This document shows, piece by piece, positions 1 through 64,000 of a stretch of DNA of 64,000 nt. Within the stretch, counting starts at the first letter, position 1. Each line of letters opens with the position of its first letter. Origin of the DNA: Halorussus aquaticus (GTDB lineage: Archaea > Halobacteriota > Halobacteria > Halobacteriales > Haladaptataceae). The stretch covers positions 2,852,001 through 2,916,000 of the forward strand of contig NZ_CP100400.1 of the NCBI RefSeq assembly GCF_024218795.1, written 5' to 3'. The notes below the pieces were generated by a model, which ran no database searches, was not told where the DNA came from, and was given only the letters and a program-made list of their open reading frames with translations. Made by a program: the position numbers and the translations under genes.

Positions 1-867
1 CTCGTCGGCCACCGTCGCCAGCGCCGCGAACGTCTTCGGCGGAATCTTGCCCGCGCGTTTGCTCAGGACGTCCGGGTCGAGGTCCGTCTTTCCGTCGGCG
101 ATGGCCTCGACGGGCGCGTCGGCGTCGTCTAGACCGGAGATGTGACCCGTGTTCCGAATCGCGTTCCGGAGGGTCTTGCGGCGCTGGGTGAACACGGCCT
201 TCACGAACCGGAGGAAGAACTCCTCGTCTCCGACCTCGTAGTCGGGGTCGCGTGGCGTGGTTCGGACGACCGCGCTCTCGACGTCGGGCGGGGGCGAGAA
301 CGCTTCCTTGGGCACGGGTTCGACCACTTCCACGTCGGCGTAGTGCTGGGCGCTCACCGACAGGCGGCCGTAGTCGTCGGTACCCACGTCGGCCGCCATG
401 CGCTCGGCGAACTCCTTCTGGAACATGAGGACCGTCGGCTTGCCGCGGGGGAGCAGACGGAACGTGAGTTCGCTGGAGACGCCGTAGGGGAGATTCGAGA
501 CCGAGACCGAGAAGTCTGGCAGGTCGACCGCGAGCGCGTCGCCGGAAATCACCGTCAGGCGTCCGGCCGCGATGTCGTCGGCGAACTCCTCGCGCAGGAA
601 CGCCGCGAGGTCCGGGTCGCGCTCGATGACGGTCACCTCGTCGGCCACCGCGAGCAGTCGGTCGGTCAGCGCGCCGGTCCCCGGCCCGATTTCGAGGACG
701 TGAGACAGGTCGAACCCCGCTTGCGCGGCGTAGTCGGGAAGTCGGTCGAGAACCCTATCGTCTATCAGAAAGTGCTGGTCGCGGTCGGGGTTGCCGCGGA
801 CCCCCGCCCGCCTGAGCAGGGCGTCCGGGTCTCGGGGGCCGGTCCCCGAATCGCGTGAATCGGTCAT
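1..867 (-). CDS. ksgA: 16S rRNA dimethyladenosine transferase KsgA (3' end cut by window edge)
   Basis: This is the SAM-dependent enzyme that dimethylates the two adjacent adenines in the terminal hairpin of 16S rRNA during small-subunit maturation. Translation on the minus strand from the ATG at 865-867 gives 289 codons and is still open at base 1. Visible are the SAM-binding motif EIGPGTG (residues 59-65), the acidic strand-2 ending VIERD, and the adenine-methylase catalytic motif NLPY (residues 125-128), followed by the C-terminal TQRRKTLRNA segment typical of KsgA/Dim1. It is the last gene of a minus-strand series after rpl21e, rpo4 and the DUF655 gene, an arrangement widely shared among haloarchaea. 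A 148-base gap separates it from the DUF655 gene, so it may have its own promoter. Identity is secure; only the C-terminus is missing. Confidence 0.95.
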   Translation of the reverse strand, partial: MTDSRDSGTGPRDPDALLRRAGVRGNPDRDQHFLIDDRVLDRLPDYAAQAGFDLSHVLEIGPGTGALTDRLLAVADEVTVIERDPDLAAFLREEFADDIAAGRLTVISGDALAVDLPDFSVSVSNLPYGVSSELTFRLLPRGKPTVLMFQKEFAERMAADVGTDDYGRLSVSAQHYADVEVVEPVPKEAFSPPPDVESAVVRTTPRDPDYEVGDEEFFLRFVKAVFTQRRKTLRNAIRNTGHISGLDDADAPVEAIADGKTDLDPDVLSKRAGKIPPKTFAALATVADE

Positions 868-1015
868 GTTGTCCCCGGATAGAAACCGGAGGTGGGTAAA
901 GCCACCGAGTCCGCCGGAACGTGTCTGAGAACTGATTTCGAGGACGACGGTTAGACACGACTGTAGAGGCGAAAGGTTTGATTACGGGAGTGTCCGGGGA
1001 GACGAAAAGGGACGA

Positions 1016-1603
1016 CTACTGCTGCTGTTCTTCGACTCGCACGAACGTCCGGTACTTCAGGTCGTCCTCCCGAATTTCTTCGAGGATGCGCTCGACCAGC
1101 ACCTCTTTGGGGTTGTGAAACCCAGACACCCGGTCCTCCACGTCGTCGAAACTCTCGAAGGGCTTGCGCTTGCGCTGTTCGAGGATGTTGTTCCGGAGTT
1201 TCTTCCCGACGCCCGGGAGGAGATTTAGCTGGTGGAGGCGTAGCGTGATGGGTTGGGCGTCGCTGTAGAAGTCGACGAACCGCCGTTCGTTCGACTCCAC
1301 CACGTCTCGGATGGCGTGTTCGAGTTCCGACTGGGCCGCCCCGGAGAGGTCCTCGAACTCGATTTCGCGGACGCTGGCGACCAGTTCGTTCGACCGGTCG
1401 GCGTCGAAGCGGTCGGTGATGGTGAGGCTCACGTCCTCTTCGAGCGTCACCTCGAACAGTCGGAACTCCTCGACTCCGAGAGCGTACGTCAGCGCGGGTT
1501 TCTGGTACTGCGGCCGGTCGTCGTCGGCCCGGCCGTGCGGGAGATAGTCCAGCACGACCGCTGGCACTCGCTCGTCGCCGTCGTTCTGTTCGATCATTGT
1601 CAT
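1016..1603 (-). CDS. DUF655 family nucleic-acid-binding protein
   Basis: The 195-residue product matches the archaeal DUF655 family: an N-terminal beta-rich (OB/S1-like) half beginning with VVLDYLPHG, then a helix-hairpin-helix region around LNLLPGVGKKLRNNILEQR (about residues 125-145). The HhH points to RNA or DNA binding; no catalytic motif is visible and the exact role is unknown. It lies 38 bases downstream of rpo4 in the rpl21e - rpo4 - DUF655 - ksgA order, so a job in ribosome assembly or transcription-translation housekeeping is a reasonable inference. The start ATG is at 1601-1603; a second in-frame ATG two codons later is an alternative. Confidence 0.88.
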   Translation of the reverse strand: MTMIEQNDGDERVPAVVLDYLPHGRADDDRPQYQKPALTYALGVEEFRLFEVTLEEDVSLTITDRFDADRSNELVASVREIEFEDLSGAAQSELEHAIRDVVESNERRFVDFYSDAQPITLRLHQLNLLPGVGKKLRNNILEQRKRKPFESFDDVEDRVSGFHNPKEVLVERILEEIREDDLKYRTFVRVEEQQQ

Positions 1604-1641
1604 AGAATACGGCGACGACCCACTTAAAGAGTAGGTGGCAA

Positions 1642-1998
1642 TCAGTCGTACTTTGCGACGACGTTGAGGATGTCGTCGAGTTCCTCGCCCGAGAGGGTGT
1701 AGCGCTCTTGGGCGTACACCGCGCGGAGTTCGTCGCGGTCCTTCGGGAGGATGTCGGTGATCTTGTACGCCGTCGGTTCGTCCACTTTGTCGAGTTCGAG
1801 CAGTTCCTCGACGAGTTCGCGGGACTCCTCGGCTTCGAGCGTGGCGAAGCGGTTGACGTGTTCGATGGCACGGGCCAGTTCGTAGCGCATCTCGCGGTCT
1901 TCGTCGAGAGCGCGTTCCTCTTCGATGCCCGCGAGCAGGTCCTTGGCCTCGGCCGTGGTCAGGTACTCCTCCTCGACCTTCTCCTTGAATATCGTCAT
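1642..1998 (-). CDS. rpo4: DNA-directed RNA polymerase subunit F (Rpo4)
   Basis: This 118-residue acidic helical protein is the archaeal counterpart of eukaryotic Rpb4. It pairs with Rpo7 to form the stalk of RNA polymerase, which contacts nascent RNA and TFE. Family features are the N-terminal YLTTAEAKDLL segment and the C-terminal HRDC-like region with ITDILPKDRDELRAVYAQER and a final GEELDDILN helix. The start codon is separated by a single base from the stop of rpl21e, so the two are almost certainly cotranscribed. The TFE partner that acts with the stalk is also encoded in this window, at 44.8 kb. Confidence 0.95.
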   Translation of the reverse strand: MTIFKEKVEEEYLTTAEAKDLLAGIEEERALDEDREMRYELARAIEHVNRFATLEAEESRELVEELLELDKVDEPTAYKITDILPKDRDELRAVYAQERYTLSGEELDDILNVVAKYD

Positions 1999-1999
1999 G

Positions 2000-2290
2000 C
2001 TATTCCTGCGCTTTCAGGTGCGCCGGGGTGACGATGAGGGTCTTTTCCTTGCCGCGGTCGTTGACGCTGACCTTGTAGGCCGCGCCCTGTTTGCCGACGA
2101 TTTCACCGGTCTGGCCGCCGAACCGCGGGTGGAAGCGACCCTTCTCGACGCTCGGGTCTATCTTGAGGTGGACCTTCTGGCCCTCCTCGTACTGCTGGAC
2201 GGCCCGCTGGGGCGGAGACGTACCGCTCTCGCGGGGGTCGTTCGAGAGCTTGTCACGAGTGCTGTGGTAGGGTCCGTTCGAACTCGGCAT
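2000..2290 (-). CDS. rpl21e: 50S ribosomal protein L21e
   Basis: The 96-residue product is the archaeal/eukaryotic large-subunit protein eL21. The family signature is the SH3-like segment [20 protein letters not shown] (residues 37-56) followed by [13 protein letters not shown] and the C-terminal LIVTPAHL. An upstream in-frame extension is open but lacks family similarity. I therefore chose the ATG at 2288-2290, which gives the usual length of about 96 residues and lies about 30 bases below a clear TATA element. It heads the operon with rpo4 one base downstream. Confidence 0.95.
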
Positions 2291-2318
2291 AGTCGTACGT
2301 CCCTCTTGTTCTGTCTCC

Positions 2319-2328
2319 GTTATAAATG
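2319..2328 (-). promoter_or_regulatory. TATA element for the rpl21e operon
   Basis: On the minus strand the sequence reads ATTTATAA, centred about 33 bases before the rpl21e ATG. That predicts a transcription start a few bases before, or at, the start codon, the common near-leaderless haloarchaeal arrangement. Confidence 0.55.
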
Positions 2329-2465
2329 GTGCGTTCCGCGCTTCCCAAAAGGTGCTAGTGACGACGGCCGTCGCCGGTCGCCGACTACGTACGGCCAGCC
2401 TAACTAGCCGCCGTTTCACGGCACTGCCACCAGCCCTATGCCGGTAGCCGCCCTGAAACGTCTGC

Positions 2466-3029
2466 ATGGTCGACGTACTCGGACACCTCGGGATGGCGCT
2501 GATATGGCTCGCACCCGCGTGGTACTTCATCGAGCGACGGAAGACGGCGGCGGTGTTCGTCGGACTGGGCTTCTGGTTCGGGATGTTGCCGGACGTGGAC
2601 CTCTACCTCTCGAACTGGTTCGCGGGCATCCACCACCACGGCGTCTTCCACACGGTCCTCGTCGTCACCCTCCTGTCGTTAGTTTTCGGGCCGCTACTCG
2701 GATGGGTCTTCACGAAGGTGAACAACCAGACAGACCTGTTCACGGACCGGGCCGCGAGGCACGCCTACGAGATGGGCGTCATCGCGGTCTGGGTCGCGGG
2801 ACTCTCGCACCTGTTCGCCGACATGCTGTCGGCCCCCGACGCCTCGACCCGGATCGAACCGCTCTGGCCCCTCGTCAAAGGCCCTGTCATCTACATGGAC
2901 CTGCTCTGGTACAAATCGTTCTGGGCGACGACCGCGCTGTTCCTCCTCGGCGCGGGGATCAACGTCGTAGCGTGGTTCTGGAAATCGGAGCAACCGAACG
3001 CTCGAGAACCCGGGGCCGTTTCAGAGTGA
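2466..3029 (+). CDS. YdjM/DUF457-like membrane-bound metal-dependent hydrolase
   Basis: This 187-residue protein has about four to five membrane segments (around residues 6-22, 27-42, 60-80, 100-118 and 155-172). Conserved metal-ligand-like motifs sit at membrane edges: GHLG near the N-terminus, [19 protein letters not shown] and [11 protein letters not shown]. The spaced His and Asp residues are characteristic of the YdjM / 'membrane-bound metal-dependent hydrolase' family (PF04307). In bacteria this family is linked to envelope or phospholipid functions; the substrate is not known in archaea. It is a single gene transcribed away from rpl21e. The family assignment is fairly sure, the activity is not. 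Confidence 0.8.
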
Positions 3030-3125
3030 CGGACTGACGGGGTTCGCCTTCGCCCCGCGAGTAGAAAACCGGTCCTGCGTGTCGAAAGGGCAAGAGTAAC
3101 CTGCCGCCCGTGCGTCGCTACGGGT

Positions 3126-4292
3126 ATGACCGACGACGACGAGTTCCGCTTCGAGACGCGTTCGATTCATGCCGGACAGGAACCCGACGAGGAGACCGGG
3201 GCGCTCATGACCCCGATTCACGCCAACTCCACGTACGAGCAGGACGCGCCCGGCGAACACCGCGGCTACGAGTACTCCCGGACGGGCAACCCCACGCGGA
3301 CGGACCTCGAAGCCAACGTCGCCAGCCTCGAAGGCGGCGACTACGGCCGGGCGTTCTCCAGCGGGATGGGCGCGATAAACACGGTGCTGAACCTGCTCGA
3401 ATCCGGCGACCACGTGGTCGCAAGCGAGGACGTGTACGGCGGCACCCACCGCATCTTCACGCAGGTCTACGAGAAGTACGACCTCGAATTCGACTTCGTG
3501 GACATGACCGACCTCGACGAGACGGAGGCCGCGATGCGAGAGAACACGGAACTCGTCTGGGTCGAGACGCCGACGAACCCCCTGCTCAACGTCGTGGACA
3601 TCGCGGGCACCGCCGACATCGCCCACGAGAACGACGCCCTCTGCGCAGTGGACAACACGTTCGCCACGCCGTACCTCCAGCGCCCGCTCGAACTCGGCGC
3701 TGACCTCGTGACTCACTCGCTGACCAAGTACATGGGCGGCCACTCCGACGTGGTCGGCGGCGCGCTCGTGACGAACGACGAGGAACTCGACGAGGAGTTC
3801 GGCTTCTACCAGAACAGCGTCGGCGCGACGCCCGGCCCCCACGAGTGCTTCCTCGTCCTCCGCGGCACGAAGACGCTCCCGGTCCGGATGGACCGCCACT
3901 GCGAGAACGCCCACGCGCTGGCCGAGTGGCTGGAAGACCACGAGGACGTGGCGCGGGTCTACTACCCCGGACTGGAGAGCCACCCCGACCACGACCTCGC
4001 CGCGTCGCAGATGGACGACTTCGGCGGCATGGTCAGTTTCGAGATGGACGCTTCGCTCGACGAGACCGCCGACGTGGTGAGCGAGACGGAGGTGTTCACC
4101 CTCGCGGAGAGTCTGGGCGGCGTCGAGAGCCTCATCGAACAACCCGCGACGATGACCCACGCCGCGATTCCGAAGGAAGAGCGCGAGGCCGCGGGCCTCC
4201 GCGACGGCCTGATTCGGGCGAGCATCGGCATCGAGAACGTCGAAGACCTGAAGGCCGACCTCCAGCAAGCGTTCGAGCAGTCGCTGGAGTGA
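3126..4292 (+). CDS. Cystathionine gamma-synthase/lyase family PLP enzyme
   Basis: This 388-residue Cys/Met-metabolism PLP-dependent enzyme is of fold type I. The PLP-binding lysine lies in THSLTKYMGGHSD (about residue 202), with YEYSRTGNPTR near the N-terminus and the SLGGVESLIEQPATMTHA block that marks the cystathionine synthase/lyase group. It could form cystathionine from an activated homoserine and cysteine, or cleave cystathionine or homocysteine in transsulfuration; sequence alone does not separate these reactions. It is a full-length single gene with the ATG at 3126. No other methionine or cysteine gene is next to it. Confidence 0.9.
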   Translation: MTDDDEFRFETRSIHAGQEPDEETGALMTPIHANSTYEQDAPGEHRGYEYSRTGNPTRTDLEANVASLEGGDYGRAFSSGMGAINTVLNLLESGDHVVASEDVYGGTHRIFTQVYEKYDLEFDFVDMTDLDETEAAMRENTELVWVETPTNPLLNVVDIAGTADIAHENDALCAVDNTFATPYLQRPLELGADLVTHSLTKYMGGHSDVVGGALVTNDEELDEEFGFYQNSVGATPGPHECFLVLRGTKTLPVRMDRHCENAHALAEWLEDHEDVARVYYPGLESHPDHDLAASQMDDFGGMVSFEMDASLDETADVVSETEVFTLAESLGGVESLIEQPATMTHAAIPKEEREAAGLRDGLIRASIGIENVEDLKADLQQAFEQSLE

Positions 4293-4380
4293 GACGCGTC
4301 GTAGACGGTCGTTTTCGGTGAGGCTGACACTACCCCGATAGTCCAGTAGAACTACCACGCGGGACTCCGTATCCGGGCGC

Positions 4381-5049
4381 ATGACGGAGACCTCCGCGGT
4401 ACACGCACTGCCGCTGTCGTTCGAGCGCGACGAGGGCGAGTTTGTCGTCCACCCCGCCGCGGTCGAGACGCCGCGCGGCCTCGTTCTCGTGGACGTGGGA
4501 CTCCCCGGCGCAATCGAACAACTGTCGGTCCACCTCGACGACCTCGGGTTCGGGTGGGACGACGTGTGGGCCGTCCTCGTCACGCACCACGACGGCGACC
4601 ACGTCGGGTCGCTCCCCGACGTTCTCGACCGAACCGACGCGGCGGTGTTCGCCGCGCGCGAGGAGACGCCCTACATCGACGGCCGGAAGGACCCCGTGAA
4701 GGGCGGCGACTCGGTCGGCGTCCCGGTGGACGTGGAAATCGAGAACGGCGTCACGTTCCGGACCGAGGCCGGACCGATGCGGGTCGTCGGGACGCCCGGC
4801 CACTCGCCGGGCCACGTTTCGCTGGTCTTCCCGGAGGCCGACCTGCTCGTCGCGGGCGACGCGCTGACTGCTCCGGAAGGCGACCTCTCCGGACCGAACG
4901 AGGGGTTCACGCCGGAGATGGACGAAGCGACCGAGTCCGTCGGAACGCTCGCCGAGTACGACGTGGACCGGACCCTCTGCTATCACGGCGGACTCGTTGA
5001 CGAGGGCACCGACTCCATCGCCCGCATCCACGACGAACTCGCGGAGTGA
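4381..5049 (+). CDS. MBL-fold metallo-hydrolase
   Basis: This 222-residue metallo-beta-lactamase-fold protein carries the first metal motif as THHDGDHVG (residues about 63-71). The usual second His of HxHxDH is Asp here, a variant common in haloarchaeal MBL proteins. Later ligands are visible in GTPGHSPGHVSLVF and the Asp of LVAGDAL, plus CYHGG near the C-terminus. Members act as thioesterases (glyoxalase II-like), lactonases or other hydrolases; the substrate cannot be read from sequence. It is a single gene transcribed in the same direction as the VOC-family gene downstream, which has its own 100-base spacer. Confidence 0.85.
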   Translation: MTETSAVHALPLSFERDEGEFVVHPAAVETPRGLVLVDVGLPGAIEQLSVHLDDLGFGWDDVWAVLVTHHDGDHVGSLPDVLDRTDAAVFAAREETPYIDGRKDPVKGGDSVGVPVDVEIENGVTFRTEAGPMRVVGTPGHSPGHVSLVFPEADLLVAGDALTAPEGDLSGPNEGFTPEMDEATESVGTLAEYDVDRTLCYHGGLVDEGTDSIARIHDELAE

Positions 5050-5151
5050 GCGTCGGTCGCGGGTCGAGTGTCAGTCGCGGGACGGGTTCCGGGGGCGGGG
5101 TGACGCGGGTGTTACCTGAGACCTATTAGGTCCCGGCGGCTACCCGGACGT

Positions 5152-5781
5152 ATGTCCAACAGACGCCGACAGGCCGACGACTTCGAGATAACTGCCGACC
5201 TCCCGGACAGTCCGATGCACACCACCGGAACCGACCACATCACGCTCATCGGGAGCAACACCGAGGACACCGTCGAGTTCTACCGCGACATCCTCGGGAT
5301 GCCGCTCGTCCTCCGGCAACCGAACCTCGACGACCCCTCCCAGACCCACCTCTTCTTCGACACGGGCGACGGTCGCATCGTCACGTTCTTCGTGAACGAG
5401 GACCGCGACTCGGACCCGCGGCCCCAGCGCACCGGCGTGGGCGCTGTCCACCACCTCTCGTTCAGCATCGACCCCGAGGAGTTCGTGGAGATTCGCGAGA
5501 CGCTCAACGAGGAGTGGCGCGGGTGCAACGAGTTCGACCGCGGCATCTTCCACTCGCTGTACACGCAGGACCACAACGGACTGGTCATCGAACTCTCGAC
5601 CGACAAGTGGGCGATTCCGGATGACCGACGGGGAGAGGTACTGGCGACCGCCCAGCGCATCCGCGAGGAGGACGGCGCGGACTTCGCCGAGGAACGCCAC
5701 ATCGAACAGGCGCTCGACGAACTCGGCATGGACGTCGAGAAGTACGACCTGCCGGACGCCGACACCGGGTCGGGCGTCTGA
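5152..5781 (+). CDS. VOC-family (glyoxalase/dioxygenase-fold) protein
   Basis: This 209-residue protein has a vicinal-oxygen-chelate module opening with TDHITLIGSN and continuing through the paired beta-alpha-beta units, with HHLSF and the metal-site-like GLVIELSTD segment near residue 147. The spacing of the two His residues (TDH, then HHLSF) and the final Glu fits a metal site. Ring-cleavage dioxygenases, glyoxalase I and fosfomycin-type enzymes all share this fold, so the reaction is unassigned. The C-terminal 60 residues are helical and charged. The ATG lies about 40 bases after a run of pyrimidine- and GC-rich sequence; no unusual feature was seen. Confidence 0.78.
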   Translation: MSNRRRQADDFEITADLPDSPMHTTGTDHITLIGSNTEDTVEFYRDILGMPLVLRQPNLDDPSQTHLFFDTGDGRIVTFFVNEDRDSDPRPQRTGVGAVHHLSFSIDPEEFVEIRETLNEEWRGCNEFDRGIFHSLYTQDHNGLVIELSTDKWAIPDDRRGEVLATAQRIREEDGADFAEERHIEQALDELGMDVEKYDLPDADTGSGV

Positions 5782-5888
5782 GGACACCGGAAGTAGGCGC
5801 GACGAATCGAGTCCGAGACGCCGATACGACCGGGCGAGTTCGGGCGCGACTCCGCGGACTCTTTACTCTCGGCCCACTGGAGTCGCGT

Positions 5889-6506
5889 ATGGAACCGGAG
5901 GAAAACCACCAGTACTGGGCCGATCGCTCGACGGAGTTCTCCCCCGAGTACTACGCCAACATCGGACAGAACGAGGTGACGGAGACCCTCGCCGCCGTGT
6001 TCGACCACTACGTGAACGACGACGCCGCGATTCTCGAAGTCGGCTGTAGCTCCGGCCGTCACCTCGCGCACCTGCTCGACGACGGGTACGAGAACCTCAC
6101 GGGAATCGACATCAACGACGACTCTTTCGACGTGATGGCCGACCACTATCCGCGCCTCGCGGAGACGGGGACGTTCCACACCGGTGCGATGGAGGACATC
6201 GTCCCCGAGTTCGACGACGACGCGTTCGACGTGGTCTACTCTGTGGAGACGCTCCAGCACGTTCACCCCGAGAACACGTGGGTGTTCGAGGAGTTGACCC
6301 GTGTCACCGACGACTTACTGATAACCGCCGAGAACGAGGGTAACAGTCCCCGGCGCGGCCGCGAAGGTGCCGAGGTGAGTCACGTCCACGACGACTTTCC
6401 GCTCTACCACCGCGACTGGGAACAGGTGTTCTCGGAGTTGGGGGCCGCCCAACTCCTCTGCGAACCCGGCAAGCGCGACACGGTTCGCGTATTCCGAGTC
6501 CTCTGA
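5889..6506 (+). CDS. Class I SAM-dependent methyltransferase
   Basis: The 205-residue protein has the Rossmann methyltransferase signature ILEVGCSSGRHLAHL (around residues 45-60), the acidic second-strand motif GIDINDDS, and a post-I block FDVVYSVETLQHV. The substrate is unknown. The first 40 residues are acidic and probably form a substrate cap. It ends 72 bases before the iron-box palindrome of the next gene and reads toward it, so it is not obviously part of the iron regulon. Confidence 0.85.
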   Translation: MEPEENHQYWADRSTEFSPEYYANIGQNEVTETLAAVFDHYVNDDAAILEVGCSSGRHLAHLLDDGYENLTGIDINDDSFDVMADHYPRLAETGTFHTGAMEDIVPEFDDDAFDVVYSVETLQHVHPENTWVFEELTRVTDDLLITAENEGNSPRRGREGAEVSHVHDDFPLYHRDWEQVFSELGAAQLLCEPGKRDTVRVFRVL

Positions 6507-6574
6507 CTCGTTACACCGCCGGAACAGGGACTCGCGTCCGATAGCTCTCCGGACAGTTTCACGCATCCCACAGG

Positions 6575-6593
6575 TTTTTAGGCCAGCCTAAAA
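6575..6593. promoter_or_regulatory. Iron box 1 (DtxR/IdeR/Idr-like palindrome)
   Basis: The core TTAGGCCAGCCTAA at 6578-6591 is flanked by T and A runs. It overlaps the likely TATA region of the glutamine-synthetase-like gene, whose ATG follows at 6618. The same 14-base pattern recurs five more times, four of them at the siderophore promoters. Occupancy here would block promoter binding, so iron-replete repression is the expected effect (inference from DtxR-family iron repressors). Confidence 0.75.
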
Positions 6594-6605
6594 TAACCGC
6601 GTTGC

Positions 6606-6611
6606 AAGGAG
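6606..6611 (+). promoter_or_regulatory. Shine-Dalgarno AAGGAG for the GS-like gene
   Basis: AAGGAG lies six bases before the ATG at 6618. Many genes in this window look leaderless, so a strong ribosome-binding site is notable. It supports the chosen start and a transcript with a short leader. Confidence 0.6.
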
Positions 6612-6617
6612 ATACTG

Positions 6618-7955
6618 ATGACGGAGAACCAGTCGATTGCCGAACGATGTCGGGACGCGAACTGCGACCTCGTGCGGTTGCTGTTCGTGACCCAGAGCGG
6701 GGCGATACGCGCCCACGCGGTGGACGCCTCGAAGGTCGAAACCGCCGTCGAGGACGGCGTGACGCTCTCCCAACTGGTGCAGACGTACAACGCGCTCGGC
6801 GTCCGAGACAAGGACGGACGGTTCGACGCCGCCGGAGAGGTCCGACTCTGCCCCGACTCAGAGACGTTCCGGGCGCTCCCCTACGCCGAACGCACGGGGG
6901 CGATGCTCTGCGACGTCGAAACGCTCGACGGCGACCCGTGGACCGTGGACCCGCGCTCGTCGCTCCGGGCGTTCGTCGAGCGACTGCGGGCCGACGGACT
7001 CGCGCCCGAAGTCGCGTTCGAGAGCGAGTTTCACCTGTTCGAGACCGACGACGACGGCACCGTCCGCAACGTGGACGAACGCGGAGCGTACCTGACCAAG
7101 AGTACGCGCGAGACTCACGAGACCGTCTTGGCGACGATAGACGCGCTGAAGGCACAGGACGTCGCCGTGGAGAAGTATTACCCCGAGTACGCGGCCGGGA
7201 AACACGAAATCGTCACGGGCCACGCGCCGGGCGTCCGGGCGGCGGACGAACACGTCCTCCTGCGCGAGACGGTCGATAGCGTCGCGCGCGACCACGGCTA
7301 CCGCGCCACGTTCCTCCCGAAACCGTTCGACCACGCGACGAACGGCTGTCACGTCCACCTGTCGCTGTGGGACGAGACCAACCGCTTCCACGACGAGGAC
7401 GAGGGGCTGAGTCGGACGGCCAGACAGTTCGTCGCGGGCGTCCTCGACCACGCGCCCGGTCTCGTCGCGCTGACGGCCCCGACCGTCAACTCCTACGCCC
7501 GCTTGCGGCCCCAACTCGGCGCGACGGCGTTCGTCTGCTGGGGACGGGGGAACCGCGAGGCCCTCGTCCGCGTGCCCGCGACGGGCCAGTCCGACGACCC
7601 CGAGGCGACGCGGGTGGAGTTCCGCGCGGCCGACAACACCGCGAACCCGTACCTCGCCCTGCTGGGATTGCTCGCGGCCGGGTACGACGGAATCGAACGC
7701 GAACTCGCGCCTCCGGAGTCGGTCTCCATCGACCCCGGCACCCTCTCGGCGGCGGCGCGCCGAGAGCGGGACATCGACCGACTCCCGCGGACGCTCGGCG
7801 CGGCGCTCGACGCGCTCGAAGGCGACGAGGTGCTGCGCGACGCGCTCGGCGCGGACCTCTTCGAGACGTACCTCGGCGTCAAGCGGAGTCATTGGAAGGC
7901 GTTCACGGACAGTGCGGTCTCTTGGGAGCGCGAGCGACTCCGAGACGTGTACTGA
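6618..7955 (+). CDS. Glutamine-synthetase-family ligase in the iron regulon
   Basis: This 445-residue protein of the glutamine synthetase fold (amide-bond ligases using ATP, glutamate and an amine) has an N-terminal beta-grasp half with [15 protein letters not shown]. The C-terminal catalytic domain shows [19 protein letters not shown] (about residues 194-205), NGCHVHLS (about 241-248) and the terminal [19 protein letters not shown] block. It resembles the GlnA-like/PuuA/FluG branch rather than the main nitrogen-assimilation GlnA. It may glutamylate an amine other than ammonia. An iron-box palindrome covers its promoter and it converges on the siderophore-uptake operon, which suggests a role in siderophore biosynthesis, modification or polyamine/diaminopropane handling. 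That role is inference; the fold is clear. A housekeeping GlnA cannot be ruled out without a phylogeny. Confidence 0.82.
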
Positions 7956-8007
7956 GACGAGTTGGCGGCGTTTCGCGCGATACTCCGTGTCCCGTCCGCA
8001 CTGGCCG

Positions 8008-8973
8008 TCACAGAGTGTGACGGACCGGCTCGTACGGCTCTTCGAGATACTCCACGTCGGAGTCCGACAGCGAGATGTCGAGCGCTTCGACGGCCTGTTC
8101 GAGGTGTTCGATGCTGGTCGTTCCGACGACCGGCGCGTCCACGACGTCCTTGTGGAACAGCCACGCGAGCGCGATCTGTGCCATCGTCACTCCGTTCTCG
8201 TCGGCGAGTTCCGCGACGCGCTCGTTGATTTCGCGGCCGTTCCCCTCCAGATACGGGTAGAGGTCGGTGTAGTCGTTGGTCCGTCCTCTCGCGGTGGTCT
8301 CCAGTTCGGCGTGGGGCCGAGCCAGATACCCCTTCGCCAGCGGACTCCACGGCAGCACTCCGACGCCGTTCTCGCGACAGTACGGGAGCATCTCGCGCTC
8401 CTCCTCGCGGTACAGGAGGTTGTAGTGGTTCTGCATCGAGACGAACGACTGGAGTCCGAGCGCCTCGCTCCGGCGTCGGGCCTCGGCCAACTGGTAGGCC
8501 AGCGTCGTGCTCGCGCCGACGTACCGGACCGACCCCCGACGCACCGCGTCGTCGAGCGTCCGGAGCGTCTCCTCGACGGGCACGTCGTCGTCCCAGCGGT
8601 GGGTCTGATAGAGGTCGATGGTGTCCACGCCGAGGCGGTCCAGACTGTTCGAGAGTTCCTGCTCGATGGCCTTTCGGGAGAGACCGCGAGCGTTCGGGTT
8701 CGACTCGTCCATCTCGCCGAACACCTTCGTCGCGACGACGAGTCGGTCGCGGTCGTAGCCGTCGATGGCCTCGCCGAGAATCTCCTCGCTCCCGCCCGTC
8801 GAGTAGACGTTCGCGGTGTCGAAGAAGTTGACGCCGAGGTCGATGGCCCGGTCGATAATCTCGCGGCTCTCGTCCGAGTCGAGCATCCACTCCTTCCCGT
8901 CACCGAACCCGAGACAGCCGAGACAGATGCGACTGACCGACAGGCCGGTGTCGCCGAGGGTCGTGTACTCCAT
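8008..8973 (-). CDS. Aldo/keto reductase, cotranscribed with siderophore-binding protein
   Basis: This 321-residue NAD(P)H-dependent oxidoreductase has a TIM-barrel fold. The catalytic tetrad is visible: Asp in the NFFDTANVY segment (about residue 50), Tyr of VYSTGGSE, Lys of VVATKVFG, and His in LYQTHRWD. It starts three bases after the stop of the siderophore-binding-protein gene, so the two share a promoter carrying two iron boxes. General AKRs act on aldehydes and ketones. The operon context suggests a part in iron acquisition, for example reductive iron release or precursor metabolism, but that is inference only. It is full length with typical neighbourhood codon use. Confidence 0.88.
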   Translation of the reverse strand: MEYTTLGDTGLSVSRICLGCLGFGDGKEWMLDSDESREIIDRAIDLGVNFFDTANVYSTGGSEEILGEAIDGYDRDRLVVATKVFGEMDESNPNARGLSRKAIEQELSNSLDRLGVDTIDLYQTHRWDDDVPVEETLRTLDDAVRRGSVRYVGASTTLAYQLAEARRRSEALGLQSFVSMQNHYNLLYREEEREMLPYCRENGVGVLPWSPLAKGYLARPHAELETTARGRTNDYTDLYPYLEGNGREINERVAELADENGVTMAQIALAWLFHKDVVDAPVVGTTSIEHLEQAVEALDISLSDSDVEYLEEPYEPVRHTL

Positions 8974-8976
8974 GGC

Positions 8977-10152
8977 TCAAATCGCTCCGCTCCGGATGTC
9001 GGCGACGCGCTGACGGTCGTAGAGTCGCTCGTCCTCGCCGAACTCGTCGGGGAACAGTTGCTTGGCGGTCCGCTCGGTCTTCGAGAGGTTCGTAATCGGT
9101 CCCTGATACATGCTGCCCGCGGGGTAGACGTCCCCGTTCTGGACCGCGGTCAGGGTGCTCGCGGTGTCGTGCCCGCGGAGGAATTCGAGGTACGTCGAGC
9201 GGAACTGCTCGGCGGTCCGGTGCTGGTCGGTGTAGAACATCAGCACCTCCGGGTCTATCTCCAGCAGCGGTTCGTAGTCTATCGTCCCCCGGTCGGAGGT
9301 GAACGTCGATATGTCCGACCCCGCCAGCGCGTCGCCGATGCCGAGGTCGTTCCAGTGTTTGTACGCCGTCCGGTCGCCGAGTCGGTACGGGTAGTATTTT
9401 TCGGGTTCGGTAGACGCCGGGGAGAGTAGCGCGACGGAGGGTCGCTCGTCCGGCAGTCGGTCCGTGATTCCGCCGATGACTTCGTCGTGATACTGCGAGA
9501 AGGCCTCGTATCGGTCGGTCCGCTGGAACACCTGCGCGACCTTCTCGAACGCCTCGTAGAGGTCGTAGTAGGGGTAGTCCTCGTGCCACGAGTAGGTCGA
9601 GAAACTCGTGTTCCCGCAGAGCGGACCCACGTTCGTAGCTATCTCCTCGACGTCGGCCTGCTTCCAGTTCGGGATGAGGTTCGTCATGTAGTTCGGGTCG
9701 ATGAAGTGGACGTCGGCGTCGAGGTCGTAGAACAACTCCTTCGAGATGCCGTCCTGCCAGAGCGAGGTCATCTCGTCGGTATCGACCGAAAGCTGCGGAA
9801 CGTCGTCGTAGTGGTGAGTGCGGTACTCGCCCGTGAGAACGACGGCGAGCGGCGGTTCCAACCCGAGCGCGATGCCCATGTCCGCCCAACTCGCGTTCTC
9901 CGCGACCCACGCTTCCGGGACCTGCTCGAACGACACGTCGCCGACCGGCGGCAGTGTGACCGAGTACGAGGCGTCCTGCGTCGTCTCTTCGGTCGTTTCG
10001 GTCGTCGTAGTGTCGGTCGTGGTCGTCGCGTGGGTCGTCGTCGAGTCGCCACCGGACCCGCCGGTACAGCCCGCGAGCGCCGCGCTACCGACTGCTACGC
10101 TACCTTTGAGGAACCGTCGCCGCGTCGAGTCACCGTCTGAGCTATCGACCAT
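8977..10152 (-). CDS. Tat-exported lipoprotein, ferric-siderophore ABC-type binding protein
   Basis: This 391-residue solute-binding protein has a twin-arginine signal TRRRFLKG (residues about 10-17), then a lipobox ending ALAGC (about residue 29), and a Thr/Glu-rich linker of about 30 residues that tethers it to the membrane. The body is FecB/FhuD-like, with a long central helix region and a C-terminal NGDVYPAGSMYQGP segment resembling the end of periplasmic iron-siderophore binders. It should capture a ferric siderophore outside the cell and pass it to an ABC permease, but no permease or ATPase gene is adjacent. The start ATG lies three bases from an iron-box palindrome, with a TATA-like ATTAATTG about 25 bases upstream, so the transcript is probably leaderless. 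Confidence 0.86.
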   Translation of the reverse strand: MVDSSDGDSTRRRFLKGSVAVGSAALAGCTGGSGGDSTTTHATTTTDTTTTETTEETTQDASYSVTLPPVGDVSFEQVPEAWVAENASWADMGIALGLEPPLAVVLTGEYRTHHYDDVPQLSVDTDEMTSLWQDGISKELFYDLDADVHFIDPNYMTNLIPNWKQADVEEIATNVGPLCGNTSFSTYSWHEDYPYYDLYEAFEKVAQVFQRTDRYEAFSQYHDEVIGGITDRLPDERPSVALLSPASTEPEKYYPYRLGDRTAYKHWNDLGIGDALAGSDISTFTSDRGTIDYEPLLEIDPEVLMFYTDQHRTAEQFRSTYLEFLRGHDTASTLTAVQNGDVYPAGSMYQGPITNLSKTERTAKQLFPDEFGEDERLYDRQRVADIRSGAI

Positions 10153-10154
10153 AG

Positions 10155-10174
10155 TTTTTAGGCCGACCTAAAAA
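10155..10174. promoter_or_regulatory. Iron box 2, proximal site of the binding-protein promoter
   Basis: The core TTAGGCCGACCTAA at 10158-10171 is extended by T and A runs into a 20-base near-palindrome. It lies between the TATA-like element (10175-10182, read on the minus strand) and the ATG at 10152, where a bound repressor would block transcription initiation. Confidence 0.8.
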
Positions 10175-10190
10175 CAATTAATCGCTTCGA

Positions 10191-10208
10191 TTTAGGTCGG
10201 CCTAAAAT
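10191..10208. promoter_or_regulatory. Iron box 3, distal site of the binding-protein promoter
   Basis: The core TTAGGTCGGCCTAA is at 10192-10205. Its centre is 34 bases from that of box 2, with the TATA-like sequence in between. Paired sites of this kind suggest cooperative or double-dimer repressor binding around the promoter. Confidence 0.78.
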
Positions 10209-10293
10209 ACGTTACATCCTACTTTCCAGAACGGACTGATAAGTCTCCCGGAACCGTTCGCCGCGTTCGGTGATGCTCGACCGTGAGGGCTCG

Positions 10294-12216
10294 TTAGTGG
10301 CCTCCACGGTCGCCGAACTCGGACAGCGGATTCGAGACGGTGCCGTGGCCTCGCACCTTCGGCCGGGTGCTGAAGTCCTGATAGCCGTAGTCCACGATTC
10401 TGTTCCGGTTGAGACAGTGCTTGGTGAACCGGGGTCGAAACAGGTCGAACGTCTCGAACCGGTCGGCGAGACCGGGGAACTCGGCCTGATAGCGCTCGAT
10501 GGCCGACCGGACCTGCCGCCAGAATCGTTCTTCGGCGTAGTCTTCCCGGCGGGCCAGCAGGTCGGCGACGTACCGGAAGACGCCGACGAACAGCGTCCCG
10601 AAGACGTGCTGGCAGAGCGGTTCGGGCGGGAGGCGGTGGAGGATGTGGTGCTTGTACCGCTCGTCGTCGCGCAGGTCGTCCGCGAGTACCTCGTCCAGTT
10701 CCGGCAGGTCGCGGTCGGTGATGGCGACCTCGTCCACGAAGTCCTTGACCGCGATGCGGGTCGGCACGCCGCCCTCGTGGACGAGGACGACGTTCGTCCC
10801 GTGGGGCATGAACACCGTGCCGTACTTGTAGAGGTAGTGGACCAGCGGGTGGAGCAGCACGTCGAATAGCCGGTCGAGCCACTCGCTCAGTCCCAGTCCG
10901 GAGCGCTCGACCAGTTTCGAGACCAGCGGCGTCCCGTCGAAGTCCTCGTGGATGAGCGCCGCGAGCGTCAGGGGGCGTTCGCCGTCCTCGACCATCGAGA
11001 CGACGCTCTCGCGCCAGACGCACCCGAGGAGTTCGTGAAACTGGTACGGTGCGTCGTCGAACGCCGAGAAGTACGGGTGTTCGTAGTTCACGCTGGCGAC
11101 TTCGCCCGGCAGGAGCAGGTCGCAGTCGTCTCGGAGGAAGGCGTCGCCGTCGCGCACCCCCTTCACGAACTCGGTCACGCGCGGGGCGGCCTCGGCCTGC
11201 TCGCCCAGAATCCCGCGGTAGACGTTGGTGTTCAGCACCCGAATCGGGAGTTTGACGTGGCGCTTCGTCGGGTCCGAGACGTTCGAGAACGTCCGAATCG
11301 ACTGCTGTGGGAGGTACTCGTCCGGGGCCTCGCCGAGCGGAACGATGGCGTCGTCGGCGATGTCGCCCGCGAACAACTGGACCACGCTGTCGTTCCACTG
11401 CCAGTCGTGGACCGGCAGGAAGTGGTAGTTCGCCGGGTCGAGTCCCTCGTCGGCCAGCGTCGCCCGGAACGCGCCGACGGTGTCGCCCAACTCCGATTCG
11501 AGCAGGCCGTCGCGGTCCAGTCCCTCGACCGCGGAGAACGTCGCCCGGTCCCGCCGCGCGGCGACCCACGAGAGGCGCTGGCGTCGCTTGGACTCCGGGG
11601 CGTACCGCAGGTAGTCGTCGTAGCCGAACCCGACCCGGCCCTTGTTGTAGGTGAACCACGGGTGACCTTCCATCTCGCCCTCGACCGCTGCGTACGGGAG
11701 GTCGAGTATCGAGGCGTCGGCGGGCGCGTCTGCCTTCCGCGCCCGGATGTGGGCGTCCGCGACGAGCGTGTTGCGGTACTCGCGGACGAGGTGGGCCGCG
11801 GTCGTCGGGTCGATGCCGACGTACCCGCGGGCGTCCAGCAGGAACCGAAGCGGGTCGGTCGCCTCGGTCCACTCGTCGGCGTCCGCCGACTCGCCGTCAG
11901 GTCGTGTCGCGTCGGCCGAGTTGCCTGCCGTTTCACCGACGGTTCGGCGGAACACCGACCGGTCGCGAACCCGGTAACTGTCGAGGGGGCGAGACTGCGC
12001 GTCGAAGCGGTACTCGACGCCGTCGTCGAGTCGGAGGCGGTATCGCGTCCACGACTCGCCGGGGTCGGACTCGTCGGCCGGGACCGTCCCGGCGCGTGCG
12101 GGAGCGATCAGGTCCTCGTAGAGGAACTCCGCGAGGATTTTCCGGAGCAGGTCGCGTTCGACCGTCTCCCACGTCTCGGCGTTCAGCGCGGACCGGAGCG
12201 CGTCGAAGTCGTCCAT
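10294..12216 (-). CDS. IucC-type NIS siderophore synthetase (RhbF-like)
   Basis: This 640-residue member of the IucA/IucC family of NRPS-independent siderophore synthetases uses ATP to adenylate a citrate carboxylate and couples it to an N-hydroxylated, acylated diamine. Visible blocks are GHPWFTYNKGRVGFG (ATP-site region), LPVHDWQWND, SIRTFSNVSDPTKRHVKLP, and the C-terminal iron-transporter-like region HGTNVVLVH and KDFVDEVAITDRD. It is the sixth and last gene of the siderophore operon. I chose the ATG at 12214-12216, two bases after the upstream stop; a GTG two codons earlier would overlap that stop and is possible. In rhizobactin and aerobactin pathways this enzyme adds the second amine arm. 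Confidence 0.93.
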   Translation of the reverse strand: MDDFDALRSALNAETWETVERDLLRKILAEFLYEDLIAPARAGTVPADESDPGESWTRYRLRLDDGVEYRFDAQSRPLDSYRVRDRSVFRRTVGETAGNSADATRPDGESADADEWTEATDPLRFLLDARGYVGIDPTTAAHLVREYRNTLVADAHIRARKADAPADASILDLPYAAVEGEMEGHPWFTYNKGRVGFGYDDYLRYAPESKRRQRLSWVAARRDRATFSAVEGLDRDGLLESELGDTVGAFRATLADEGLDPANYHFLPVHDWQWNDSVVQLFAGDIADDAIVPLGEAPDEYLPQQSIRTFSNVSDPTKRHVKLPIRVLNTNVYRGILGEQAEAAPRVTEFVKGVRDGDAFLRDDCDLLLPGEVASVNYEHPYFSAFDDAPYQFHELLGCVWRESVVSMVEDGERPLTLAALIHEDFDGTPLVSKLVERSGLGLSEWLDRLFDVLLHPLVHYLYKYGTVFMPHGTNVVLVHEGGVPTRIAVKDFVDEVAITDRDLPELDEVLADDLRDDERYKHHILHRLPPEPLCQHVFGTLFVGVFRYVADLLARREDYAEERFWRQVRSAIERYQAEFPGLADRFETFDLFRPRFTKHCLNRNRIVDYGYQDFSTRPKVRGHGTVSNPLSEFGDRGGH

Positions 12217-12218
12217 CG

Positions 12219-13658
12219 TCACTCGCCCTCCGGGGCGGCGGACTCGGGGTGGCTCGCGTCCCCGCCTCCGCTCCCCGTGTCCGCGTCGCCCCGACCGCGG
12301 CCGCGCCGGTTCACGAACTCCTCGACCGCGAAGTCCTGATACACCGTGTCTGCGTCCTCGGGGTAGACCTCCCGGCCGACGAGTCGGTTCACGATGCGGG
12401 AGTTGCGGTAGCACCCCAGTCCGAGGTCGGGCGCGCCGACGCCGTGACTGTGGAGGTCGCCGTTCTGGACGAACACGTCGCCAGCCACGTCGTCGAGGAC
12501 GAGGCGGTGGTCCTCGGTGACTCGATACCGGCCCTTCTCGTCCCACGCGATTCGGTCCTCGATGGGGTCGAGGAACTCGGGGACCGGTCGGTGGTAGCCC
12601 GTCCCGAGAATCACCACGTCGCTCTCGTGGACGAACGACTCGTCGGTCTGCCACTGGCGGCAGTCGAGTCGGTAGTTCGCGCCCGTTTCGCTCGCCTCTC
12701 CCGCGTCGATGGCGTCGATGTCCTCGACCTCGGTCACGGCGAACAGTCCCACGTCAGGGTCCCGGTCGCCGACCGACCGCTCGTAGAGCAGGTCGTAGAC
12801 GGCGGCGCTGGTCTCGGGGTCGATTCCCTTGTAGAGCAGGTCTTGGTCCGCCCGAATCTCGTCTTTCCGGTCGTCGGGGAGGTCGTAGAAGTACTCGACG
12901 TACTCGGGCGTGAAGTGCTGTAGCCCGAGTTTCGAGTACTCCATCGAGAAGAACCCCTCCGAGCGCGTGAGCCAGTCGAGGCGGTATCCGGCGTCAGGTT
13001 GGCGGTCCAGCAGGTCGTGGAACACCTCGGCCGCGCTCTGGCCCGACCCGACCACCGTAATCGAGTCGGCGTCGAGACACCGGTCGCGTCGGAACCGGTA
13101 CTCGGCGGTGTGGAACACGTCCGCCTGTGGGTGACCACGCAGGGTCTCGGGGACGTAGGGCCGACTTCCGACGCCGAGCGCGAGGTTCCGGGCGCGGTAG
13201 GTCCGTTCCTGGCCCGTCTCGGGATTCCGGGCGGTCACGACGAAGTGGCCGTCCTCACTGGCGTCGTCCCTACTACCGTTCTGCCACGCCACGTCCTCGA
13301 CCCGGCGACCGAACCGGCAGGTCCCGAGGCGTTCGGCGACCCACCGGAGGTAGTCGTCGTACTCCCGGCGGGGAATCTGGAACGTCTCGTAGAAGTAGAA
13401 CTCGTAGAGGCGGTCGCGCTCCCGGAGGTAGTTGAGGTAGCTGTGGGGGTTGGTCGGGTCCGCCATCGTCACGAGGTCCGCGAGGAACGGGACTTCGAGC
13501 GTGGTCCCCGCTATCAGCATCCCCTCGTGCCACGCGAACTCGTCGTCCTGTTCGAGGAAGAGCGCGTCTACATCGGCCTCTGCGCCGTCGAGGAGCGCGG
13601 CGAGTCCGAGGTTGAACGGGCCGAGTCCGACGCCGACAACGTCTCGAATCCGGCTCAC
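12219..13658 (-). CDS. L-lysine/ornithine/diamine N-monooxygenase (IucD/RhbE-like)
   Basis: This 479-residue flavin- and NADPH-dependent N-hydroxylating monooxygenase introduces the N-hydroxy group of hydroxamate siderophores. It begins with the FAD motif GVGLGPFNLGLAAL, has the family block PFLADLVTMADPT (about residues 59-71), the NADPH motif VVGSGQSAAE, and the C-terminal ATGY-like ILGTGYHRP. By position it should hydroxylate the free amine of 1,3-diaminopropane or its acyl form. The GTG start at 13656-13658 forms a 4-base GTGA overlap with the acetyltransferase stop, which supports this start and translational coupling. The last 30 residues are Gly/Asp-rich and probably disordered. Confidence 0.93.
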   Translation of the reverse strand: MSRIRDVVGVGLGPFNLGLAALLDGAEADVDALFLEQDDEFAWHEGMLIAGTTLEVPFLADLVTMADPTNPHSYLNYLRERDRLYEFYFYETFQIPRREYDDYLRWVAERLGTCRFGRRVEDVAWQNGSRDDASEDGHFVVTARNPETGQERTYRARNLALGVGSRPYVPETLRGHPQADVFHTAEYRFRRDRCLDADSITVVGSGQSAAEVFHDLLDRQPDAGYRLDWLTRSEGFFSMEYSKLGLQHFTPEYVEYFYDLPDDRKDEIRADQDLLYKGIDPETSAAVYDLLYERSVGDRDPDVGLFAVTEVEDIDAIDAGEASETGANYRLDCRQWQTDESFVHESDVVILGTGYHRPVPEFLDPIEDRIAWDEKGRYRVTEDHRLVLDDVAGDVFVQNGDLHSHGVGAPDLGLGCYRNSRIVNRLVGREVYPEDADTVYQDFAVEEFVNRRGRGRGDADTGSGGGDASHPESAAPEGE

Positions 13659-14242
13659 GCCACCACCTCCCGCTCGAACCGGTCGCGCTCGCAGACCATC
13701 AGCAGCGCCGTCTTCTCGTCCATCTCGATTTCGCGCCGAGGTTCGAAGCCGCACTGCTCGAAGACGTGGTGGACGATTTCGTTTCGCACGTCGGGTTCGG
13801 CCACGACGCGTTCGGTCTCGCCGTGCCGGAACTGCATCTCGACGACCGCGCGGAGGAGGGGTTCGGCGTAGCCCTGTCCGAGATACTCGGGCGGCCCGAC
13901 GAGCAGGTGGACGCCTCGGTCGGCGGCGTCGGCGTCGTAGTGGTCCGCGACGGGGTCGTCCGCCGCCCAGTAGCACTCCCAGTAGCTCATCGGCACGTGG
14001 TCGAGGTGGCCGACGTAGGAGGTCAGGTGGTCGTCGGCCAACTTCTCGGCCAAGGCGTCGTGGAACTCGGGGAGCGGGTCGGCCAACTGCCAGTAGGGCA
14101 GTACGTGGTCCTCGTTGAGCCACGCGTGGAGCATCCCGAGGTCGGCCATCTCGGCCTGCCGGAACGAAATCGCCTTCTCGACTTTCCGGTCGTACGTCTG
14201 GAAGTCGTACGGCGCGGCGACGACGCCACCGGCCCCGGTCAT
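13655..14242 (-). CDS. GNAT acyltransferase for siderophore assembly (IucB/RhbD-like)
   Basis: This 195-residue GNAT-fold acyltransferase matches the siderophore acetyltransferase group: FRQAEMADLGMLHAWLNEDHV near the N-terminus, SYWECYWA in the middle, and the acyl-CoA-binding loop GPPEYLGQGYAEPLLRA (about residues 130-147). It should acetylate the N-hydroxylamine to form the hydroxamate. The ATG at 14240-14242 overlaps the upstream stop by four bases (ATGA), and its own stop overlaps the next start. Length agrees with about 195 residues for RhbD-like proteins. A longer upstream open frame lies inside the IucA-type gene and was rejected. Confidence 0.9.
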   Translation of the reverse strand: MTGAGGVVAAPYDFQTYDRKVEKAISFRQAEMADLGMLHAWLNEDHVLPYWQLADPLPEFHDALAEKLADDHLTSYVGHLDHVPMSYWECYWAADDPVADHYDADAADRGVHLLVGPPEYLGQGYAEPLLRAVVEMQFRHGETERVVAEPDVRNEIVHHVFEQCGFEPRREIEMDEKTALLMVCERDRFEREVVA

Positions 14243-16077
14243 CGCCGACTCACCTCCGACTCGGTCGCGGGGCCGCGCTCGGTCTCGGTCACGAGCGGGT
14301 TGGTCACGTCGGCGTACACCGACTGGTTCTCCAGCGACCCGACCAGTTCGTCCATGTCGTGGAACCGCGTGAGCAGGTTCGCCTTGCACGGCAGGGTCTC
14401 GTCTTCGAGCAGGCCGTTCAACAGCGACGACGACTCGCGGTCGAACGTCCGGCAGTATTCCAGTTCCTCGCGGAGAATCCCGAGCAGGTCGCGCTCGTCG
14501 GCCAGCCCCGCGGTCCCGAAGGCGTTGACGACGCCGAACAGGTTGTTCAGCACGACGTAGTACCGGATGCGCTCGTCGGCGACCGCGTCGGGACAGACGG
14601 TGTCGGCGCGCTCGCCCACGCCGGGGAGCAGGGCGTCCACGTCGTCGTACTGGGATTCCGGGAAGTAGTAGCCCTGATTGTCCCGGTAGTAGAACTCGGC
14701 CGGGTAGCCGTCCTCCAGCGCGAGGACGCTGTTCTGCTGGTGGGCCTCGACGCCGACCCCGCGTTCGAGGTAGAGCCACAGAATCGCCCGGAGCGAGCGT
14801 TCGAGATACCGACGGAACCAATCGCGACTGACCGCCTCCGTCGAGCGCCCCTCGCGCTCGGCGAGGGTCTCGATTATCTCGCCCAACCGCGACCCGTCGC
14901 CCGCGATGCGGTCCTGACAGAGCGCGACCACCGGACCCGCGTTCTCGGCGTCCGCGCCCCGGAAGGCGTTTTCGCGCAGGACGACCTCGAACCCAGACTC
15001 GGCGCCCTCGCCGACGGTCAGCGTGAGCGAGGCCGGGTCGCGCACGACGTGGAAGTCGGGGAAGCGCTCGCGGAGGTCGTCGCCGAGTTCGGTGTCCAGC
15101 AGTTCCGCGACGGCGACCCCGCGGTCGAGTTCCGGCCGCTTGTTGGTGCGCTCGGAGTTGGTAATCCGGACGTTGAGCGACCCCTTGACCATGAACGGGG
15201 CGTCCGGGGCGTAGAGCGTCCGGACCGAACTCGTCGGGTGGAATTCCCGGCCGACACGGCCCAGCGACTCCAGTCCGTCCCCCAGATGCGCCTGCACGTG
15301 GTCCTGTTCGAGCAGGTAGTCGGCCTGCCACGGGTGGACCGGAATCAGCACGTCGTCGCTCTCGACGTGGGCGGCGACGAACGACTCGGGCACCGCGGGG
15401 TCCTCCCGGAGCGCCGACTTCACCCACTCGCTCGCGGCGTCGGCGCTCCCGGCATCGACCTCGACGGTCGCGCCGAGCGCCGAGTCCTGCCAGACGAGGT
15501 CGGGGTCGGCCCGGAAGTAGTGGAGCGAGAACGACCCCTCCAGTTCGGGCGCGTAGGTCGGCGACTCGTGGGGCGGGATGCCCTGCCTGCTCTTCGGCGT
15601 CGGGTGGAGCAGGTGGCCGAACACCAGCGACTGCTCGGCCTCGCGGAACGTCGTGTCGAAGCCGTAGAGCTGTTCGGTGTCGTCCCTTCGAGCCTCCACG
15701 AACCGGGCGACGTTCTTGCAACTCCGGACGACCCGCAGAAGGAGTTCGTTGCGGTTCCCGGCGTCGTCGCGCGCCAGCGAGAGTTCCTCGGTCACGAGCG
15801 ACGCCAGCGTGACGTAGTCGAGTTCGAGCGTCTGGTCGCCCCGTCGGTAGTAACCCGGCAGGTCGAACAGGTGGCGGTCGGTCGGCGACCGATACCGTAG
15901 CGGGACGAACAGAGTGATTCCCTGTTCGGGCAGGGGCGCGCGGACGACGCGCTCGCGGCCGTGGGTCGGCGCGGGCGTGTCCGCGGCGTCCGCGACCTCG
16001 TAGTCGCCGGTCTCCCGGAGGTAGCAGTTGAGGAAGCTGTGCAACGTGGCGGACTCTGCGATTGCTGTCGGATTCAT
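14239..16077 (-). CDS. IucA-type NIS siderophore synthetase (RhbC-like)
   Basis: This 612-residue NRPS-independent siderophore synthetase of the IucA/IucC family condenses the first hydroxamate arm with citrate. Motifs include GHLLHPTPKSRQGI (the conserved GH..HP.PKSR block, about residues 174-187), IPVHPWQADYLLEQ, SSVRTLYAPDAPFMVKGSLNVRIT in pieces, and GVGVEAHQQNSVL followed by YYRDNQGYY near the C-terminus. It is clearly paralogous to the IucC-type gene downstream but distinct in sequence, as in other two-synthetase pathways. The ATG at 16075-16077 overlaps the decarboxylase stop (ATGA). Confidence 0.94.
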   Translation of the reverse strand: MNPTAIAESATLHSFLNCYLRETGDYEVADAADTPAPTHGRERVVRAPLPEQGITLFVPLRYRSPTDRHLFDLPGYYRRGDQTLELDYVTLASLVTEELSLARDDAGNRNELLLRVVRSCKNVARFVEARRDDTEQLYGFDTTFREAEQSLVFGHLLHPTPKSRQGIPPHESPTYAPELEGSFSLHYFRADPDLVWQDSALGATVEVDAGSADAASEWVKSALREDPAVPESFVAAHVESDDVLIPVHPWQADYLLEQDHVQAHLGDGLESLGRVGREFHPTSSVRTLYAPDAPFMVKGSLNVRITNSERTNKRPELDRGVAVAELLDTELGDDLRERFPDFHVVRDPASLTLTVGEGAESGFEVVLRENAFRGADAENAGPVVALCQDRIAGDGSRLGEIIETLAEREGRSTEAVSRDWFRRYLERSLRAILWLYLERGVGVEAHQQNSVLALEDGYPAEFYYRDNQGYYFPESQYDDVDALLPGVGERADTVCPDAVADERIRYYVVLNNLFGVVNAFGTAGLADERDLLGILREELEYCRTFDRESSSLLNGLLEDETLPCKANLLTRFHDMDELVGSLENQSVYADVTNPLVTETERGPATESEVSRR

Positions 16078-17564
16078 CGTCGGAGTTGTCTGTCTGCGAC
16101 CGCGATGGTTCGCGCGCGATTCCTGACGGCGTCGAGCACGTCGGCGACGCGTTCGACGGTCGTCTTCGGGTTCAGCAGGGTGAACTTCAGGGCGGTCGTC
16201 CCCCCGACCTCGGTGCGCCCGACCACGGCGTCGCCGTTCCGGAGCAGCGCCTCCCGGACCGCGGCGTTGAGTGGGCCGACCTCCTCGTCGCCGACGCTCT
16301 CGGGGCGATACCGGAAGACGACCGCGTTGAGCGTCGGGTCGTTGAGTACCTCGAAGTCGGACGCGTCGGCCAGCAGGGCCGCAACGTCGTCGGCGAGGGC
16401 GAGGGTGGACTCGACCAGTTCGGCGAGTCGCTCTCGGCCGAGCGTCCGGAACGTCACGTAGGGCTTGAGGGCGTCGAATCGCCGGGTGGTCTGGACCGAC
16501 TTCGAGACCAAGTTCGGCGCGGCGAGGTCGCCGTCCTCGGGGTTGAGGTACGCCGCCGACCGCTCGACGAGGTCGAAGCGGTCGCCGTCCCGGAGGAGGA
16601 GCGCCCCGCAACTGATGGGTTGGTAGAACAGTTTGTGGAAGTCCACCGCCAGCGAGTCAGCGCGCTCGATTCCGGCCAGTCTCTCGCGGTGGGTCTCCGA
16701 GAGCGCGAGCGCCCCGCCGTAGGCCGCGTCCACGTGGAACCAGAGGTCGTGCCGGTCGGCCCGGTCGGCGAGCGCGTCGAGCGGGTCGATGCTCCCGAAG
16801 TCGGTCGTGCCCGCGGTCCCGACGAGCGCGAACGGTTCGCGTTCGCGCTTGCGGAGGTCGGCGAGGGTCGCGTCGAGCGCCGCGGTGTCCATCCGGTGGT
16901 CGCCGTCGGTCTGGACGGTCACGACCGCGTTCTCGCCGAGACCGAGGTGGGCGGCGGCTTGCTTCGCGGTGAAGTGGGCCGCCTCCGAGCAGAGGATGCG
17001 CATCGCCTTGGCCTTGTGCGGTAGGCCCGTCTCCTCGACGCGGCGACCGAACCGCTCGCGGCCGAACCAGTTGCGGGCCAGCAGGAGGGCCTCGAAGTTC
17101 GACTGGGTGCCGCCGCTGGTGAACACGCCGTCGCCCTCGGGACCGTAGCCGAACAGGTCGCAGAGTCGGTCCACCATCCGACGTTCGACGTAGGTCGCAG
17201 CGGGACTCTGGTCCCACGAGTCGAGCGACTGGTTCGTGGCGGCGATAGCGGTCTCGGCCGCGAGCGCGGGCACCAGCGGCGGGCAGTGGAGGTGGGCGAC
17301 GCAACTCGGGTCCGAGACGCCGACCGAGTCCGACAGGATTCGGTCGCCGACCTCCTCGACGGTCTCGGCGAGGGGTTGGCCCTCGTCGGGCAGGCACTCG
17401 ACCCCACCGAACCGGTCGTCGAGGCGGTCGGGAGACGCCCCCGAGTAGGGCGTCGCGCTCTCGGAGACCGCTTCGACGACCGCCGCGCTGGCCCGCTCGA
17501 CGGCCTCTCGATAGGCGTCGTTCCCGGACTCGGTGCCGAGGAACAGGTCCTCGGCGTCCGTCAT
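16074..17564 (-). CDS. L-2,4-diaminobutyrate decarboxylase (RhbB-like)
   Basis: This 496-residue group II PLP-dependent decarboxylase has the PLP lysine in AVDFHKLFYQP (about residue 305), the substrate-side HLHCPPLVPALAAE block, and GVFTSGGTQSNFEALLLARN. Acting after the neighbouring aminotransferase it should convert L-2,4-diaminobutyrate to 1,3-diaminopropane, the amine arm of schizokinen and rhizobactin. Start (ATG 17562-17564) and stop both make 4-base ATGA overlaps with the flanking genes. Glutamate or tyrosine decarboxylase is possible from the fold alone, but the operon makes the diaminobutyrate role much more likely. Confidence 0.92.
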   Translation of the reverse strand: MTDAEDLFLGTESGNDAYREAVERASAAVVEAVSESATPYSGASPDRLDDRFGGVECLPDEGQPLAETVEEVGDRILSDSVGVSDPSCVAHLHCPPLVPALAAETAIAATNQSLDSWDQSPAATYVERRMVDRLCDLFGYGPEGDGVFTSGGTQSNFEALLLARNWFGRERFGRRVEETGLPHKAKAMRILCSEAAHFTAKQAAAHLGLGENAVVTVQTDGDHRMDTAALDATLADLRKREREPFALVGTAGTTDFGSIDPLDALADRADRHDLWFHVDAAYGGALALSETHRERLAGIERADSLAVDFHKLFYQPISCGALLLRDGDRFDLVERSAAYLNPEDGDLAAPNLVSKSVQTTRRFDALKPYVTFRTLGRERLAELVESTLALADDVAALLADASDFEVLNDPTLNAVVFRYRPESVGDEEVGPLNAAVREALLRNGDAVVGRTEVGGTTALKFTLLNPKTTVERVADVLDAVRNRARTIAVADRQLRR

Positions 17565-18922
17565 GGCGACCCGCCGGTGGCTTCGGAGACGGCGGCTTCG
17601 ACCGCCTCGCGGAAGATGCGGCCGATGTCCTCGACCTGCTCCTTCGAGACGATTAGCGGGGGTAAGAACCGGACGGTCGCGACCTCGCGGCCGCCGCGTT
17701 CGACGAGTAGCCCGCGCTCGAAACACGCCGACTGGACGGTCTCCGCGAGGTCGGGGGCGGGCGGACGCGCGCCGAGGGCGTCGGCGTCGGCCGATGCGTC
17801 CACCATCTCGGCTCCGAGCATCAGCCCCCGGCCCCGAACGTCGCCGACCGCGGCGAATCGGTCGGCCGCGGCGTCGAGGTGGTCGCGCAGGCGTGCGCCC
17901 ATCTGCTCGGCGTGACTCGGCAGGTCGTTGTCCACGATGTACTCGATGGTCGCCCTCCCGGCGGCCATCGCCAACTGGTTGCCCCTGAAGGTGCCGGTGT
18001 GGGCACCCGACTCCCACTCGTCCAACTCCTCGTCGTAGAGCGTCACCGCCAGCGGGAGACCGCCGCCGACCGCCTTCGAGAGCGTCACCACGTCGGGCGT
18101 GATGTCGGCGCGCTCGAAGTCGTAGAGTTCGCCGGTCCGGCCCAGCCCCGACTGGATTTCGTCCACGACGAGGGGCACGTCGTGTTCGCGCGTGATTCGG
18201 CGCATCTCCCGGAGCCACTCGGCGGGCGGGGCGACGGACCCGCCCTCTCCCTGCGTCGGTTCGAGGACCATCGCTGCGGGGTCGGTGAACCCGCGCTCCG
18301 GGTCTTCGAGCAGGCGCTCGACGTACTCGCTGGCGACCTCGTGGCCGTCCTCGCCGACGCCGAATGGACAGCGGTACGGGTAGGGGTACGGCAAGTGGTG
18401 GACGTTCCCCATCGTCCCGGGTATCGACTCCTTGGGATCCGTGTCACCCATCAGACCGAGCGACCCGTGGGTCATCCCGTGGTAGCCGCCGCGGAACGAG
18501 AGGACCGACCGGTTGCCGGTCGCGGTCTTGGTGAGTTTCAGGGCGGCCTCGACGGCGTCGGTGCCCGCGGGGCTACAGAACTGGATCTTGGCTGACTCGG
18601 CGAACTCGTCGGGGAGGCTGTCGAAGAGTGTGTCCACGAACGCCTCCTTGATCGGCGTCGTGATGTCGAGGGTGTGCATCGGCCGGTCGGCCGCCATCGC
18701 GTCTTCGATGGCCTCGACCACGACCGGATGGTTGTGACCGAGGTGGAGCGTGCCCGCTCCGGCGAGACAGTCATAGTAGGTGTTCCCGTCGGCGTCGGTG
18801 ACTTCGACGCCGCGCGCCTCTCGTATCGCCATCGGGAGGTATCGCGGGTAACTCCGCGCTCCCGACTCTCGCTCGGCCTGTCTGTCGAGCAGTCGGTCGT
18901 TCGACGCGTCGGAGTAGTCCAT
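17561..18922 (-). CDS. Diaminobutyrate-2-oxoglutarate aminotransferase (RhbA/Dat-like)
   Basis: This 453-residue class III PLP aminotransferase has the motifs FCSPAGTDAVEAALKLTK, FRGGYHGMTHG, VDEIQSGLGRTG and the PLP lysine in VTLSKAVGGGLPLAV (about residue 270). It transfers the amino group of glutamate to aspartate semialdehyde, giving L-2,4-diaminobutyrate for the decarboxylase downstream. It is the first gene of the operon. The ATG is at 18920-18922 with GGAG about 12 bases upstream, and two iron boxes lie 76-148 bases above it, so the mRNA probably has a leader of about 70 bases. Confidence 0.93.
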   Translation of the reverse strand: MDYSDASNDRLLDRQAERESGARSYPRYLPMAIREARGVEVTDADGNTYYDCLAGAGTLHLGHNHPVVVEAIEDAMAADRPMHTLDITTPIKEAFVDTLFDSLPDEFAESAKIQFCSPAGTDAVEAALKLTKTATGNRSVLSFRGGYHGMTHGSLGLMGDTDPKESIPGTMGNVHHLPYPYPYRCPFGVGEDGHEVASEYVERLLEDPERGFTDPAAMVLEPTQGEGGSVAPPAEWLREMRRITREHDVPLVVDEIQSGLGRTGELYDFERADITPDVVTLSKAVGGGLPLAVTLYDEELDEWESGAHTGTFRGNQLAMAAGRATIEYIVDNDLPSHAEQMGARLRDHLDAAADRFAAVGDVRGRGLMLGAEMVDASADADALGARPPAPDLAETVQSACFERGLLVERGGREVATVRFLPPLIVSKEQVEDIGRIFREAVEAAVSEATGGSP

Positions 18923-18997
18923 CTCAGACCAACTCCGTGTCGGTCGGTGGTCGGTGCGTCGTCCGTCCGTTTCGGAACGTGGTTCGTCGCGTCACAG

Positions 18998-19018
18998 ATT
19001 TTAGGCTGACCTAAAAAT
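18998..19018. promoter_or_regulatory. Iron box 4, siderophore operon promoter
   Basis: The core TTAGGCTGACCTAA at 19001-19014 lies within ATTTTAGG...CCTAAAAAT. It sits just downstream (minus-strand sense) of an AT-rich stretch at 19012-19031 that is the best TATA candidate for the dat-to-iucC operon, so it probably overlies the transcription start. Confidence 0.8.
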
Positions 19019-19050
19019 TGAAAAGTATTTCCCTCCGTTCGGGTATTTGT

Positions 19051-19070
19051 ATTTTAGGCCGCCCTAAAAT
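19051..19070. promoter_or_regulatory. Iron box 5, distal site
   Basis: ATTTTAGGCCGCCCTAAAAT is palindromic except for one base pair; the core is at 19054-19067. It lies 53 bases (about five helical turns) from box 4, upstream of the siderophore promoter. It also ends directly against an ATG on the plus strand at 19071, the same geometry as boxes 2 and 6. Confidence 0.8.
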
Positions 19071-19193
19071 ATGGCTATCGTCGGCGAGTCGTTCGGACGC
19101 AACGTCGCGGCGGGACCGGATCTCCGAATTCCGTGCGCTCACGGATTCGCTTTGAGGAATCTACCGAACGGTGCTGATTCAACCGGCGAATAG
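19071..19193 (+). CDS. Possible 40-residue small ORF next to iron box 5
   Basis: An ATG immediately follows the box-5 palindrome and opens a 40-codon frame (MAIVGESFGRN..., ending ADSTGE) with a TATA-like GTATTTGT 22-30 bases upstream. The peptide has no signal, membrane segment or family I recognise. Only the promoter geometry, identical to that of the iron-box gene at 28678, supports it. The remainder of 18923-19371 shows no other gene. Confidence 0.2.
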   Translation: MAIVGESFGRNVAAGPDLRIPCAHGFALRNLPNGADSTGE

Positions 19194-19371
19194 CTCGGAA
19201 AGACACACCGACGTGCGCAGAGGGGTTCCTGTCTCCCTTTAAATATCTGGTCCGGGGACCGCGAAAACACGAGGTGGCTGTGGAGGTTCAGGGACCAACC
19301 TCGCACTGGCATCGCGACCGTGGAGAAATTACTGACGAGACGGCTTCAAAGTCCGCAAAACGGGAGTTCGC

Positions 19372-19638
19372 TTATATTCGGCCGACGTTCTCGACTTCCA
19401 CGCTCTCGACGCCCTCGACGTTCGAGAAGTTCTCCTCGACGGCCTCGGTCCCGCCCGTGTCGTCGGGGACGATGACCGTCGGCAGGAGGGCGACGAGTCC
19501 GAACGCGACGTCGTCGCGCTCGAAGCCGTTGATTTTGGCTCCCTCGGGGAGCGAATCCTCGAGCGTCTCTTGGAGTTCGTCGAGGTCGATTTCGGGGCTC
19601 TGCGGCATGACCTTGATTTTAGCAGCTACCTTTCCCAT
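19372..19638 (-). CDS. aef1b: Translation elongation factor aEF-1 beta
   Basis: This 88-residue ferredoxin-fold guanine-nucleotide exchange factor recharges aEF-1 alpha with GTP. Characteristic segments are [16 protein letters not shown] (residues 3-18), [17 protein letters not shown] and the C-terminal [12 protein letters not shown]. The ATG at 19636-19638 gives the usual length. It begins two bases after the stop of the zinc-finger gene upstream, and the two form a conserved haloarchaeal pair, presumably cotranscribed. Confidence 0.95.
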
Positions 19639-19640
19639 GG

Positions 19641-19820
19641 TTACGGTCCCATAAACCCGCAGTCGGGGCACTCGTAGAGGTTGCTCTGCTTGCGGCACTT
19701 AGCGCAGCGGTAAATCTGCTGCCCGCAGTCGGGGCACTTGAACGACGCGGCGTTCGTCCCGGAGATGTTGATCCCACAGGAGACGCACCGTCGCGCCTGC
19801 GTCTGTTTGGACTGACTCAT
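19641..19820 (-). CDS. HVO_2753-type double zinc-finger small protein
   Basis: This 59-residue protein has four CxxC knuckles at Cys 12/15, 29/32, 39/42 and 51/54, enough for two zinc sites. It matches the haloarchaeal small zinc-finger family exemplified by HVO_2753, encoded directly before aEF-1 beta. The context suggests an RNA or ribosome-related task, but function is inferred. The start ATG is at 19818-19820 and the stop is two bases from the aEF-1 beta ATG. Confidence 0.9.
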
Positions 19821-19973
19821 ACCCTCTCTTTCCCGTGCGCGACTTTAAACCGTTTCGATAGCCCGTCCGCCGGGCGACCGACGTTCGAGGCGAGCGTGGC
19901 CGCTACGCCCCGACGCGACCCACTCCCTGCCGGTGGTTCTCCCCCGATTTACCCCGAAAGTCGGTCAGAAACG

Positions 19974-20012
19974 CGAAACGTGATTCTTAAGGGGCGAACG
20001 AGCGACGTTTCG
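19974..20012. promoter_or_regulatory. Inverted repeat flanking the FKBP promoter TATA region
   Basis: CGAAACGT at 19974-19981 and ACGTTTCG at 20005-20012 are exact reverse complements. They bracket a TATA-like TTCTTAA about 27-32 bases before the FKBP ATG, at positions suited to regulating initiation. No known regulator motif is recognised. Confidence 0.4.
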
Positions 20013-20015
20013 GGT

Positions 20016-20975
20016 ATGAGTGAAGAACAAGAGGCCGACGTGGCCGACGACGAGGAACAAACCGACGTCGAAGACGAGACTACCGAGGGACTCCAGCGAG
20101 GCGACTTCGTCCGTCTGGACTACACTGCGCGCACCGTAGAGGACGGCAACATCGTAGACACGACCGACCCCGAGGTCGCCGAGGAAGAGGGTCTCGACGA
20201 AGAGGAGCGCGAGTTCGAACCGCGCGTCATCGTTCTCGGCGAGGGTCACATCTTCGAGAGCGTCGAAGAGGCCATCATCGGCGAGGAAATCGGTCACTCG
20301 GGCAGCACGACCATCCCCGCCGAGGAGGCGTTCGGCGAGTACGACGCCGACGAAGTCAAGACCGTCAGCGCCAACAAGATTCCGGAAGACGAGCGCTACC
20401 CCGGCGCGCACGTCGACGTGGACGGCCAGCACGGGCACGTCGAGACCATCATCGGCGGCCGCGCTCGCGTGGACTTCAACCACCCGCTCGCGGGCGAGGA
20501 CATCGAGTACGACTACGAGATCGTCGGCGAGGTCGACGACCGAGTCGAGCAGGCCCAAGGTCTCATCTCGATGTACATCGACGCCGACCTCGACATGTGG
20601 ATCCAGACCGACGAGGTCGAAGAGGAGACGGTCGTCGAACCCGACGAGGACGACGAGGACGCCGAACCCGAGACCGAAACCGAGACGGTCGAGAAGGAGA
20701 CCCTCTACATCGAGAGCACGCCGCAGTTGGCGATGAACCAGCAGTGGATGTTCCAGAAGCAGCAGATCGCTCAGAACGTCATGGACCAACTGGACCTCGA
20801 CCGCGTCATCGTGCAGGAGACCATCGAGGGCGGCGGCATGGGTCCGATGGGCGGCATGATGGGCGGCATGGGCGGTGGCGACGTTGACCTCGAAGAAGCG
20901 CTCGAAGACGCCGACATGGACGAGGAAGAGATCGTCGAGGAACTCGAGGGCGACGCCGAAACGACCGAGGAGTAA
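20016..20975 (+). CDS. SlyD-like FKBP-type peptidyl-prolyl isomerase
   Basis: This 319-residue prolyl isomerase/chaperone has an acidic N-terminal leader of about 27 residues, then the FKBP core starting GDFVRLDYTARTVEDG, split by an insert-in-flap domain as in SlyD. Recognisable blocks are VIVLGEGHIFESVEEAIIGE and the GGRARVDFNHPLAGEDI strand. After the core come an acidic region, a helical domain around QLAMNQQWMFQKQQIAQ, and a Gly/Met-rich stretch (about residues 271-287) before an acidic tail. The Met-rich part could bind metal or peptides. The ATG at 20016 is placed about 30 bases after TTCTTAA, suggesting a leaderless message. It is a single gene. Confidence 0.9.
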   Translation: MSEEQEADVADDEEQTDVEDETTEGLQRGDFVRLDYTARTVEDGNIVDTTDPEVAEEEGLDEEEREFEPRVIVLGEGHIFESVEEAIIGEEIGHSGSTTIPAEEAFGEYDADEVKTVSANKIPEDERYPGAHVDVDGQHGHVETIIGGRARVDFNHPLAGEDIEYDYEIVGEVDDRVEQAQGLISMYIDADLDMWIQTDEVEEETVVEPDEDDEDAEPETETETVEKETLYIESTPQLAMNQQWMFQKQQIAQNVMDQLDLDRVIVQETIEGGGMGPMGGMMGGMGGGDVDLEEALEDADMDEEEIVEELEGDAETTEE

Positions 20976-21483
20976 CTCCGACTCGTTTTCGTTTCTTTTT
21001 CGCCGATAGCGTCGCGTCTCGACCGCTCTGCCGGTCGTAACTCTTCGACAGTCCCGAACGCGCGACCGGAGGAGAATCGAATCTTTCGAAGGGAGGGCCG
21101 ACCGTCAGCGGGTCGGAGGGCCGAGCGAATCTCGGGGCCGGACCGAACGATTCTACGGGGAACGGGCCGAACGAGGGTGGCCGCGCCAGCGGGGACCAAA
21201 CCGCGGGCGGTGTCGCAGACGGCGACGGTGCCGCGCGAAGGAGGGCGAACGAGGGCCCTGAGAGACCTGCGGGGACCGCAGGGCGACCTGACTGGTCGAG
21301 AGGGGGACGGGCGGGTCGGTTCGGGGGAGGTCGGTTGCGACCTCCACTTCTGTCTACACCGCCGGTCGTATTCAACTCTGTCCGGATACTATCGAAACTA
21401 CGCTAACGAGAGATAGTATAGATACAATCCATACTATCGGAACCGACGGGGCGAGTGGGACGCGTCGAAGCCAGAAGACGGGC
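20976..21483. other. 508-base region without a convincing gene; clustered ATACTATCG repeats
   Basis: The stretch lies between two convergent genes. Frames open on either strand lack the acidic composition and codon use of the neighbours. At its right end ATACTATCG occurs at 21386-21394 and 21431-21439, with the inverted copy GATAGTAT at 21412-21419, giving a hairpin or operator-like arrangement. No tRNA or other RNA fold was recognised. Confidence 0.5.
20985..21000 (+). terminator. T-rich terminator after the FKBP gene
   Basis: CGTTTTCGTTTCTTTTT starts 10 bases after the stop codon. Oligo-T runs without a strong hairpin are the usual archaeal termination signal. Confidence 0.5.
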
Positions 21484-22223
21484 TTAGAGGTCTCGAACTT
21501 TGTGGCGAAACGCGCGGAGGGCGTCCGCGCCGGTCTCGGTGAGGAGTACCTGCTTGCGGCGGCCGACGTCCTCGATTTCGACGTAGCCGTCTTCGAGCAG
21601 CGGATCGACGACGTTCGCGTTCAGGAGCGCGAACTTGGCCTTGTCGTTCGCGGGGTCGTTGTCGGCGATGAACGCGAGTTCCTGTTCCTCGGCGTACTCG
21701 ATGAGGTCCTTCTTCTTCACGGTGTAGGCCTCGGTGTTCGCGTCCGCGAGGAAGTCCATGACCGCGACTTGGTCCGTCGTCGGCGACTCGATGGGGTAGA
21801 CGGGAGGACTTCGTCGTCCTCGTAGCCGTGACTCCGGAGTCGTTCGCGGTCGGGGTACTCCTCGGGGTGGACGTAGTACGCGGTGGCGTCGGTCGCCATG
21901 CACGCGATGGCGGCGCCGACCGCCGAGAGTTTCGACCCGCTGGAGACGTTCACGCGGACGATGTCGTCGGCGTGGTCTGCGGTCAGCGTGGTCACGACGC
22001 CCAATACGTCGTAGATGTCGAACACGTCCACGCTCCGAGACCGAACCGAGACCTCGAGGTCGTCCAACTCCGACCGCAAGTCGTCGTGGAACGCGGGCCC
22101 GCTTCCGGGGTCGTCGTGTTCGAGGAGGTAGAGTACGTCGACGTTGTGTCTGCGAACCGGACCGACGATGCGGTCGTACTCGAACCCGAGCGGAGCGATG
22201 TGGACCTCGTCTATCGTCTGCAT
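21484..22223 (-). pseudogene. DUF6293-like (HFX_2341-type) regulator, interrupted by a one-base deletion
   Basis: The two halves together form one protein of about 246 residues. The N-terminal Rossmann-like, CARF-type half (from MQTIDEVHIAPLGFEYDRI through VRVNVSSGSKLSAVGAAIACMA in pieces) ends at EDDEVLP. The C-terminal winged-helix half resumes as VYPIESPTTDQVAVMDFLAD and ends FRHKVRDL. The frames join across a run of three G (21802-21804, plus strand) where four are expected. The family is a haloarchaeal transcription-regulator type; the ligand is unknown. As read, the protein would lose its DNA-binding half. Whether this is a sequencing indel or a true mutation cannot be told here. Confidence 0.7.
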
Positions 22224-22439
22224 GGGGGACAGGTCGATGGCCGCAGGCGTCTGGCTTAAGTTCTCGGCTTCGAGTCGGCGAAGGGTGAGAGTAGCCGATT
22301 TCCGGCGTAGCCGTCAGCGAGAGACGAACGGCGCTCAGGAGGCCTCTTTCAGTCTACCCGGAGAGCGGTGTCTGGCGGACTGCCATTCCAAAGTACCGTC
22401 TGCTACGCTCGGCGACGGAGAACCCGAACTCTCGTCCGT

Positions 22440-23066
22440 TCACGCGATGTCGCGACTCGTGTCGATGCGCACCGACTCCGCGAGTTCGAGTTTGATGGTC
22501 TCGGGGAGCGCCCGGCCGCCGCGGAACTTCGGCACGGCGAGGCGGGTCTCGACGGTGTCGCCCGAGTACTCCGTGTGCAACTGGAACACCACGTCGGCGA
22601 CGTGTTCGGTCACGTCGCGGGTGTCGGGCACCGACCGGCCGTCGAGGCAGTGCAGAATTGCGACGCCTTCGGTGTTGTGGAGGTGGTTCTGGAGGTCGTT
22701 GAGGAAATTCCGGTAGCGACCTTCGTCGCGTTTCTCCAGCAGGTCTACCGGGTCGATGACGAGATTCGAGTCCTCAGGGAGACGACGGAAGAGGCGCTGG
22801 GAGTGGTCCAGCGGCGCATCCCCCGGGACGTGGCGCACGTCGGGCGACCCGGTGTGTCCGGGGGTGCGCTCCAGCGCTTTGGTCACGGCGGTCTCGTCGC
22901 GGTCGGTCGAGAGATAGAGGGTCTGGCGGGCAGAGGTGAACTCGTAAAGCAGTAACTCCGCCTGACTCGCGGGCGGTGCCGACAGCGAGACGATGCTCCC
23001 CCTCGGCAGTCCGCCGTCGAGTTTCCTATCTAACACCTCGATACCCGTCGAAAGACGCCGTGACAC
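22440..23066 (-). CDS. RecA/KaiC-superfamily protein lacking a Walker A motif
   Basis: This 208-residue protein has a RecA-like core. The opening STGIEVLDRKLDGGLPRGSIV is typical of RAD55/KaiC-like ATPases, and a Walker-B-like hydrophobic strand ends NLVIDPVDLL. Where GxxGxGK(T/S) is expected the sequence is SAPPASQAELLLY, so ATP hydrolysis is unlikely. Haloarchaea encode a conserved group of such RecA-like proteins. It starts with GTG (23064-23066), 27 bases after the MinD-like gene, so the two are probably cotranscribed and may act together, with the MinD-like protein supplying ATPase activity. Confidence 0.72.
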   Translation of the reverse strand: MSRRLSTGIEVLDRKLDGGLPRGSIVSLSAPPASQAELLLYEFTSARQTLYLSTDRDETAVTKALERTPGHTGSPDVRHVPGDAPLDHSQRLFRRLPEDSNLVIDPVDLLEKRDEGRYRNFLNDLQNHLHNTEGVAILHCLDGRSVPDTRDVTEHVADVVFQLHTEYSGDTVETRLAVPKFRGGRALPETIKLELAESVRIDTSRDIA

Positions 23067-23093
23067 GTATTTGCACGATTAAGGAACGTTGTT

Positions 23094-23780
23094 TCATAAG
23101 TATTTGGGCTGGAGTGCTGACACGATGCCGTCGTGAGCGGCGCGCACCCGCTCGCTGGACAGCGGTTTTCCTCCCGAGGCGTCGTCGGTCACGGCTGCCT
23201 CGATTTCAACCTCCGGCACGACGCCGAGGACCGGAGCGTCGAGCAGGCGGCCGACCCCGTCCGGCGGGTCGGCGGCGCGTGTTACGACCGCGCCCGCGAC
23301 CGGCGTATCGAGTTCGCGGGCCATCGCGGCGGTCTTGGCCGCGTCGCGCAGACAGGCGGGTTCGGCGGTGGTCACGACTACCGCGGCGTCGGCGGCCCGG
23401 AGCGGCGCGACGGCGTCCGGTCCCGCCCCGGCCGGACAGTCGAAGAGGGCGGCGTCGGCGCACCCCCGGACGCGCCCGAGGGGCGTCCCCGTCTCGGGGG
23501 GAGTTCGGTCCGCGGTCGGCGGACCGGTCTCGGCGGGAATCACACCGACGCCGGGCGCGGGTTCGTCTGCGATTCCCGCGACCATTCGCGGCGGCCACCC
23601 CGCGGCCACGGCGTCGAGACCCGGGTCGCGCGCCACCCCGGCCATCGCGTGGAGGTCGGGCATCTCCCGGTCCGCGTCGGCCGCGAGGACGCTCCTTCGC
23701 TGGCGGACGAGCGCGGCCGCGAGTCCGAGCGTGGTGGTCGTCTTCCCTGCTCCGCCCTTCCCTCCGGCGACGGCTAACAT
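23094..23780 (-). CDS. MinD/ParA-like ATPase
   Basis: This 228-residue deviant-Walker-A ATPase has KGGAGKTTT at residues 8-16 and the switch-I-like DADREMPDLH, followed by DCPAGAG (Walker B/switch II) near residue 115. Members position cell structures or act as regulators of partner proteins. There is no C-terminal amphipathic helix like that of bacterial MinD, so it may be cytosolic. It is transcribed just before the RecA-like gene lacking a Walker A motif and 12 bases after the antiporter gene, suggesting one minus-strand transcription unit. Confidence 0.85.
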   Translation of the reverse strand: MLAVAGGKGGAGKTTTTLGLAAALVRQRRSVLAADADREMPDLHAMAGVARDPGLDAVAAGWPPRMVAGIADEPAPGVGVIPAETGPPTADRTPPETGTPLGRVRGCADAALFDCPAGAGPDAVAPLRAADAAVVVTTAEPACLRDAAKTAAMARELDTPVAGAVVTRAADPPDGVGRLLDAPVLGVVPEVEIEAAVTDDASGGKPLSSERVRAAHDGIVSALQPKYL

Positions 23781-23792
23781 ACCCGCGCTTCG

Positions 23793-25061
23793 TCACCCTC
23801 TCGGATTTGAACTTTGTGGACGGTCCCGTCCGCGCTCCGACGCCGTGTCCGGCGGCATCTGACGAGACAGGGGTGTTGCCGAGAGTCCGTGGGCCAACAA
23901 CGAGGCGAACACCAGCAGCGAGACGACGGGCCAAATCCGGCGCAGGCCGGTCCGCTGGACGGCGAACATCACGTAGAACAGCGTCGAGATACCTATCGGT
24001 CCGAACCACGCCGTGAACCCGACGTCCTTCCGCGTGCGAAGGGGAGCGAGTCCGCTGGCGAGGGCCACCACGACCGGTGGCCGACGGAGGAGGAGAACCA
24101 GTACGGCGAGCAGAATTCCGCGCCAACCGAGGGTCAGCCACCCGCCCCACGGAATCGCGACGCCGAAGAGGACGAACGTCGGGAGGACGAAGAACTTGGT
24201 CATCGCCTTCTGGACGTTCTTCTCCTTCGAAGGCTGTTGCGTGCCGGGTGCCATCCGGTAGGCGATGCCCGCGACGAACGACGCCAAGATGCCGTCCATG
24301 CTCAGCAGTCGTGCCGCACCCAGTACCGCGAAGGTGAGCGCGAGGGTGTACGCCACGAACCCCCGCTCTTCGACGATATCGGCGAGGTCAGCCCACTGGA
24401 ACAGTCGCGCGGCCGAGAACCCGAGCGCCGCCCCGAGGACGACGGCCCCGACGACTTGCCATCCGACGACGTACGTGGCCCAGCGCGTCAGCGCCTCGCC
24501 CGTCGGCCGGGTGAGCATCAGTATCGGGAGGAGGACGAGCGGGTACACGGCACCGTCGTTGGCCCCGGACTCGGCCGAAATGAAGTGACGGACGCGCGCC
24601 GGGATGTTCTTCTCCGCCACCGGTCCCGTGACTATCGTGGTGGCGACGATGGGGTCGGTGGAGGTGACGGTGGCCCCGACGAGCATCGCGACCCAGAACG
24701 AGACGCCCAACAGGCCCCACACGAGCAGACCGCTGACCAGCGCCATCAGCACCATCCCCGCACCGAGGATGACCGCGAGCGACCGCCAGTGTTCGACGGG
24801 ATACCCCCGCGGGAGTCGCAGTGCGACACCCATGTCGGCGACGGCGAGCGTCACCCGCGTGACCTGCGTCAGGACGCGGGGTGAATCGGCCGCCGAAGGG
24901 AGGCCGAGCAGTTGGACTCCCGCCGGTCCGAGAGCCACGCCCAACGCGACGGCCGTCAGCGGTTCCGTGAGATACCACTTCTGCTCGAACCACTTCTGTA
25001 GCAGTCCCAACAGCAGAATCAACACCCCGGCGGCGAACAACCAGCGGTACAGCGCTACCAT
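23793..25061 (-). CDS. CPA1-type Na+(K+)/H+ antiporter
   Basis: This 422-residue integral membrane protein has about 11-12 transmembrane segments. The ion-binding helix carries TSTDPIVAT (about residues 132-140) and the next conserved block ESGANDGAVYPL (about 164-175), both signatures of NhaP/NhaK-type antiporters. It exchanges sodium (or potassium) for protons across the cytoplasmic membrane, relevant to life in high salt. The C-terminal tail is short and charged, without a regulatory TrkA-C domain. It is followed 12 bases later by the MinD-like gene. Confidence 0.9.
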   Translation of the reverse strand: MVALYRWLFAAGVLILLLGLLQKWFEQKWYLTEPLTAVALGVALGPAGVQLLGLPSAADSPRVLTQVTRVTLAVADMGVALRLPRGYPVEHWRSLAVILGAGMVLMALVSGLLVWGLLGVSFWVAMLVGATVTSTDPIVATTIVTGPVAEKNIPARVRHFISAESGANDGAVYPLVLLPILMLTRPTGEALTRWATYVVGWQVVGAVVLGAALGFSAARLFQWADLADIVEERGFVAYTLALTFAVLGAARLLSMDGILASFVAGIAYRMAPGTQQPSKEKNVQKAMTKFFVLPTFVLFGVAIPWGGWLTLGWRGILLAVLVLLLRRPPVVVALASGLAPLRTRKDVGFTAWFGPIGISTLFYVMFAVQRTGLRRIWPVVSLLVFASLLAHGLSATPLSRQMPPDTASERGRDRPQSSNPRG

Positions 25062-25339
25062 CGTCTCAGTTCGGCCCTGCCGCCGGTTCTACGAGACGGC
25101 GTTTCGAGGGTGTCGAGCGATCCCGACCCCCTCCGAAAATCGGTAGTCGCGTCGCCCGCTTATCGACGCCCCCCGTTCGTCCATCGACAGTCCCGGTCGG
25201 TCCATCGAAACCACCCTCGATAGGACTCATCGTCTCGAATCGTGAACACGGACGAACGTATAAATCGGCTGGCGGCGATGTCACGGACTCTCGCGAACCA
25301 ACCGGGTATTCGCGCGACCGACCCCGTGTCGGTTCGCGC

Positions 25340-25510
25340 CTACTCCCGAATCGGTCGATACGCGCCGTTGATGTCCCACTCGTGGATACAGAACGGGTCT
25401 CCGGTGTACGCTTCGCTCTCGATTCGCCAGTTACGTTCGCTGTCGTCCCACACGTCGCGTCGTCCGCACCGCTGGCACTCTCGTTCGCTCGGCGGGTCGA
25501 GTTCGGTCAT
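25340..25510 (-). CDS. HEWD-family small zinc-ribbon-like protein
   Basis: This 56-residue haloarchaeal protein is recognised by its signature HEWDINGAYRP near the C-terminus. A CxxC pair (ECQRCG, residues about 12-15) and a single later Cys in DPFCIHEWD suggest a small metal site. Function is unknown. The ATG at 25508-25510 is set by family length. The 278 bases between its stop and the antiporter gene show no other gene. Confidence 0.85.
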   Translation of the reverse strand: MTELDPPSERECQRCGRRDVWDDSERNWRIESEAYTGDPFCIHEWDINGAYRPIRE

Positions 25511-25578
25511 TGCGTGGGAGGAAGACGCACGGGCACTTAAGCCAGTCCCCTCTCACAAGGTTTTCCGGGAGTCGCCGG

Positions 25579-27369
25579 TCAGTCGCGAGACCCGACGCGG
25601 ACGTCGTCGTACTTGTGCATCGAGAATCCGGCGGCCCCGGTCTTCGGCACGTCCACCCAGTCGTAGTAGAACCCCTCTCCGACGGGGTGATACACGGGGA
25701 GGGCGACTACGTCCTCCCAGTTGGCCGTCTCCATCTGACGGTAGGCCTCGACCCGCGCCTGCCGGTCTGCCTCGCTCGCCGACGAGTGGGACAGCACGCG
25801 CTCCCAAGCCTGCTTCGCGCGGTCGGCGGCGGGCGTGCCGCCCCAGTTGAAGAACTGCTCGTCCGACGACGGCGGGTAAAGTATCTCAAGGAAACTGTCC
25901 GGGGCCGGGTACTCCATCACCCACCCGTAGGAGAAGGCCTCCAGTTTGCCGTTCCGACCGCGCTCGGCGATGGTGGGGAACGGGGCGCGCTCGACGGAGA
26001 GGTCGACGCCCACGCGGGCGAGTTTGTCGCGCAGGAGTTTCCCGGTCTCGAACCACGCCGCCGCGTCGTAGACCGTGAGCGTGACCTCCGCGGGGTCGTC
26101 AGGTCCGTGGCCCGCGTCCGCGAGCGCGTCGCGGGCCGCCTCGAATCGCGATTCGTCGAGTCCGTACGGGTACTCCTCGGCGTCCGACTGATACGCCGAG
26201 TTCCCGCCGGGGTAGACGTTCGGCGGCGTGAGGTGGGCGGCCCGCTCGCCGCGACCCTCGTGGACCTTCTCGACCTGCATCTGCTGGTTCAGGACGTAGG
26301 CGACCGCTCGCCGCACTGGCTTGGCGACGCGCTCGGCGTTGAACCCGAGATAGAAGGTCCACGTCTGGGGAATCTGGTGGTATTGGACCGTCTCGCCGTT
26401 CTCCGGCAGCGGTCCGTAGGTGCCGACCTTCCGGCCCTTCTCGTCGGTAGTCTCTATCGACACGAGGTTGGGGTCGAACTTCCCGCTCGGTATCCAGAAG
26501 GCGTCGGCGTTCTTGTTGATGGCGTACGTGTACTCGGCCGAGGGCGTGCTGGTGACCTCCCAACGAATCCCATCGACGTACGGCCCGTCGCCGCGGTAGT
26601 CGTCGCGCGCGGAGACCGCGTACTCGACGTCCTTCGTCCACGTCTCGAACTCGAAGGGACCCGCACCGACGGGGTTCTCGGTGGCGAACTCCGAGTAGGA
26701 CATCTCGCCGTCGTAGCCCTCGACGTCGCCCACGATGCCTTCCGGGACGACCGAGAGCGACGGATAGGCCAGCACGCCCATAGCGGCGTGAAACGGTTCG
26801 GAGAGTCGAATCTCGACGGTCCGGTCGGCTATCGCCTCGACGCCGAGCGTGCCGGGTTCGTAGCGCTCGGCGCTGCCGTCCTCGGTTTCGACTGTCTCAG
26901 TCCGGTGTTCGACGCCGAGGACGTCGAGCAGTTTGCTCGCCGAGGCGGAGTGTTCCGAGGCGACGGCGCGTTCGAACGAGTAGACCACGTCGTCGGCCCG
27001 AACCGGTCGCCCGTCGGCGAACGTCGCCTCCGGGTCGAGTTCGAAGGTGTGGACGGTGCCGTCGTCGGAGACACTGTGGTCGTCGGCCAACAGCAGTTCG
27101 GGGCCGATGTTCCCTTTCGGATAGTGGACTAGGCCGTCGAACAACTGCGTGATGACCGTGGTGGTCGCGGAGTCGTTGGTGGCAGCGGGGTCGAGCGTCT
27201 GGATGGGTTCTCCGACCATCTGGAAGGTCCGGTCTCGGTCGGAGTCGTCGGCCGTCGGTGCGCTACCGGAGCATCCGGCGAGGCCGACACCCACTGCGAC
27301 GCTCCCGGCGGTTCCGAGGAAGGCGCGACGCGACGTGGAGGACGGCGTGGCGGGTTCGTTGGGTCTCAT
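25579..27369 (-). CDS. Peptide/oligopeptide-type ABC transporter substrate-binding lipoprotein
   Basis: This 596-residue family-5 solute-binding protein (DppA/OppA type) has a twin-arginine signal SRRAFLGTAG (about residues 13-22), a lipobox ending GLAGC (about residue 33), then the family core with QTLDPAATND, TFELDPEATFADGRPV and FYLGFNAERVAKPVRRAVAY. It should bind peptides or similar solutes on the outer membrane face. No permease or ATPase gene lies nearby, so it may serve a transporter encoded elsewhere. The start at 27369 is preceded by an AT-rich segment (27395-27435) with a TATA-like TTAAAATT about 40 bases upstream. Confidence 0.9.
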   Translation of the reverse strand: MRPNEPATPSSTSRRAFLGTAGSVAVGVGLAGCSGSAPTADDSDRDRTFQMVGEPIQTLDPAATNDSATTTVITQLFDGLVHYPKGNIGPELLLADDHSVSDDGTVHTFELDPEATFADGRPVRADDVVYSFERAVASEHSASASKLLDVLGVEHRTETVETEDGSAERYEPGTLGVEAIADRTVEIRLSEPFHAAMGVLAYPSLSVVPEGIVGDVEGYDGEMSYSEFATENPVGAGPFEFETWTKDVEYAVSARDDYRGDGPYVDGIRWEVTSTPSAEYTYAINKNADAFWIPSGKFDPNLVSIETTDEKGRKVGTYGPLPENGETVQYHQIPQTWTFYLGFNAERVAKPVRRAVAYVLNQQMQVEKVHEGRGERAAHLTPPNVYPGGNSAYQSDAEEYPYGLDESRFEAARDALADAGHGPDDPAEVTLTVYDAAAWFETGKLLRDKLARVGVDLSVERAPFPTIAERGRNGKLEAFSYGWVMEYPAPDSFLEILYPPSSDEQFFNWGGTPAADRAKQAWERVLSHSSASEADRQARVEAYRQMETANWEDVVALPVYHPVGEGFYYDWVDVPKTGAAGFSMHKYDDVRVGSRD

Positions 27370-27759
27370 GGTGGAATCTCCCGTCTCGAACGACGGACGT
27401 ACGTTCTAATTTTAACTTCGAGACAAATATCTACCTAATTCGTCGGAGTATGGGACTGAAAATCACGGTGCGGTCACCCAAAACGGTACCACCGGAGAAC
27501 TGACCTCGATAGAGGACCGTCTCTCCGACAGAAGTCCGGTCGCTGGAAGGGAGTCTTCCGTCGTCGTACGTGAATATCCGGTCATCGGGGGCGTCGAGTA
27601 ACTTCGAGCGCGTTCGCTGAGTCGGCGTCACTCGACGCGACCTCTCGCGAATCGGGGGCGCGTTCGAGACTGAAAGAGTGGCCCATCGTCGCGATAGGAC
27701 CGCGTGTAAGTGAAACTGGTTACGAAATCCTTTTTCCGTAGCGTATTATCGTTACCTTC
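27370..27759. other. 390-base divergent intergenic region
   Basis: It holds the promoters of the two divergent solute-binding-protein genes: AT-rich 27395-27435 for the leftward gene, and 27716-27755, including TTTTT and GTATTATCG, for the rightward one. A 66-codon minus-strand frame at 27431-27631 has no recognisable family and unremarkable composition, so I do not call it. No iron box is present. Confidence 0.5.
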
Positions 27760-28635
27760 GTGTCGAGTCGTCGCAACGTCCTCCGGCGCGGCGCGGGCCT
27801 GCTCGCGGTCGGAAGCGCCGCGGGCGTCGGTTCGCTCTCGGTCGGTTCTGACGACGGAGAGCGGAGCGCCGACTCCCGCACTGCGAACGCTCTCGTCGCG
27901 GGAAGCCTCCAGACCGTCGCTACCGGGGTCGGTGGCGCGACCGTCGAGGCACACGGCAGCGTCGCCTGCCGCCGACTCCTCGAAGACGGTCTGCGCGACC
28001 CGGACGCGGTGGCGCTGGCGGACCCGCGCCTGTTCGACGGTCTGGCCGAGCGCGCGACCGTCTTCGCCGCGAACGCGCTGGTCGTGGCGGTCAACCCCGA
28101 CTCTCCCGCGGCCGAGTACGCTGCGAGTGGCGGAGAGACGACCGACCGCGACGACTGGCGCGGCCTGCTCGCAGACCCGGCCCTCGCGCTGGGTCGGACC
28201 GACCCCGACCGGGACCCCCTCGGCTATCGGACGGTGATGGCGCTCGACCTCGCCGACGGAATCGACGCCGCGGCCGTGCGCGCACGGTCGCAGGTCTTCC
28301 CCGAGACCGGACTGCTCCGGACGCTCGAAGCGGGCGGACTCGACGCCGCCTTCGCCTACCGGAACATGGCGGTCGAACACGACCTCCCGTTCCTCGCGCT
28401 TCCCGACGGTATCGACTTCTCGAACCCCCGACTGGCCGACGAGTACGCCAGCGCGAGCGTGTCGCTCGACGACCGAACGGTCTCGGGGTCGCCGATTCGG
28501 TACGCCGCCCACGCCCGGACCGACCGCGGACGCCGGTGGGTTCGGACCCTCACCTCGGCGCGCGAGACCCTCCGAAACGCAGGGTTTGTCGTGCCGGACG
28601 GCTATCCGCGGACGCGAAAGATACGGGGACACTGA
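27760..28635 (+). CDS. WtpA/ModA-like tungstate/molybdate-type binding protein (orphan)
   Basis: This 291-residue extracellular solute-binding protein has a twin-arginine signal SSRRNVLRRG (residues 2-11) without a lipobox Cys. The mature part follows the WtpA pattern: NALVAGSLQTVA, EAHGSVACRRLL, DAVALADPRLFD, NALVVAVNPDSPAAEYA, GYRTVMALDLAD and GGLDAAFAYRNMAVEHDLPFL. The family binds oxyanions such as tungstate or molybdate for ABC uptake, but substrate specificity here is inferred and no permease is adjacent. The start is a GTG at 27760. It ends 25 bases before iron box 6. Confidence 0.8.
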   Translation: MSSRRNVLRRGAGLLAVGSAAGVGSLSVGSDDGERSADSRTANALVAGSLQTVATGVGGATVEAHGSVACRRLLEDGLRDPDAVALADPRLFDGLAERATVFAANALVVAVNPDSPAAEYAASGGETTDRDDWRGLLADPALALGRTDPDRDPLGYRTVMALDLADGIDAAAVRARSQVFPETGLLRTLEAGGLDAAFAYRNMAVEHDLPFLALPDGIDFSNPRLADEYASASVSLDDRTVSGSPIRYAAHARTDRGRRWVRTLTSARETLRNAGFVVPDGYPRTRKIRGH

Positions 28636-28660
28636 ACCGGAATTTACTTACGAACCGGAT

Positions 28661-28678
28661 TTTTAGGCTAGCCTAAAA
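28661..28678. promoter_or_regulatory. Iron box 6, perfect 18-base palindrome overlapping a start codon
   Basis: TTTTAGGCTAGCCTAAAA is an exact palindrome whose last A is the first base of the ATG at 28678. A TATA-like TTTACTTA lies at 28643-28650. This is the best copy of the TTAGG-N4-CCTAA motif in the window. Confidence 0.85.
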
Positions 28679-29562
28679 TGGTCGGCGCAACTCTGAGCGA
28701 CCTGCGAGAGCGCATCGCAGAACACCACGACGACGGCGGTCGGTACTACGTGAACTGCGCCCGGACGGGCGAACGGCCGGTGCCGGTCGCGGGCAAGCGA
28801 TTCCCCGACCGGGAGACCGCCGTCGCGGCCGCCGAACTCGCCGCCGAGTACCGCGCGGAACTCCGGCGGTACGACCCACGGCTACCCCACTACGACCTCG
28901 TGGTCTCGGAGGACCCCGGCGACCGCGACTCGGTGGACCCGGTCCCGTCGGCCGAGGATTCGTTGGACGCTGCGACCGCTTCGGACTTCTGTCACGACGT
29001 GGCCGCCGCGGTGTTCGAGGCGCTCTCGGAACTCGGCGAGAACAGCGTCGAGCGCGCCGTCTTGGAGGCGTATCTCCACTCGGCCGAGTCCGTGACCGAC
29101 CCCGACGAGTTGTGTCTGGTTCTGCTCTCGACCGCGGCGACCGAAATCGACGCCAGACTCGACCCCGGGCGACAGGCACGAGTCCTCCGAACCGCCGCGA
29201 ATCGACTCGGGACGCCGTCGCGGTTGGACGACCCGATGCGCGCGACGCTGGCACGTCTCGACGGTCTCTCGCTGGTCGGCGACTACGCGGTCGTCCCGAA
29301 CGGCGATACCGCCGCGGATTCCGATTCGGAGGGTGATACCGGGCGCTCGTGGAGAATTACGGTCGAGGAGTACGCCTTCGAAGCGTCCGAGGGTCGAGTT
29401 CCGACGCTCCCGTTCGCGGTCGAACTCTTCCGACACCTCCCGGCGGAGACGGTCGCGGTGGCGGACCTGCGGGCGATGACCGAGAGTCGGTGGGAGTGCG
29501 TCGTCTCGACCGACCCCGACCGCGCTCGGGCGGTCAGTCTCGCCGTCCCGGAGAACCGCTGA
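28678..29562 (+). CDS. Unknown haloarchaeal protein under iron-box control
   Basis: I do not recognise this 294-residue acidic, soluble protein. It has no signal peptide, membrane segment or cysteine cluster. The N-terminal 70 residues (LRERIAEHHDDGGRYYVNCA, then GKRFPDRETAVAAAELAAEYRAELRRYD in pieces) look like a small alpha/beta domain. The middle part (FCHDVAAAVFEALSELGENSVERAVLEAYL) is helical. The end, VPTLPFAVELFRHLP followed by WECVVSTDPDRARAV, is again alpha/beta. A perfect iron box covers the start codon, so it should be made only when iron is scarce. Roles in siderophore handling, iron release or sparing are all open. The ATG at 28678 is fixed by the leaderless promoter geometry. 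Confidence 0.75.
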   Translation: MVGATLSDLRERIAEHHDDGGRYYVNCARTGERPVPVAGKRFPDRETAVAAAELAAEYRAELRRYDPRLPHYDLVVSEDPGDRDSVDPVPSAEDSLDAATASDFCHDVAAAVFEALSELGENSVERAVLEAYLHSAESVTDPDELCLVLLSTAATEIDARLDPGRQARVLRTAANRLGTPSRLDDPMRATLARLDGLSLVGDYAVVPNGDTAADSDSEGDTGRSWRITVEEYAFEASEGRVPTLPFAVELFRHLPAETVAVADLRAMTESRWECVVSTDPDRARAVSLAVPENR

Positions 29563-29595
29563 ACGCCGCTCTCGCGACGGCGGCGTCTGGAGACC

Positions 29596-30060
29596 TCACG
29601 TCTCGAAATCGGGGAGGTCCTCTGGTGCTTCGTAGTCGGCCTCCCAGTCGATGTAGTCGGACTCCAGCACGTCGCAGACGATTTGGCCGAGTTCGGTCAT
29701 CGCGGCGTTGATGCCCGAAACCGCGTTCCACGAGTCGAGGTCGGGGTGGTAGTCTCGCTCCTTCCAGTCCTCGGGGATGCCCGGCGCGTGGTAGCCGACC
29801 CTGTCGGCGAAGTCGTCCCAGAAGAAGTCGAACTCGCGGAACAGGCCGAGTTCCCGGGCGATTTCGAACTCCGACTCGTCGAGGTCGGTGTGTTCGGACC
29901 ACTCGCCGAACGCCTCGTCCCACGCGCCGTCCCGGAGGAACGCCTCCAGTTCTTCCCGACGGTAGTCGGTGTCGCCCTGTACCTCCACGTCGTCGTACTC
30001 CTGCATGTCGGTCCCTTCGGACAGTTCGGGCGGGTCCGGAACGGCAGCGTCGAGTCCCAT
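29596..30060 (-). CDS. Conserved-looking acidic hypothetical protein
   Basis: The 154-residue, strongly acidic protein is rich in Asp, Glu, Trp and Tyr (for example FREFDFFWDDFADRVGYHAPG) and has no membrane segment, signal or cysteine cluster. I do not recognise the family. Codon use and acidity fit a real haloarchaeal gene. It converges on the iron-box gene, ending 33 bases from it. The start ATG at 30058-30060 is preferred over an upstream extension that reads as non-acidic sequence. Confidence 0.65.
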   Translation of the reverse strand: MGLDAAVPDPPELSEGTDMQEYDDVEVQGDTDYRREELEAFLRDGAWDEAFGEWSEHTDLDESEFEIARELGLFREFDFFWDDFADRVGYHAPGIPEDWKERDYHPDLDSWNAVSGINAAMTELGQIVCDVLESDYIDWEADYEAPEDLPDFET

Positions 30061-30270
30061 GGTCGCCAGATAGTGCGGAACGCGGATAAACGTTCGTCTA
30101 CCGAGGAGACCAACAACTCGCGTTACGGGGTGATTTCCGCCGGAGTGCGTGAGGGTCCGGGTTGAACGACTAATCCGGGCGTAATCCACGTTTCTCGACC
30201 GCTACGGCCCATTACTCGATAAATGGTCGTGGAGATTTAAGGAGACTTCGTCCTGAGGGCCGGTCGCAGT

Positions 30271-31047
30271 ATGCTTGAAACGGAGAGAAACACGACACGA
30301 CGACTGGCGACGATAAGCGTCGCCGTGCTGGTGTTGACTGGATTCGCGGGGGTCGGCATGGTAACAGTGGGAGCGACTGACTCGGGAGCGACCGACTCGG
30401 GGGCAGCGCAGGTCCGAGTGGCGCACCTCTCGCCGGACGCGCCTGCCGTCGACGTGTTGGTCGACGGGAACGTGGCGCTCGATGGCGTCGAGTACGGTAC
30501 AATCAGCGACTACTTGCAGGTCCCGGCGGGCGAACACACGGTGACGATACGGACCGACGAGAACGAGACGGTCGTCTTCGAGGGGAACGTCAGCGTCGAG
30601 GCCGGGACGATGTACACCGTCGCGGCCATCGGCGAGGTCAGCGAGGAGACCTTCCGACCGGCGATATTCGTCGACGACGCGGAGGAAACACAGGAGAACG
30701 CCTCGGTCCGGCTAATTCACGCCTCACCCGACGCACCCACCGTGGACGTGACCGTCGCGGGGTCCGGCGCGGTCCTCTACGACAACGTGACGTTCGGTAA
30801 CGCGACCGACTACGTGGAAGTGCCCGCGGGCGACTACACGCTCGAAGTCCGACCCGCGACCGAGAACAACGACGGCGAAGTCGTGGGTACGTACAACGTC
30901 TCGCTGGAGAGCGGAACCGCGTACTCGGCGATAGCGTCGGGGTACCTCACGCCCGACGACGAACCGGCGAACGTTCCGTTCGATCTCATCGTGACGACGG
31001 ACGGCGGCGGTGAGACGATGGCGAACGAGACGACGGCCGAGATGTAA
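30271..31047 (+). CDS. Secreted DUF4397 double-domain protein
   Basis: This 258-residue exported protein has an N-terminal hydrophobic signal (about residues 10-35, with RR before the hydrophobic core). Two DUF4397 beta-sandwich repeats follow, each with the hallmark VR(V/L)xHxSPDAP: VRVAHLSPDAPAVDVLVDG at about residue 48 and VRLIHASPDAPTVDVTVAG at about 147. The family is extracellular or surface-located and its function is unknown. The tail is Gly/Thr/Glu-rich without an obvious membrane anchor. TTTAAG lies about 34 bases before the ATG. Confidence 0.88.
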   Translation: MLETERNTTRRLATISVAVLVLTGFAGVGMVTVGATDSGATDSGAAQVRVAHLSPDAPAVDVLVDGNVALDGVEYGTISDYLQVPAGEHTVTIRTDENETVVFEGNVSVEAGTMYTVAAIGEVSEETFRPAIFVDDAEETQENASVRLIHASPDAPTVDVTVAGSGAVLYDNVTFGNATDYVEVPAGDYTLEVRPATENNDGEVVGTYNVSLESGTAYSAIASGYLTPDDEPANVPFDLIVTTDGGGETMANETTAEM

Positions 31048-31221
31048 CGACGACGAGACGGAATCGACTACGGCGTGCGCACAGCAGTCGCCGTTCAATT
31101 TTTCGGATACCGCACTCGCCTGCTCCCGGCATCGTTGGCGGGCTCCGGTAGCGATTCGACCACCGCCGTTCGCTCGGGGGAGTTCAGTACGTTCATTGTT
31201 CCGCTGGCGTAACCCGCTACC

Positions 31222-31677
31222 ATGACCGACTTGATGGACACCTACATCGAAAACCGCCACCTGATTCAGCCCAACCACACCAACAACCTCGGCATGGCCC
31301 ACGGCGGAAACGTCATGAAGTGGATGGACGTGGACGGGGCGCTCTCGGCGATGCGATTCGCGGGCCAGACCTGCGTCACGGCCCGCATGGACCAGATGAA
31401 CTTCGTTCAGCCGATTCCGGTCGGCGAGACGGCGCTGATACAGGCGTACGCGTACGGGGCGGGCGAGACGAGCGTTCGGGTTCGTCTCAAGGCCTTCCGC
31501 GAGAACCCCCAGACCGGCGAGACCGAACTGACGACCGAATCGTTCTTCGTCTACGTCGCCATCGACGACGACCACGACCCGTCGCCGGTCCCGGAACTGA
31601 CGGTGAACAGCGAGAAGGGCGAGCGACTCCGCGAGGAAGCGCTCAGCGGCGAAGCGGAGATTCCGAACGGGGCGTAG
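31222..31677 (+). CDS. Hot-dog-fold acyl-CoA thioesterase
   Basis: This 151-residue YciA/BFIT-type acyl-CoA thioesterase has the pattern LIQPNHTNNLGMAHGGNVMKWMD, in which the N/H-rich turn and GG-N-MKWMD segment form the active site, and the hot-dog core strand VTARMDQMNFVQPIPVG. It hydrolyses acyl-CoA to free acid and CoA in the cytoplasm. It is a single full-length gene. Confidence 0.9.
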   Translation: MTDLMDTYIENRHLIQPNHTNNLGMAHGGNVMKWMDVDGALSAMRFAGQTCVTARMDQMNFVQPIPVGETALIQAYAYGAGETSVRVRLKAFRENPQTGETELTTESFFVYVAIDDDHDPSPVPELTVNSEKGERLREEALSGEAEIPNGA

Positions 31678-31800
31678 CGTAGTTTCCTGCGGTGGTAGTC
31701 CCGGACTCGATACTCCTCTTCTCGCTCTCCCCCTTCCCTGTCTCGGCCACCTGCACTCCACTACTCGGAGTAGGTGGCCGCGCTATCGCTGTCGGCCCTG

Positions 31801-32337
31801 CTAGTTCTCGGTGCTCTCTCGACCGTGGTGATGATGGTGGTGGTGATGGTGATGGTGGTGCTGTTCACCGCCCTGTCGGCCCTGCCTGCGCTGCGTGTCG
31901 TCACCGCCGCCGTACTGGCGGTTCATGTGTTCGCCCTCGCGCATCTGGCGCGTGTCGGTCTGGCCCGCCTCGGCCCGCCTCGCTTCGGCTTGTCCTTGGT
32001 CGGTCTGCTGCGGACCGCGTTGCACCGGACGGTGTTGACTCGTCTGGTGACTCTCTAGACCCTGACCGGACTGCTGGTGCTGGGTGGGTCCGTGCGCGGT
32101 TTGTTGGTGCTGGGCGTCTTCGTGGCCGGACTGCTGGTGCTGGGCGTGTCCGTGCCCGACGTTCTGGTGCTGGTGGGACTCGTGGTGTTGGCTCGTTCCC
32201 TCCGGTCTGGCCCCCCGCGACCGGTCCCGACCACCCGAGCTATTCTGCGTTCCTTGCTCCCGGTCGTCCATCTCTTCGCGTTGATACTGTCTGTGTCCTC
32301 GACGGCCTCCCCAACGGCTCCGAGTGTTCCGTGCCAT
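31801..32337 (-). CDS. His/Gln-rich low-complexity protein with a 12-His run
   Basis: This 178-residue hydrophilic protein is dominated by His, Gln, Gly, Arg and Ser. The middle contains imperfect repeats of the type HAQHQQSG, DAQHQQTA and PTQHQQSG (about residues 63-90). Near the C-terminus a run of 12 histidines (DNA 31825-31860, mixed CAC/CAT codons) follows GRQGGEQ. No fold is visible. His-rich proteins often bind nickel, zinc, cobalt or copper, so metal storage or delivery is a possible role, but this is inference. The opposite strand encodes only a hydrophobic shadow of the repeat. Existence as a gene is likely, not certain. Confidence 0.55.
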   Translation of the reverse strand: MARNTRSRWGGRRGHRQYQREEMDDREQGTQNSSGGRDRSRGARPEGTSQHHESHQHQNVGHGHAQHQQSGHEDAQHQQTAHGPTQHQQSGQGLESHQTSQHRPVQRGPQQTDQGQAEARRAEAGQTDTRQMREGEHMNRQYGGGDDTQRRQGRQGGEQHHHHHHHHHHHHGRESTEN

Positions 32338-32552
32338 AGTCGTCTCTCCGGTCGGTTGCACCACCGGACTGTCCTTAGGGGTACTGGGCAGAGACTGACA
32401 GATTCCGGTCGCCGACGGGACTCTCGTCGGTTGTTCGTTCGTTAACTGCACGGTCACGGAACCCCTTCGGTCTGGCCCGGCGGAACCCTCGGACCGTTGG
32501 TAATTCTCTCGGCACCGACAACGGTAAAAAGGGATAGCGTGTAAGGCGAACG

Positions 32553-33857
32553 ATGAGCGATTCAGCCGAGTTAGACGCCGGCGACGACGGAGGCGGCAGC
32601 GTCCACGTCGTCGGGACCGCCCACGTCTCCGCGGACAGCGTCGAGGAGGTCCGCGAGACCATCGACGAGCGACGCCCCGACGTGGTCGCCGTCGAACTCG
32701 ACGAGGGGCGCTACCGCCAGATGAAAGGCGAAGTGGCTCAGGACCTCGAACCCTCGGACCTGCTCGAAGGCAACACCGTCTTCCAGTTCATCGCCTACTG
32801 GATGCTGTCGTACGTGCAGGCCCAGATGGGCGACCGGTTCGACATCGAACCCGGCGCGGACATGGAGGCGGCCATCGACGCCGCCGAGGCTATCGGTAGC
32901 GAGGTGGCGCTGGTGGACCGCGACATCCAGATGACCATCCAGCGCTTCTGGGCGCGGATGTCGGTCCTCGAGAAACTCCGGATGGTCTGGGAACTCTGTC
33001 TGGCGATGGTCGGCGTCGGTGGTGCCGGAGAGGAAGAGGAGGACTTCGACGTCGGGGAACTGACCGACGGCGACGTGGTGACCGCGATGATGGAGGAGTT
33101 CCGCCAGTTCTCTCCCGGCGGGGCAGAAGCCCTCATCGACGAACGCGACGCCTTCATCGCCCACCGACTCGTGGCGCTCCGACGGGCGGGCCACGACGTC
33201 GTCGCGGTCGTCGGCGCGGGCCACCGCGCGGGCATCGAAGAGTACCTCGACCACCCCGAGCGCCTGCCGCCGATGGAGGACCTCGTCGGGACCGAGTCGG
33301 GGCGGCGGTTCTCCCCGTTCAAGATTTTCGGCTACCTGATGGCGGCCGGATTTCTGACGTTCTTCTTCCTGCTGTTCATGGCTGGCGTCCAGAACACCCT
33401 CCTGCTGAAGGTGTTCGGGGCGTGGTTCCTGTTCAACGGTATCTTCGCGTTCGGACTGGCGAAGTTGGCGGGCGCGCGCTGGACCTCGGCGGGCGTCGGC
33501 GGAGCGGTGGCGTGGCTCACCAGCGTCAACCCCCTGCTCGCGCCGGGGTGGTTCGCCGGGTACGTCGAACTCCGGTACACCTCGGTCAACGTCGGCGACA
33601 TCGCCGAACTCAACGAGATTCTGAGCGACCAAGAGACCCCGATTCGGGACCTCCTCCGGCAGATGATAGACGTCCCGCTGTTCCGACTCATCGCCATCGT
33701 GGCGATGACCAACGTCGGCAGCATGATAGCGAGTTTCGCGTTCCCGTTCGTCGTCCTGCCGCTGCTGGGGTCGCAGGTCGGCGTCGACCAGATACCCGAC
33801 TTGATGATACAGGGCGCGCAGAACAGCGCGGACCTCATCGTCCGGACGCTCACATGA
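32553..33857 (+). CDS. TraB-family membrane protein
   Basis: This 434-residue protein has an N-terminal TraB/PrgY domain with VHVVGTAHVS (the GTAH motif, about residues 18-27), VVAVELDEGRYRQM, and VVGAGHRAGIEEYLD at about 225. The C-terminal half holds about four or more membrane segments (about residues 255-330 and 375-410). In enterococci the relative PrgY limits pheromone signalling, and the TraB/GumN/TIKI group is related to metalloproteases, but the archaeal role is unknown. Its stop overlaps the next ATG by four bases (ATGA), so it is coupled to a site-2-protease-like gene. That pairing suggests a membrane proteolysis module. Confidence 0.88.
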   Translation: MSDSAELDAGDDGGGSVHVVGTAHVSADSVEEVRETIDERRPDVVAVELDEGRYRQMKGEVAQDLEPSDLLEGNTVFQFIAYWMLSYVQAQMGDRFDIEPGADMEAAIDAAEAIGSEVALVDRDIQMTIQRFWARMSVLEKLRMVWELCLAMVGVGGAGEEEEDFDVGELTDGDVVTAMMEEFRQFSPGGAEALIDERDAFIAHRLVALRRAGHDVVAVVGAGHRAGIEEYLDHPERLPPMEDLVGTESGRRFSPFKIFGYLMAAGFLTFFFLLFMAGVQNTLLLKVFGAWFLFNGIFAFGLAKLAGARWTSAGVGGAVAWLTSVNPLLAPGWFAGYVELRYTSVNVGDIAELNEILSDQETPIRDLLRQMIDVPLFRLIAIVAMTNVGSMIASFAFPFVVLPLLGSQVGVDQIPDLMIQGAQNSADLIVRTLT

Positions 33858-34470
33858 AGGTCGGAACCATCCGGTTCGGAACTCGCGAACTGCTCGACAT
33901 CGCGGTGGCGTGGGCCGCCCTGAGCGTGGCGTTCGCGCTGTTCTTCGCGGGCGGCGGCCGGACGGTCATCTACCGGCCGACCGTCCTGCTCGGTCTGCTC
34001 CCGGCGAGTCTCGTGACGGCGGGACTCGGCTTCCTGCTCCACGAGATGCCCACAAGGTCACCGCGATCCGGTTCGGGCAGGTCGCGGAGTTCCGCGCGGA
34101 CTACGGCATGCTGTTTCTGGCTGTCGCCGGGGCGCTCGCCGGGTTCCTGTTCGCCGCGCCAGACGCGGTGTATCACCGTGGCCGGGCCACGCTCCGGGAG
34201 AACGGTCTCATCGCGCTGGCCGGGCCGCTGACGAACGTCGCGCTCGGGATTGCGTTCTTCCCGCTCGAACTCCTTCTCGGCGGGGCGCTCGGGAGCGTCG
34301 CGGCGCTGGGCGTCCGCATCAACTCCCTGCTGGCGGGGTTCAACATGATTCCGTTCGGCCCGCTCGACGGGAACACCGTCAAGAAGTGGAGTCTCGGCGC
34401 GTTCGTCGGGTTCGGTCTCCCCTGCTTCGCGCTGGCGGCGTGGGCGCTCTTCGGGTTCTCGTTCGTCTGA
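33854..34470 (+). pseudogene. M50/site-2-protease-like membrane peptidase, frameshifted at the active site
   Basis: Two frames make one peptidase of about 205 residues. The N-terminal part (MKVGTIRFGTRELLDIAVAW...) has two membrane segments and reads into LGFLLHEM. A one-base deletion after the ATG at 34046-34048 then shifts the frame. Restoring one G gives HEMAHK, the zinc-binding HExxH motif, and the downstream frame continues KVTAIRFGQVAEFRADYG to the second zinc motif FNMIPFGPLDG. The start overlaps the TraB stop by four bases. As read, the product would be truncated right at its catalytic motif. Sequencing indel or recent inactivation are both possible. Confidence 0.78.
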
Positions 34471-34514
34471 GAGGCGGTCGCTTTTCCTCCTCCGTACTAC
34501 TTCGCTAACGGCGG

Positions 34515-35810
34515 TTAGTCGCCCGAGGAGAACGAGAAGAGCGAGGAGAGGGACCGTTGGGGCGTGGTCGGTTCCTCCACCTGCGTCCAGACCAGCACGA
34601 CGCCGACGGCCGCGAGCGCCGCGCCGAACGCGAACGGGACGGCGAAGCCGAACGAGACGAGGAATCCGGACACGAGGGGACCGAACGCCACGCCGAACCC
34701 GAACGCCATCGTCAACACCGAGAGCGTCGTCCCCGACCGCCCCTCGGGCGCGAGGTCACCGGCGAGCGCGAGCGCGGGCGCGAACACCATCGCTCCGGCC
34801 GCGCCTTGGACGAACCGGGCCGAGAACATCAGCCACGGGTCGTAGACGAACCCTTGGACCAACGTCGTGGGGACGAGCAGTATCGTCCCGACGACGATGA
34901 AGCCCTTCCGCCCGTAGAAGTCGGTCGCGCGTCCGACGGGGACCTGCAGCAGTATCTGAGCGAGGACGAACGCCGCGAACTGGAGACCGAACAGCGTCGG
35001 CCCTTGGTCGAGTCGAGCGTTGATGATGTCGCCCAGCGTGGCGAACAGCGCGATGCCGACCGCCATGAAGAAGGAGACGACGCCGAGCGTGAACACGGGG
35101 TCGAGTATCCCGCGACCGCGACGGTCGAGGATAGCGATTCCACCAAGACCGCGGTCGTCCTCGTCGGTCGCCGGGACCTCGGGGTCCCGAATCAGGAACA
35201 GGATGAGGAAGAAGCTGATGGTCGCCGTCAGCGTGGCGAAGTAGAACGCGGCGTCGAACCCGCTGAACGCGACTCGTAGCGCGCCGAGGTCGATAGCGTA
35301 CGGCCCGGCCGAGACCACGACGCCCGCCGCGACGGGGCCGACGCCGAAGCCGACCAGACGGAACGTGTTGTAGGTCCCCATGTTCCCGCCGCGATTCGAC
35401 GAGGACGCGAGGTCGTTGACGAGTGCGACAGTCGTCGGGATGATGAGCGCGCCCGCGACTCCCTGCAGCGCCCGGAGTCCGACGAGGTGCCAGTAGGTGG
35501 ACGCCAGCGAGTACGAGAAGCTCGCGGTACCGATGAGGACGAGGCCAGCGAGTACGAACACCTTGCGGCGTCCCGTTCGGTCGGACAGTCGTCCCGTGAA
35601 GGGCTGTAACGGACTGTTGACGAACCCGAACAGCGAGAGCACGATGCCGGTGACGGCGACCTCGTTCAGTCCGAAAGTGGCCCCGGAGATGGCCTCGTTC
35701 CCGATGAACAGCGGCAGGACGACGATGAGAAACGAGTTGCCGACGGACTCGGTCATGCGCGCCAGTGCCAGCGTCACGACTTGCGGATCGACTCCCAGCC
35801 GGTTCGACAT
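34515..35810 (-). CDS. Major facilitator superfamily transporter
   Basis: This 431-residue membrane protein has about 12 transmembrane segments. The MFS signature after helix 2 is GRLSDRTGRRKVFVLAG (about residues 73-89), with the matching loop in the second half GRATDFYGRKGFIVVG. The pattern is that of drug or metabolite efflux carriers (DHA-type). Substrate is unknown. It converges on the peptidase gene; the ATG is at 35808-35810. Confidence 0.9.
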   Translation of the reverse strand: MSNRLGVDPQVVTLALARMTESVGNSFLIVVLPLFIGNEAISGATFGLNEVAVTGIVLSLFGFVNSPLQPFTGRLSDRTGRRKVFVLAGLVLIGTASFSYSLASTYWHLVGLRALQGVAGALIIPTTVALVNDLASSSNRGGNMGTYNTFRLVGFGVGPVAAGVVVSAGPYAIDLGALRVAFSGFDAAFYFATLTATISFFLILFLIRDPEVPATDEDDRGLGGIAILDRRGRGILDPVFTLGVVSFFMAVGIALFATLGDIINARLDQGPTLFGLQFAAFVLAQILLQVPVGRATDFYGRKGFIVVGTILLVPTTLVQGFVYDPWLMFSARFVQGAAGAMVFAPALALAGDLAPEGRSGTTLSVLTMAFGFGVAFGPLVSGFLVSFGFAVPFAFGAALAAVGVVLVWTQVEEPTTPQRSLSSLFSFSSGD

Positions 35811-35944
35811 CAGCCGTGATTCACCGCGTCTGGCCCCATCATACTACACGTTCCGGTATCGACACGGAACACCATTGCGGACGGGGAGACCGGCGAGCGG
35901 GTCGGCGTAGCAGTCGGTCGGTCGTCGGGACGGTCGGTCTGAAC

Positions 35945-36187
35945 TCACTCCTTCCCTCGCAGGACTATCTTCTCGGCGGTCACCTCCTCGACCGCTGTCT
36001 CTTGGAACGTGTAGACCTCGGCGTCCGGGTCCTCCACGTCGAGGTATCGCCTGACGGTATCGTAATCCCCCGCGTCGGGTTCGACGTGGGCCACGCCCGC
36101 GTCGATTTTGTCCACGGTGCCGAGCACCTCGCCCTCGGAACCGACCACTCGCTTCCCTTCGTCGTCCTCGGTGAGTGTCGGATTCAT
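35945..36187 (-). CDS. PRC-barrel-like small protein
   Basis: This 80-residue protein has the PRC-barrel beta pattern: GKRVVGSEGEVLGTVDKIDAG near residues 11-31, then AHVEPDAG. Proteins of this type serve in electron-transfer assembly or RNA metabolism; archaeal single-domain versions are of unknown role. It is followed by a conserved-looking acidic end VTAEKIVLRGKE. It is divergent from purM, with 207 bases of shared promoter region. Confidence 0.75.
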   Translation of the reverse strand: MNPTLTEDDEGKRVVGSEGEVLGTVDKIDAGVAHVEPDAGDYDTVRRYLDVEDPDAEVYTFQETAVEEVTAEKIVLRGKE

Positions 36188-36394
36188 AGTTGAATTGCCG
36201 TTCGGTCCGGCCAAGAGTACTGTGGGCGTTAGCTGGTAGGAACCGACTCGGCGCGCGGACGACGTTGGTGAGTGCGCGGGCGTTCTCACCGGGTGTGGGT
36301 GGTGTCGGTCGAAGCGACGGTACGCTCCGACGTGGCGTGCGCGACCCGACTCATAAACGGTGGAACTTTACTCGCGCGTCGCGCCGCTTCGACC

Positions 36395-37384
36395 ATGAGC
36401 GACGACGAGGAACTCACCTACGCGGACGCCGGGGTGGACATCGAGGCGAGCGAGGCCGCAACGTCGGCGCTGGTCGGCGCTGTCGGCGACATCGACGAGA
36501 GCGAGTACGCGGGCTTGCTCGACATCGGCGACCGGTACCTCGCGCTGGCGACCGACGGCGTGGGCACGAAACTGCTCGTGGCCGAGGCGCTGGGCGACTA
36601 CTCGACGGTCGGTATCGACTGCATCGCCATGAACGCCAACGACCTCGTGGCGTCCGGGGTCGAACCGGTCGCCTTCGTGGACTACCTCGCGGTGGACGAA
36701 CCGAGCGAAGCGTTCTCCCAGCAGGTCGGCGACGGTCTCGCGGCGGGCGCGGAGGAGGCGGGCGTCGCGCTGGTCGGCGGCGAGACGGCCGTGATGCCCG
36801 AAGTCATCAAGGGACTCGACCTCGCGGGCGCGTGCGTCGGACTCGCGCCGAAGGACGCGGTGTTCCCCGGCGAGGCGGAGACGGGCGACGCGCTGGTCGG
36901 CTTCCCCGCCAGCGGCATCCACTCGAACGGACTCACGCTCGCCCGCGAGGCCGCCACGCGCAACTACGACTACGACGACCCGTTCCCGCTCGACGCGGAG
37001 GACGGCGAGGAAGGCCGGTCGGTCGGCGAGGTTCTCCTCGAACCCACCCGCATCTACACTTACCTGCTCGACCACCTCCGAGGCCGGGAGGTCCACGCCG
37101 CGGCCCACGTCACTGGCGGCGGATGGACCAACCTCTCGCGGATGGGCGAGTTCCGGTACGAGATTACCGACCCGTTCGACGCCCACCCGGTCTTCGAGTT
37201 CGTGCAGGCGGAGGGCAACGTGAGCGACGAGGAGATGCACCGGACGTTCAACATGGGCACCGGGTTCGTCGTGGCGCTCCCCGCCGACGACGCCGAGTCG
37301 CTGGCCGACGAGACCGACGGCCGAATCATCGGCGAGGTCGCGGAAGGCGATGCAGTCGCGGTTCGCGGACTCGAACTGAACTGA
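36395..37384 (+). CDS. purM: Phosphoribosylformylglycinamidine cyclo-ligase (AIR synthetase)
   Basis: This 329-residue ATP-dependent enzyme of purine synthesis closes the imidazole ring of FGAM to give AIR. Family landmarks are TYADAGVDIEA at the N-terminus, ATDGVGTKLLVAEALG, GIDCIAMNANDLVASG, VGGETAVMPEVI and HVTGGGWTNLSRM. The ATG at 36395 is chosen over an upstream in-frame extension because homologs start close to TYADAGVD, and because a TATA-like AACTTTA at 36364-36370 puts transcription close to this ATG. Confidence 0.95.
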   Translation: MSDDEELTYADAGVDIEASEAATSALVGAVGDIDESEYAGLLDIGDRYLALATDGVGTKLLVAEALGDYSTVGIDCIAMNANDLVASGVEPVAFVDYLAVDEPSEAFSQQVGDGLAAGAEEAGVALVGGETAVMPEVIKGLDLAGACVGLAPKDAVFPGEAETGDALVGFPASGIHSNGLTLAREAATRNYDYDDPFPLDAEDGEEGRSVGEVLLEPTRIYTYLLDHLRGREVHAAAHVTGGGWTNLSRMGEFRYEITDPFDAHPVFEFVQAEGNVSDEEMHRTFNMGTGFVVALPADDAESLADETDGRIIGEVAEGDAVAVRGLELN

Positions 37385-37624
37385 GTCGTCGCGTCGGTGG
37401 GCACGTTACGGGTTCGTCCCGTTCTCGGGTATAAACGCTCGGCGGTGCGGAGACTCCTTCGTTCGAGCCTGAAGCTAGCTTCTACTCGTCCTTGCTTCCG
37501 AAGACACCGCCAACGAGACTACCGGCGAAACACAACCAACGATTCGACCGCCGAAACCCCGCCGGAGAACTCGACTACGTCACTCCGATGCCCCGTCAAC
37601 TGCGCCACGCATCAAAATCTCGTC

Positions 37625-38380
37625 CTAGAACGCCGCCAGACTCGACTGTAACTCCCGCTCGCTCTCCTCCTCGCGAATATCGTAGCCCACCAAGTCCCGC
37701 ATATCCACGGCGTAGGTGGTCCCGCCGCGCTCCAGCACCAGCACGCGGCCCTGAACGCCGACTATCTCGCCCGTCGCCAGCGTCTCGGCCACCGGCGCGG
37801 CGTCCAACTCGAACCCGTAGTCGAAGCCGTACGTCTCGATGGCGTCGAACTCGGCAAGCGTCGACTCCCACGCTTCGGGGTCCACCTCGCGGTGCAGTCC
37901 CGAAATCTTTGCGGGGACGCGCACGCGGTCGGTGAACGCCTCGGCAATCTGGAACTCGATTTCGCGCGCGACGCGGCCGTTCTCGACGGTTCGGAGGTGG
38001 GCGGCGCGGTCCGCACCCTGTTCGCGGAGACGCGTGCGGAGTCGCCACTCCTTGGTCACGCCGACCTTGAACGTCGCGGGCGCGAACGCCGCGAGGTAGA
38101 CGGCGTGGTCGTCGTAACAGTCCATCTCGTCCTTGAGACAGGTGCCGGTACACCGGGCGCAGACCCACGTGCTGGTGTGGTGGTCGCAGTGAGGCGCGTC
38201 GTCGTTCTCGCAGTCGAAGTGGGTCGTCCCGTCGAGCGCCCCGGCGCACCGGCGCTCGCCCAGCGAGTAGCCGAGGCTCTCACCCGACTCCAGCGACTCC
38301 CGGCGGACTTCCCGGTCGTCCGCCACGAGCAGCCCCGGCGATTCGCCGTCGCGCTCCGTCTCGTAACCGACGATTTGCAC
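37625..38380 (-). CDS. DUF2797 family protein
   Basis: This 251-residue protein has a cysteine-rich segment in the first half (CAGAL, then FDCENDDAPHCDHH, then CARCTGTCLKDEMDC), probably binding zinc, followed by the DUF2797 core YLAAFAPATFKVGVTKEWRLRTRLREQGA. The KVGVT(K) and RLREQGA blocks resemble GIY-YIG-like nuclease segments, so nucleic-acid processing is conceivable but unproven. I set the start at the GTG at 38378-38380 (VQIVGYE), where homologs begin; an in-frame ATG about 100 bases further upstream would add a non-acidic extension. Confidence 0.82.
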   Translation of the reverse strand: MQIVGYETERDGESPGLLVADDREVRRESLESGESLGYSLGERRCAGALDGTTHFDCENDDAPHCDHHTSTWVCARCTGTCLKDEMDCYDDHAVYLAAFAPATFKVGVTKEWRLRTRLREQGADRAAHLRTVENGRVAREIEFQIAEAFTDRVRVPAKISGLHREVDPEAWESTLAEFDAIETYGFDYGFELDAAPVAETLATGEIVGVQGRVLVLERGGTTYAVDMRDLVGYDIREEESERELQSSLAAF

Positions 38381-38497
38381 GCCCGCGGCTACGGGCTTGC
38401 CTCCTATAGACGTGCCGTTTGTTCGGACGCGGTGTTCGGACTCCGCGGTACCCCCGTGTCGTTCGGTTCTCTCCCCCAATAATAACAGGGGGAAAGT

Positions 38498-38511
38498 AGG
38501 TTAATTAACCT
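38498..38511. promoter_or_regulatory. 14-base perfect palindrome upstream of the first halolysin
   Basis: AGGTTAATTAACCT lies about 30 bases above a TATA-like ATATTA (38543-38548), which in turn is about 32 bases above the protease ATG. It differs from the iron boxes, having AGG and CCT eight bases apart instead of four, and could be the operator of a separate regulator. Confidence 0.45.
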
Positions 38512-38577
38512 TAGCGCAGTTATTTTTCTTACTTTTAGGAAAATATTATGTGCTAGGAACCCTATTTTACGAATGCG

Positions 38578-39774
38578 ATGCTAAATAATGACAATAAAAT
38601 GTCGAGGCGAAACGTTCTCAAAGTCGCCGGTGCCTCCGTCGCCACGGCGGCGGGGTCCGGACTCGCGGCGGCGAAATCCGACGATACCGTCGAGGTCAAC
38701 GTCGGGTTCGCGTCCGGACGGGGCCGCCAGAAGGCGCTCGCGACCGCGGACGACGTGGTTCGAGAGTTCGACTCCATCGACGTCGTGACCATCCGCGCCG
38801 CCAAACGCGCCGTGCAGGCGTTGGACAAGAACCCCAACATCCGCTACGTCGAGGAGAACGGGACGATGCACGCGCTGGCCCAGACCTTGCCGTGGGGACA
38901 GGACCGGGTCGATTCCGACGTCCTGCACGCCAACGGCGAACTCGGAAGCGGGGCGGACATCGCCATCATCGACACGGGCATCGACGACGACCACCCGGAC
39001 CTGACCGACCACCTCGGCAAGGGGAAGGCGTTCGTCTCCTGCAACACCAAAGGTGGCTGTCGGTACGGCGCGAAACCCGCCGACAACACGTGTAACTACT
39101 CGTGGACCGACGACAACAACCACGGCACACACTGCGCCGGTATCGCGGCGGGCGACGACAACAGTCAGGGTATCGTCGGTGCGGCACCCGACGCGACGCT
39201 CCACGCCGTGAAGGTGCTGGACAAGTGCGGCAGCGGTACGTACTCCGACATCGCGGCCGGTGTCGAGTACGTGGCAGATCAGGGCTGGGACGTCGGGTCG
39301 ATGTCGCTCGGTGCCAGTTCAGGTTCCTCCGCGCTGAAGGACGCCGTGGAGTACGCCACCAACGAGGGCGTCTTCCTCGTCGCCGCCGCGGGTAACTCCG
39401 GCCCCTGCTCGGACTGCGTCGGCTACCCCGCCGCCTACTCCGAGGTGATGGCCGTGAGTTCGACCGCCAGCGACGACAGCCTCTCGGACTTCTCCAGTAC
39501 GGGTCCCGAAATCGAAATCGCGGCTCCCGGTACCGACATCTACTCGACCATCGCGTCGAACGCGGGATACGACACCTACTCGGGCACCTCGATGGCGACG
39601 CCCCACGTCGCGGGCGTCGCGGGTCAGCTCGCGTCGAACGGGACGACCGGCAGCGACATTCGGACCCAACTCAAGAACACCGCCGAGAACGTCGGTCTGG
39701 CCAGCAACGAGTCCGGCGCGGGCCTGCTCGACGCCGCGGCCGCGCTCGGGTACGACTCCAGTGACGACACGTAA
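38578..39774 (+). CDS. Halolysin-type subtilisin serine protease, copy 1
   Basis: This 398-residue S8-family protease has a Tat signal SRRNVLKVAG (residues 9-18), an I9-like propeptide (about 36-100, with EVNVGFASGRGR and VRYVEENGTMHALAQ-like end), then the catalytic domain. Catalytic residues are visible: Asp132 (IIDTGIDDDHPD), His182 (NNHGTHCAGIA), oxyanion Asn273 (AAGNSGPC) and Ser338 (SGTSMATPHVAG). It would be folded inside, exported by Tat, and degrade extracellular protein. It lacks the long C-terminal extension of some halolysins. It is the first of three tandem paralogs, followed by a proteinase-inhibitor-like gene. Confidence 0.93.
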   Translation: MLNNDNKMSRRNVLKVAGASVATAAGSGLAAAKSDDTVEVNVGFASGRGRQKALATADDVVREFDSIDVVTIRAAKRAVQALDKNPNIRYVEENGTMHALAQTLPWGQDRVDSDVLHANGELGSGADIAIIDTGIDDDHPDLTDHLGKGKAFVSCNTKGGCRYGAKPADNTCNYSWTDDNNHGTHCAGIAAGDDNSQGIVGAAPDATLHAVKVLDKCGSGTYSDIAAGVEYVADQGWDVGSMSLGASSGSSALKDAVEYATNEGVFLVAAAGNSGPCSDCVGYPAAYSEVMAVSSTASDDSLSDFSSTGPEIEIAAPGTDIYSTIASNAGYDTYSGTSMATPHVAGVAGQLASNGTTGSDIRTQLKNTAENVGLASNESGAGLLDAAAALGYDSSDDT

Positions 39775-39956
39775 GCGCCGCCGTTCTGCCACGGCTTCTT
39801 TTTCGATGTTGGGACAGCCGGTCTGGACGTCACGTCCCTTCGAGTCGGCGTGTTCTCCGCCGTCGGTTCACGTCGCGACGACCGGCCCACTATAAATTAC
39901 AATGTCTAGAACTAGAATAAAACTTTATTGCACAACTTGATAATAGTAAAAATGCG

Positions 39957-41087
39957 ATGCTCGATGTAAATAACGGCGTGTCTCGACGGAAAGTTCTGCA
40001 AACTGCTGGTGGCTCGCTGGCCGCCATGGGTGCGACCGGGTTCGCCGCAGCCAAACCCGACGACACGGTCGAAATCAACGTCGGTTTCAAGTCCGACGAG
40101 GGCCGTCAGAAGGCGCTCGCGGCCGCGAACGACGTAGTCCGGGAGTTCGACTCCCTCGACGTCGTTACCGTTCGCGTTCCGAAGCGAGCGGCGACCGCAC
40201 TCGACGCGAGTCCGAACGTCCGCTACGTCGAAGAGAACGGGACGATGCACGCGCTGGCTCAGTCGGTCCCGTGGGGCGTCAACCGAGTGGACGCCGACCG
40301 CACGGCCGCCGACGGGAGCGGCGCGGACGTGGCTATCATCGACACGGGTATCGACGGGAATCACCCCGACCTCGAAGCGAACCTCGGCGCGGGTGCGGCC
40401 GCCGTCTCTTGTAGTTCCTACTCGGCCGAGTGCACCTACAACTGGGGCGACGACAACGGCCACGGCACCCACTGCGCCGGTATCGCCGGTGGCGTCGATA
40501 ACGGTCGGGGCATCGTCGGCGTCGCTCCCGGCGTCACGCTCCACGCCGTGAAAGTCCTCGGCTCCAACGGCGGTGGCTCGTACTCCGACATCGCGGCCGG
40601 TATCGAGTACGTCGCCAACCAGGGCTGGGACGTCGGGTCGCTCTCGCTCGGCGGGAGCGCGTCCAGAACGATTCGCGACGCCGTGCAGTACGCCGACAGC
40701 CGAGGCGTCACGCTCGTCGCCGCGGCCGGGAACTCCGGACCCTGTACCGACTGTGTCGGCTACCCGGCCGCCTATCCCGAGACCATCGCGGTCAGTTCGA
40801 CCAACTCCAACGACGACCTGTCGAGTTTCTCCTCGACGGGTCCCGAAGTGGACATCGCTGCGCCCGGTAGCAGCATCTACTCCACCTACGTCGGTGGCGG
40901 CTACAACACGCTCTCGGGCACCTCGATGGCCTGTCCGCACGTCGCGGGTGCAGCGGGCATCCTGCGTGCGCAGGGCTACTCCAACGCCGCGGCGAAGGAC
41001 CGTCTCCTGCGAACCGCCGAGAACATCGGTCTGTCCGGCAACGAGCAGGGCAACGGACTGCTCGACGTGGAGCGAGCGGCGAACTGA
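39957..41087 (+). CDS. Halolysin-type subtilisin serine protease, copy 2
   Basis: This 376-residue S8 protease is closely related to copy 1, including the start context AATGCGATGCT just before and at the ATG, so the duplication included the promoter-proximal DNA. Tat signal SRRKVLQTAG is at residues 9-18; the propeptide contains EINVGFKSDEGR and YVEENGTMHALAQ. The catalytic residues Asp129, His169, oxyanion Asn259 and Ser323 are all present. Paired Cys residues (SCSSYSAECTYNW and GPCTDCVGYP) may form disulfides in the mature secreted enzyme. An AT-rich promoter (39895-39955) of its own lies upstream. Confidence 0.93.
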   Translation: MLDVNNGVSRRKVLQTAGGSLAAMGATGFAAAKPDDTVEINVGFKSDEGRQKALAAANDVVREFDSLDVVTVRVPKRAATALDASPNVRYVEENGTMHALAQSVPWGVNRVDADRTAADGSGADVAIIDTGIDGNHPDLEANLGAGAAAVSCSSYSAECTYNWGDDNGHGTHCAGIAGGVDNGRGIVGVAPGVTLHAVKVLGSNGGGSYSDIAAGIEYVANQGWDVGSLSLGGSASRTIRDAVQYADSRGVTLVAAAGNSGPCTDCVGYPAAYPETIAVSSTNSNDDLSSFSSTGPEVDIAAPGSSIYSTYVGGGYNTLSGTSMACPHVAGAAGILRAQGYSNAAAKDRLLRTAENIGLSGNEQGNGLLDVERAAN

Positions 41088-41308
41088 CCTCCGCGACGGC
41101 TCCACCCGCTAACCGATTCGCGACCCGGGAGTGTGCCCGCCGACTCGGTTCGACGTGAGGTTCCGTCGGCGCAAGCTTCCGACCGTAACTCCGTCGGCGT
41201 ACTCCCACTCTGTTTTCCGTGCGTGTCTACCGCCGAGAGGCGCTCTGTATTAATTTCCAACATTTATTCCCGAAATTATTTTGTCGTCCGAGTCTCTCTA
41301 GTCGATAG

Positions 41309-42445
41309 ATGTCCCCCGAGCACCCACTCACGCGACGCACCGTGCTGAAGACGACCGGCGGGTCGCTCCTCGCCATCGGTTCGGCCGGTCTCGCCGCCGC
41401 CGACCCCGGTGACCCAGTACGAGTCAACGTCGGGTTCGAGTCCGAGAGTGGCCGACTGGCCGCCCGGGAAGCCGCGAACGAGGTGGTCCGCGACTACGCC
41501 TTCGACGCCGCGACGCTTCGCTTGCCGAAGCGCGCCGCCACCGCGCTGTCCGAACGCGCGGACGTCCGATACGTCGAACGCGACGGAACCGCCCACGCAC
41601 TCTCGACATCGTGGGGGTACGACCGTATCGACGCCGACGTGGCGAACGCGAACGGCGTCACGGGCGACGGTGCCGACGTGGCCATCATCGACACCGGACT
41701 GCCGTGTGACGACCCCTGCCTCCCGAACGTCGGCACCGGGAAGGCGTTCACCGACTGCGCCTCGAACTGCTGTGCGCCGTGGAACGACGACAACGGACAC
41801 GGGGCGAGCGTGGCGGGCATCATCGGGGCGAGTCGGAGTTGCGACTGTACGACCGGCGTCGCGCCCGACGCAACGCTCCACGCCGTGAAGGTGCTGAACG
41901 ACTGGGGCGGTGGCTCGTACTCCGACATCGCGGCCGGTATCGAGTACGTCGCCGACCAAGGTTGGGACGTCGCCAACCTCAGCCTCGGCGGTAGTTCCGG
42001 GTCGTCGGTGCTGAAAGACGCCTGCGTGTACGCGCAGGACCACGGCGTCCTGCTCGTCGGTGCGGCGGGCGGAAGCGGTCCCTGCGACGACTGCGTGGGC
42101 TATCCCGCCGCTTACTCGGAGGTCGTCGCCGTTGGCGCGACCAACCGGAACGACGCGCTCGCGTCGTTCTCCAGTCGAGGGCCGGAGATAGAGGTCGTCT
42201 CGCCCGGAACAGACCTCCGTACGGTGGGGTCCGACGGGTCCTGTACCACCCTCTCGGGCACGTCGTTCGCCACCGCCCACGTCTCGGGCGTCGCCGCCCT
42301 CCTGATGGCCGAGGGACGCTCCAACACCGACGCACGAACTCGGTTGCGCGACACCGCCGAGGACCTCGGCCTGTCGAGCGACGAGCAGGGCTACGGACTG
42401 GTGGACGCGGCCGCGGCGCTGGGTCTGAATTCGAGCGACGACTGA
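41309..42445 (+). CDS. Halolysin-type subtilisin, copy 3, with altered oxyanion-hole residue
   Basis: This 378-residue S8 paralog has Tat signal TRRTVLKTTG (residues 8-17) and the same propeptide plan. Asp128 (IIDTGLPCDDP), His164 (DNGHGASVAG) and Ser319 (SGTSFATAHVSG) are present. The oxyanion-hole Asn found in copies 1 and 2 (AAGNSGPC) is Gly255 here (AAGGSGPC), HGT is HGA, and GTSMAxPH is GTSFATAH. These changes point to reduced or altered activity. It is more divergent than copies 1 and 2 are from each other. It is followed 41 bases later by the BsuPI-like inhibitor gene. Confidence 0.9.
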   Translation: MSPEHPLTRRTVLKTTGGSLLAIGSAGLAAADPGDPVRVNVGFESESGRLAAREAANEVVRDYAFDAATLRLPKRAATALSERADVRYVERDGTAHALSTSWGYDRIDADVANANGVTGDGADVAIIDTGLPCDDPCLPNVGTGKAFTDCASNCCAPWNDDNGHGASVAGIIGASRSCDCTTGVAPDATLHAVKVLNDWGGGSYSDIAAGIEYVADQGWDVANLSLGGSSGSSVLKDACVYAQDHGVLLVGAAGGSGPCDDCVGYPAAYSEVVAVGATNRNDALASFSSRGPEIEVVSPGTDLRTVGSDGSCTTLSGTSFATAHVSGVAALLMAEGRSNTDARTRLRDTAEDLGLSSDEQGYGLVDAAAALGLNSSDD

Positions 42446-42486
42446 CCGACGAAAAGTTTTCAGACCCTCGAACTGCAGTAGAAAGT

Positions 42487-42819
42487 ATGACTCTCCAGAG
42501 TTCCGTCAGCGCGACGGTCGAGTCCGACCGCGTCGCCTTCGAGTACACCGTCGAGAACGTCGGCGACGACCCCGTCGAACTGACGTTCCGGAGCACCCTG
42601 ACCGCCGACTTCGCCGTTCTCGACGGCGGCGAGGAGGTCTGGCGAGCGAGCGAGGGACAGATGTTCGCCCAGATGCTCCAGACCGAGACTATCGACCCCG
42701 GTGACAGCGAGACCTTCTCCGGCGAGTGGGACGACCCGTCTCCCGGCGATTACGCGGTCGTCGCGGAACTGAACACGACAGACGGCGACGCGGAAGCGCG
42801 GACCGACTTCTCGGTGTGA
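42487..42819 (+). CDS. BsuPI-related intracellular proteinase-inhibitor-like protein
   Basis: This 110-residue all-beta protein matches the BsuPI/IPI fold family: VESDRVAFEYTVENVGDDPVEL in pieces, FRSTLTADFAVLDGGEEVWRASEGQMFAQ and the closing PGDSETFSGEWDDP, PGDYAVVAELN pattern. In Bacillus the named member inhibits an intracellular subtilisin, although many family members are simply beta-sandwich domains. It has no signal peptide. Its place 41 bases after three subtilisin genes suggests protection of the cytoplasm from prematurely active protease; this is inference. Confidence 0.8.
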   Translation: MTLQSSVSATVESDRVAFEYTVENVGDDPVELTFRSTLTADFAVLDGGEEVWRASEGQMFAQMLQTETIDPGDSETFSGEWDDPSPGDYAVVAELNTTDGDAEARTDFSV

Positions 42820-42916
42820 TTGCTGACTCGGTTGAGTTATCAATATGATTACCAAGCCGCGTTTCAGCGAGAGTTGAAGGGGGTCGTCCCCGAAGGTTCG
42901 ACCGGAGGAGTGACAC

Positions 42917-43723
42917 GTGTCGTCACCGAACATCGAATCGTACCTCTCGCGCATCGGACTCGACCCGAGACCGGTCCGGACCGCCGACCGGAACACCCTC
43001 GAAACCGTCCAGCGAGCGCACGTCACGTCGGTCCCGTTCGAGACGCTCGCCGTGACCGGCGACCCCTTCGGCCCTGACCCGGGAGAGGGAGTGACGCTGA
43101 CGCTGCCCCGTCTCTACGAGAAAATCGTCGAACGCGAGCGCGGCGGATTCTGCTTCGAACTCAACGGACTGTTCGGGTGGTTGCTCGCGGAACTCGGGTT
43201 CGACGCCGACCGAATCGCCGCTCGGATGCTGAGCGACGACGGCGACCCCCGACCGCCCGCGAACCACCACTCACACGTGGTAAACCTAGACCGGCGGTAC
43301 GTCGCGGACGTGGGGTGCGGAGTCCCGTCGATGCGACGACCGCTCCCGCTCGACGGAACCGCCGTCTCGGACGCCGCGGGCGTCGAGTGGCGCGTCGTCG
43401 AGAGCGAACGCCCCGACGCCGAGTTCCTGACCCAGTACTGGAGTCCCGGCGACGAGGAGTGGACCGACCGCTACGTCTTCGAGACGACGCCCCGCAAACT
43501 CAGCTACTTCGAGGCCACCTGCGACCACCTCGCCACCGCGCCCGAGTCCGGGTTCACCGGCGACCCGACCGTCTCGATTGCGACCGAGCGCGGCCACCTG
43601 AAACTCTCCCCGGCGAAACTGACGCGCTCGGAGCGCGGCGACCGGAGCGAGCGCGAGATTACCGAGGACGAGTGGCACGACCTGCTCGAATCGGCGTTCG
43701 GCCTGCGATACGACTCGGCGTGA
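42917..43723 (+). CDS. Arylamine N-acetyltransferase family protein
   Basis: This 268-residue NAT-fold protein has the Cys-His-Asp triad: Cys79 in RGGFCFELNG, His120 in HSHVVNLD and Asp131 in YVADVGCG. The N-terminal block HVTSVPFETLAV is typical. It transfers an acetyl (acyl) group from acyl-CoA to aromatic amines or related nucleophiles. The start is a GTG at 42917. It is a separate unit after the protease cluster. Confidence 0.9.
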   Translation: MSSPNIESYLSRIGLDPRPVRTADRNTLETVQRAHVTSVPFETLAVTGDPFGPDPGEGVTLTLPRLYEKIVERERGGFCFELNGLFGWLLAELGFDADRIAARMLSDDGDPRPPANHHSHVVNLDRRYVADVGCGVPSMRRPLPLDGTAVSDAAGVEWRVVESERPDAEFLTQYWSPGDEEWTDRYVFETTPRKLSYFEATCDHLATAPESGFTGDPTVSIATERGHLKLSPAKLTRSERGDRSEREITEDEWHDLLESAFGLRYDSA

Positions 43724-44047
43724 GTCCCCTGCGACTCCACCGGCGCGTGCGAGCGCGACCCTCGTGGTCGCGTCCATCCGCGCGGGGGACGAGCATCACA
43801 GCGACCGGAGGGAGCGAGAAGCGCAGGAGGTTGGGGAGGCACGAGGCACACGGTTGCGGTGATGGGCGGTGGGGTACTCATTGGAGTCGGCAGTAGCTAG
43901 CTCTTCCGTCGAATTCTAGTCACTCAGCTCTGACTGCACGCCCTACTGTTCAGGTTCCTCGTCATCCTCACCTTACTGCGCCGCCTACTCGCGTCGTCTC
44001 AACCGCGTTCCGAAACCCCCTAACCCGCGGACCACCGACGCCCTGAC
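43724..44047. other. 324-base noncoding stretch with a 7-bp hairpin and a haloarchaeal dispersed-repeat-like segment
   Basis: CGCGACC (43754-43760) and GGTCGCG (43766-43772) form a stem with a 5-base loop. The following purine-rich segment (about 43797-43890, including GCAGGAGGTTGGGGAGG) resembles sequences I recall as recurring between genes in haloarchaeal genomes; this is memory, not comparison. Codon-like composition is absent. No RNA gene is identified. Confidence 0.4.
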
Positions 44048-44620
44048 ATGCAAGGCGAACCCGAGGTGGCGGTCCTCCGACTGGGCCATCGACCGGGCCG
44101 CGACGAGCGGATGACGACCCACGTCGGTCTGACCGCGCGGGCGCTGGGGGCCGACCGCGCGATTCTGGCGGGCGACGCCAGCAAGTCCCGAGGCACCGTC
44201 ACGGACATCACCGACCGCTTCGGCGGTCCCTTCGAGGTGGAACTCACCGACAGTCCGAAGGCCGTCATCCGGGACTGGGAGGGACAGGTCGTCCACCTCA
44301 CGATGTACGGCGAGCGTGTACAGGACGTGGAGGACGAGATTCGGACGGCCCACCGCGGCGGGAGCGCGGACAGTGGGAGCGCGGGCGGCGACCCCGTCCT
44401 CGTCGTCGTGGGGTCCCAGAAGGTCTCGTTCGACGTGTACGAGGCCGCCGACTGGAACGTCGGCGTGACGAACCAACCCCACTCGGAAGTGGCCGGACTC
44501 GCGGTGTTTCTGGACCGACTGTTCGAGGGCCGGGAGTTGGACCGCGAGTGGGAGGACGCCGACCGGACCGTGATTCCGAAGGCGACCGGGAAGAAGGTCG
44601 TTCCGACCGACGAGGAGTAG
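44048..44620 (+). CDS. trm56: tRNA (cytidine(56)-2'-O)-methyltransferase Trm56
   Basis: This 190-residue SPOUT-class methyltransferase (formerly DUF358) 2'-O-methylates C56 in the T-loop of archaeal tRNAs. Landmarks are VLRLGHRPGRDERMTTHVGLTAR at the N-terminus in pieces, GEDxx-like ILAGDASKSRG, and the SAM-binding trefoil-knot region VLVVVGSQKVSFDVYEAADWNVGV and TNQPHSEVAGLAVFLDR. It precedes tfe in the order trm56 - tfe - DUF2110 - DUF5803. Confidence 0.94.
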   Translation: MQGEPEVAVLRLGHRPGRDERMTTHVGLTARALGADRAILAGDASKSRGTVTDITDRFGGPFEVELTDSPKAVIRDWEGQVVHLTMYGERVQDVEDEIRTAHRGGSADSGSAGGDPVLVVVGSQKVSFDVYEAADWNVGVTNQPHSEVAGLAVFLDRLFEGRELDREWEDADRTVIPKATGKKVVPTDEE

Positions 44621-44776
44621 CCCCCGTCACGTCGAGGTACGACGAACACTCTCGCGGGAGGGCGGAGTTCGGACCCGAGAGCTCCGTCAGTCGAACCGTC
44701 GGCAATCTGGACCGACCGGGGTCGGTCGACGGGTCACAGCGTCCAGCGTCGCCGAGAACGTCGCGTACCCGATGGT

Positions 44777-44782
44777 TTTAAA
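44777..44782 (+). promoter_or_regulatory. TATA element for tfe
   Basis: TTTTAAA lies about 28 bases before the tfe ATG at 44808, placing the transcription start at or near the start codon. It supports this start over an upstream in-frame codon. Confidence 0.55.
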
Positions 44783-44807
44783 CGCTCCAACGCCCCAGTG
44801 TACGATA

Positions 44808-45344
44808 ATGGCTTTTGAGGACTTACTGGAGGACCCAGTAATTCAGAAATATCTTCACGAATTGGTCGGTCCGAAGGGGATGCCCGTCGCCGCGGCCCCG
44901 CCGGACGGCGAAGTTACCGACGAGGAACTCGCCGAGGAGTTGGACCTCGAACTGAACGACGTCCGGCGTGCGCTGTTCATCCTCTACGAGAACGACCTCG
45001 CCACGTACCGCCGCCTGCGCGACGAGGACTCCGGGTGGCTGACGTACCTCTGGACGTTCCAGTACGAGAACATCCCGGACAACCTCGAAGAGGAGATGTA
45101 CCGACTGCTCGACGCGCTCGAAAAGCGCCAGGAGTACGAGTACCAGCACCAGTTCTACCTGTGCGAAGTCTGTTCGATTCGGTTCGAGTTCGGCGAGGCG
45201 ATGGACTTCGGCTTCGAGTGTCCCGAGTGCGGGTCGCCGCTCGAATCCATGGAGAACAGTCGACTCATCGACGCGATGGAGCACCGAATCGAGAACCTCC
45301 GCGAGGAACTCAACGTCGAGAAATTCGAAGAGGCCGAGGCATAG
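44808..45344 (+). CDS. tfe: Transcription initiation factor TFE (TFIIE-alpha homolog)
   Basis: This 178-residue general transcription factor stabilises the open complex and acts with the Rpo4/7 stalk. The N-terminal winged helix (about residues 1-90) includes VTDEELAEELDLELNDVRRALF, and the C-terminal zinc ribbon has Cys119, Cys122, Cys138 and Cys141 (CEVC, CPEC). The ATG at 44808 is supported by the TATA element and by family N-termini. Its stop is directly followed by the DUF2110 ATG. Confidence 0.95.
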   Translation: MAFEDLLEDPVIQKYLHELVGPKGMPVAAAPPDGEVTDEELAEELDLELNDVRRALFILYENDLATYRRLRDEDSGWLTYLWTFQYENIPDNLEEEMYRLLDALEKRQEYEYQHQFYLCEVCSIRFEFGEAMDFGFECPECGSPLESMENSRLIDAMEHRIENLREELNVEKFEEAEA

Positions 45345-46073
45345 ATGGTCGTACTCGCTACCAAGGTGTACGTACAGGGCGACGCGCGCGAGCGCTCGCT
45401 CGACGCGCTCCGGTCGCTCGTCGGTAACGAAATCGAGGACCTCGACGTGGAGTACACCGTGGGCGTGCGCCGCGACGACTTCGCGGTCGTCACCATCGAA
45501 GGAGACGACGAGGTCGTCGCCCGCAACGTCCTCCGTGAGGAGTTCGGCGAGATTACCCCCGACTTCGAGGCCGGAGAGACGTACGTCGGGACCCTCGAAT
45601 CGTGGGACGAGGACGGGTTCGTCCTCGACGCGGGCGAGGACGTTCGGATTCCCGCGAGCGAACTCGGACTCGGACAGGGGACGCCCGTACAGATCGTCGA
45701 GCGCTTCGGCCTCGTCCAGCACGTGCCGCTCCGGTTCGTCTACGGCGGCGACGCGGACGATTCCGAGGCGGAAGACGCCGACGCGGATGGCGCTGACGCG
45801 AGCGAGACGGGTCGCCACCGACTCGCCGACGAGGAGCGCGACCGCCTCTACGAGTGGACGCGCGGCGCGGGCCGGGTCAACGTCAACAGCGCGACCCGCG
45901 GGGAAGTGCGCGCGACGGTCAACCGCGCGGGCCACGCTCGTGACATCGTGACGGTCGAACGACTCGGCCTCCTCGAACAGAGTATCGTCTGCAAGGACGA
46001 GACCGACCCGCCGGGGCTACTGGCGGCCATCGGCGACTATCTCCCGGCGGAGATTCGTTGCGTTATTCCATGA
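45345..46073 (+). CDS. DUF2110 family protein
   Basis: This 242-residue cytosolic protein of the archaeal DUF2110 family begins VVLATKVYVQGDARERSLDAL and has a central AGETYVGTLESWDEDGFVLDAG beta-barrel-like (S1/OB-like) strand pair. A separate C-terminal part has RVNVNSATRGEVRATVNRAGH, reminiscent of a KH- or HhH-like nucleic-acid-binding element. An acidic Asp/Ala linker (about residues 137-155) separates the halves. Function is unknown. It abuts tfe with no gap and overlaps the next start by four bases (ATGA), so it is translated with tfe. Confidence 0.85.
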   Translation: MVVLATKVYVQGDARERSLDALRSLVGNEIEDLDVEYTVGVRRDDFAVVTIEGDDEVVARNVLREEFGEITPDFEAGETYVGTLESWDEDGFVLDAGEDVRIPASELGLGQGTPVQIVERFGLVQHVPLRFVYGGDADDSEAEDADADGADASETGRHRLADEERDRLYEWTRGAGRVNVNSATRGEVRATVNRAGHARDIVTVERLGLLEQSIVCKDETDPPGLLAAIGDYLPAEIRCVIP

Positions 46074-46840
46074 ACAGACGACTGCTACTCGCCCTCGCGT
46101 CGGTCGCGCTGCTCGCCGCCACCGCGGGATGCACGGGCATCTTCGGCGGCGACCAGATAAGCGAGAAGCGTCTCGCAGGCGACTCGAACGCGACCTACAA
46201 TTGGAACAACTCCGCAGCGGTCACGCTGAACGTGACCGGGGGCGAGTACAAGGCGGTGTACACCTTCTCGAACCGGTCGGAACTCAGCCTCTTCGAGCGC
46301 GAGTCGCTGGGCGAGCGCACGCCGGTTCCAATCGGGACGGTCCGGTTCCGGTACCCGAACGGCACCGTCGTCTCGCTCGGGCAGGAACACGTCCAGAAGA
46401 AGAAGTCCAAGACGGTGGTCTCGCTGCCCGCCGATAGCGGGAAACTCGCCTACACCGCGGACCACCGCGGGAAGTCCTTCAGCACGCCGGTCTACGTCGA
46501 GGACTCCTACGAGGTCATCCTCCCGAAGGGGATGCGAGTCGGGACGCCGATTCTGAGTCAGGTTCGGCCGACCGCCGACGACACCACGACGATAGACGGT
46601 CGCGTCCACCTCACGTGGGCCGAGGTGACCGCCGACAACGTGGTCGTTCGGTACTACCTCGCCCGCGACCTCACTATCTTCGTGGGCATCATCGGCGCGA
46701 GCATCCTCGTCGCGCTGCTCGGGGTGGCCTACTTCCGCCTCCAGATTCGGCAACTCGAACGCGAGCGCGAGGAGATGGGCCTCAACGTCGATACCGGCGA
46801 CGACGAGTTCGACCAAGGCCCGCCGCCGGGAATGGGGTAG
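46070..46840 (+). CDS. DUF5803-type membrane-anchored lipoprotein
   Basis: This 256-residue protein has an N-terminal signal and lipobox (LLAATAGC, Cys about residue 22), an outside domain with Tyr/Asn-rich beta strands (for example ATYNWNNSAAVTLNVTGGEYK), and a C-terminal membrane helix (about residues 200-222, LTIFVGIIGASILVALLGVAYF) followed by a short charged cytosolic tail. It is anchored at both ends, with the main domain outside. The family is haloarchaeal and of unknown function. The ATG overlaps the DUF2110 stop (ATGA). Confidence 0.82.
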   Translation: MNRRLLLALASVALLAATAGCTGIFGGDQISEKRLAGDSNATYNWNNSAAVTLNVTGGEYKAVYTFSNRSELSLFERESLGERTPVPIGTVRFRYPNGTVVSLGQEHVQKKKSKTVVSLPADSGKLAYTADHRGKSFSTPVYVEDSYEVILPKGMRVGTPILSQVRPTADDTTTIDGRVHLTWAEVTADNVVVRYYLARDLTIFVGIIGASILVALLGVAYFRLQIRQLEREREEMGLNVDTGDDEFDQGPPPGMG

Positions 46841-46937
46841 AGCCTCCCGTCGGTAGTCGGTCGCGCTATCTTCGTAATCTTCGGCAGTCGGTCGCGGTAA
46901 CACCCACTTTTTATCTTCGGAACCCCTACCCGACGCC

Positions 46938-47630
46938 ATGCAGGTAGCCCTCGTCTCCGTCGGCGACGAACTGCTGACGGGCGACACCGTGAACACGAAC
47001 GCCGCGTGGTTGGGCGAGCGACTCGCCGACCGCGGCGCGAGCGTCGAGCGCGTCGTCGTGGTCCCCGACCGCGTGGGCGACATCGCTCGCGTGGTCAACG
47101 AACTCCGGGCCGAGTACGACGCGGTCGTGGTCACCGGCGGTCTCGGTCCGACTCACGACGACCTGACGATGGAGGGGGTCGCGGCCGCGGTCGGCGTCCC
47201 GGTCGAGGAACACGACGAGGCCGTGGCGTGGGTGACCGACCACACCGACTACGAACGCGGCGACCTCGTCGAGGGGACGACCCACCTCCCGAAGGGGTCC
47301 CGGATGCTCCCGAACGAGGAGGGCGTGGCTCCGGGGTGCGCCATCGAAGGGGTCTACGTTCTGCCGGGCGTCCCCGAGGAGATGCAGGCGATGTTCGAGA
47401 CCGTCGCCGACGAGTTCTCCGGCGAGTACCGCCACGTCAGGACCGTCGAGGCCGACGAACCCGAGAGCGCGCTGGTCGAGCGCTTGGCGGACCTCCGGGA
47501 CCGATTCGACGTGACCGTGGGAAGCTACCCCGGCGACCACGTGCGCCTCAAGTTACAGAGTACGGACGAAGCGGAACTCGAACGCGCAGCCGCGTGGCTC
47601 CGCGAGCGCGTCGAACCGACCGAAAACTGA
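46938..47630 (+). CDS. CinA/MoaB-like molybdopterin-binding-domain protein
   Basis: This 230-residue protein is of the CinA N-terminal (MoCF biosynthesis-like) domain type: VALVSVGDELLTGDTVNTNAAWLGERL, VVVTGGLGPTHDDLT and VYVLPGVPEEMQAM are the signature blocks. In bacteria CinA-type domains act in nucleotide or nicotinamide metabolism (ADP-ribose pyrophosphatase). The archaeal single-domain forms are unassigned. It follows the tfe cluster on the same strand after a 97-base gap. Confidence 0.9.
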   Translation: MQVALVSVGDELLTGDTVNTNAAWLGERLADRGASVERVVVVPDRVGDIARVVNELRAEYDAVVVTGGLGPTHDDLTMEGVAAAVGVPVEEHDEAVAWVTDHTDYERGDLVEGTTHLPKGSRMLPNEEGVAPGCAIEGVYVLPGVPEEMQAMFETVADEFSGEYRHVRTVEADEPESALVERLADLRDRFDVTVGSYPGDHVRLKLQSTDEAELERAAAWLRERVEPTEN

Positions 47631-47680
47631 GTCGTCTCTCGACCGCGGGTCCGTGTTCCGGATTCCGGGGTGCGGGCGGA

Positions 47681-47791
47681 CTATCGGTAGAAGTACGCCA
47701 GCCACGCCGCGGTAATCAGGAGTCCGAGGACGCCAGTAGCGATACCTGCGGCGTTGGCCGGAACCGCCGCCGATTCTGCGAGTACGAACAT
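47681..47791 (-). CDS. 36-residue single-span membrane miniprotein
   Basis: The reading MFVLAESAAVPANAAG followed by the hydrophobic span IATGVLGLLITAAWLAYFYR forms one membrane helix ending in Tyr-Arg. ATG at 47789-47791, stop at 47681-47683. Haloarchaeal genomes carry similar tiny membrane proteins, and the composition fits, but there is no family name I can give. The rest of 47631-48088 holds an AT-rich stretch (47915-47975, probably promoter) and no other gene. Confidence 0.5.
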   Translation of the reverse strand: MFVLAESAAVPANAAGIATGVLGLLITAAWLAYFYR

Positions 47792-48088
47792 GCCCGACGT
47801 TTCCGGTGCCGGTCCCTTAACGCTTACCAAGCCCGCCGACACGCACGGCCTCCCCCGGTCGAAACGTCTCGTTTCTCGCGCGAACAGTCGGGAAACGTCG
47901 GTGTAACCCGCCGTTTCTTTCTCGCTCGAAATCGGTTTTTTCGACGCCGTACGGTCGGAAATACACGGTTGCCCGATTGAACAATCGCTAACGGTCGGTC
48001 CGGTTTATCCCTATTTCCGACGAACCACCGACTGCCCGTGAGCGGCGTCTCGGCGGTTAGGAGACGCTTACGCGGGGAGTGAGAAATC

Positions 48089-48862
48089 ATGTCAGAACAG
48101 TACCAACAGCCGACGGGGAGCATGGGACAGCAAACACACGGTCAGACGGGCCAGCACCAGACACAACCGATGCAGGGGTCACAACAGATGGGCGGCGCGC
48201 AGTCCGGCCAGATGGGCGGAACGCAGTCCGGCCAGATGGGCGGAACGCAGACCGGCCAGAGCCACCAGATGACCCACCATCGCGTCGGCCAGCAGTTCGA
48301 GTCCGAGATGACTCCCGAACTCACCGAGGCGCTCGAATCCTTCGACCGCGTGGTCGAAATCGCCGAGTGGTGTGCCGACAAGTGCATCGAGAGCGGGCCG
48401 CAGATGGCCGAGTGCGCGCGACTGTGCGAGGACCTCTCGGACCTCGCGTCGCTGAACGAGAAGTTCATCGCGCGCGACTCCATCAACGGTCCGGAAATCG
48501 CCGAAGCGTTCCTGCGGGTCGCCCAGCAGGGACTCCCGATTCTCCAGCAACACCAGCAGATGCCCCACGTGCAAGAGACGTACGAGGCGGTCACGCAGGC
48601 CATGGACGCGACGGAGAAGCTCCTGCACTCCATCGGCGGCGGTCAGACCGGCCAGACTGTCGGCATCCGCGAGCAGGTCGGCCAGCAGGGCGGACAGACG
48701 GGTCAACAGAGCGGACAGACGGGTCAGCAGGGCGGACAGATGGGCCAGCAGGGCGGACAGATGGGCCAGCAGGGCGGACAGACGGGTCAGCAGGGCAGAC
48801 AGATGGGTCAGTCGTTCCAGCAGCCGCAGGGCCAGTCCTTTCAGGGCGCTCAGTCGTACTGA
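48089..48862 (+). CDS. Gln/Gly/Met-repeat protein with a central four-cysteine helical domain
   Basis: This 257-residue protein has three parts. Residues 1-70 are low-complexity Gln/Gly/Met/Thr/His sequence with three QMGGxQSG-type repeats. Residues about 75-190 are a helical domain with Cys spaced C-x3-C-x9-C-x3-C (WCADKC and CARLC), resembling DUF326-like four-helix copper- or metal-binding proteins. Residues 195-257 are six tandem GQQGGQ(T/M) units and a Gln-rich tail. There is no signal peptide. It may store or buffer metal, or the disordered ends may drive condensation; both are inference. It is a single gene after a 297-base spacer. Confidence 0.7.
   Translation: MSEQYQQPTGSMGQQTHGQTGQHQTQPMQGSQQMGGAQSGQMGGTQSGQMGGTQTGQSHQMTHHRVGQQFESEMTPELTEALESFDRVVEIAEWCADKCIESGPQMAECARLCEDLSDLASLNEKFIARDSINGPEIAEAFLRVAQQGLPILQQHQQMPHVQETYEAVTQAMDATEKLLHSIGGGQTGQTVGIREQVGQQGGQTGQQSGQTGQQGGQMGQQGGQMGQQGGQTGQQGRQMGQSFQQPQGQSFQGAQSY
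48185..48256 (+). repeat. Three 24-base tandem repeats inside the Gln/Gly-rich gene
   Basis: Units at 48185-48208, 48209-48232 and 48233-48256, each starting CAGATGGGCGG, encode QMGG(A/T)Q(S/T)G. The units are nearly identical at DNA level, so copy number could change by slippage without breaking frame. Confidence 0.85.
48680..48805 (+). repeat. Six 21-base tandem repeats inside the Gln/Gly-rich gene
   Basis: Six units of the form GG(C/T)CAGCAGGGCGGACAGAYG encode GQQGGQ(T/M). The reading frame is kept in every unit, which distinguishes it from a noncoding satellite. Confidence 0.88.
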
Positions 48863-48889
48863 ATACCGGCTGAGACTGCGTCGATAGCG

Positions 48890-48896
48890 TCTTTTT
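48890..48896 (+). terminator. Oligo-T terminator after the repeat protein
   Basis: A run of T residues (CTTTTTTCGG) lies about 28 bases after the stop codon. It is an archaeal-style T-tract terminator and coincides with the end of this unit before the next gene's promoter. Confidence 0.45.
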
Positions 48897-49000
48897 TCGG
48901 CCCCGTGCGCTCGTGGGCGTTACTGACGGAGGACAGGGTCCCGGGAATCGGAACTCCCGGTATCGGACGGTTTTTGCGCCCGACGCGCGTACTCTCGGCC

Positions 49001-50083
49001 ATGCGAACCATCGGCGTCGTCGTCAATCCCATCGCCGGAATGGGCGGCCGAGTAGGGTTGAAAGGCACCGACGGAAAGGTCGAGGAGGCCCGCGAGCGCG
49101 GTGCGGAGGCGCGCGCGCCCGACCGCGCCGTCGCGGCCCTGCGCGCGCTGGCCGAGCGCGTCGGTTCCGAGGGCGTCGAACTCCTGACTTACCGCGGCGA
49201 GATGGGCGAGCGCGAGGCCCGGGCGGCGGGACTCGACCCCCGAGTCGTCGGCGGTCCCGCGGGCGGAGACGATACGACGGCCGAGGACACCCGCGAGGCG
49301 GTCCGGCGATTCGTCGCCGAGGGGGCGGACCTGATACTCTTCGTCGGCGGCGACGGGACCGCGGTGGACGTGGCCGAGACGCTGGACGAGGACGGTTCCG
49401 AGATTCCGATACTGGGCGTTCCGGCGGGCGTGAAGGTCTACTCCGCGGTCTTCGCGGTCACGCCCGAGGCCGCGGGCCGAGTCGCGGCAGACTTCGACCG
49501 GTCCGAGACCCGCGAGGTCAACGACATCGACGAGGACGCCTACCGCGACGGCGAGGTCAGGGCCGAACTGAAGGCGGTGGCCGAGGTGCCCGTCGCCGAG
49601 GACCTCCAGTCGAGCAAGCAGGTCGGCGGCGGCACCGTCGAGAGTCTCGCCCTCGGTGTCGCAGAGGACGCCCGGGCCGACGAGGGGACGACGTACGTTC
49701 TCGGACCGGGTGGCACCGTGGGCGCGGTGAAATCCGAACTCGGCTTCGAGGGGTCGCCGCTCGGGGTGGACGTGTGGCGCGACGGGGAGGTCCTCGCGAC
49801 CGACGCCAGCGCGGACGAGATTCTGACGCACCTCGGCGAGCGCAACGTCGTCGTGGTGTCGCCCATCGGCGGACAGGGGTTCGTCTTCGGCCGCGGAAAC
49901 GACCAGATTTCTCCCGCGGTGATTCGTCGGGCCGACGTGGAGGTCGTCGCTTCGAAACCGAAACTCGACGGTATCGGCGTTCTCCGCGTCGATACCGGCG
50001 ACGACGAGGTGGACGACTCCCTGCGCGGGTGGCGGAAGGTGCGGGTCGGTCGGTTCGAGCGCCGTATGATGAAGGTCGTTTAA
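49001..50083 (+). CDS. ATP-NAD kinase-family protein (NAD kinase-like)
   Basis: This 360-residue protein has a PpnK/AcoX-type kinase fold. It starts TIGVVVNPIAGMGGRVGLKG, carries the nucleotide-binding GGDGTAVDVAE (about residues 111-121), GVPAGVKVYSAVFAVTPEA and the C-terminal VSPIGGQGFVFGRGNDQISP block that marks the ATP-NAD/AcoX kinase branch. It may phosphorylate NAD or a related substrate; it is distinct from the classic NadK by the IGGQGFVFGRGNQ region. The ATG at 49001 is preferred to an upstream extension lacking family similarity. Confidence 0.88.
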   Translation: MRTIGVVVNPIAGMGGRVGLKGTDGKVEEARERGAEARAPDRAVAALRALAERVGSEGVELLTYRGEMGEREARAAGLDPRVVGGPAGGDDTTAEDTREAVRRFVAEGADLILFVGGDGTAVDVAETLDEDGSEIPILGVPAGVKVYSAVFAVTPEAAGRVAADFDRSETREVNDIDEDAYRDGEVRAELKAVAEVPVAEDLQSSKQVGGGTVESLALGVAEDARADEGTTYVLGPGGTVGAVKSELGFEGSPLGVDVWRDGEVLATDASADEILTHLGERNVVVVSPIGGQGFVFGRGNDQISPAVIRRADVEVVASKPKLDGIGVLRVDTGDDEVDDSLRGWRKVRVGRFERRMMKVV

Positions 50084-50140
50084 GGGACACTAATCGTTTC
50101 CCAGTGAAGTTTAAGGTCATGGGGGGTCGAGAGAACACAC

Positions 50141-51169
50141 ATGGAAACCCGAAAGGTACAGCGGTTGGGTCCCTCGACGCTGGCGATGACCCTGCCAGCG
50201 GAGTGGGCGTCGGAGAACAACGTCGAGAAGGGCGACGAAGTCTCGCTGCGCATGGGCGGGAAGGGGACGCTGACCGTCCTGCCCGAGTCCGCTCACACCG
50301 AGGAGTCCGAGGCCGTCATCCACGCCGAGAATCTGGACGCGGACGCGGTCGAGCGGGCCATCGTCGCCCAGTACGTCCTCGGACGGCGCGTCATCCACGT
50401 CGAGAGCGAGGAGACGCTGGAGAGCGCCCACATCAACGCGGTGTACAAGGCCGAGACCCAACTGATGGGTCTCGGCGTGGTCGAGGAGACGCCCGACAGC
50501 ATCGCTATCCGGTGTTCGGTCGACCCCGAGGACTTCAGCCTCGACAACCTGCTCGAACGTCTCGAGAACACCGGTTCGACCATGCGCGGCGAGGCGGTCA
50601 AGGCGCTCGCGCACGGGAACCCGGACCTCGCCGAACGCGCGCTGAACCGGGAGCGACAGGCCAACAAGATCTTCGTCCTGTTACTACGCCTCATCTTCAC
50701 GGCCTACCAGAATCCGACGCTCGCCCGGGCAGTGGACCTCGACAGCGGGTTCCCGCTCATCGGCTACCGCTCCATCGCGAAGAACCTCGAACTCACCGCG
50801 GACAACGCCGAGGACATCGCCGAAATCGCGCTCGAAGCGGAGGGCCACACGCTCGAAGTGGACGGCCAGACGATGCGCCGCATCCGGGAGTTCACCGACC
50901 AAGTGGACGAGATCACCGCGAAGGCGGTTCAGGCCGCGGTCGAACGCGACTACGACAAGACCCTCGAAGTCCGGGCGCTGTTCCACGAAATCGGCGACCG
51001 AGAGAGCGAGATTCTCTCCGACCTGCCCGAGATGGACAACGACGCCCTGCTGGCGGTCCGCGAGGTGCTGGTCAGTCTCCAGCAGACCGCCCAGTACGCC
51101 ATGCGGAACGCCGAAATCGCGGCCAACCTCGCCCTCAACGAGGAGAGCGAACACACGACCATCAACTGA
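50141..51169 (+). CDS. PhoU-domain protein with N-terminal AbrB/SpoVT DNA-binding domain
   Basis: This 342-residue protein has an N-terminal swapped-hairpin AbrB domain (METRKVQRLGPSTLAMTLP, then WASENNVEKGDEVSL, residues 1-50) followed by two PhoU-like three-helix bundles (about residues 120-220 and 230-335). Haloarchaea use such fusions to link phosphate status to transcription of phosphate-uptake genes; that role is from family knowledge, not shown here. No pst genes are adjacent. AGTTTAAGG lies about 30 bases before the ATG, suggesting a leaderless transcript. Confidence 0.9.
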   Translation: METRKVQRLGPSTLAMTLPAEWASENNVEKGDEVSLRMGGKGTLTVLPESAHTEESEAVIHAENLDADAVERAIVAQYVLGRRVIHVESEETLESAHINAVYKAETQLMGLGVVEETPDSIAIRCSVDPEDFSLDNLLERLENTGSTMRGEAVKALAHGNPDLAERALNRERQANKIFVLLLRLIFTAYQNPTLARAVDLDSGFPLIGYRSIAKNLELTADNAEDIAEIALEAEGHTLEVDGQTMRRIREFTDQVDEITAKAVQAAVERDYDKTLEVRALFHEIGDRESEILSDLPEMDNDALLAVREVLVSLQQTAQYAMRNAEIAANLALNEESEHTTIN

Positions 51170-51308
51170 CCCGACCTCTTTTCGGCCGTCACTACTCCGC
51201 CTCGCCGACGAGGGTTCGGCGCTCCTCCGGGGTACTCCACCCGGCAACAATCGCTTTCGCGCCGGATGCGCAGGCGTTCGTATAGGTATCGTCGATTCGC
51301 TCGAAGAG

Positions 51309-51458
51309 ATGCTGACTTCGGACGCCGAGACCGGCGTCGGACCGAAGCGTACCGACTGCGGCGAGACGTTCGAGCGACCGCTCGACCACTGTCCGAACTG
51401 CGGGTCCGACGACGTGGAGGCGGTCGGCAGATTCGACACGCGTCCGGACGCGTCACTG
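51309..51458 (+). pseudogene. Probable relic of a small zinc-ribbon gene
   Basis: From an ATG at 51309 the frame reads LTSDAETGV and then DCGETFERPLDHCPNCGSDDVEAV, a zinc-ribbon pattern common in small haloarchaeal proteins. The first CxxC of the pair is missing (only TDCGETF remains), and the frame has no stop before running far into the convergent histidine-kinase gene. It looks like a decayed or truncated zinc-ribbon gene whose 3' end was replaced by that gene. The rest of 51170-51458 shows nothing else. Confidence 0.35.
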
Positions 51459-52562
51459 CTACACGCCGAACGCGTCCGCTCCGTCGGTCGTCACCTCGAA
51501 GCGCGCACCGCCGTCCGTACCCTCGGTCACGTCGATGCTCCAGCCGTGAGCCGCCACGATGGCCTCGACGACCGCGAGTCCGTAGCCGGTCCCGTCGGAC
51601 GCGCTCGAACGACCGAACTCGAACACCGCCTCGCGGTCGGCAGCGGGAATTCCGTCGCCGTCGTCCTCGACGTAGAATCCGCCAGCGTCGAGGAGACCGA
51701 CGCGGACGGTCCCAACGGTGCCGCCGTGTTCGACGGCGTTACGGAAGAGGTTCTCGAACGTGCGCTGAAGTCGGTTCGCGTCGGCCTCGAAGCGACCGTC
51801 CGTGACCACGCTGAGCGTCGTTTCACCGGTCGGAACGGTTCCCCACGCCGACTCCGCGACCGACGCCAGAGAGACCGTAGCAGTTTCCTCGACGGTCTTT
51901 CCGTGACGGGCCAGCGACAACGTCTCGGTGACGAGCGTGTCCATGCGGTCGTGAGCGCGCTCGACGGCCTCGAAGTGTTCCTCGTCGCCGGTCTCGCGGG
52001 CCAGACCCAGACGCCCGGCGGCGACGTTGAGCGGGTTGCGGAGGTCGTGACTCACGATACCCGCGAACTGGTTCAGACGCTCGTTCTGGGACTCCAACTT
52101 GGCAGTCTGGTGGTCTAACCGCTCGTTTCGCTCCTCCAGTCGCTCGGTCAGTCGTTGCAGTTTCTCGTTCTGGCGGCGGAGTCGGAGATACAGTGCAGTC
52201 AACACCGCGTTTCCCGTCGCGCCGATGGCGACGAGGTTTAGCGTCGGGTACGCCGTCATCTTCGGAATCGGACCGCCGAGACTGATGATGAACACGAGCC
52301 AGAAGTCGATGAGGACGAACAGCGCAGCGCCTCCCACTACTCCGAGCGACACGATTCCCACGTCGCGTCCTGCGACTCCTCGACGCCGAAGCCAGACGCC
52401 CAGACCGGCGAGTAGGAGCGCCAGCAGAGCGGGAAGCGCTCGCTCGACCCCCTTCACGGCCGTGCTGCCCGACGCCGTCAGCAAGTCCGCCACCACGACG
52501 ACCAACAGGAGACATCCCAGAGCGGTAACGGACCACTGCAGGACGGTCTCGCGACTACTCAT
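51459..52562 (-). CDS. Membrane sensor histidine kinase
   Basis: This 367-residue kinase has an N-terminal part with four membrane segments (about residues 8-28, 40-58, 68-95 and 103-125), a coiled-coil linker of Glu/Arg/Gln heptads (about 127-165), the H-box IVSHDLRNPLN (phospho-His about residue 171), the N-box FENLFRNAVEHGG and the ATP-lid motifs YVEDDGDGIP and GTGYGLAVVEAI. It autophosphorylates in response to an unknown signal; no response regulator is encoded nearby. The gene is full length, and its 3' end overlaps the degenerate zinc-ribbon frame on the other strand. Confidence 0.93.
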   Translation of the reverse strand: MSSRETVLQWSVTALGCLLLVVVVADLLTASGSTAVKGVERALPALLALLLAGLGVWLRRRGVAGRDVGIVSLGVVGGAALFVLIDFWLVFIISLGGPIPKMTAYPTLNLVAIGATGNAVLTALYLRLRRQNEKLQRLTERLEERNERLDHQTAKLESQNERLNQFAGIVSHDLRNPLNVAAGRLGLARETGDEEHFEAVERAHDRMDTLVTETLSLARHGKTVEETATVSLASVAESAWGTVPTGETTLSVVTDGRFEADANRLQRTFENLFRNAVEHGGTVGTVRVGLLDAGGFYVEDDGDGIPAADREAVFEFGRSSASDGTGYGLAVVEAIVAAHGWSIDVTEGTDGGARFEVTTDGADAFGV

Positions 52563-52669
52563 ACGTGGCGGTGGCGACGATTCTCCATTAAACCATTGAT
52601 GGATAGCGGAAGTTGTCGATAAAATACGATTCCACGCTGAAATTCTACGCTTTCGGACGCGGCAGAGCC

Positions 52670-53183
52670 TCAGTCCGCGCTGATTACTTCGACCTCCTCC
52701 GTATCAGTGTCGGATTCCTCGGCCGTCTCCGCGGTCTTTTCGGCGGTCAGGGGGTTGCGGCGCGTGATACCGCAGTCGAAGGCCGGATGCTCGGCGAAGT
52801 GGCGCACCAGCATGTGGCGACGCGACCCCGTGATTCCGGTCCGACCGACGTCGTCGGCCGTGAACTCGTCGGGGAGTCGGTCGAACATCCGGCGCAGGAC
52901 CTCGAAGCTCTCGAACACCTTCGAGTTCCCCGCCGAGTCTGCGCCCCTCCGTGCGACCTCGTAGCTCCCGTCCTCGCGGTGGACGCCCGCGGTCCGGAAG
53001 AACTCTCGTCGCCGGGTCAGCGCGTCGCCGACCGCCTCCTGTAGGTCGGTAGCCTCGTCTCTACTCAGTTCGTAGTCGTGGCCGTCGACCGCCAGAACTA
53101 TCGATTCACCGTCTCGTCGGATCGATACGTCGTTCTCATCGCCCGAGAAGAACGCGATCAGGAGCGTCTACACTCCGTGTCAT
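52670..53183 (-). pseudogene. Small conserved haloarchaeal protein, start region shifted by one base
   Basis: From about 53142 down to the stop at 52670 the frame encodes a convincing haloarchaeal protein: DENDVSIRRDGESIVLAVDG, YELSRDEATDLQEAVGDAL, FFRTAGVHREDGSYEVARRGAD, FTADDVGRTGITGSRRHMLV and FAEHPAFDCGITRRNPLT. It recalls the DUF7528-type group, though I am unsure of the number. This frame lacks a start; an in-frame stop sits at 53168-53170. The only good start, ATG at 53181-53183 with a perfectly placed TATA element, is in the next frame (MTRSVDAPDRVLLG). Removing one C from the CCC at 53142-53144 (plus strand) joins them. An internal start at a rare codon cannot be excluded. Confidence 0.6.
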
Positions 53184-53206
53184 ACGAACGTATCTCGCGT
53201 TGCCGG

Positions 53207-53214
53207 GTATAAAA
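53207..53214 (-). promoter_or_regulatory. TATA element for the 52670-53183 gene
   Basis: TTTTATAC (minus strand) is centred about 27 bases before the ATG at 53183, the spacing of a leaderless haloarchaeal promoter. It supports this ATG as the true start. Confidence 0.55.
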
Positions 53215-53264
53215 TTCTATCGACGAGTGCGAATTTCTGCGCTCGCCGTCGGTCGTCCACGTCG

Positions 53265-54482
53265 TCATCGAACGCCGGACGGGTTCCGCGCGAGGAGACC
53301 GTCGTCGGTGGTCGTGGTCTCACCGTCGGACGTGGAAGTCACGTCTCCGTCCGAGTCGGTCGTCGTCTCGTCCGCTGTCGTCACCGTTCCGCCGTCCGGG
53401 GTCGTCGCAGTTCCGTCGCCGGTCGTCGCGGTGGTGTCGGTCGATTCGTCGCCGGTCGTCTCGTTCGACCCTGTCTCCTCGCCGTCAGCGGTCGCCTCGC
53501 TGGCGTCGCTCGCGTCGTCGGACTCGCCTTTCGTCCCGAAGATGTCCGTCTCGATGGTCTCGGTGTAGGTCATCCCGTCGAGCGGGACGCGGACCGTCTC
53601 GCCGCCCAACTCGATTTTCGCGTAGAAGTCGATACGGAGGTGGGTCACCTGCTCGTTCTCGAGGTGCGAGACCCACCACTCGTCGAGTCGCTGGTTCCGA
53701 ATCGCGGTCCGGGTCTCGATGGTCTCGGTGGTGCGGCCCTCGATGAGATGGCCGGTCTGACTCGACCCGTTCCCGACCGTGACGTTGTTCATGTTGATGG
53801 TGTACCCGAGTTCCGTGACGGCCATCGGGAGTCGCTTGGCGTTGTAGACCGTGAAACGCATGTCGATGGGCGTCTCGGATTTCGTGACCTCGCCCCACCG
53901 ACCGCTGGTCTCGTTGACGTACCCGACCGGGTCCGAGACCAGCGGTTGGTTCGCGTCGATGGGCCGAGACTCCGAGGAGTTGAACTGCGAGATGACGTCG
54001 GTCGAAATCTGTCGTTTCACGGGCGGGGCCTGAACCGTCCGGCCGAGGGTGTTCGAGCGAACGGAAGCGTCCACCCGAAGCGTCGTCCGCTCACCGTTCC
54101 GGACGTGACTCGCCCACCACGTCGGAATCTCGTCGTTGTCCATCTGCGTGCTGAACTCGACGGTGTTGTTCCCGCTGTCGAACGAGAGACCGTTTTTGGT
54201 CCCGGTCGCCATCGCCACGTCGTTCATCCGCACGTCGTAGGACACCGACACGCCGCCGAGATTGACGCCGACGGGATTCGGGTTCTCGACCACGAGTTCG
54301 GTCCGAATCTCGGTCGTCTCGTCGGTCACGTTGCCGAAACTGTTCTGCGTGCTGGTGACGCTCGGCGTCCCGAGGACGCCCAGCGTGAGACCGCCGCCGA
54401 CCACGACGCCGACGGTCAGCAGTAGCGTCAACAGTACACGTAGCTTACTCCCCAGTAACGCCGACGTTAACATCCCCGCCAT
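53265..54482 (-). CDS. Membrane-anchored LEA14-like (WHy-domain) protein
   Basis: This 405-residue protein starts with a membrane anchor (about residues 13-38, LRVLLTLLLTVGVVVGGGLTLGVL). Two LEA-2/WHy beta-sandwich domains follow on the outside: the first has TELVVENPNPVGVNLGGVSVSYDV (about 62-85), the second IDMRFTVYNAKRLPMAVTELGYTINMN in pieces (about 207-232). The last 80 residues are a Thr/Asp/Glu-rich, probably glycosylated or disordered stretch. Relatives are tied to desiccation or stress tolerance in plants; the archaeal role is unknown. The ATG is at 54480-54482. Confidence 0.85.
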   Translation of the reverse strand: MAGMLTSALLGSKLRVLLTLLLTVGVVVGGGLTLGVLGTPSVTSTQNSFGNVTDETTEIRTELVVENPNPVGVNLGGVSVSYDVRMNDVAMATGTKNGLSFDSGNNTVEFSTQMDNDEIPTWWASHVRNGERTTLRVDASVRSNTLGRTVQAPPVKRQISTDVISQFNSSESRPIDANQPLVSDPVGYVNETSGRWGEVTKSETPIDMRFTVYNAKRLPMAVTELGYTINMNNVTVGNGSSQTGHLIEGRTTETIETRTAIRNQRLDEWWVSHLENEQVTHLRIDFYAKIELGGETVRVPLDGMTYTETIETDIFGTKGESDDASDASEATADGEETGSNETTGDESTDTTATTGDGTATTPDGGTVTTADETTTDSDGDVTSTSDGETTTTDDGLLARNPSGVR

Positions 54483-54571
54483 ATCCGGTAGCCGTCGCTG
54501 GGTCGGGTAAAAGCTACCGACACCGACTCGGAGTAGAATGAACTAAGTTGCGCCCGCGGGAAACGCTGGGT

Positions 54572-54757
54572 ATGGCCGAAACTGAGACGGTTGCGAGCGA
54601 CAAAGGTATCGGACTCGCCACGCTGTTCACGCTGCTGGCGGCCGGGGCCACTATCGCGATGTTCGTCGCACCGGGCACTGAACTCGCCGCGTGGGGATTC
54701 GCCGCCGCCGTGACCGCGGGCGTCCTCGCCGTCGCCGCGGTCCACATCTACTGGTAG
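54572..54757 (+). CDS. 61-residue two-span membrane protein
   Basis: A hydrophilic start (MAETETVASDKG) precedes two membrane helices (about residues 14-32 and 40-60, ending AVHIYW). Small proteins of this plan are conserved in haloarchaea as uncharacterised DUF families. The ATG at 54572 is preferred to a start eight codons upstream (non-acidic extension). Function is unknown. Confidence 0.75.
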   Translation: MAETETVASDKGIGLATLFTLLAAGATIAMFVAPGTELAAWGFAAAVTAGVLAVAAVHIYW

Positions 54758-54862
54758 TAACGGGGTGTTCCACGTCGTCACTGGCACGTTGGTCGCCGCA
54801 AAACGCGATTCACTTTTGCCGGGAAATCGTTAAGGGTCCTAATCCCCTAGACGGTATCGAAG

Positions 54863-55087
54863 ATGACCGACTACACCGACGAAGAGCGACGAATCGTCGC
54901 GTATCTCCGCGAGAGCGTCTCCAAAGGCGAGCGCTACTTCCGCTCGAAGAACATCGCCGAACAACTCGGTCTCTCGTCCAAGCAAGTCGGTGTCAGACTC
55001 CCGGAACTCGCAGAGAAGACCGAAGAGGTGGACATCGAGAAGTGGGGGCGGGCGCGCTCCACCACTTGGAAGGTCACGCCGGGCTAG
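54863..55087 (+). CDS. Small winged-helix-like protein
   Basis: This 74-residue protein reads as one winged helix: EERRIVAYLRESVSKGERYFRSKNIAEQLGLSSKQVGVRLPELAE in pieces, then DIEKWGRARSTTWKVT as the wing. It recalls the DUF7123-type haloarchaeal group. It probably binds DNA, perhaps as a regulator, but no target is evident. It is preceded by TTAAGG about 34 bases upstream. Confidence 0.75.
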   Translation: MTDYTDEERRIVAYLRESVSKGERYFRSKNIAEQLGLSSKQVGVRLPELAEKTEEVDIEKWGRARSTTWKVTPG

Positions 55088-55178
55088 TTCGGGGAGGGGG
55101 TCCGATGGATAAGATTGTCCGGGGCGAAAGCGACGGGAGGTCCGGCGGGTTTTTGACACCGCGGTCCGAACTACACCT

Positions 55179-55601
55179 ATGACAGTCCGGGTAGAGCGAA
55201 CGTTCGATCTCGCGGTCTCGCCGGAGAACGTGTGGAACTTCATCGCGGACCCGGAGAAACGCGCGAGCGTCATCAGCGTGGTCTCGGACTACGAGAAGAC
55301 GGGGGAGAACACGTCTATCTGGCACATCGAACTTCCGATTCCGTTCCTCGACAGGACCGTCCCCGTCGAGACCGAGGACGTGGAGCGCGACCCGCCTCGC
55401 TACGTGAAGTTCGTGGGGCGGTCGTCGGCGCTCCGCGTGACCGGCGAACACGAGATTCAGGAGACCGAGACCGGGAGCCGACTGGTCAACCGGTTCACCG
55501 TCGAGGGCCGAGTCCCCGGCATCGAACGCTACTTCAAGAAGAATCTGGACGAGGAACTCGACAACCTCGAAACGGCGCTTCGAGGGGAGGCGACGGCGTG
55601 A
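55179..55601 (+). CDS. SRPBCC/CoxG-like START-fold protein
   Basis: This 140-residue helix-grip-fold protein has the N-terminal VERTFDLAVSPENVWNFIADPEK, the mid-strand PIPFLDRTVPVETEDVERDPPRY and a long C-terminal helix (about residues 112-136). The family binds lipids, hydrophobic molecules or acts as an aromatase/cyclase; specificity is unknown. The stop overlaps the next GTG start by four bases, so it is coupled to a nitrilase-family gene. Confidence 0.82.
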   Translation: MTVRVERTFDLAVSPENVWNFIADPEKRASVISVVSDYEKTGENTSIWHIELPIPFLDRTVPVETEDVERDPPRYVKFVGRSSALRVTGEHEIQETETGSRLVNRFTVEGRVPGIERYFKKNLDEELDNLETALRGEATA

Positions 55602-56401
55602 GACTCGCGCTCGCCCAACTGGACATCGAAGACGGCGCGGTGGAGGACAACTGCGAGCGCGCCGAGGCGGCCATCGCCGAGGCCGCCGACGCGGGCGCGG
55701 ACCTCGTTTCGCTCCCCGAGATTTTCAACGTGGGGTACTTCTCGTTCGACACCTACCGACGCGCGGCCGAACCCGTCGAAGGATCCACGCTCACTCGCAT
55801 CGCGGACGCCGCACGCGAACACGATATCGGCGTGCTCGCGGGAAGCATCGTCGAGGACCTCGCCCGGACCGAGAGCGTCGAGACGCCCGCCGACGAGGGA
55901 CTCGCCAACACCTCCGTCTTCTTCGACCGCGACGGCGAGCGACTCGCGGTCTACCGCAAACACCACCTGTTCGGCTACGAGTCGGCGGAGGCCCAGCTTC
56001 TCGTGCCCGGCGAGAGCCTCGGTATCGCCGAATTCGGTGGCGCGACGGTCGGGATGACGACCTGCTACGACCTCCGGTTCCCCGAACTCTACCGCTCGAT
56101 AGCCGCCGAAGGCGCGGACCTCGTTCTGGTCCCGAGCGCGTGGCCGTACCCCCGGGTCGAGCACTGGAAACTCCTGCCGCGCGCCCGTGCGGTCGAGAAC
56201 CAGTTCTTCGTGGCGACCGTCAACGGGTCGGGCGACTTCGAGGACGCGTCGCTGCTCGGTCGCTCGACGGTGTACGACCCGTGGGGCACGACGCTGGCGG
56301 GGACGGGCGACGACCCGGACCTCGTCGTGACCGACGTGGACCTCGACCGTGTGGAGACCGTTCGCGAGGAGTTCCCGGCGTGGCACGACCGGCGGACGTA
56401 A
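55598..56401 (+). CDS. Carbon-nitrogen hydrolase (nitrilase superfamily)
   Basis: This 267-residue amidase/nitrilase-fold enzyme has the Glu-Lys-Cys triad: Glu41 (SLPEIFNVGYF), Lys121 (VYRKHHLFGYE) and Cys156 (GMTTCYDLRFPELYR). It hydrolyses amide or nitrile C-N bonds; omega-amidase and N-carbamoyl relatives have the same motif order. The start is the GTG at 55598-55600 overlapping the upstream stop (GTGA). The pair with the START-fold protein is probably one operon. Confidence 0.9.
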   Translation: MRLALAQLDIEDGAVEDNCERAEAAIAEAADAGADLVSLPEIFNVGYFSFDTYRRAAEPVEGSTLTRIADAAREHDIGVLAGSIVEDLARTESVETPADEGLANTSVFFDRDGERLAVYRKHHLFGYESAEAQLLVPGESLGIAEFGGATVGMTTCYDLRFPELYRSIAAEGADLVLVPSAWPYPRVEHWKLLPRARAVENQFFVATVNGSGDFEDASLLGRSTVYDPWGTTLAGTGDDPDLVVTDVDLDRVETVREEFPAWHDRRT

Positions 56402-56501
56402 CGTTGCGGTCGAGTTATCGTTCGGACTTCTGGTAACTTTAGTTCGGCTACGGAAACGACTTTTCGCGTGTGTCGGTTACGCAGACTCGGGTGGGAAGAG
56501 A

Positions 56502-57125
56502 ATGACACGAGAGACACCAAGCGAGAACGCGAAGTCGATGGACCGTCGGACGTTCGTCGAGCGAAGTGCCGTCGCGTCCGTGGGAATCGGACTCGGTCTC
56601 GGCGAGACAGCGACTTCCAGTATCGTCCCCGGAGGCGATTCCAGCGTCCAGACGCAGGAGGAACCCGGTGTCCAGTATTACAACTTCGTGGTCCCCGACC
56701 GAGGAATCGTCGAGTCGGACTACGTCAACAAGTTCCTCTTCGTGACAGAGTTCAGACGACAGATAGACGAGAACCCGTTCTCTGGCTGTTTCGCCCAGGC
56801 CGAAAAACAGGTCGAAGACCAGTTCCGAGGCGGATCGAACGTCTACGACGGCGTGTTGATCGATGCGACCGAAGCGTTCCAGTTGTTCGGTGGCGACGAC
56901 GAAGCCGTCGAACGTCTCCGCCAGATACTCGGCGGTGAGGGCATAGACCTCCCGACTGCCCTCACCGGCAACGTCGGTGCAATCGTCGGGACGCGAATCT
57001 TCGCACCTGCTACCGTCGGTCGTCTGCCGACCGACGAGGGGTATCGGTCGGCAGGCGGTGAGTCTTGCGACGGCGGGTACGTCCGGCTCTACGTCCACGA
57101 ACTCCCGAACGAGGTCACGCAGTGA
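56502..57125 (+). CDS. Tat-signal exported protein of unknown function
   Basis: This 207-residue protein has a twin-arginine signal MDRRTFVERSAVASVGIGLGLGE in pieces (residues about 13-35). I do not recognise the mature part (about 165 residues): VQYYNFVVPDRGIVESDYVNKFLFV, NPFSGCFAQAEKQVEDQF, and GYVRLYVHELP at the end. Two Cys at about residue 95 (SGCF) and 190 (ESCDGG) could form a disulfide. It may be an exported or cell-surface protein. The ATG at 56502 is preferred because the Tat motif then lies at a usual distance from the start. Confidence 0.7.
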   Translation: MTRETPSENAKSMDRRTFVERSAVASVGIGLGLGETATSSIVPGGDSSVQTQEEPGVQYYNFVVPDRGIVESDYVNKFLFVTEFRRQIDENPFSGCFAQAEKQVEDQFRGGSNVYDGVLIDATEAFQLFGGDDEAVERLRQILGGEGIDLPTALTGNVGAIVGTRIFAPATVGRLPTDEGYRSAGGESCDGGYVRLYVHELPNEVTQ

Positions 57126-57263
57126 GCGAGGTGGCACGACGCGTCTGCGAATCGAAATCCGCCAATCGGCCGTAACGACGCTCTCGCTCTCTATCTCGCG
57201 GCCACAAGAATGAAATCCCCAACATTAATTACGCGCCGGAATAATATAGACAATAATAGGTAA

Positions 57264-57845
57264 ATGGCTAACGCAACAACCGGTACCGCCGCTCCCGACG
57301 TGGGTGGGGAGACCCCGCCGAGTCCCTCACGGGAGGTGATGTTCGACCTGCTCGGCAACTCGCGGCGTCGGCGAGTCCTCCGGCACTTGCTGGACGAACG
57401 CGAGATAACCCTGACCGACCTGAGCGCACGCATCGCGGCGTGGGAGAACGACACCAGTGTTCCGGACCTCTCGTCGCGCCAGCGAAAGCAAGTGTACTCG
57501 TCGCTCTACCAGACGCACATCCCGCGACTGAGCGAACACGGCATCGTCGCGTACGACGCCGACGACCGAATCGTCAGACTGACTGGAGACGCCGACCGAC
57601 TCCGCCGGTTCCTCGACGTGGACGGACCCGAACGCGGCCACTTCTCGTATCAGTGGAGTCGCTACTTCCTCTGGACCGCCGTCGTCGGGAGCGCCGCCAT
57701 CGCGGGGAATTGGCTCGGCACGACCCCGGCGACCCATCTCGGCACCGGCGAACTCTACGGCCTGCTCACGGTGACGTTCATGATGCTCAGCGTCTCGTTC
57801 GTGATGGCCGTCGAAGGCCAGAAGTTGTTGGGCGTCGGAGACTGA
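57264..57845 (+). CDS. DUF7344-type winged-helix protein with two membrane segments
   Basis: This 193-residue protein has an N-terminal wHTH domain typical of haloarchaeal DUF7344: VMFDLLGNSRRRRVLRHLLDE, ITLTDLSARIAAWEND and VYSSLYQTHIPRLSEHGIVAYD in pieces (residues about 27-110). Two C-terminal transmembrane helices follow (about residues 133-150 and 165-185). It is a membrane-tethered putative transcription regulator. The AT-rich 57220-57262 upstream is its promoter. Target genes are unknown. Confidence 0.85.
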   Translation: MANATTGTAAPDVGGETPPSPSREVMFDLLGNSRRRRVLRHLLDEREITLTDLSARIAAWENDTSVPDLSSRQRKQVYSSLYQTHIPRLSEHGIVAYDADDRIVRLTGDADRLRRFLDVDGPERGHFSYQWSRYFLWTAVVGSAAIAGNWLGTTPATHLGTGELYGLLTVTFMMLSVSFVMAVEGQKLLGVGD

Positions 57846-58005
57846 CCCCTTCCCTCTTCTCGCGGCGAGTCCGTACGGATGGGCGTGGGCCCCGCGTCCG
57901 AACCGGCGCGTCCGGACGAAACGAAATAGTCTACTCCGTCAGTCGTCGGATTCTGCGAGAACGCCGATTAGACTTACTCAACCACGCGACGGCGGGTTTC
58001 GTAGT

Positions 58006-59544
<1,539 letters not shown>

Positions 59545-59636
59545 GCTCTGGCGAAATTTGGGACGGCCACAATAAAAAAGACTCTCACTTCAGACCGGCC
59601 CGGAATCGTAAGACCGTGCTCGCCGAACGTCCGACC

Positions 59637-60407
59637 ATGGAGGAAGTACGCGTGGAGGGCTGGGTCGACCTTCAGGAGGAGTTGTTCACCGGCGAGTGGT
59701 ACGCCTACCGCGGCGTCCCGAGCGCGGGTTTCGACCGACTGGAGACCAGCCTCCTCCGACTCGGCGGTGAGACGAAAGACGTAGAGCGCCACCTCCTGCG
59801 AAACTTCCGGAAGTACGCCCGTCAGGACGTGGACGCCGATTCGGTCTGGCACTGGCTCTCCGTGGCCCAACACCACGGTCTGCCGACTCGGTTGCTCGAC
59901 TGGACCTACTCGCCGCTGGTCGCGGCCCACTTCGCCACCGCGGACCTCCCCAGTCCCGACTCCTCGACCTCTGGCCTCGTCTGGGAGATAGACGCCCGCG
60001 AGGTGAATCTGCAACTCCCCCGGCCGTTACGGCGGCAACTGGACCGCGAGGGCGCGAACGTGTTCACGGTCGAGATGCTGGACGAAGTCGCCGAGTCACT
60101 CGACGAGTTGGGGAGTCTCGCGGACGAACCGTTCCCGCTGTTCTTCGAACCGCCCTCGCTCGACCAGCGCATCGTCAATCAGTACGCCCTGTCTTCGCTC
60201 ACGTCGGACCCCGAACTGTTGCTGGACGACTGGCTCGAAGACCACCCCGAGTTCGTCCGGAAGATACGCATCCCCGCCGAGGTGAAGTGGGAGATTCGGA
60301 ACAACCTCGACCGGGCGAACGTCAACGAGCGCGTCCTGTTTCCCGGTCTGGACGGACTGACCGACTGGCTCACTCGCTACTACCATCCCGACCGCCTGCA
60401 ACGGTAG
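59637..60407 (+). CDS. FRG-domain protein
   Basis: The product is 256 residues if started at ATG 59637; a GTG 21 bases upstream is possible. The FRG domain opens with WYAYRGVPSAGFDRLETSLLR (RG motif, about residues 21-41), and the key block is WLSVAQHHGLPTRLLDWTYSPLVAAHFA (about 72-99). A C-terminal part ends FDP-like FPGLDGLTDWLTRYYHPD. FRG is a conserved domain of unknown activity that occurs in bacterial stress and defence contexts as well as alone. Here it stands alone between an ALDH and a kinase-like gene. The biochemical role is not inferable. Confidence 0.8.
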   Translation: MEEVRVEGWVDLQEELFTGEWYAYRGVPSAGFDRLETSLLRLGGETKDVERHLLRNFRKYARQDVDADSVWHWLSVAQHHGLPTRLLDWTYSPLVAAHFATADLPSPDSSTSGLVWEIDAREVNLQLPRPLRRQLDREGANVFTVEMLDEVAESLDELGSLADEPFPLFFEPPSLDQRIVNQYALSSLTSDPELLLDDWLEDHPEFVRKIRIPAEVKWEIRNNLDRANVNERVLFPGLDGLTDWLTRYYHPDRLQR

Positions 60408-60421
60408 GACGGACGCTCGAA

Positions 60422-61231
60422 TCAGTGACGCTCGGCCTCGGCCAGCTTTTCGATTTCGCCTTTGACGCTCACGGCGTCGAAGTCGTGGTCGGGCCTGATG
60501 TTCACGAAGTCGAGGAACTCCCGGGCCGCCAGCAGTTGCTCGGGCGTGTAGTGTTCGGCGGCGGACTCGACCGCCGTCCGCGCACCGATGAGCGGTTCGA
60601 GCGCCGCGAGCGCGCACGCGAGGTCGTACGACCGGGCCTCCTCGATGGCGTCTTCCCGGACGCTGGTCGCGTCGATGAAGTAGACCTCCCCGTCCTGTAG
60701 CAGGACGTTCTCGCCCCGGAGGTCGCCGTGAGCGAGTCGGTTGTCGTGCATCACCGACAGCGCCCCGAACACCTCGGGCGCGAAGCGTTCGACCTCCTCG
60801 GCCGCGAGGTCGTCCAGAATCTGGAACTCCGGCAGGTACTCCATCACGAGGACGCCCATGCCGTCCACCTCGAACGCCTCTATCGGCGCGGGGACGTTCA
60901 GTCCGATTTCGCGCATCCGCCGTGTCGCGTCTAGTTCGTGTTCGCACATCTCCATCGGGTCCGCGAAGTGTTCGAAAAAGCCCTCGGTGCCCGACGAGAA
61001 GGCCCCGAGGTTGCGCGCGCCGGTGAAGAGGGCGTGGACCAGCGAGTTCTGGCCGGTCACGATTTTGACGAACCACTCGTCGTTGACCACGCAGGGCGTC
61101 GAGAGCCAGTTGTCGGCGTCGAGGAACTCGATACGGAGTTGCGGCTGGTCGTAGCGCCGTGCCATCTCGTCGAATACGGCTTCGAGTCGCTCCCACTCGA
61201 TAGTTCCTCGAACCAGCCGCCGGATGCTCAT
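60422..61231 (-). CDS. RIO/Bud32-like atypical protein kinase
   Basis: This 269-residue kinase-like protein has FVKIVTG with the ATP-site Lys (Lys56), a nearby Glu in CEHELDAT (about residue 99), the catalytic loop AHGDLRGENVLL (Asp170, Asn175) and YFIDAT in place of DFG (Asp187). The compact layout resembles the RIO, Bud32/Kae1-associated and ABC1 groups rather than standard Ser/Thr kinases. Substrate is unknown. It converges with the FRG gene, and no KEOPS partner is adjacent, so it is not obviously Bud32 itself. Confidence 0.8.
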   Translation of the reverse strand: MSIRRLVRGTIEWERLEAVFDEMARRYDQPQLRIEFLDADNWLSTPCVVNDEWFVKIVTGQNSLVHALFTGARNLGAFSSGTEGFFEHFADPMEMCEHELDATRRMREIGLNVPAPIEAFEVDGMGVLVMEYLPEFQILDDLAAEEVERFAPEVFGALSVMHDNRLAHGDLRGENVLLQDGEVYFIDATSVREDAIEEARSYDLACALAALEPLIGARTAVESAAEHYTPEQLLAAREFLDFVNIRPDHDFDAVSVKGEIEKLAEAERH

Positions 61232-61293
61232 CGGGGGCGACTATGCGTCCGGCCGTGAAAAAGCCACTTGCCCGTGTCGGTTCCGACCCGGAG

Positions 61294-62757
61294 TCAGACC
61301 AGCGAGGCGACGACCGACGCGACGTAGCCGAGGACTGCCAGTGCCGTCAGGAACAGAATCGACCGGAGCGACGGAAGCGAGTCGGTTCCGAGCCACGACC
61401 GGACGGAGACGGTGACCGACGACCACCACACCTCCAGACCACCCCACACTCCGAGCAGACCGGCTAGCGCGAGCGCCGCCAGCACGTCGTAGAACCCCAT
61501 CCACCACGGGAAGAAGTAGCCCAGCAGACCGTTCTGAACCCCGATTGGGACCACTCCGCGCACCGCCTCCTCGAAGCGGTCGGCGACGCCGTCGGTACTC
61601 ACCGAGGTATGGGAGCGGAGGCCCGCCTTCGTGGCGCTCGGTCCGCCCGCGCTCTCGTCGCCGGTCCCGAGGCGTTCGGCCTCGTAGGCCCGGTCTATCG
61701 GGAGCGTCCACGCGATTTCGCCCTGTCGGTCGATCTCGAACACGCGGTCGCCGATGGTGTCGGTGACGAGCGTGTGGCCGTTGGGCAGGCGGTCGGCGTC
61801 GCGGGGCCACTGCATCCGGTCGTCGGACCAGACCCACGTTCGCTCCCACCCGGCCTCGGTTCCGTTCTCGCCGGTTCGCCGGTACTCCGCGAGGCGGTCG
61901 TTCTCGGAGTCGGCGACCACGACCGCCGGACCGCCCGCGGACGCCGGGAGGTAGTCCGGGTTGTGCTGTTCGCGGAGGACGCTGTAGTCGTTCTCGCTTC
62001 CGAGAGTCCAGTTGCCGACGATACCGCGGCTCCGGTCGAGGAAGGCCACTCTGTCCTGATTCCGCAGGTCCACCATGACCCGGCCGTCGCGGAGCATCTC
62101 CACGTCGTTGAGGTGGACCCAGTCCTCGTCGTAGCTCCCGCCGCTGGTTATCGGCAGGTCGCTCTCGGCGGTCCACGTCCACTCGCGCACGCCCGAGGAC
62201 GTGTTGACGACGAACGCCGCCTCGTTGCCGATGTCGCCGACGAGAACGTGGGTGTCGTTAATCACGTCCGCGTCGTGCCATCGACCGCCCTCCATCCGGT
62301 GGCTGTAGAGTCGTGTGCGCTCGCCGGTTGTCAGGTTCAGACGCTCGACCACGTTCCGGCGGCAGTCGCCCCGGTCTTCGAGGAGGGGGCCACCGCCGCA
62401 GACCGACTCGTTGAGCCACTTCGTGGCGACGTAGGTGACCGTGCGAGTGCGGTTGGGAGTCGGGTCCACGTCCCAATAGGAACTGTATCGGTCGGAGTGG
62501 TAGAGGACGGTTCCGTTGGAACGAAACGCGACGATTTCGCCCGACAGGTCGCGCATATCGCCGCGCTGGACCGTGACGACGGTGACGCCCGACCGGGAAC
62601 CGACGACGCGCTCGCGCGCTCCCGCCTGCCGGTCGGCCGACCGGTCGTACTGCTCGTTCGGAGATACTCCGGCGGTCACGAACCCCGACGCTAGCGCGAC
62701 GACGAGTCCGAGGGCGACGACGCCGAGGAGGGCGCGAGTCGGCGTACGAACGTTCAC
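61294..62757 (-). CDS. Arylsulfotransferase-family (ASST-like) membrane-anchored beta-propeller protein
   Basis: This 487-residue protein has an N-terminal hydrophobic anchor (about residues 8-28), a large extracellular beta-propeller of the arylsulfotransferase type with repeats such as VHLNDVEMLRDGRVMVDLR, AVVVADSENDRLAEYRR, WPRDADRLPNGHTLVTDT and EIDRQGEIAWTLP, and two or three C-terminal membrane helices (about residues 420-440 and 465-485). The HLND and His/Arg positions fit the ASST fold, but sulfotransferase activity is not shown. The start is a GTG at 62755-62757, chosen because upstream sequence lacks similarity. Confidence 0.82.
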   Translation of the reverse strand: MNVRTPTRALLGVVALGLVVALASGFVTAGVSPNEQYDRSADRQAGARERVVGSRSGVTVVTVQRGDMRDLSGEIVAFRSNGTVLYHSDRYSSYWDVDPTPNRTRTVTYVATKWLNESVCGGGPLLEDRGDCRRNVVERLNLTTGERTRLYSHRMEGGRWHDADVINDTHVLVGDIGNEAAFVVNTSSGVREWTWTAESDLPITSGGSYDEDWVHLNDVEMLRDGRVMVDLRNQDRVAFLDRSRGIVGNWTLGSENDYSVLREQHNPDYLPASAGGPAVVVADSENDRLAEYRRTGENGTEAGWERTWVWSDDRMQWPRDADRLPNGHTLVTDTIGDRVFEIDRQGEIAWTLPIDRAYEAERLGTGDESAGGPSATKAGLRSHTSVSTDGVADRFEEAVRGVVPIGVQNGLLGYFFPWWMGFYDVLAALALAGLLGVWGGLEVWWSSVTVSVRSWLGTDSLPSLRSILFLTALAVLGYVASVVASLV

Positions 62758-62833
62758 GAGGGCGGGATACGACGAAGGACGATAACAGCGTTTCGGCGGT
62801 GTCGGCGGCCGAAACCTGTGTGTGGGTTCGGAG

Positions 62834-62842
62834 ATTTTATAT
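62834..62842 (+). promoter_or_regulatory. TATA element for the acyl-CoA dehydrogenase gene
   Basis: ATTTTATAT lies about 28 bases before the ATG at 62866, a good leaderless-type promoter. Confidence 0.6.
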
Positions 62843-62865
62843 CGCCACTCGCGCAAAAATTGCGT

Positions 62866-64000
62866 ATGGATTTCAGCCTTCCCGACGAACATCAGATGAT
62901 TCGGGACGAGGTGCGTCGGTTCTGCGACGAGGAGATAGAACCCATCGCGCAGGACATCGAGGACGAACACCGCTTCCCCGAGGAAATCTTCGACCAACTC
63001 GCCGACCTCGACATGATGGGCGTGCCCGTCAGCGAGGAGTACGGCGGACTGGGCGGCGACCAGTTGCTGTACGCGCTCGTCACCGAGGAACTCGGCAGAG
63101 TCTCGGGTTCCATCGGTCTCTCGTACGCCGCGCACGTCTCGCTGGCCTCCAAGCCAATCGAACTGTTCGGCACCGACGAGCAGAAGGAACGGTGGCTCCG
63201 CCCGCTCGCGGAGGGCGAGTACCTCGGGTCGTGGGCGCTGACCGAACCCGGGAGCGGGTCGGACGCCAGCGACATGGACACGATGGCCGAAAAGGAGGGC
63301 GACGAGTGGGTACTGAACGGCACGAAGCAGTTCATCACCAACGCCAACGTCGCCGGGTCGGTCCTCGTCAAGGCCGTCACCGACTCCGACGCGGGCTACG
63401 ACGGCATCTCGACGTTCATCGTGGACCCCGAGGAGGACGACGGCTTCGAGGTCACGACCGTCTGGGACAAGATGGGGCTGAACGCCTCGCCGACCTGCGA
63501 GATCAAACTCGATAACGTCCGTCTCCCGGAGGACCGCCTGCTCGGGGAGGAGGGCGACGGTTGGGACCAGACGAAGAAGACCCTCGACGGCGGCCGCATC
63601 TCCATCGCGGCGCTCTCGACGGGTCTCGCGCAGGGCGCGTACGAGGCCGCCAAGGAGTACAGCAAGGAGCGCGAGCAGTTCGGGCAGCCGATATCGAAGT
63701 TCGACGCCATTCGCAACAAGGTCGTCTCGATGGACCGCAAAATCGAGCGCGCCCGCCTGCTGACCCACCGGGCGGCGTGGAAGTACGATCAGGGCGAGTC
63801 GGTCAGTCACGAGAGCGCCCTCGCCAAACTCGACGCCAGCGAGGCCGCTCGGGAAGTAGCCGAGGAGGCAGTCCAGACCCTCGGCGGGTACGGATACACC
63901 GAGGACTTCGCGCCCCAGCGGTTCTTCCGCGACGCGAAACTGATGGAAATCGGAGAGGGAACCAGCGAAATCCAGCATCTCGTCATCGGTCGCGAACTCG
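62866..64000 (+). CDS. Acyl-CoA dehydrogenase (runs off the window)
   Basis: At least 378 residues are visible, still open at base 64000. This flavoenzyme introduces a 2,3 double bond into acyl-CoA during fatty-acid or branched-acid oxidation. It shows MMGVPVSEEYGGLGGD, the FAD/substrate block YLGSWALTEPGSGSDASDM (about residues 121-139), NGTKQFITNA, and the C-terminal VQTLGGYGYTEDFAPQRFFRDAKLMEI in pieces, leading to GEGTSEIQHLVIGREL. The catalytic Glu would be the Glu of IGEGTSEIQ (short-chain/butyryl-type arrangement). Only the last few residues are missing. Confidence 0.95.
   Translation, partial: MDFSLPDEHQMIRDEVRRFCDEEIEPIAQDIEDEHRFPEEIFDQLADLDMMGVPVSEEYGGLGGDQLLYALVTEELGRVSGSIGLSYAAHVSLASKPIELFGTDEQKERWLRPLAEGEYLGSWALTEPGSGSDASDMDTMAEKEGDEWVLNGTKQFITNANVAGSVLVKAVTDSDAGYDGISTFIVDPEEDDGFEVTTVWDKMGLNASPTCEIKLDNVRLPEDRLLGEEGDGWDQTKKTLDGGRISIAALSTGLAQGAYEAAKEYSKEREQFGQPISKFDAIRNKVVSMDRKIERARLLTHRAAWKYDQGESVSHESALAKLDASEAAREVAEEAVQTLGGYGYTEDFAPQRFFRDAKLMEIGEGTSEIQHLVIGREL

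Follow-up and report, generated by a model that had tools for sequence, protein, structure and literature searches.

A predicted gamma-glutamyl-diamine ligase of the iron regulon, associated with a variant siderophore synthetase in haloarchaea

The window, a stretch of 64,000 nucleotides of the Halorussus aquaticus genome, carries a gene for a ligase of the glutamine synthetase (GS) fold under a conserved iron box. We consider it moderately probable that this gene encodes a gamma-glutamyl-diamine ligase of the iron regulon which, together with a variant of the synthetase RhbF, makes a modified citrate siderophore. The proposal is supported here by sequence comparison: the protein family, the retained residues, the lost ammonium site, the boxes, the clade, the linkage to siderophore genes and the co-variation with RhbF. 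Published work adds that a near-certain orthologue has ligase activity and that its gene is repressed together with siderophore genes (PMC8394153, PMC11218638).

The ligase, its family and its promoter

The ligase gene runs on the + strand from an ATG at 6618 to a stop at 7955 and encodes 445 amino acids. On the basis of the ORF, a domain search, a tree, an active-site table and a structural model, the product was classified as a GlnA-2-like gamma-glutamyl-amine ligase, subclade A of GS2 (our shorthand for the ligase group that includes the window protein; L and G numbers below designate loci and genomes). It contains a Gln-synt_C domain (PF00120, 325 bits) and exceeds the curated cut-off of NF045547, gamma-glutamylputrescine synthetase (732 bits, cut-off 650), and it falls below that of TIGR00653, the type I glutamine synthetase GlnA (281.9 bits, cut-off 429.15). 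The residues that serve glutamate, ATP and metal are kept (E129, E131, E212, E220, H269, E357, R321, R339, R344 and R359). At the three ammonium-site positions that characterize GlnA (D50, Y179 and E327), the protein has S, A and G (D50S, Y179A, E327G). The only other GS of the genome is a canonical GlnA located 450 kb away, at C1:3309304-3310605. The possibility, raised with the original prediction, that the ligase is the sole housekeeping GlnA is thus ruled out by the TIGR00653 score, the separate GlnA and the loss of the ammonium site. The protein is a GS-fold protein but not a glutamine synthetase.

An AlphaFold2 model, computed with 26 sequences of the window and the loci (pLDDT 84.6, pTM 0.89), matched structures of archaeal GS and of gamma-glutamyl-methylamide synthetase (GMAS), with TM about 0.88. 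At the level of a predicted structure, this confirms the GS fold; the model does not identify the amine substrate. GMAS (9qur, TM-score 0.88) also ligates glutamate to an amine, but it is only 28% identical to the window ligase and belongs to methylamine metabolism, with no link to iron or siderophores.

A motif scan, combined with conservation among orthologues, placed a perfect palindrome, TTTTAGGCCAGCCTAAAA (6576-6593, 0 mismatches), over the putative TATA region of this gene, as originally predicted. Six iron boxes are present in the 64-kb window, where 0 are expected. By motif scan, two of the others precede the gene of a binding protein (10156-10173 and 10190-10207) and two the siderophore operon (18999-19016 and 19052-19069), and there is one at a DUF7551/DUF7552 gene. 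Genome-wide, TTAGGN4CCTAA was found at 19 sites, compared to 3 for the reversed control pattern; two further loci, among the sites checked, lie before other Peripla_BP_2 lipoprotein genes. In its form, the box resembles DtxR-type iron boxes.

The distance from the start of the 14-mer TTAGGN4CCTAA to the downstream ATG is 36 to 40 bp in 15 of 20 subclade-A orthologues and 27 to 40 bp in 18 of the 20. The A/T-rich end of the window box, CCTAAAATAA, sits at the position expected of a TATA box if the transcript is leaderless. The ligase ATG is preceded by AAGGAG, which had been taken for a strong Shine-Dalgarno sequence, yet AGGAG occurs in just 4 of the 20 orthologues, and this argument was dropped. 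Given the near-constant distance of the box and the rarity of AGGAG, the promoter reading stands and the ribosome-site reading falls; the spacing would fit a leaderless start of the ligase transcript. The gene has its own boxed promoter, outside the biosynthetic operon, and its membership of the iron regulon is well supported. The regulator acting on the box is probably a DtxR-family repressor.

The GS tree that had been proposed as a check was computed by maximum likelihood on 54 proteins. It places the window ligase in a single clade of 31 haloarchaeal members (support 100/99), to which 15 other proteins are sister (97/87). The 31 members had been named after a quick first tree and a linkage map, so the clean split describes the tree and was not tested blind; scanning for boxes was done independently of it. 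In 21 of the 31, an exact box lies at most 140 bp from the gene's own start (20 within 51 bp, and L114 at 140 bp). Six more stand behind a boxed first gene, namely the second copies at L103, L106 and L107, and L110, L111 and L115. L104, L105 and L112 have no exact box; the first two, both RhbF-GS2 pairs, have decayed boxes with 2 and 4 mismatches. For L148, near-identical to L110, the box scan covered 400 bp. For the 15 sister-group genes, a scan of 400 bp found no box. The active sites also differ: subclade A shows Y179A (V in two proteins) and E327G, the sister group Y179C and E327W. Both groups retain the metal, ATP and glutamate residues, except for R359K in the sister group. The NF045547 family, whose cut-off the window ligase exceeds, thus covers both the iron-boxed clade and its sister, which is free of boxes and has a different active site.

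Siderophore genes, RhbF and a published orthologue

The ligase gene converges on a pair of genes (8008-10152, - strand), in agreement with the original prediction: an aldo/keto reductase (AKR, 8008-8973, assigned by domain search and genome comparison) and a Peripla_BP_2 substrate-binding lipoprotein of the siderophore-uptake type (8977-10152, domain search). Beyond them lie the siderophore genes, all on the - strand: RhbF, an NIS synthetase belonging to the variant clade that occurs together with GS2 subclade A (10294-12216, domain search and trees); an RhbE-type amine N-hydroxylase (12219-13667) and an RhbD-type acetyltransferase (13655-14191), both from domain searches; the NIS synthetase RhbC, which does not track GS2 (14239-16155, domain search and tree); and, from domain and family profiles, a diaminobutyrate decarboxylase-like gene (Ddc/RhbB, 16074-17567, start codon not pinned) and a diaminobutyrate--2-oxoglutarate transaminase (Dat/RhbA, 17561-18922). 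The window thus holds the components of an NIS hydroxamate siderophore cluster, with Dat, Ddc, two IucA/IucC proteins, a GNAT and an N-hydroxylase. The known schizokinen and rhizobactin 1021 clusters (H. volcanii HVO_B0041-B0046, rhbABCDEF) likewise comprise Dat, Ddc, two NIS synthetases, an acetyltransferase and a hydroxylase, but they have no GS-fold ligase, whereas in the window one accompanies a variant RhbF. The claim that such a ligase lies outside the known schizokinen pathways agrees with the six-gene cluster that makes the H. volcanii siderophore (PMC7407949). The AKR was tried as a constant partner of GS2 and dropped, since a copy of at least 87% identity was found in six GS2-bearing genomes only (against 0 of 20 controls).

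Most clade members sit among Dat, Ddc, IucA/IucC, GNAT and hydroxylase genes, typically as a divergent pair RhbF (-)/GS2 (+) with two boxes in between. The co-occurrence suggested at the outset was examined in 394 genomes. NIS synthetases were present in 21 of the 22 genomes with a GS2 of at least 54% identity, compared to 89 of the 372 others (Fisher P about 9e-12), and in 25 of 37 compared to 85 of 357 when all GS2 hits were counted (P about 1e-7); both values are uncorrected for relatedness, and the 54% line was set after the linkage was seen. The one exception among the 22, G013 (L088), has a GS2 fragment beside an RhbC fragment. There the binding protein, the reductase and the box remain, and it looks like a single deletion took most siderophore genes and the front of GS2. 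GS2 is lacking in about four-fifths of NIS-bearing haloarchaea. Of the 25 GS2-bearing genomes, 8 have no RhbE hydroxylase genome-wide and 3 no Ddc, while GS2 and RhbF are retained. A purely hydroxamate-linked role was therefore dropped: GS2 does not go with the hydroxamate arm alone, and its amine may vary from species to species. At L100, L101 and L102 (G110, G111 and G142), NIS clusters contain Dat, RhbF and GS2, with RhbC in L101 and L102; neither Ddc nor hydroxylase was detected genome-wide, and these clusters probably make a non-hydroxamate siderophore.

The closest association is with RhbF. A tree of 60 RhbF proteins gathers an RhbF from each of the 20 subclade-A genomes in a single clade of 26 rows (100/100), outside which these genomes place only second copies, from two of them; the GS2 label needs two changes on this tree. 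The RhbF of L154 falls inside the variant clade even though RhbF and GS2 are on different contigs of that genome. Pairwise distances of GS2 correlate at 0.85 with those of RhbF, compared to 0.47 with those of RhbC. The association is not absolute. Six sampled genomes, four of them Haloferax-like, have a variant RhbF and no GS2, so that GS2 is not indispensable to it. The idea of a strict dependence was abandoned after wider sampling revealed these exceptions, and the exclusive clade seen earlier was partly a sampling effect.

Identities within individual clusters add to the case for co-variation. Between the window and Halorussus vallis, which has no GS2, Dat, Ddc, RhbC, RhbD and RhbE are 74 to 83% identical, and RhbF and the binding protein only 53%. 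With Halostella, RhbF, GS2, the binding protein and AKR are 73 to 87% identical, and the genes from Dat to RhbE 56 to 66%. Across the genomes compared, binding-protein identity varies with RhbF and GS2. The simplest reading would be a shared cassette. In the genome that carries L003 and L155, the main operon has no RhbF, which is supplied by a separate RhbF-GS2 locus.

One member of subclade A appears to have been characterized already. The L103 copy, 62% identical to the window ligase, has 18 of the 19 published GlnA-2 residues at the same numbering (the exception, R295 in the published table, is R296 in L103), and its gene order is the published one: MATE transporter, glnA-2, transporter gene, glnA-3. 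From the sequence match it is near-certainly Haloferax mediterranei GlnA-2 (HFX_1688/E6P09_11460), and by residues and gene order G102 is probably this species or one very close to it. Recombinant GlnA-2 ligates glutamate to putrescine and shows no GS activity; the amine assayed was putrescine, not diaminopropane. Deletion of the gene (HM26-ΔglnA-2) alters growth with putrescine, its reporter activity is nearly constant across nitrogen sources, and its authors assigned it to nitrogen and polyamine metabolism (PMC8394153). To call the ligase a new enzyme was thus too strong, because the family is named and GlnA-2 is published; its connection with siderophores, the other half of that claim, is supported.

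The L103 gene has an iron box 36 bp before its start. Unlike the window gene, it is remote from the siderophore operon, and its neighbours are glnA-3 and the gene of an iron-binding protein. RNA-seq of H. mediterranei under denitrification reported glnA2 at -4.05, glnA3 at -5.37, the binding-protein gene between them at -4.25 and six siderophore genes at -6.0 to -7.1, with glnA unchanged (+0.37); SirR was proposed for the iron genes, and the repression of glnA2 and glnA3 was left unexplained (PMC11218638). Boxes of the type found here precede glnA-2, and also the binding-protein gene followed by glnA-3, and offer an explanation for this repression, which was seen under denitrification and not after an iron shift. 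The predicted iron control, the distinctness from GlnA and the siderophore link are supported by the conserved boxes, the clade, the clusters, the RhbF co-variation and these RNA-seq data.

Proposed role and competing readings

In the proposed pathway, the repressor would leave the boxes upon iron starvation, and Dat, Ddc and the other enzymes would make diamine-citrate units. The ligase would join glutamate to a short diamine in an ATP-dependent reaction via gamma-glutamyl phosphate, the candidate diamine being 1,3-diaminopropane from Dat and Ddc, or a homologue. Variant RhbF would then attach the gamma-glutamyl-diamine, or an intermediate carrying this unit, to citrate, and the resulting siderophore would differ from plain schizokinen. 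The natural amine, the order of steps and the product are inferences. A more ambitious version, which we put forward tentatively, is a glutamylated haloarchaeal citrate siderophore, in which the ligase feeds a specialized RhbF and the two enzymes are swapped as a cassette, in some clusters along with the binding protein. Several points count against the proposed role: H. volcanii makes its siderophore with six genes and no GS2 (PMC7407949), most NIS-bearing haloarchaea do without GS2, as do six genomes with the variant RhbF, the window ligase gene stands outside the biosynthetic operon, and the RhbF-GS2 pairs L104 and L105 have lost the box.

The main rival, which we regard as rather unlikely, is overflow or recycling: Dat and Ddc would flood the starved cell with diaminopropane or cadaverine, and the ligase would cap the excess or released diamine, leaving the siderophore unaltered. 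The action of the near-certain orthologue on free putrescine, and the effect of its deletion on growth with putrescine, argue for it (PMC8394153), as do the separate boxed promoter and the accessory distribution of GS2. However, three GS2-bearing genomes have no detectable Ddc, and an enzyme that caps diamines in general would not be expected to co-vary specifically with RhbF rather than RhbC. Nor does the genome have a true PuuD hydrolase to reopen the product: a search for a PuuD-type gamma-Glu-GABA hydrolase gave weak cross-hits, the best Peptidase_C26 match scoring 37 bits and all matches being partial. The same absence led us to drop PuuABCD catabolism. Ordinary PuuA-like polyamine catabolism for nitrogen or carbon, with the box and the neighbours incidental, would suit the NF045547 name, and the box-free sister proteins may do this; for the window ligase it is very improbable in view of the clade-wide boxes, the siderophore linkage, the RhbF co-variation, the missing PuuD and the weak response of the glnA-2 reporter to the nitrogen source (PMC8394153).

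The established structure of schizokinen, which once finished lacks a free amine for glutamate to be attached to, counts against late tailoring, in which the finished siderophore or released fragments would be glutamylated for export, for recognition by the binding protein or for inactivation after iron release. An MFS transporter gene directly after GS2 in L004, L145 and L146, and the exchange of the binding protein along with RhbF and GS2 in some clusters, speak for this reading. Against it, the one activity known from the subclade uses a small free diamine, and we judge late tailoring improbable. The GS fold is all that recommends a glutamine synthetase, housekeeping or backup, to which we give practically no credence: the genome has a separate canonical GlnA, TIGR00653 is missed, the ammonium-site residues are lost and GlnA-2 has no GS activity (PMC8394153).

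If the modified siderophore is real, a GS-fold enzyme would act within NRPS-independent siderophore assembly, species would, in the cassette version, change the 'key' and the 'lock' of their siderophore at once, and GlnA-2, a characterized archaeal enzyme, would move from nitrogen metabolism to iron acquisition. The proposal predicts a haloarchaeal biosynthetic step, and probably a siderophore, that have not been described so far; even for H. volcanii the siderophore is deduced from its genes. Our literature search, which covered few subscription papers, found no paper tying the ligase to siderophores; the main question can be addressed with the published deletion strain HM26-ΔglnA-2.

Paralogues and other boxed genes

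At L103, L106 and L107, two GS2 paralogues of subclades A and B lie near each other, and a binding-protein gene with a box immediately precedes the B copy; this pairing suggests two distinct glutamylation substrates. Elsewhere (L110, L111, L115 and L148), a subclade-B GS2 is found directly behind a GNAT acetyltransferase gene and opposite an amidase gene; the L148 cluster has no Dat or Ddc, and an aldolase/citrate lyase gene follows. A perfect box at 28661-28678 overlaps the start of the DUF7551/DUF7552 protein gene (28678-29562, + strand), and a second boxed DUF7552 gene, with two boxes 20 bp apart, is present at L023 (G000:C1:2666148). These boxed proteins are a candidate family of the iron regulon. 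At L017 (G000:C1:1535786), an iron box lies upstream of a lipoate-protein ligase-like gene.

Follow-up and report, generated by a model that had tools for sequence, protein, structure and literature searches.

The gene of interest lies at positions 28678-29562 on the forward strand of the window—the whole 64,000-nucleotide stretch of the Halorussus aquaticus genome that was analyzed—and encodes a protein of 294 amino acids. In annotated records, this protein is named hypothetical or left unannotated, and the preliminary description had presented the gene as unrecognised. That label has to be dropped, since the product carries two Pfam families without an assigned function, both well above their cut-offs: DUF7552 (PF24422; residues 5-79, 28690-28914 on the forward strand; E-value 4.8e-33, 113.6 bits against a gathering cut-off of 27) and DUF7551 (PF24420; residues 102-285, 28981-29532 on the forward strand; E-value 2.6e-60, 204.1 bits against a cut-off of 52.6). 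The two matches rule out a gene devoid of any family. C27 (in DUF7552), H106, C146, E114 and Y132 show no variation across 53 full-length sequences, and 52 of these retain C105. The Pfam entries themselves give no function; what the present analysis adds is a recurrent link to an iron box. Neither Pfam nor NCBIfam returned a catalytic motif or an iron-protein family for the protein, the NCBIfam search yielded no name, and a 28-sequence profile found no relative in the PDB at E-values up to 1. A full-text literature search retrieved no paper on DUF7551, DUF7552 or DUF7260 (the family of a frequent neighbour), though the regulon tables of primary papers may list the gene; the portion of the main text of PMC11349517 covered here names neither DUF7551 nor DUF7552.

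As had been proposed, the product is soluble and acidic, with a pI of 4.54 and a maximum 19-residue hydropathy of 0.96. There is no membrane-like segment and, by inspection, no signal peptide, so the protein should be cytosolic. The gene stands alone, the downstream gene (29596-30060) being encoded on the opposite strand, and it is probably monocistronic. Upstream, a gene for a tungstate-type (WtpA-like) substrate-binding protein, whose score falls well short of the corresponding equivalog cut-off, runs from 27760 to 28635 on the forward strand and ends 42 bases before the ATG; no such gene occupies this position at the other Halorussus loci.

Directly upstream of the coding sequence lies a perfect 18-base palindrome, TTTTAGGCTAGCCTAAAA (28661-28678, without strand assignment), a DtxR-type iron box with a 14-bp core at 28663-28676. 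Because the ATG occupies 28678-28680, the final A of the palindrome doubles as the A of the start codon, exactly as first described. A TATA-like element, TTTACTTA, is found on the forward strand at 28643-28650 (-35 to -28 relative to the ATG), likewise at the suitable distance that had been claimed. The short spacing between this element and the ATG suggests that the mRNA is probably leaderless. The promoter architecture had also been equated with that of the siderophore-binding-protein gene of the window (8977-10152, reverse strand). This comparison holds for the presence of a TATA-like tract and of a box near the ATG, but not for the number of boxes: the latter gene has two, of which the closer one stops 5 bases short of its ATG, and the TATA-like tract sits between them, whereas the promoter studied here has only one, continuous with the start codon. 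With up to two mismatches, the core of the box occurs three times in the window versus 0.01 copies expected from shuffled sequences; the exact 14-mer is present once in the entire 4.74 Mb genome, and the pattern TTAGGN4CCTAA occurs 19 times genome-wide compared with three copies of a reversed control pattern. On these figures and its conservation in orthologs, a chance occurrence was rejected.

This conservation was assessed in 53 non-redundant loci, made up of the Halorussus set and roughly one locus for each genus, picked from DUF7551 hits by best domain score and blind to boxes. Loci L017 and L102, in which the gene had been missed by the gene caller, and L128 and L129, taken as duplicates of L013 and L015, were excluded before counting; single-domain DUF7552 loci (L132-L138) were counted separately. 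In 30 of the 53 loci, an exact TTAGGN4CCTAA is located no more than 300 bp upstream of the gene and, under a 175-bp operon rule, one lies upstream of the gene or of an operon mate in 49; the refuting outcome named at the outset, orthologs lacking the box, was thus not observed. Control genes from the same loci, each more than three positions removed from the gene, have a box in 19 of 366 cases, and each of four control palindromes scored 0/53. Among the four loci without an exact box under the operon rule, L083 and L101 have exact boxes next to another gene that lies farther upstream, across a wider gap; the boxes immediately upstream in L124 all carry one mismatch; and L108 has no box.

The contact between box and start codon, whose conservation had been proposed as a check, recurs as well: in 13 of the 53 loci, including all six from Halorussus, the core ends one base before the ATG, and positions -33 to -28 are A/T in 11-13 of these 13 promoters. 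Among the single-domain DUF7552 loci, four of seven (L132, L133, L136 and L138) have a box directly against the ATG. The contact is thus a feature of the gene family and not a quirk of one genome. The idea of an undescribed iron-stress component is supported, but the gene is not an isolated case, since a box at the ATG is seen in further DUF7552 genes too. In the six Halorussus upstream regions, mean pairwise identity is 0.94 in the box columns, 0.63 in the TATA stretch and 0.31-0.37 farther upstream, and no iron-uptake gene adjoins—ruling out a box that belongs to a neighbour. With the box columns conserved, the DNA upstream of them not, and no such gene alongside, the box would serve this gene itself.

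Boxes also occur in pairs. The 823 kb of sequence examined contains 102 exact boxes and no exact control palindrome, and out of 50 box pairs lying no more than 100 bp apart (allowing up to one mismatch), 29 are spaced at 36 bp and nine at 35 bp, with the TATA-like tract located between the two boxes. A shorter spacing was seen in L139, a second boxed locus of the window's genome, where DUF7552, DUF7260 and DUF7552 genes follow in series: at 10149-10182, two boxes at a DUF7552 gene are merely 20 bp apart versus the usual 35-36 bp. In L132 (6941-9044) and L136, a DtxR-family gene and one for a small protein come after a single-domain DUF7552 gene with tandem boxes, and in L132 a ferritin-like gene adjoins on the other strand.

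The box is of a recognizable type. DtxR proteins are described as acting by occluding RNA polymerase, and the consensus given in the portion of PMC7762939 covered here starts with TTAGGTTAGCCTAA; several orthologs carry this sequence, the first 14 bases of that consensus, as a core variant, and the core in the window differs from it by one base. A further list of known DtxR sites is included in PMC524172, which was likewise covered in part. The closest known system is the haloarchaeal DtxR-type iron regulon, comprising the Idr1/Idr2, SirR and TroR regulators and the 'ferR regulon signal' of Leyn and Rodionov (2015), as cited in section 3.3 of PMC11349517, from which this reference is taken. 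The same kind of box precedes siderophore-uptake genes in that regulon, and DtxR-family regulators are present in this genome, but the published motif may not be identical. In the window's genome, boxes are found before three Peripla_BP_2 proteins and a FecCD permease; the original reading of the palindrome as an iron box therefore stands, the pattern TTAGGN4CCTAA being conserved upstream of orthologs and also found before siderophore-uptake genes of the genome.

A similar association emerges from the gene neighbourhood, counted over six genes upstream and four downstream of the gene in the 53 loci, with families assigned through representatives. A siderophore-type binding protein (Peripla_BP_2) is encoded nearby in 21 loci, an FAD oxidoreductase in 17, an ABC ATPase in 15, a FecCD permease in nine, a HEAT-repeat protein in eight and a DtxR-family repressor, at position +1 or +2, in seven. 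A DUF7260 gene lies directly downstream on the same strand in 21 of 53, mostly overlapping or touching. At least one of binding protein, FecCD permease and DtxR repressor occurs in 27 loci, and none of the three in the other 26. On a plasmid of Halobellus limi, the row reads HEAT-repeat protein, FAD oxidoreductase, permease, ATPase, two binding proteins, FAD-binding protein, this gene and a hypothetical gene—apparently a complete uptake operon ending in this gene and the next. The N-terminal part of the neighbouring FAD oxidoreductase is thioredoxin-reductase-like, with a score far from its equivalog cut-off; the likeness to thioredoxin-reductase-like ferric-siderophore reductases such as IruO, as we take it, belongs to this neighbour and not to the protein studied here. 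Table 2 of PMC11218638 lists, for Haloferax mediterranei, repression of siderophore genes and, along with them, of an ABC ATPase, an iron ABC permease and an NAD(P)/FAD oxidoreductase.

On the strength of these sequence data, we consider it highly probable that the gene belongs to the haloarchaeal DtxR-type iron regulon. Because the same pairing of box and gene recurs in most of the related genomes examined, the 294-residue protein very probably takes part in the response to iron shortage. With ample iron, an iron-loaded dimer of a DtxR-family repressor would sit on the box and block transcription; since the box fills the gap between the TATA-like element and the start codon, a bound dimer would stand in the way of the transcription machinery. 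When iron becomes scarce, the repressor would leave the box and the protein would be made. The cytosolic DUF7552-DUF7551 protein could then act after import of the ferric siderophore, beside the FecCD/ABC importer and with the thioredoxin-reductase-like FAD oxidoreductase as a putative partner, where it might bind the imported iron or its carrier, hand it on or assist in its release; the invariant Cys and His residues are perhaps the means. With an importer and a reductase-like flavoprotein among its commonest partners, such a post-import role would be the most economical idea. A biochemical role is not established by proximity to siderophore genes, and a function of the soluble product in siderophore-iron assimilation is put forward as a tentative assignment, somewhat short of an even chance. 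Taken as a whole and weighted towards regulon membership, this explanation is, in our judgment, likely. The regulon case is built on the box, its geometry, its conservation in orthologs, the neighbourhood and the domains; from these, we infer repressor binding, an iron response, leaderless transcription and a biochemical role.

An importer-independent function deserves consideration on the basis of the same counts. The protein might be induced by iron shortage for another need, e.g., iron sparing, protection against oxidative or nitrosative stress, or metal trafficking outside siderophore uptake. The 26 loci without binding-protein, FecCD or DtxR clusters nearby would fit such a role, as would the DUF7552 locus L132, which combines a DtxR gene with a ferritin-like gene and one for a small protein; the loci that join the gene to uptake systems, however, favour uptake, and we regard the alternative as rather unlikely. 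Slightly less probable still, in our estimate, is that the protein serves as a regulator or sensor of the regulon itself, binding heme, NO, a siderophore or iron and adjusting the neighbouring DtxR-type repressor. The DtxR-family gene at +1 or +2 in seven of the 53 loci, the two of seven single-domain DUF7552 loci that precede a DtxR gene and the resemblance of DUF7551 models to a sensor-domain fold (H-NOX, MopR/PoxR/DmpR) all speak for this possibility, but a DtxR gene is absent from the neighbourhood in 46 of the 53 loci, genes for siderophore transport are found nearby more often, and the structural match, at Z below 8, is weak and without sequence support. Members of the DtxR family also sense manganese, and any of the five Fe_dep_repress (PF01325) matches above cut-off in the window's genome could be the binder, but a box that is accidental or meant for the regulator of another metal, leaving the gene without an iron role, is very improbable given its conservation at the same place across genera, its uniqueness in the genome and the occurrence of the same box before siderophore-uptake genes.

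Structural models were compared with known folds. A whole-protein model built from seven sequences had a mean pLDDT of 73.6, and at this level of model confidence the best Foldseek matches were H-NOX domains, with an E-value of 0.0097. When the DUF7551 domain was modeled separately, from the Halogeometricum limi ortholog, the pLDDT reached 90.9 and the pTM 0.87; Foldseek results were weaker in this case, with H-NOX at rank 7 (E-value 0.13). In structural alignments of the DUF7551 model, H-NOX domains and the β subunit of soluble guanylate cyclase lead and match end to end, with TRAPP subunits and the MopR/PoxR/DmpR sensors also among the matches, all at Z-scores of 6.7 or lower, i.e., below 8 and under the level called trustworthy. 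The alignment of model residues 2-172 with residues 1-185 of the guanylate cyclase β subunit, for instance, gave a Z-score of 6.7 and a root-mean-square deviation of 4.4 over 156 residues. The list of structural matches consists mostly of repeat entries for a few H-NOX proteins, so its length does not constitute independent support. A search of a viral structure library returned no match at E-values up to 0.001.

H-NOX, V4R and TRAPP families form one fold class, and the DUF7551 model shares with them a helical part followed by a mixed α/β half in the same order. The sequence comparisons, in contrast, were negative. Neither HNOB (PF07700) nor V4R (PF02830) appeared among Pfam matches at E-values up to 1, and hhalign gave a probability of 0.13 for DUF7551 against 15 haloarchaeal H-NOX sequences and of 0.10 against V4R, with a control value of 95.7 for H-NOX against V4R. 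Membership of DUF7551 in either family by sequence is ruled out by these Pfam and profile comparisons. The structure prediction and fold search called for at the outset thus yielded a weak, end-to-end likeness to H-NOX, V4R and TRAPP, but one that sequence does not support; a resemblance to this ligand-binding fold is plausible, though unproven. The helix that, going by the order of elements, would be expected to carry the proximal heme histidine contains no conserved histidine. By the same ordering, C105 and H106 would stand at the start of the first helix and C146 at that of the third, and the three residues may therefore share one end of the helical bundle. A more specific proposal can be framed around these features: DUF7551 could represent an unrecognised branch of the H-NOX/V4R/TRAPP fold without the usual heme histidine, in which C105, H106 and C146 would bind iron, a ferric siderophore or heme; DUF7551, DUF7552 and DUF7260 would together make up a haloarchaeal module for iron starvation, produced solely once the box at the start codon is free of the iron repressor. 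We offer this composite picture as speculative and, in its entirety, rather unlikely. A true HNOB (H-NOX) domain, identified by Pfam profile, is encoded elsewhere in the window's genome (L179; G000:C1:2031364-2031843).

The gene described here is a true and conserved iron-box gene, very probably a member of a known regulon type, and provides a testable hint at a ligand-binding fold. Little is known of how archaea use siderophore iron: names exist for importers and biosynthesis genes, but not for the steps that the ferric siderophore undergoes inside the cell. A family present in over half of the sampled haloarchaeal genomes, with its own iron box and often beside an importer, is a candidate for a step after import. 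If the fold resemblance were true, it would place an iron-regulated member within a fold known for heme/NO and phenol sensing. Within the class, DUF7551 was detected in 219 and DUF7552 in 257 of 391 genomes; in a phylum-wide set, DUF7552 was found in 11 of 120, all of them the window's own genome or members of the same order. DUF7551 is absent from three of nine genomes of the same genus, which argues that its function is dispensable. Haloferax volcanii produced matches in both the DUF7551 and the DUF7552 searches.

Other boxed genes came to light in the course of the analysis. The window segment at 8977-19067 contains the siderophore-type binding protein gene, with boxes at 10158 and 10192, and a minus-strand gene row extending to 18922, with boxes at 19001 and 19054, that resembles a siderophore biosynthesis cluster (of its genes, the aminotransferase alone was tested). 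In L153, a box at 5257-5270 lies 6 bp before a gene for a protein combining DUF5059 with a plastocyanin-like part, and DUF5059 may be a further uncharacterised member of the iron regulon. Finally, a glutamine-synthetase-family gene at 6618-7955 on the forward strand of the window is preceded by an iron box (6578-6591), 26 bp before its start. In Haloferax mediterranei, the genes for GlnA3 and GlnA2 flank an iron-transport binding protein by locus tag, and all three fall together in the tabulated portion of PMC11218638 (Tables 2 and 3); the gene of the window perhaps encodes an iron-regulated GlnA-like ligase.
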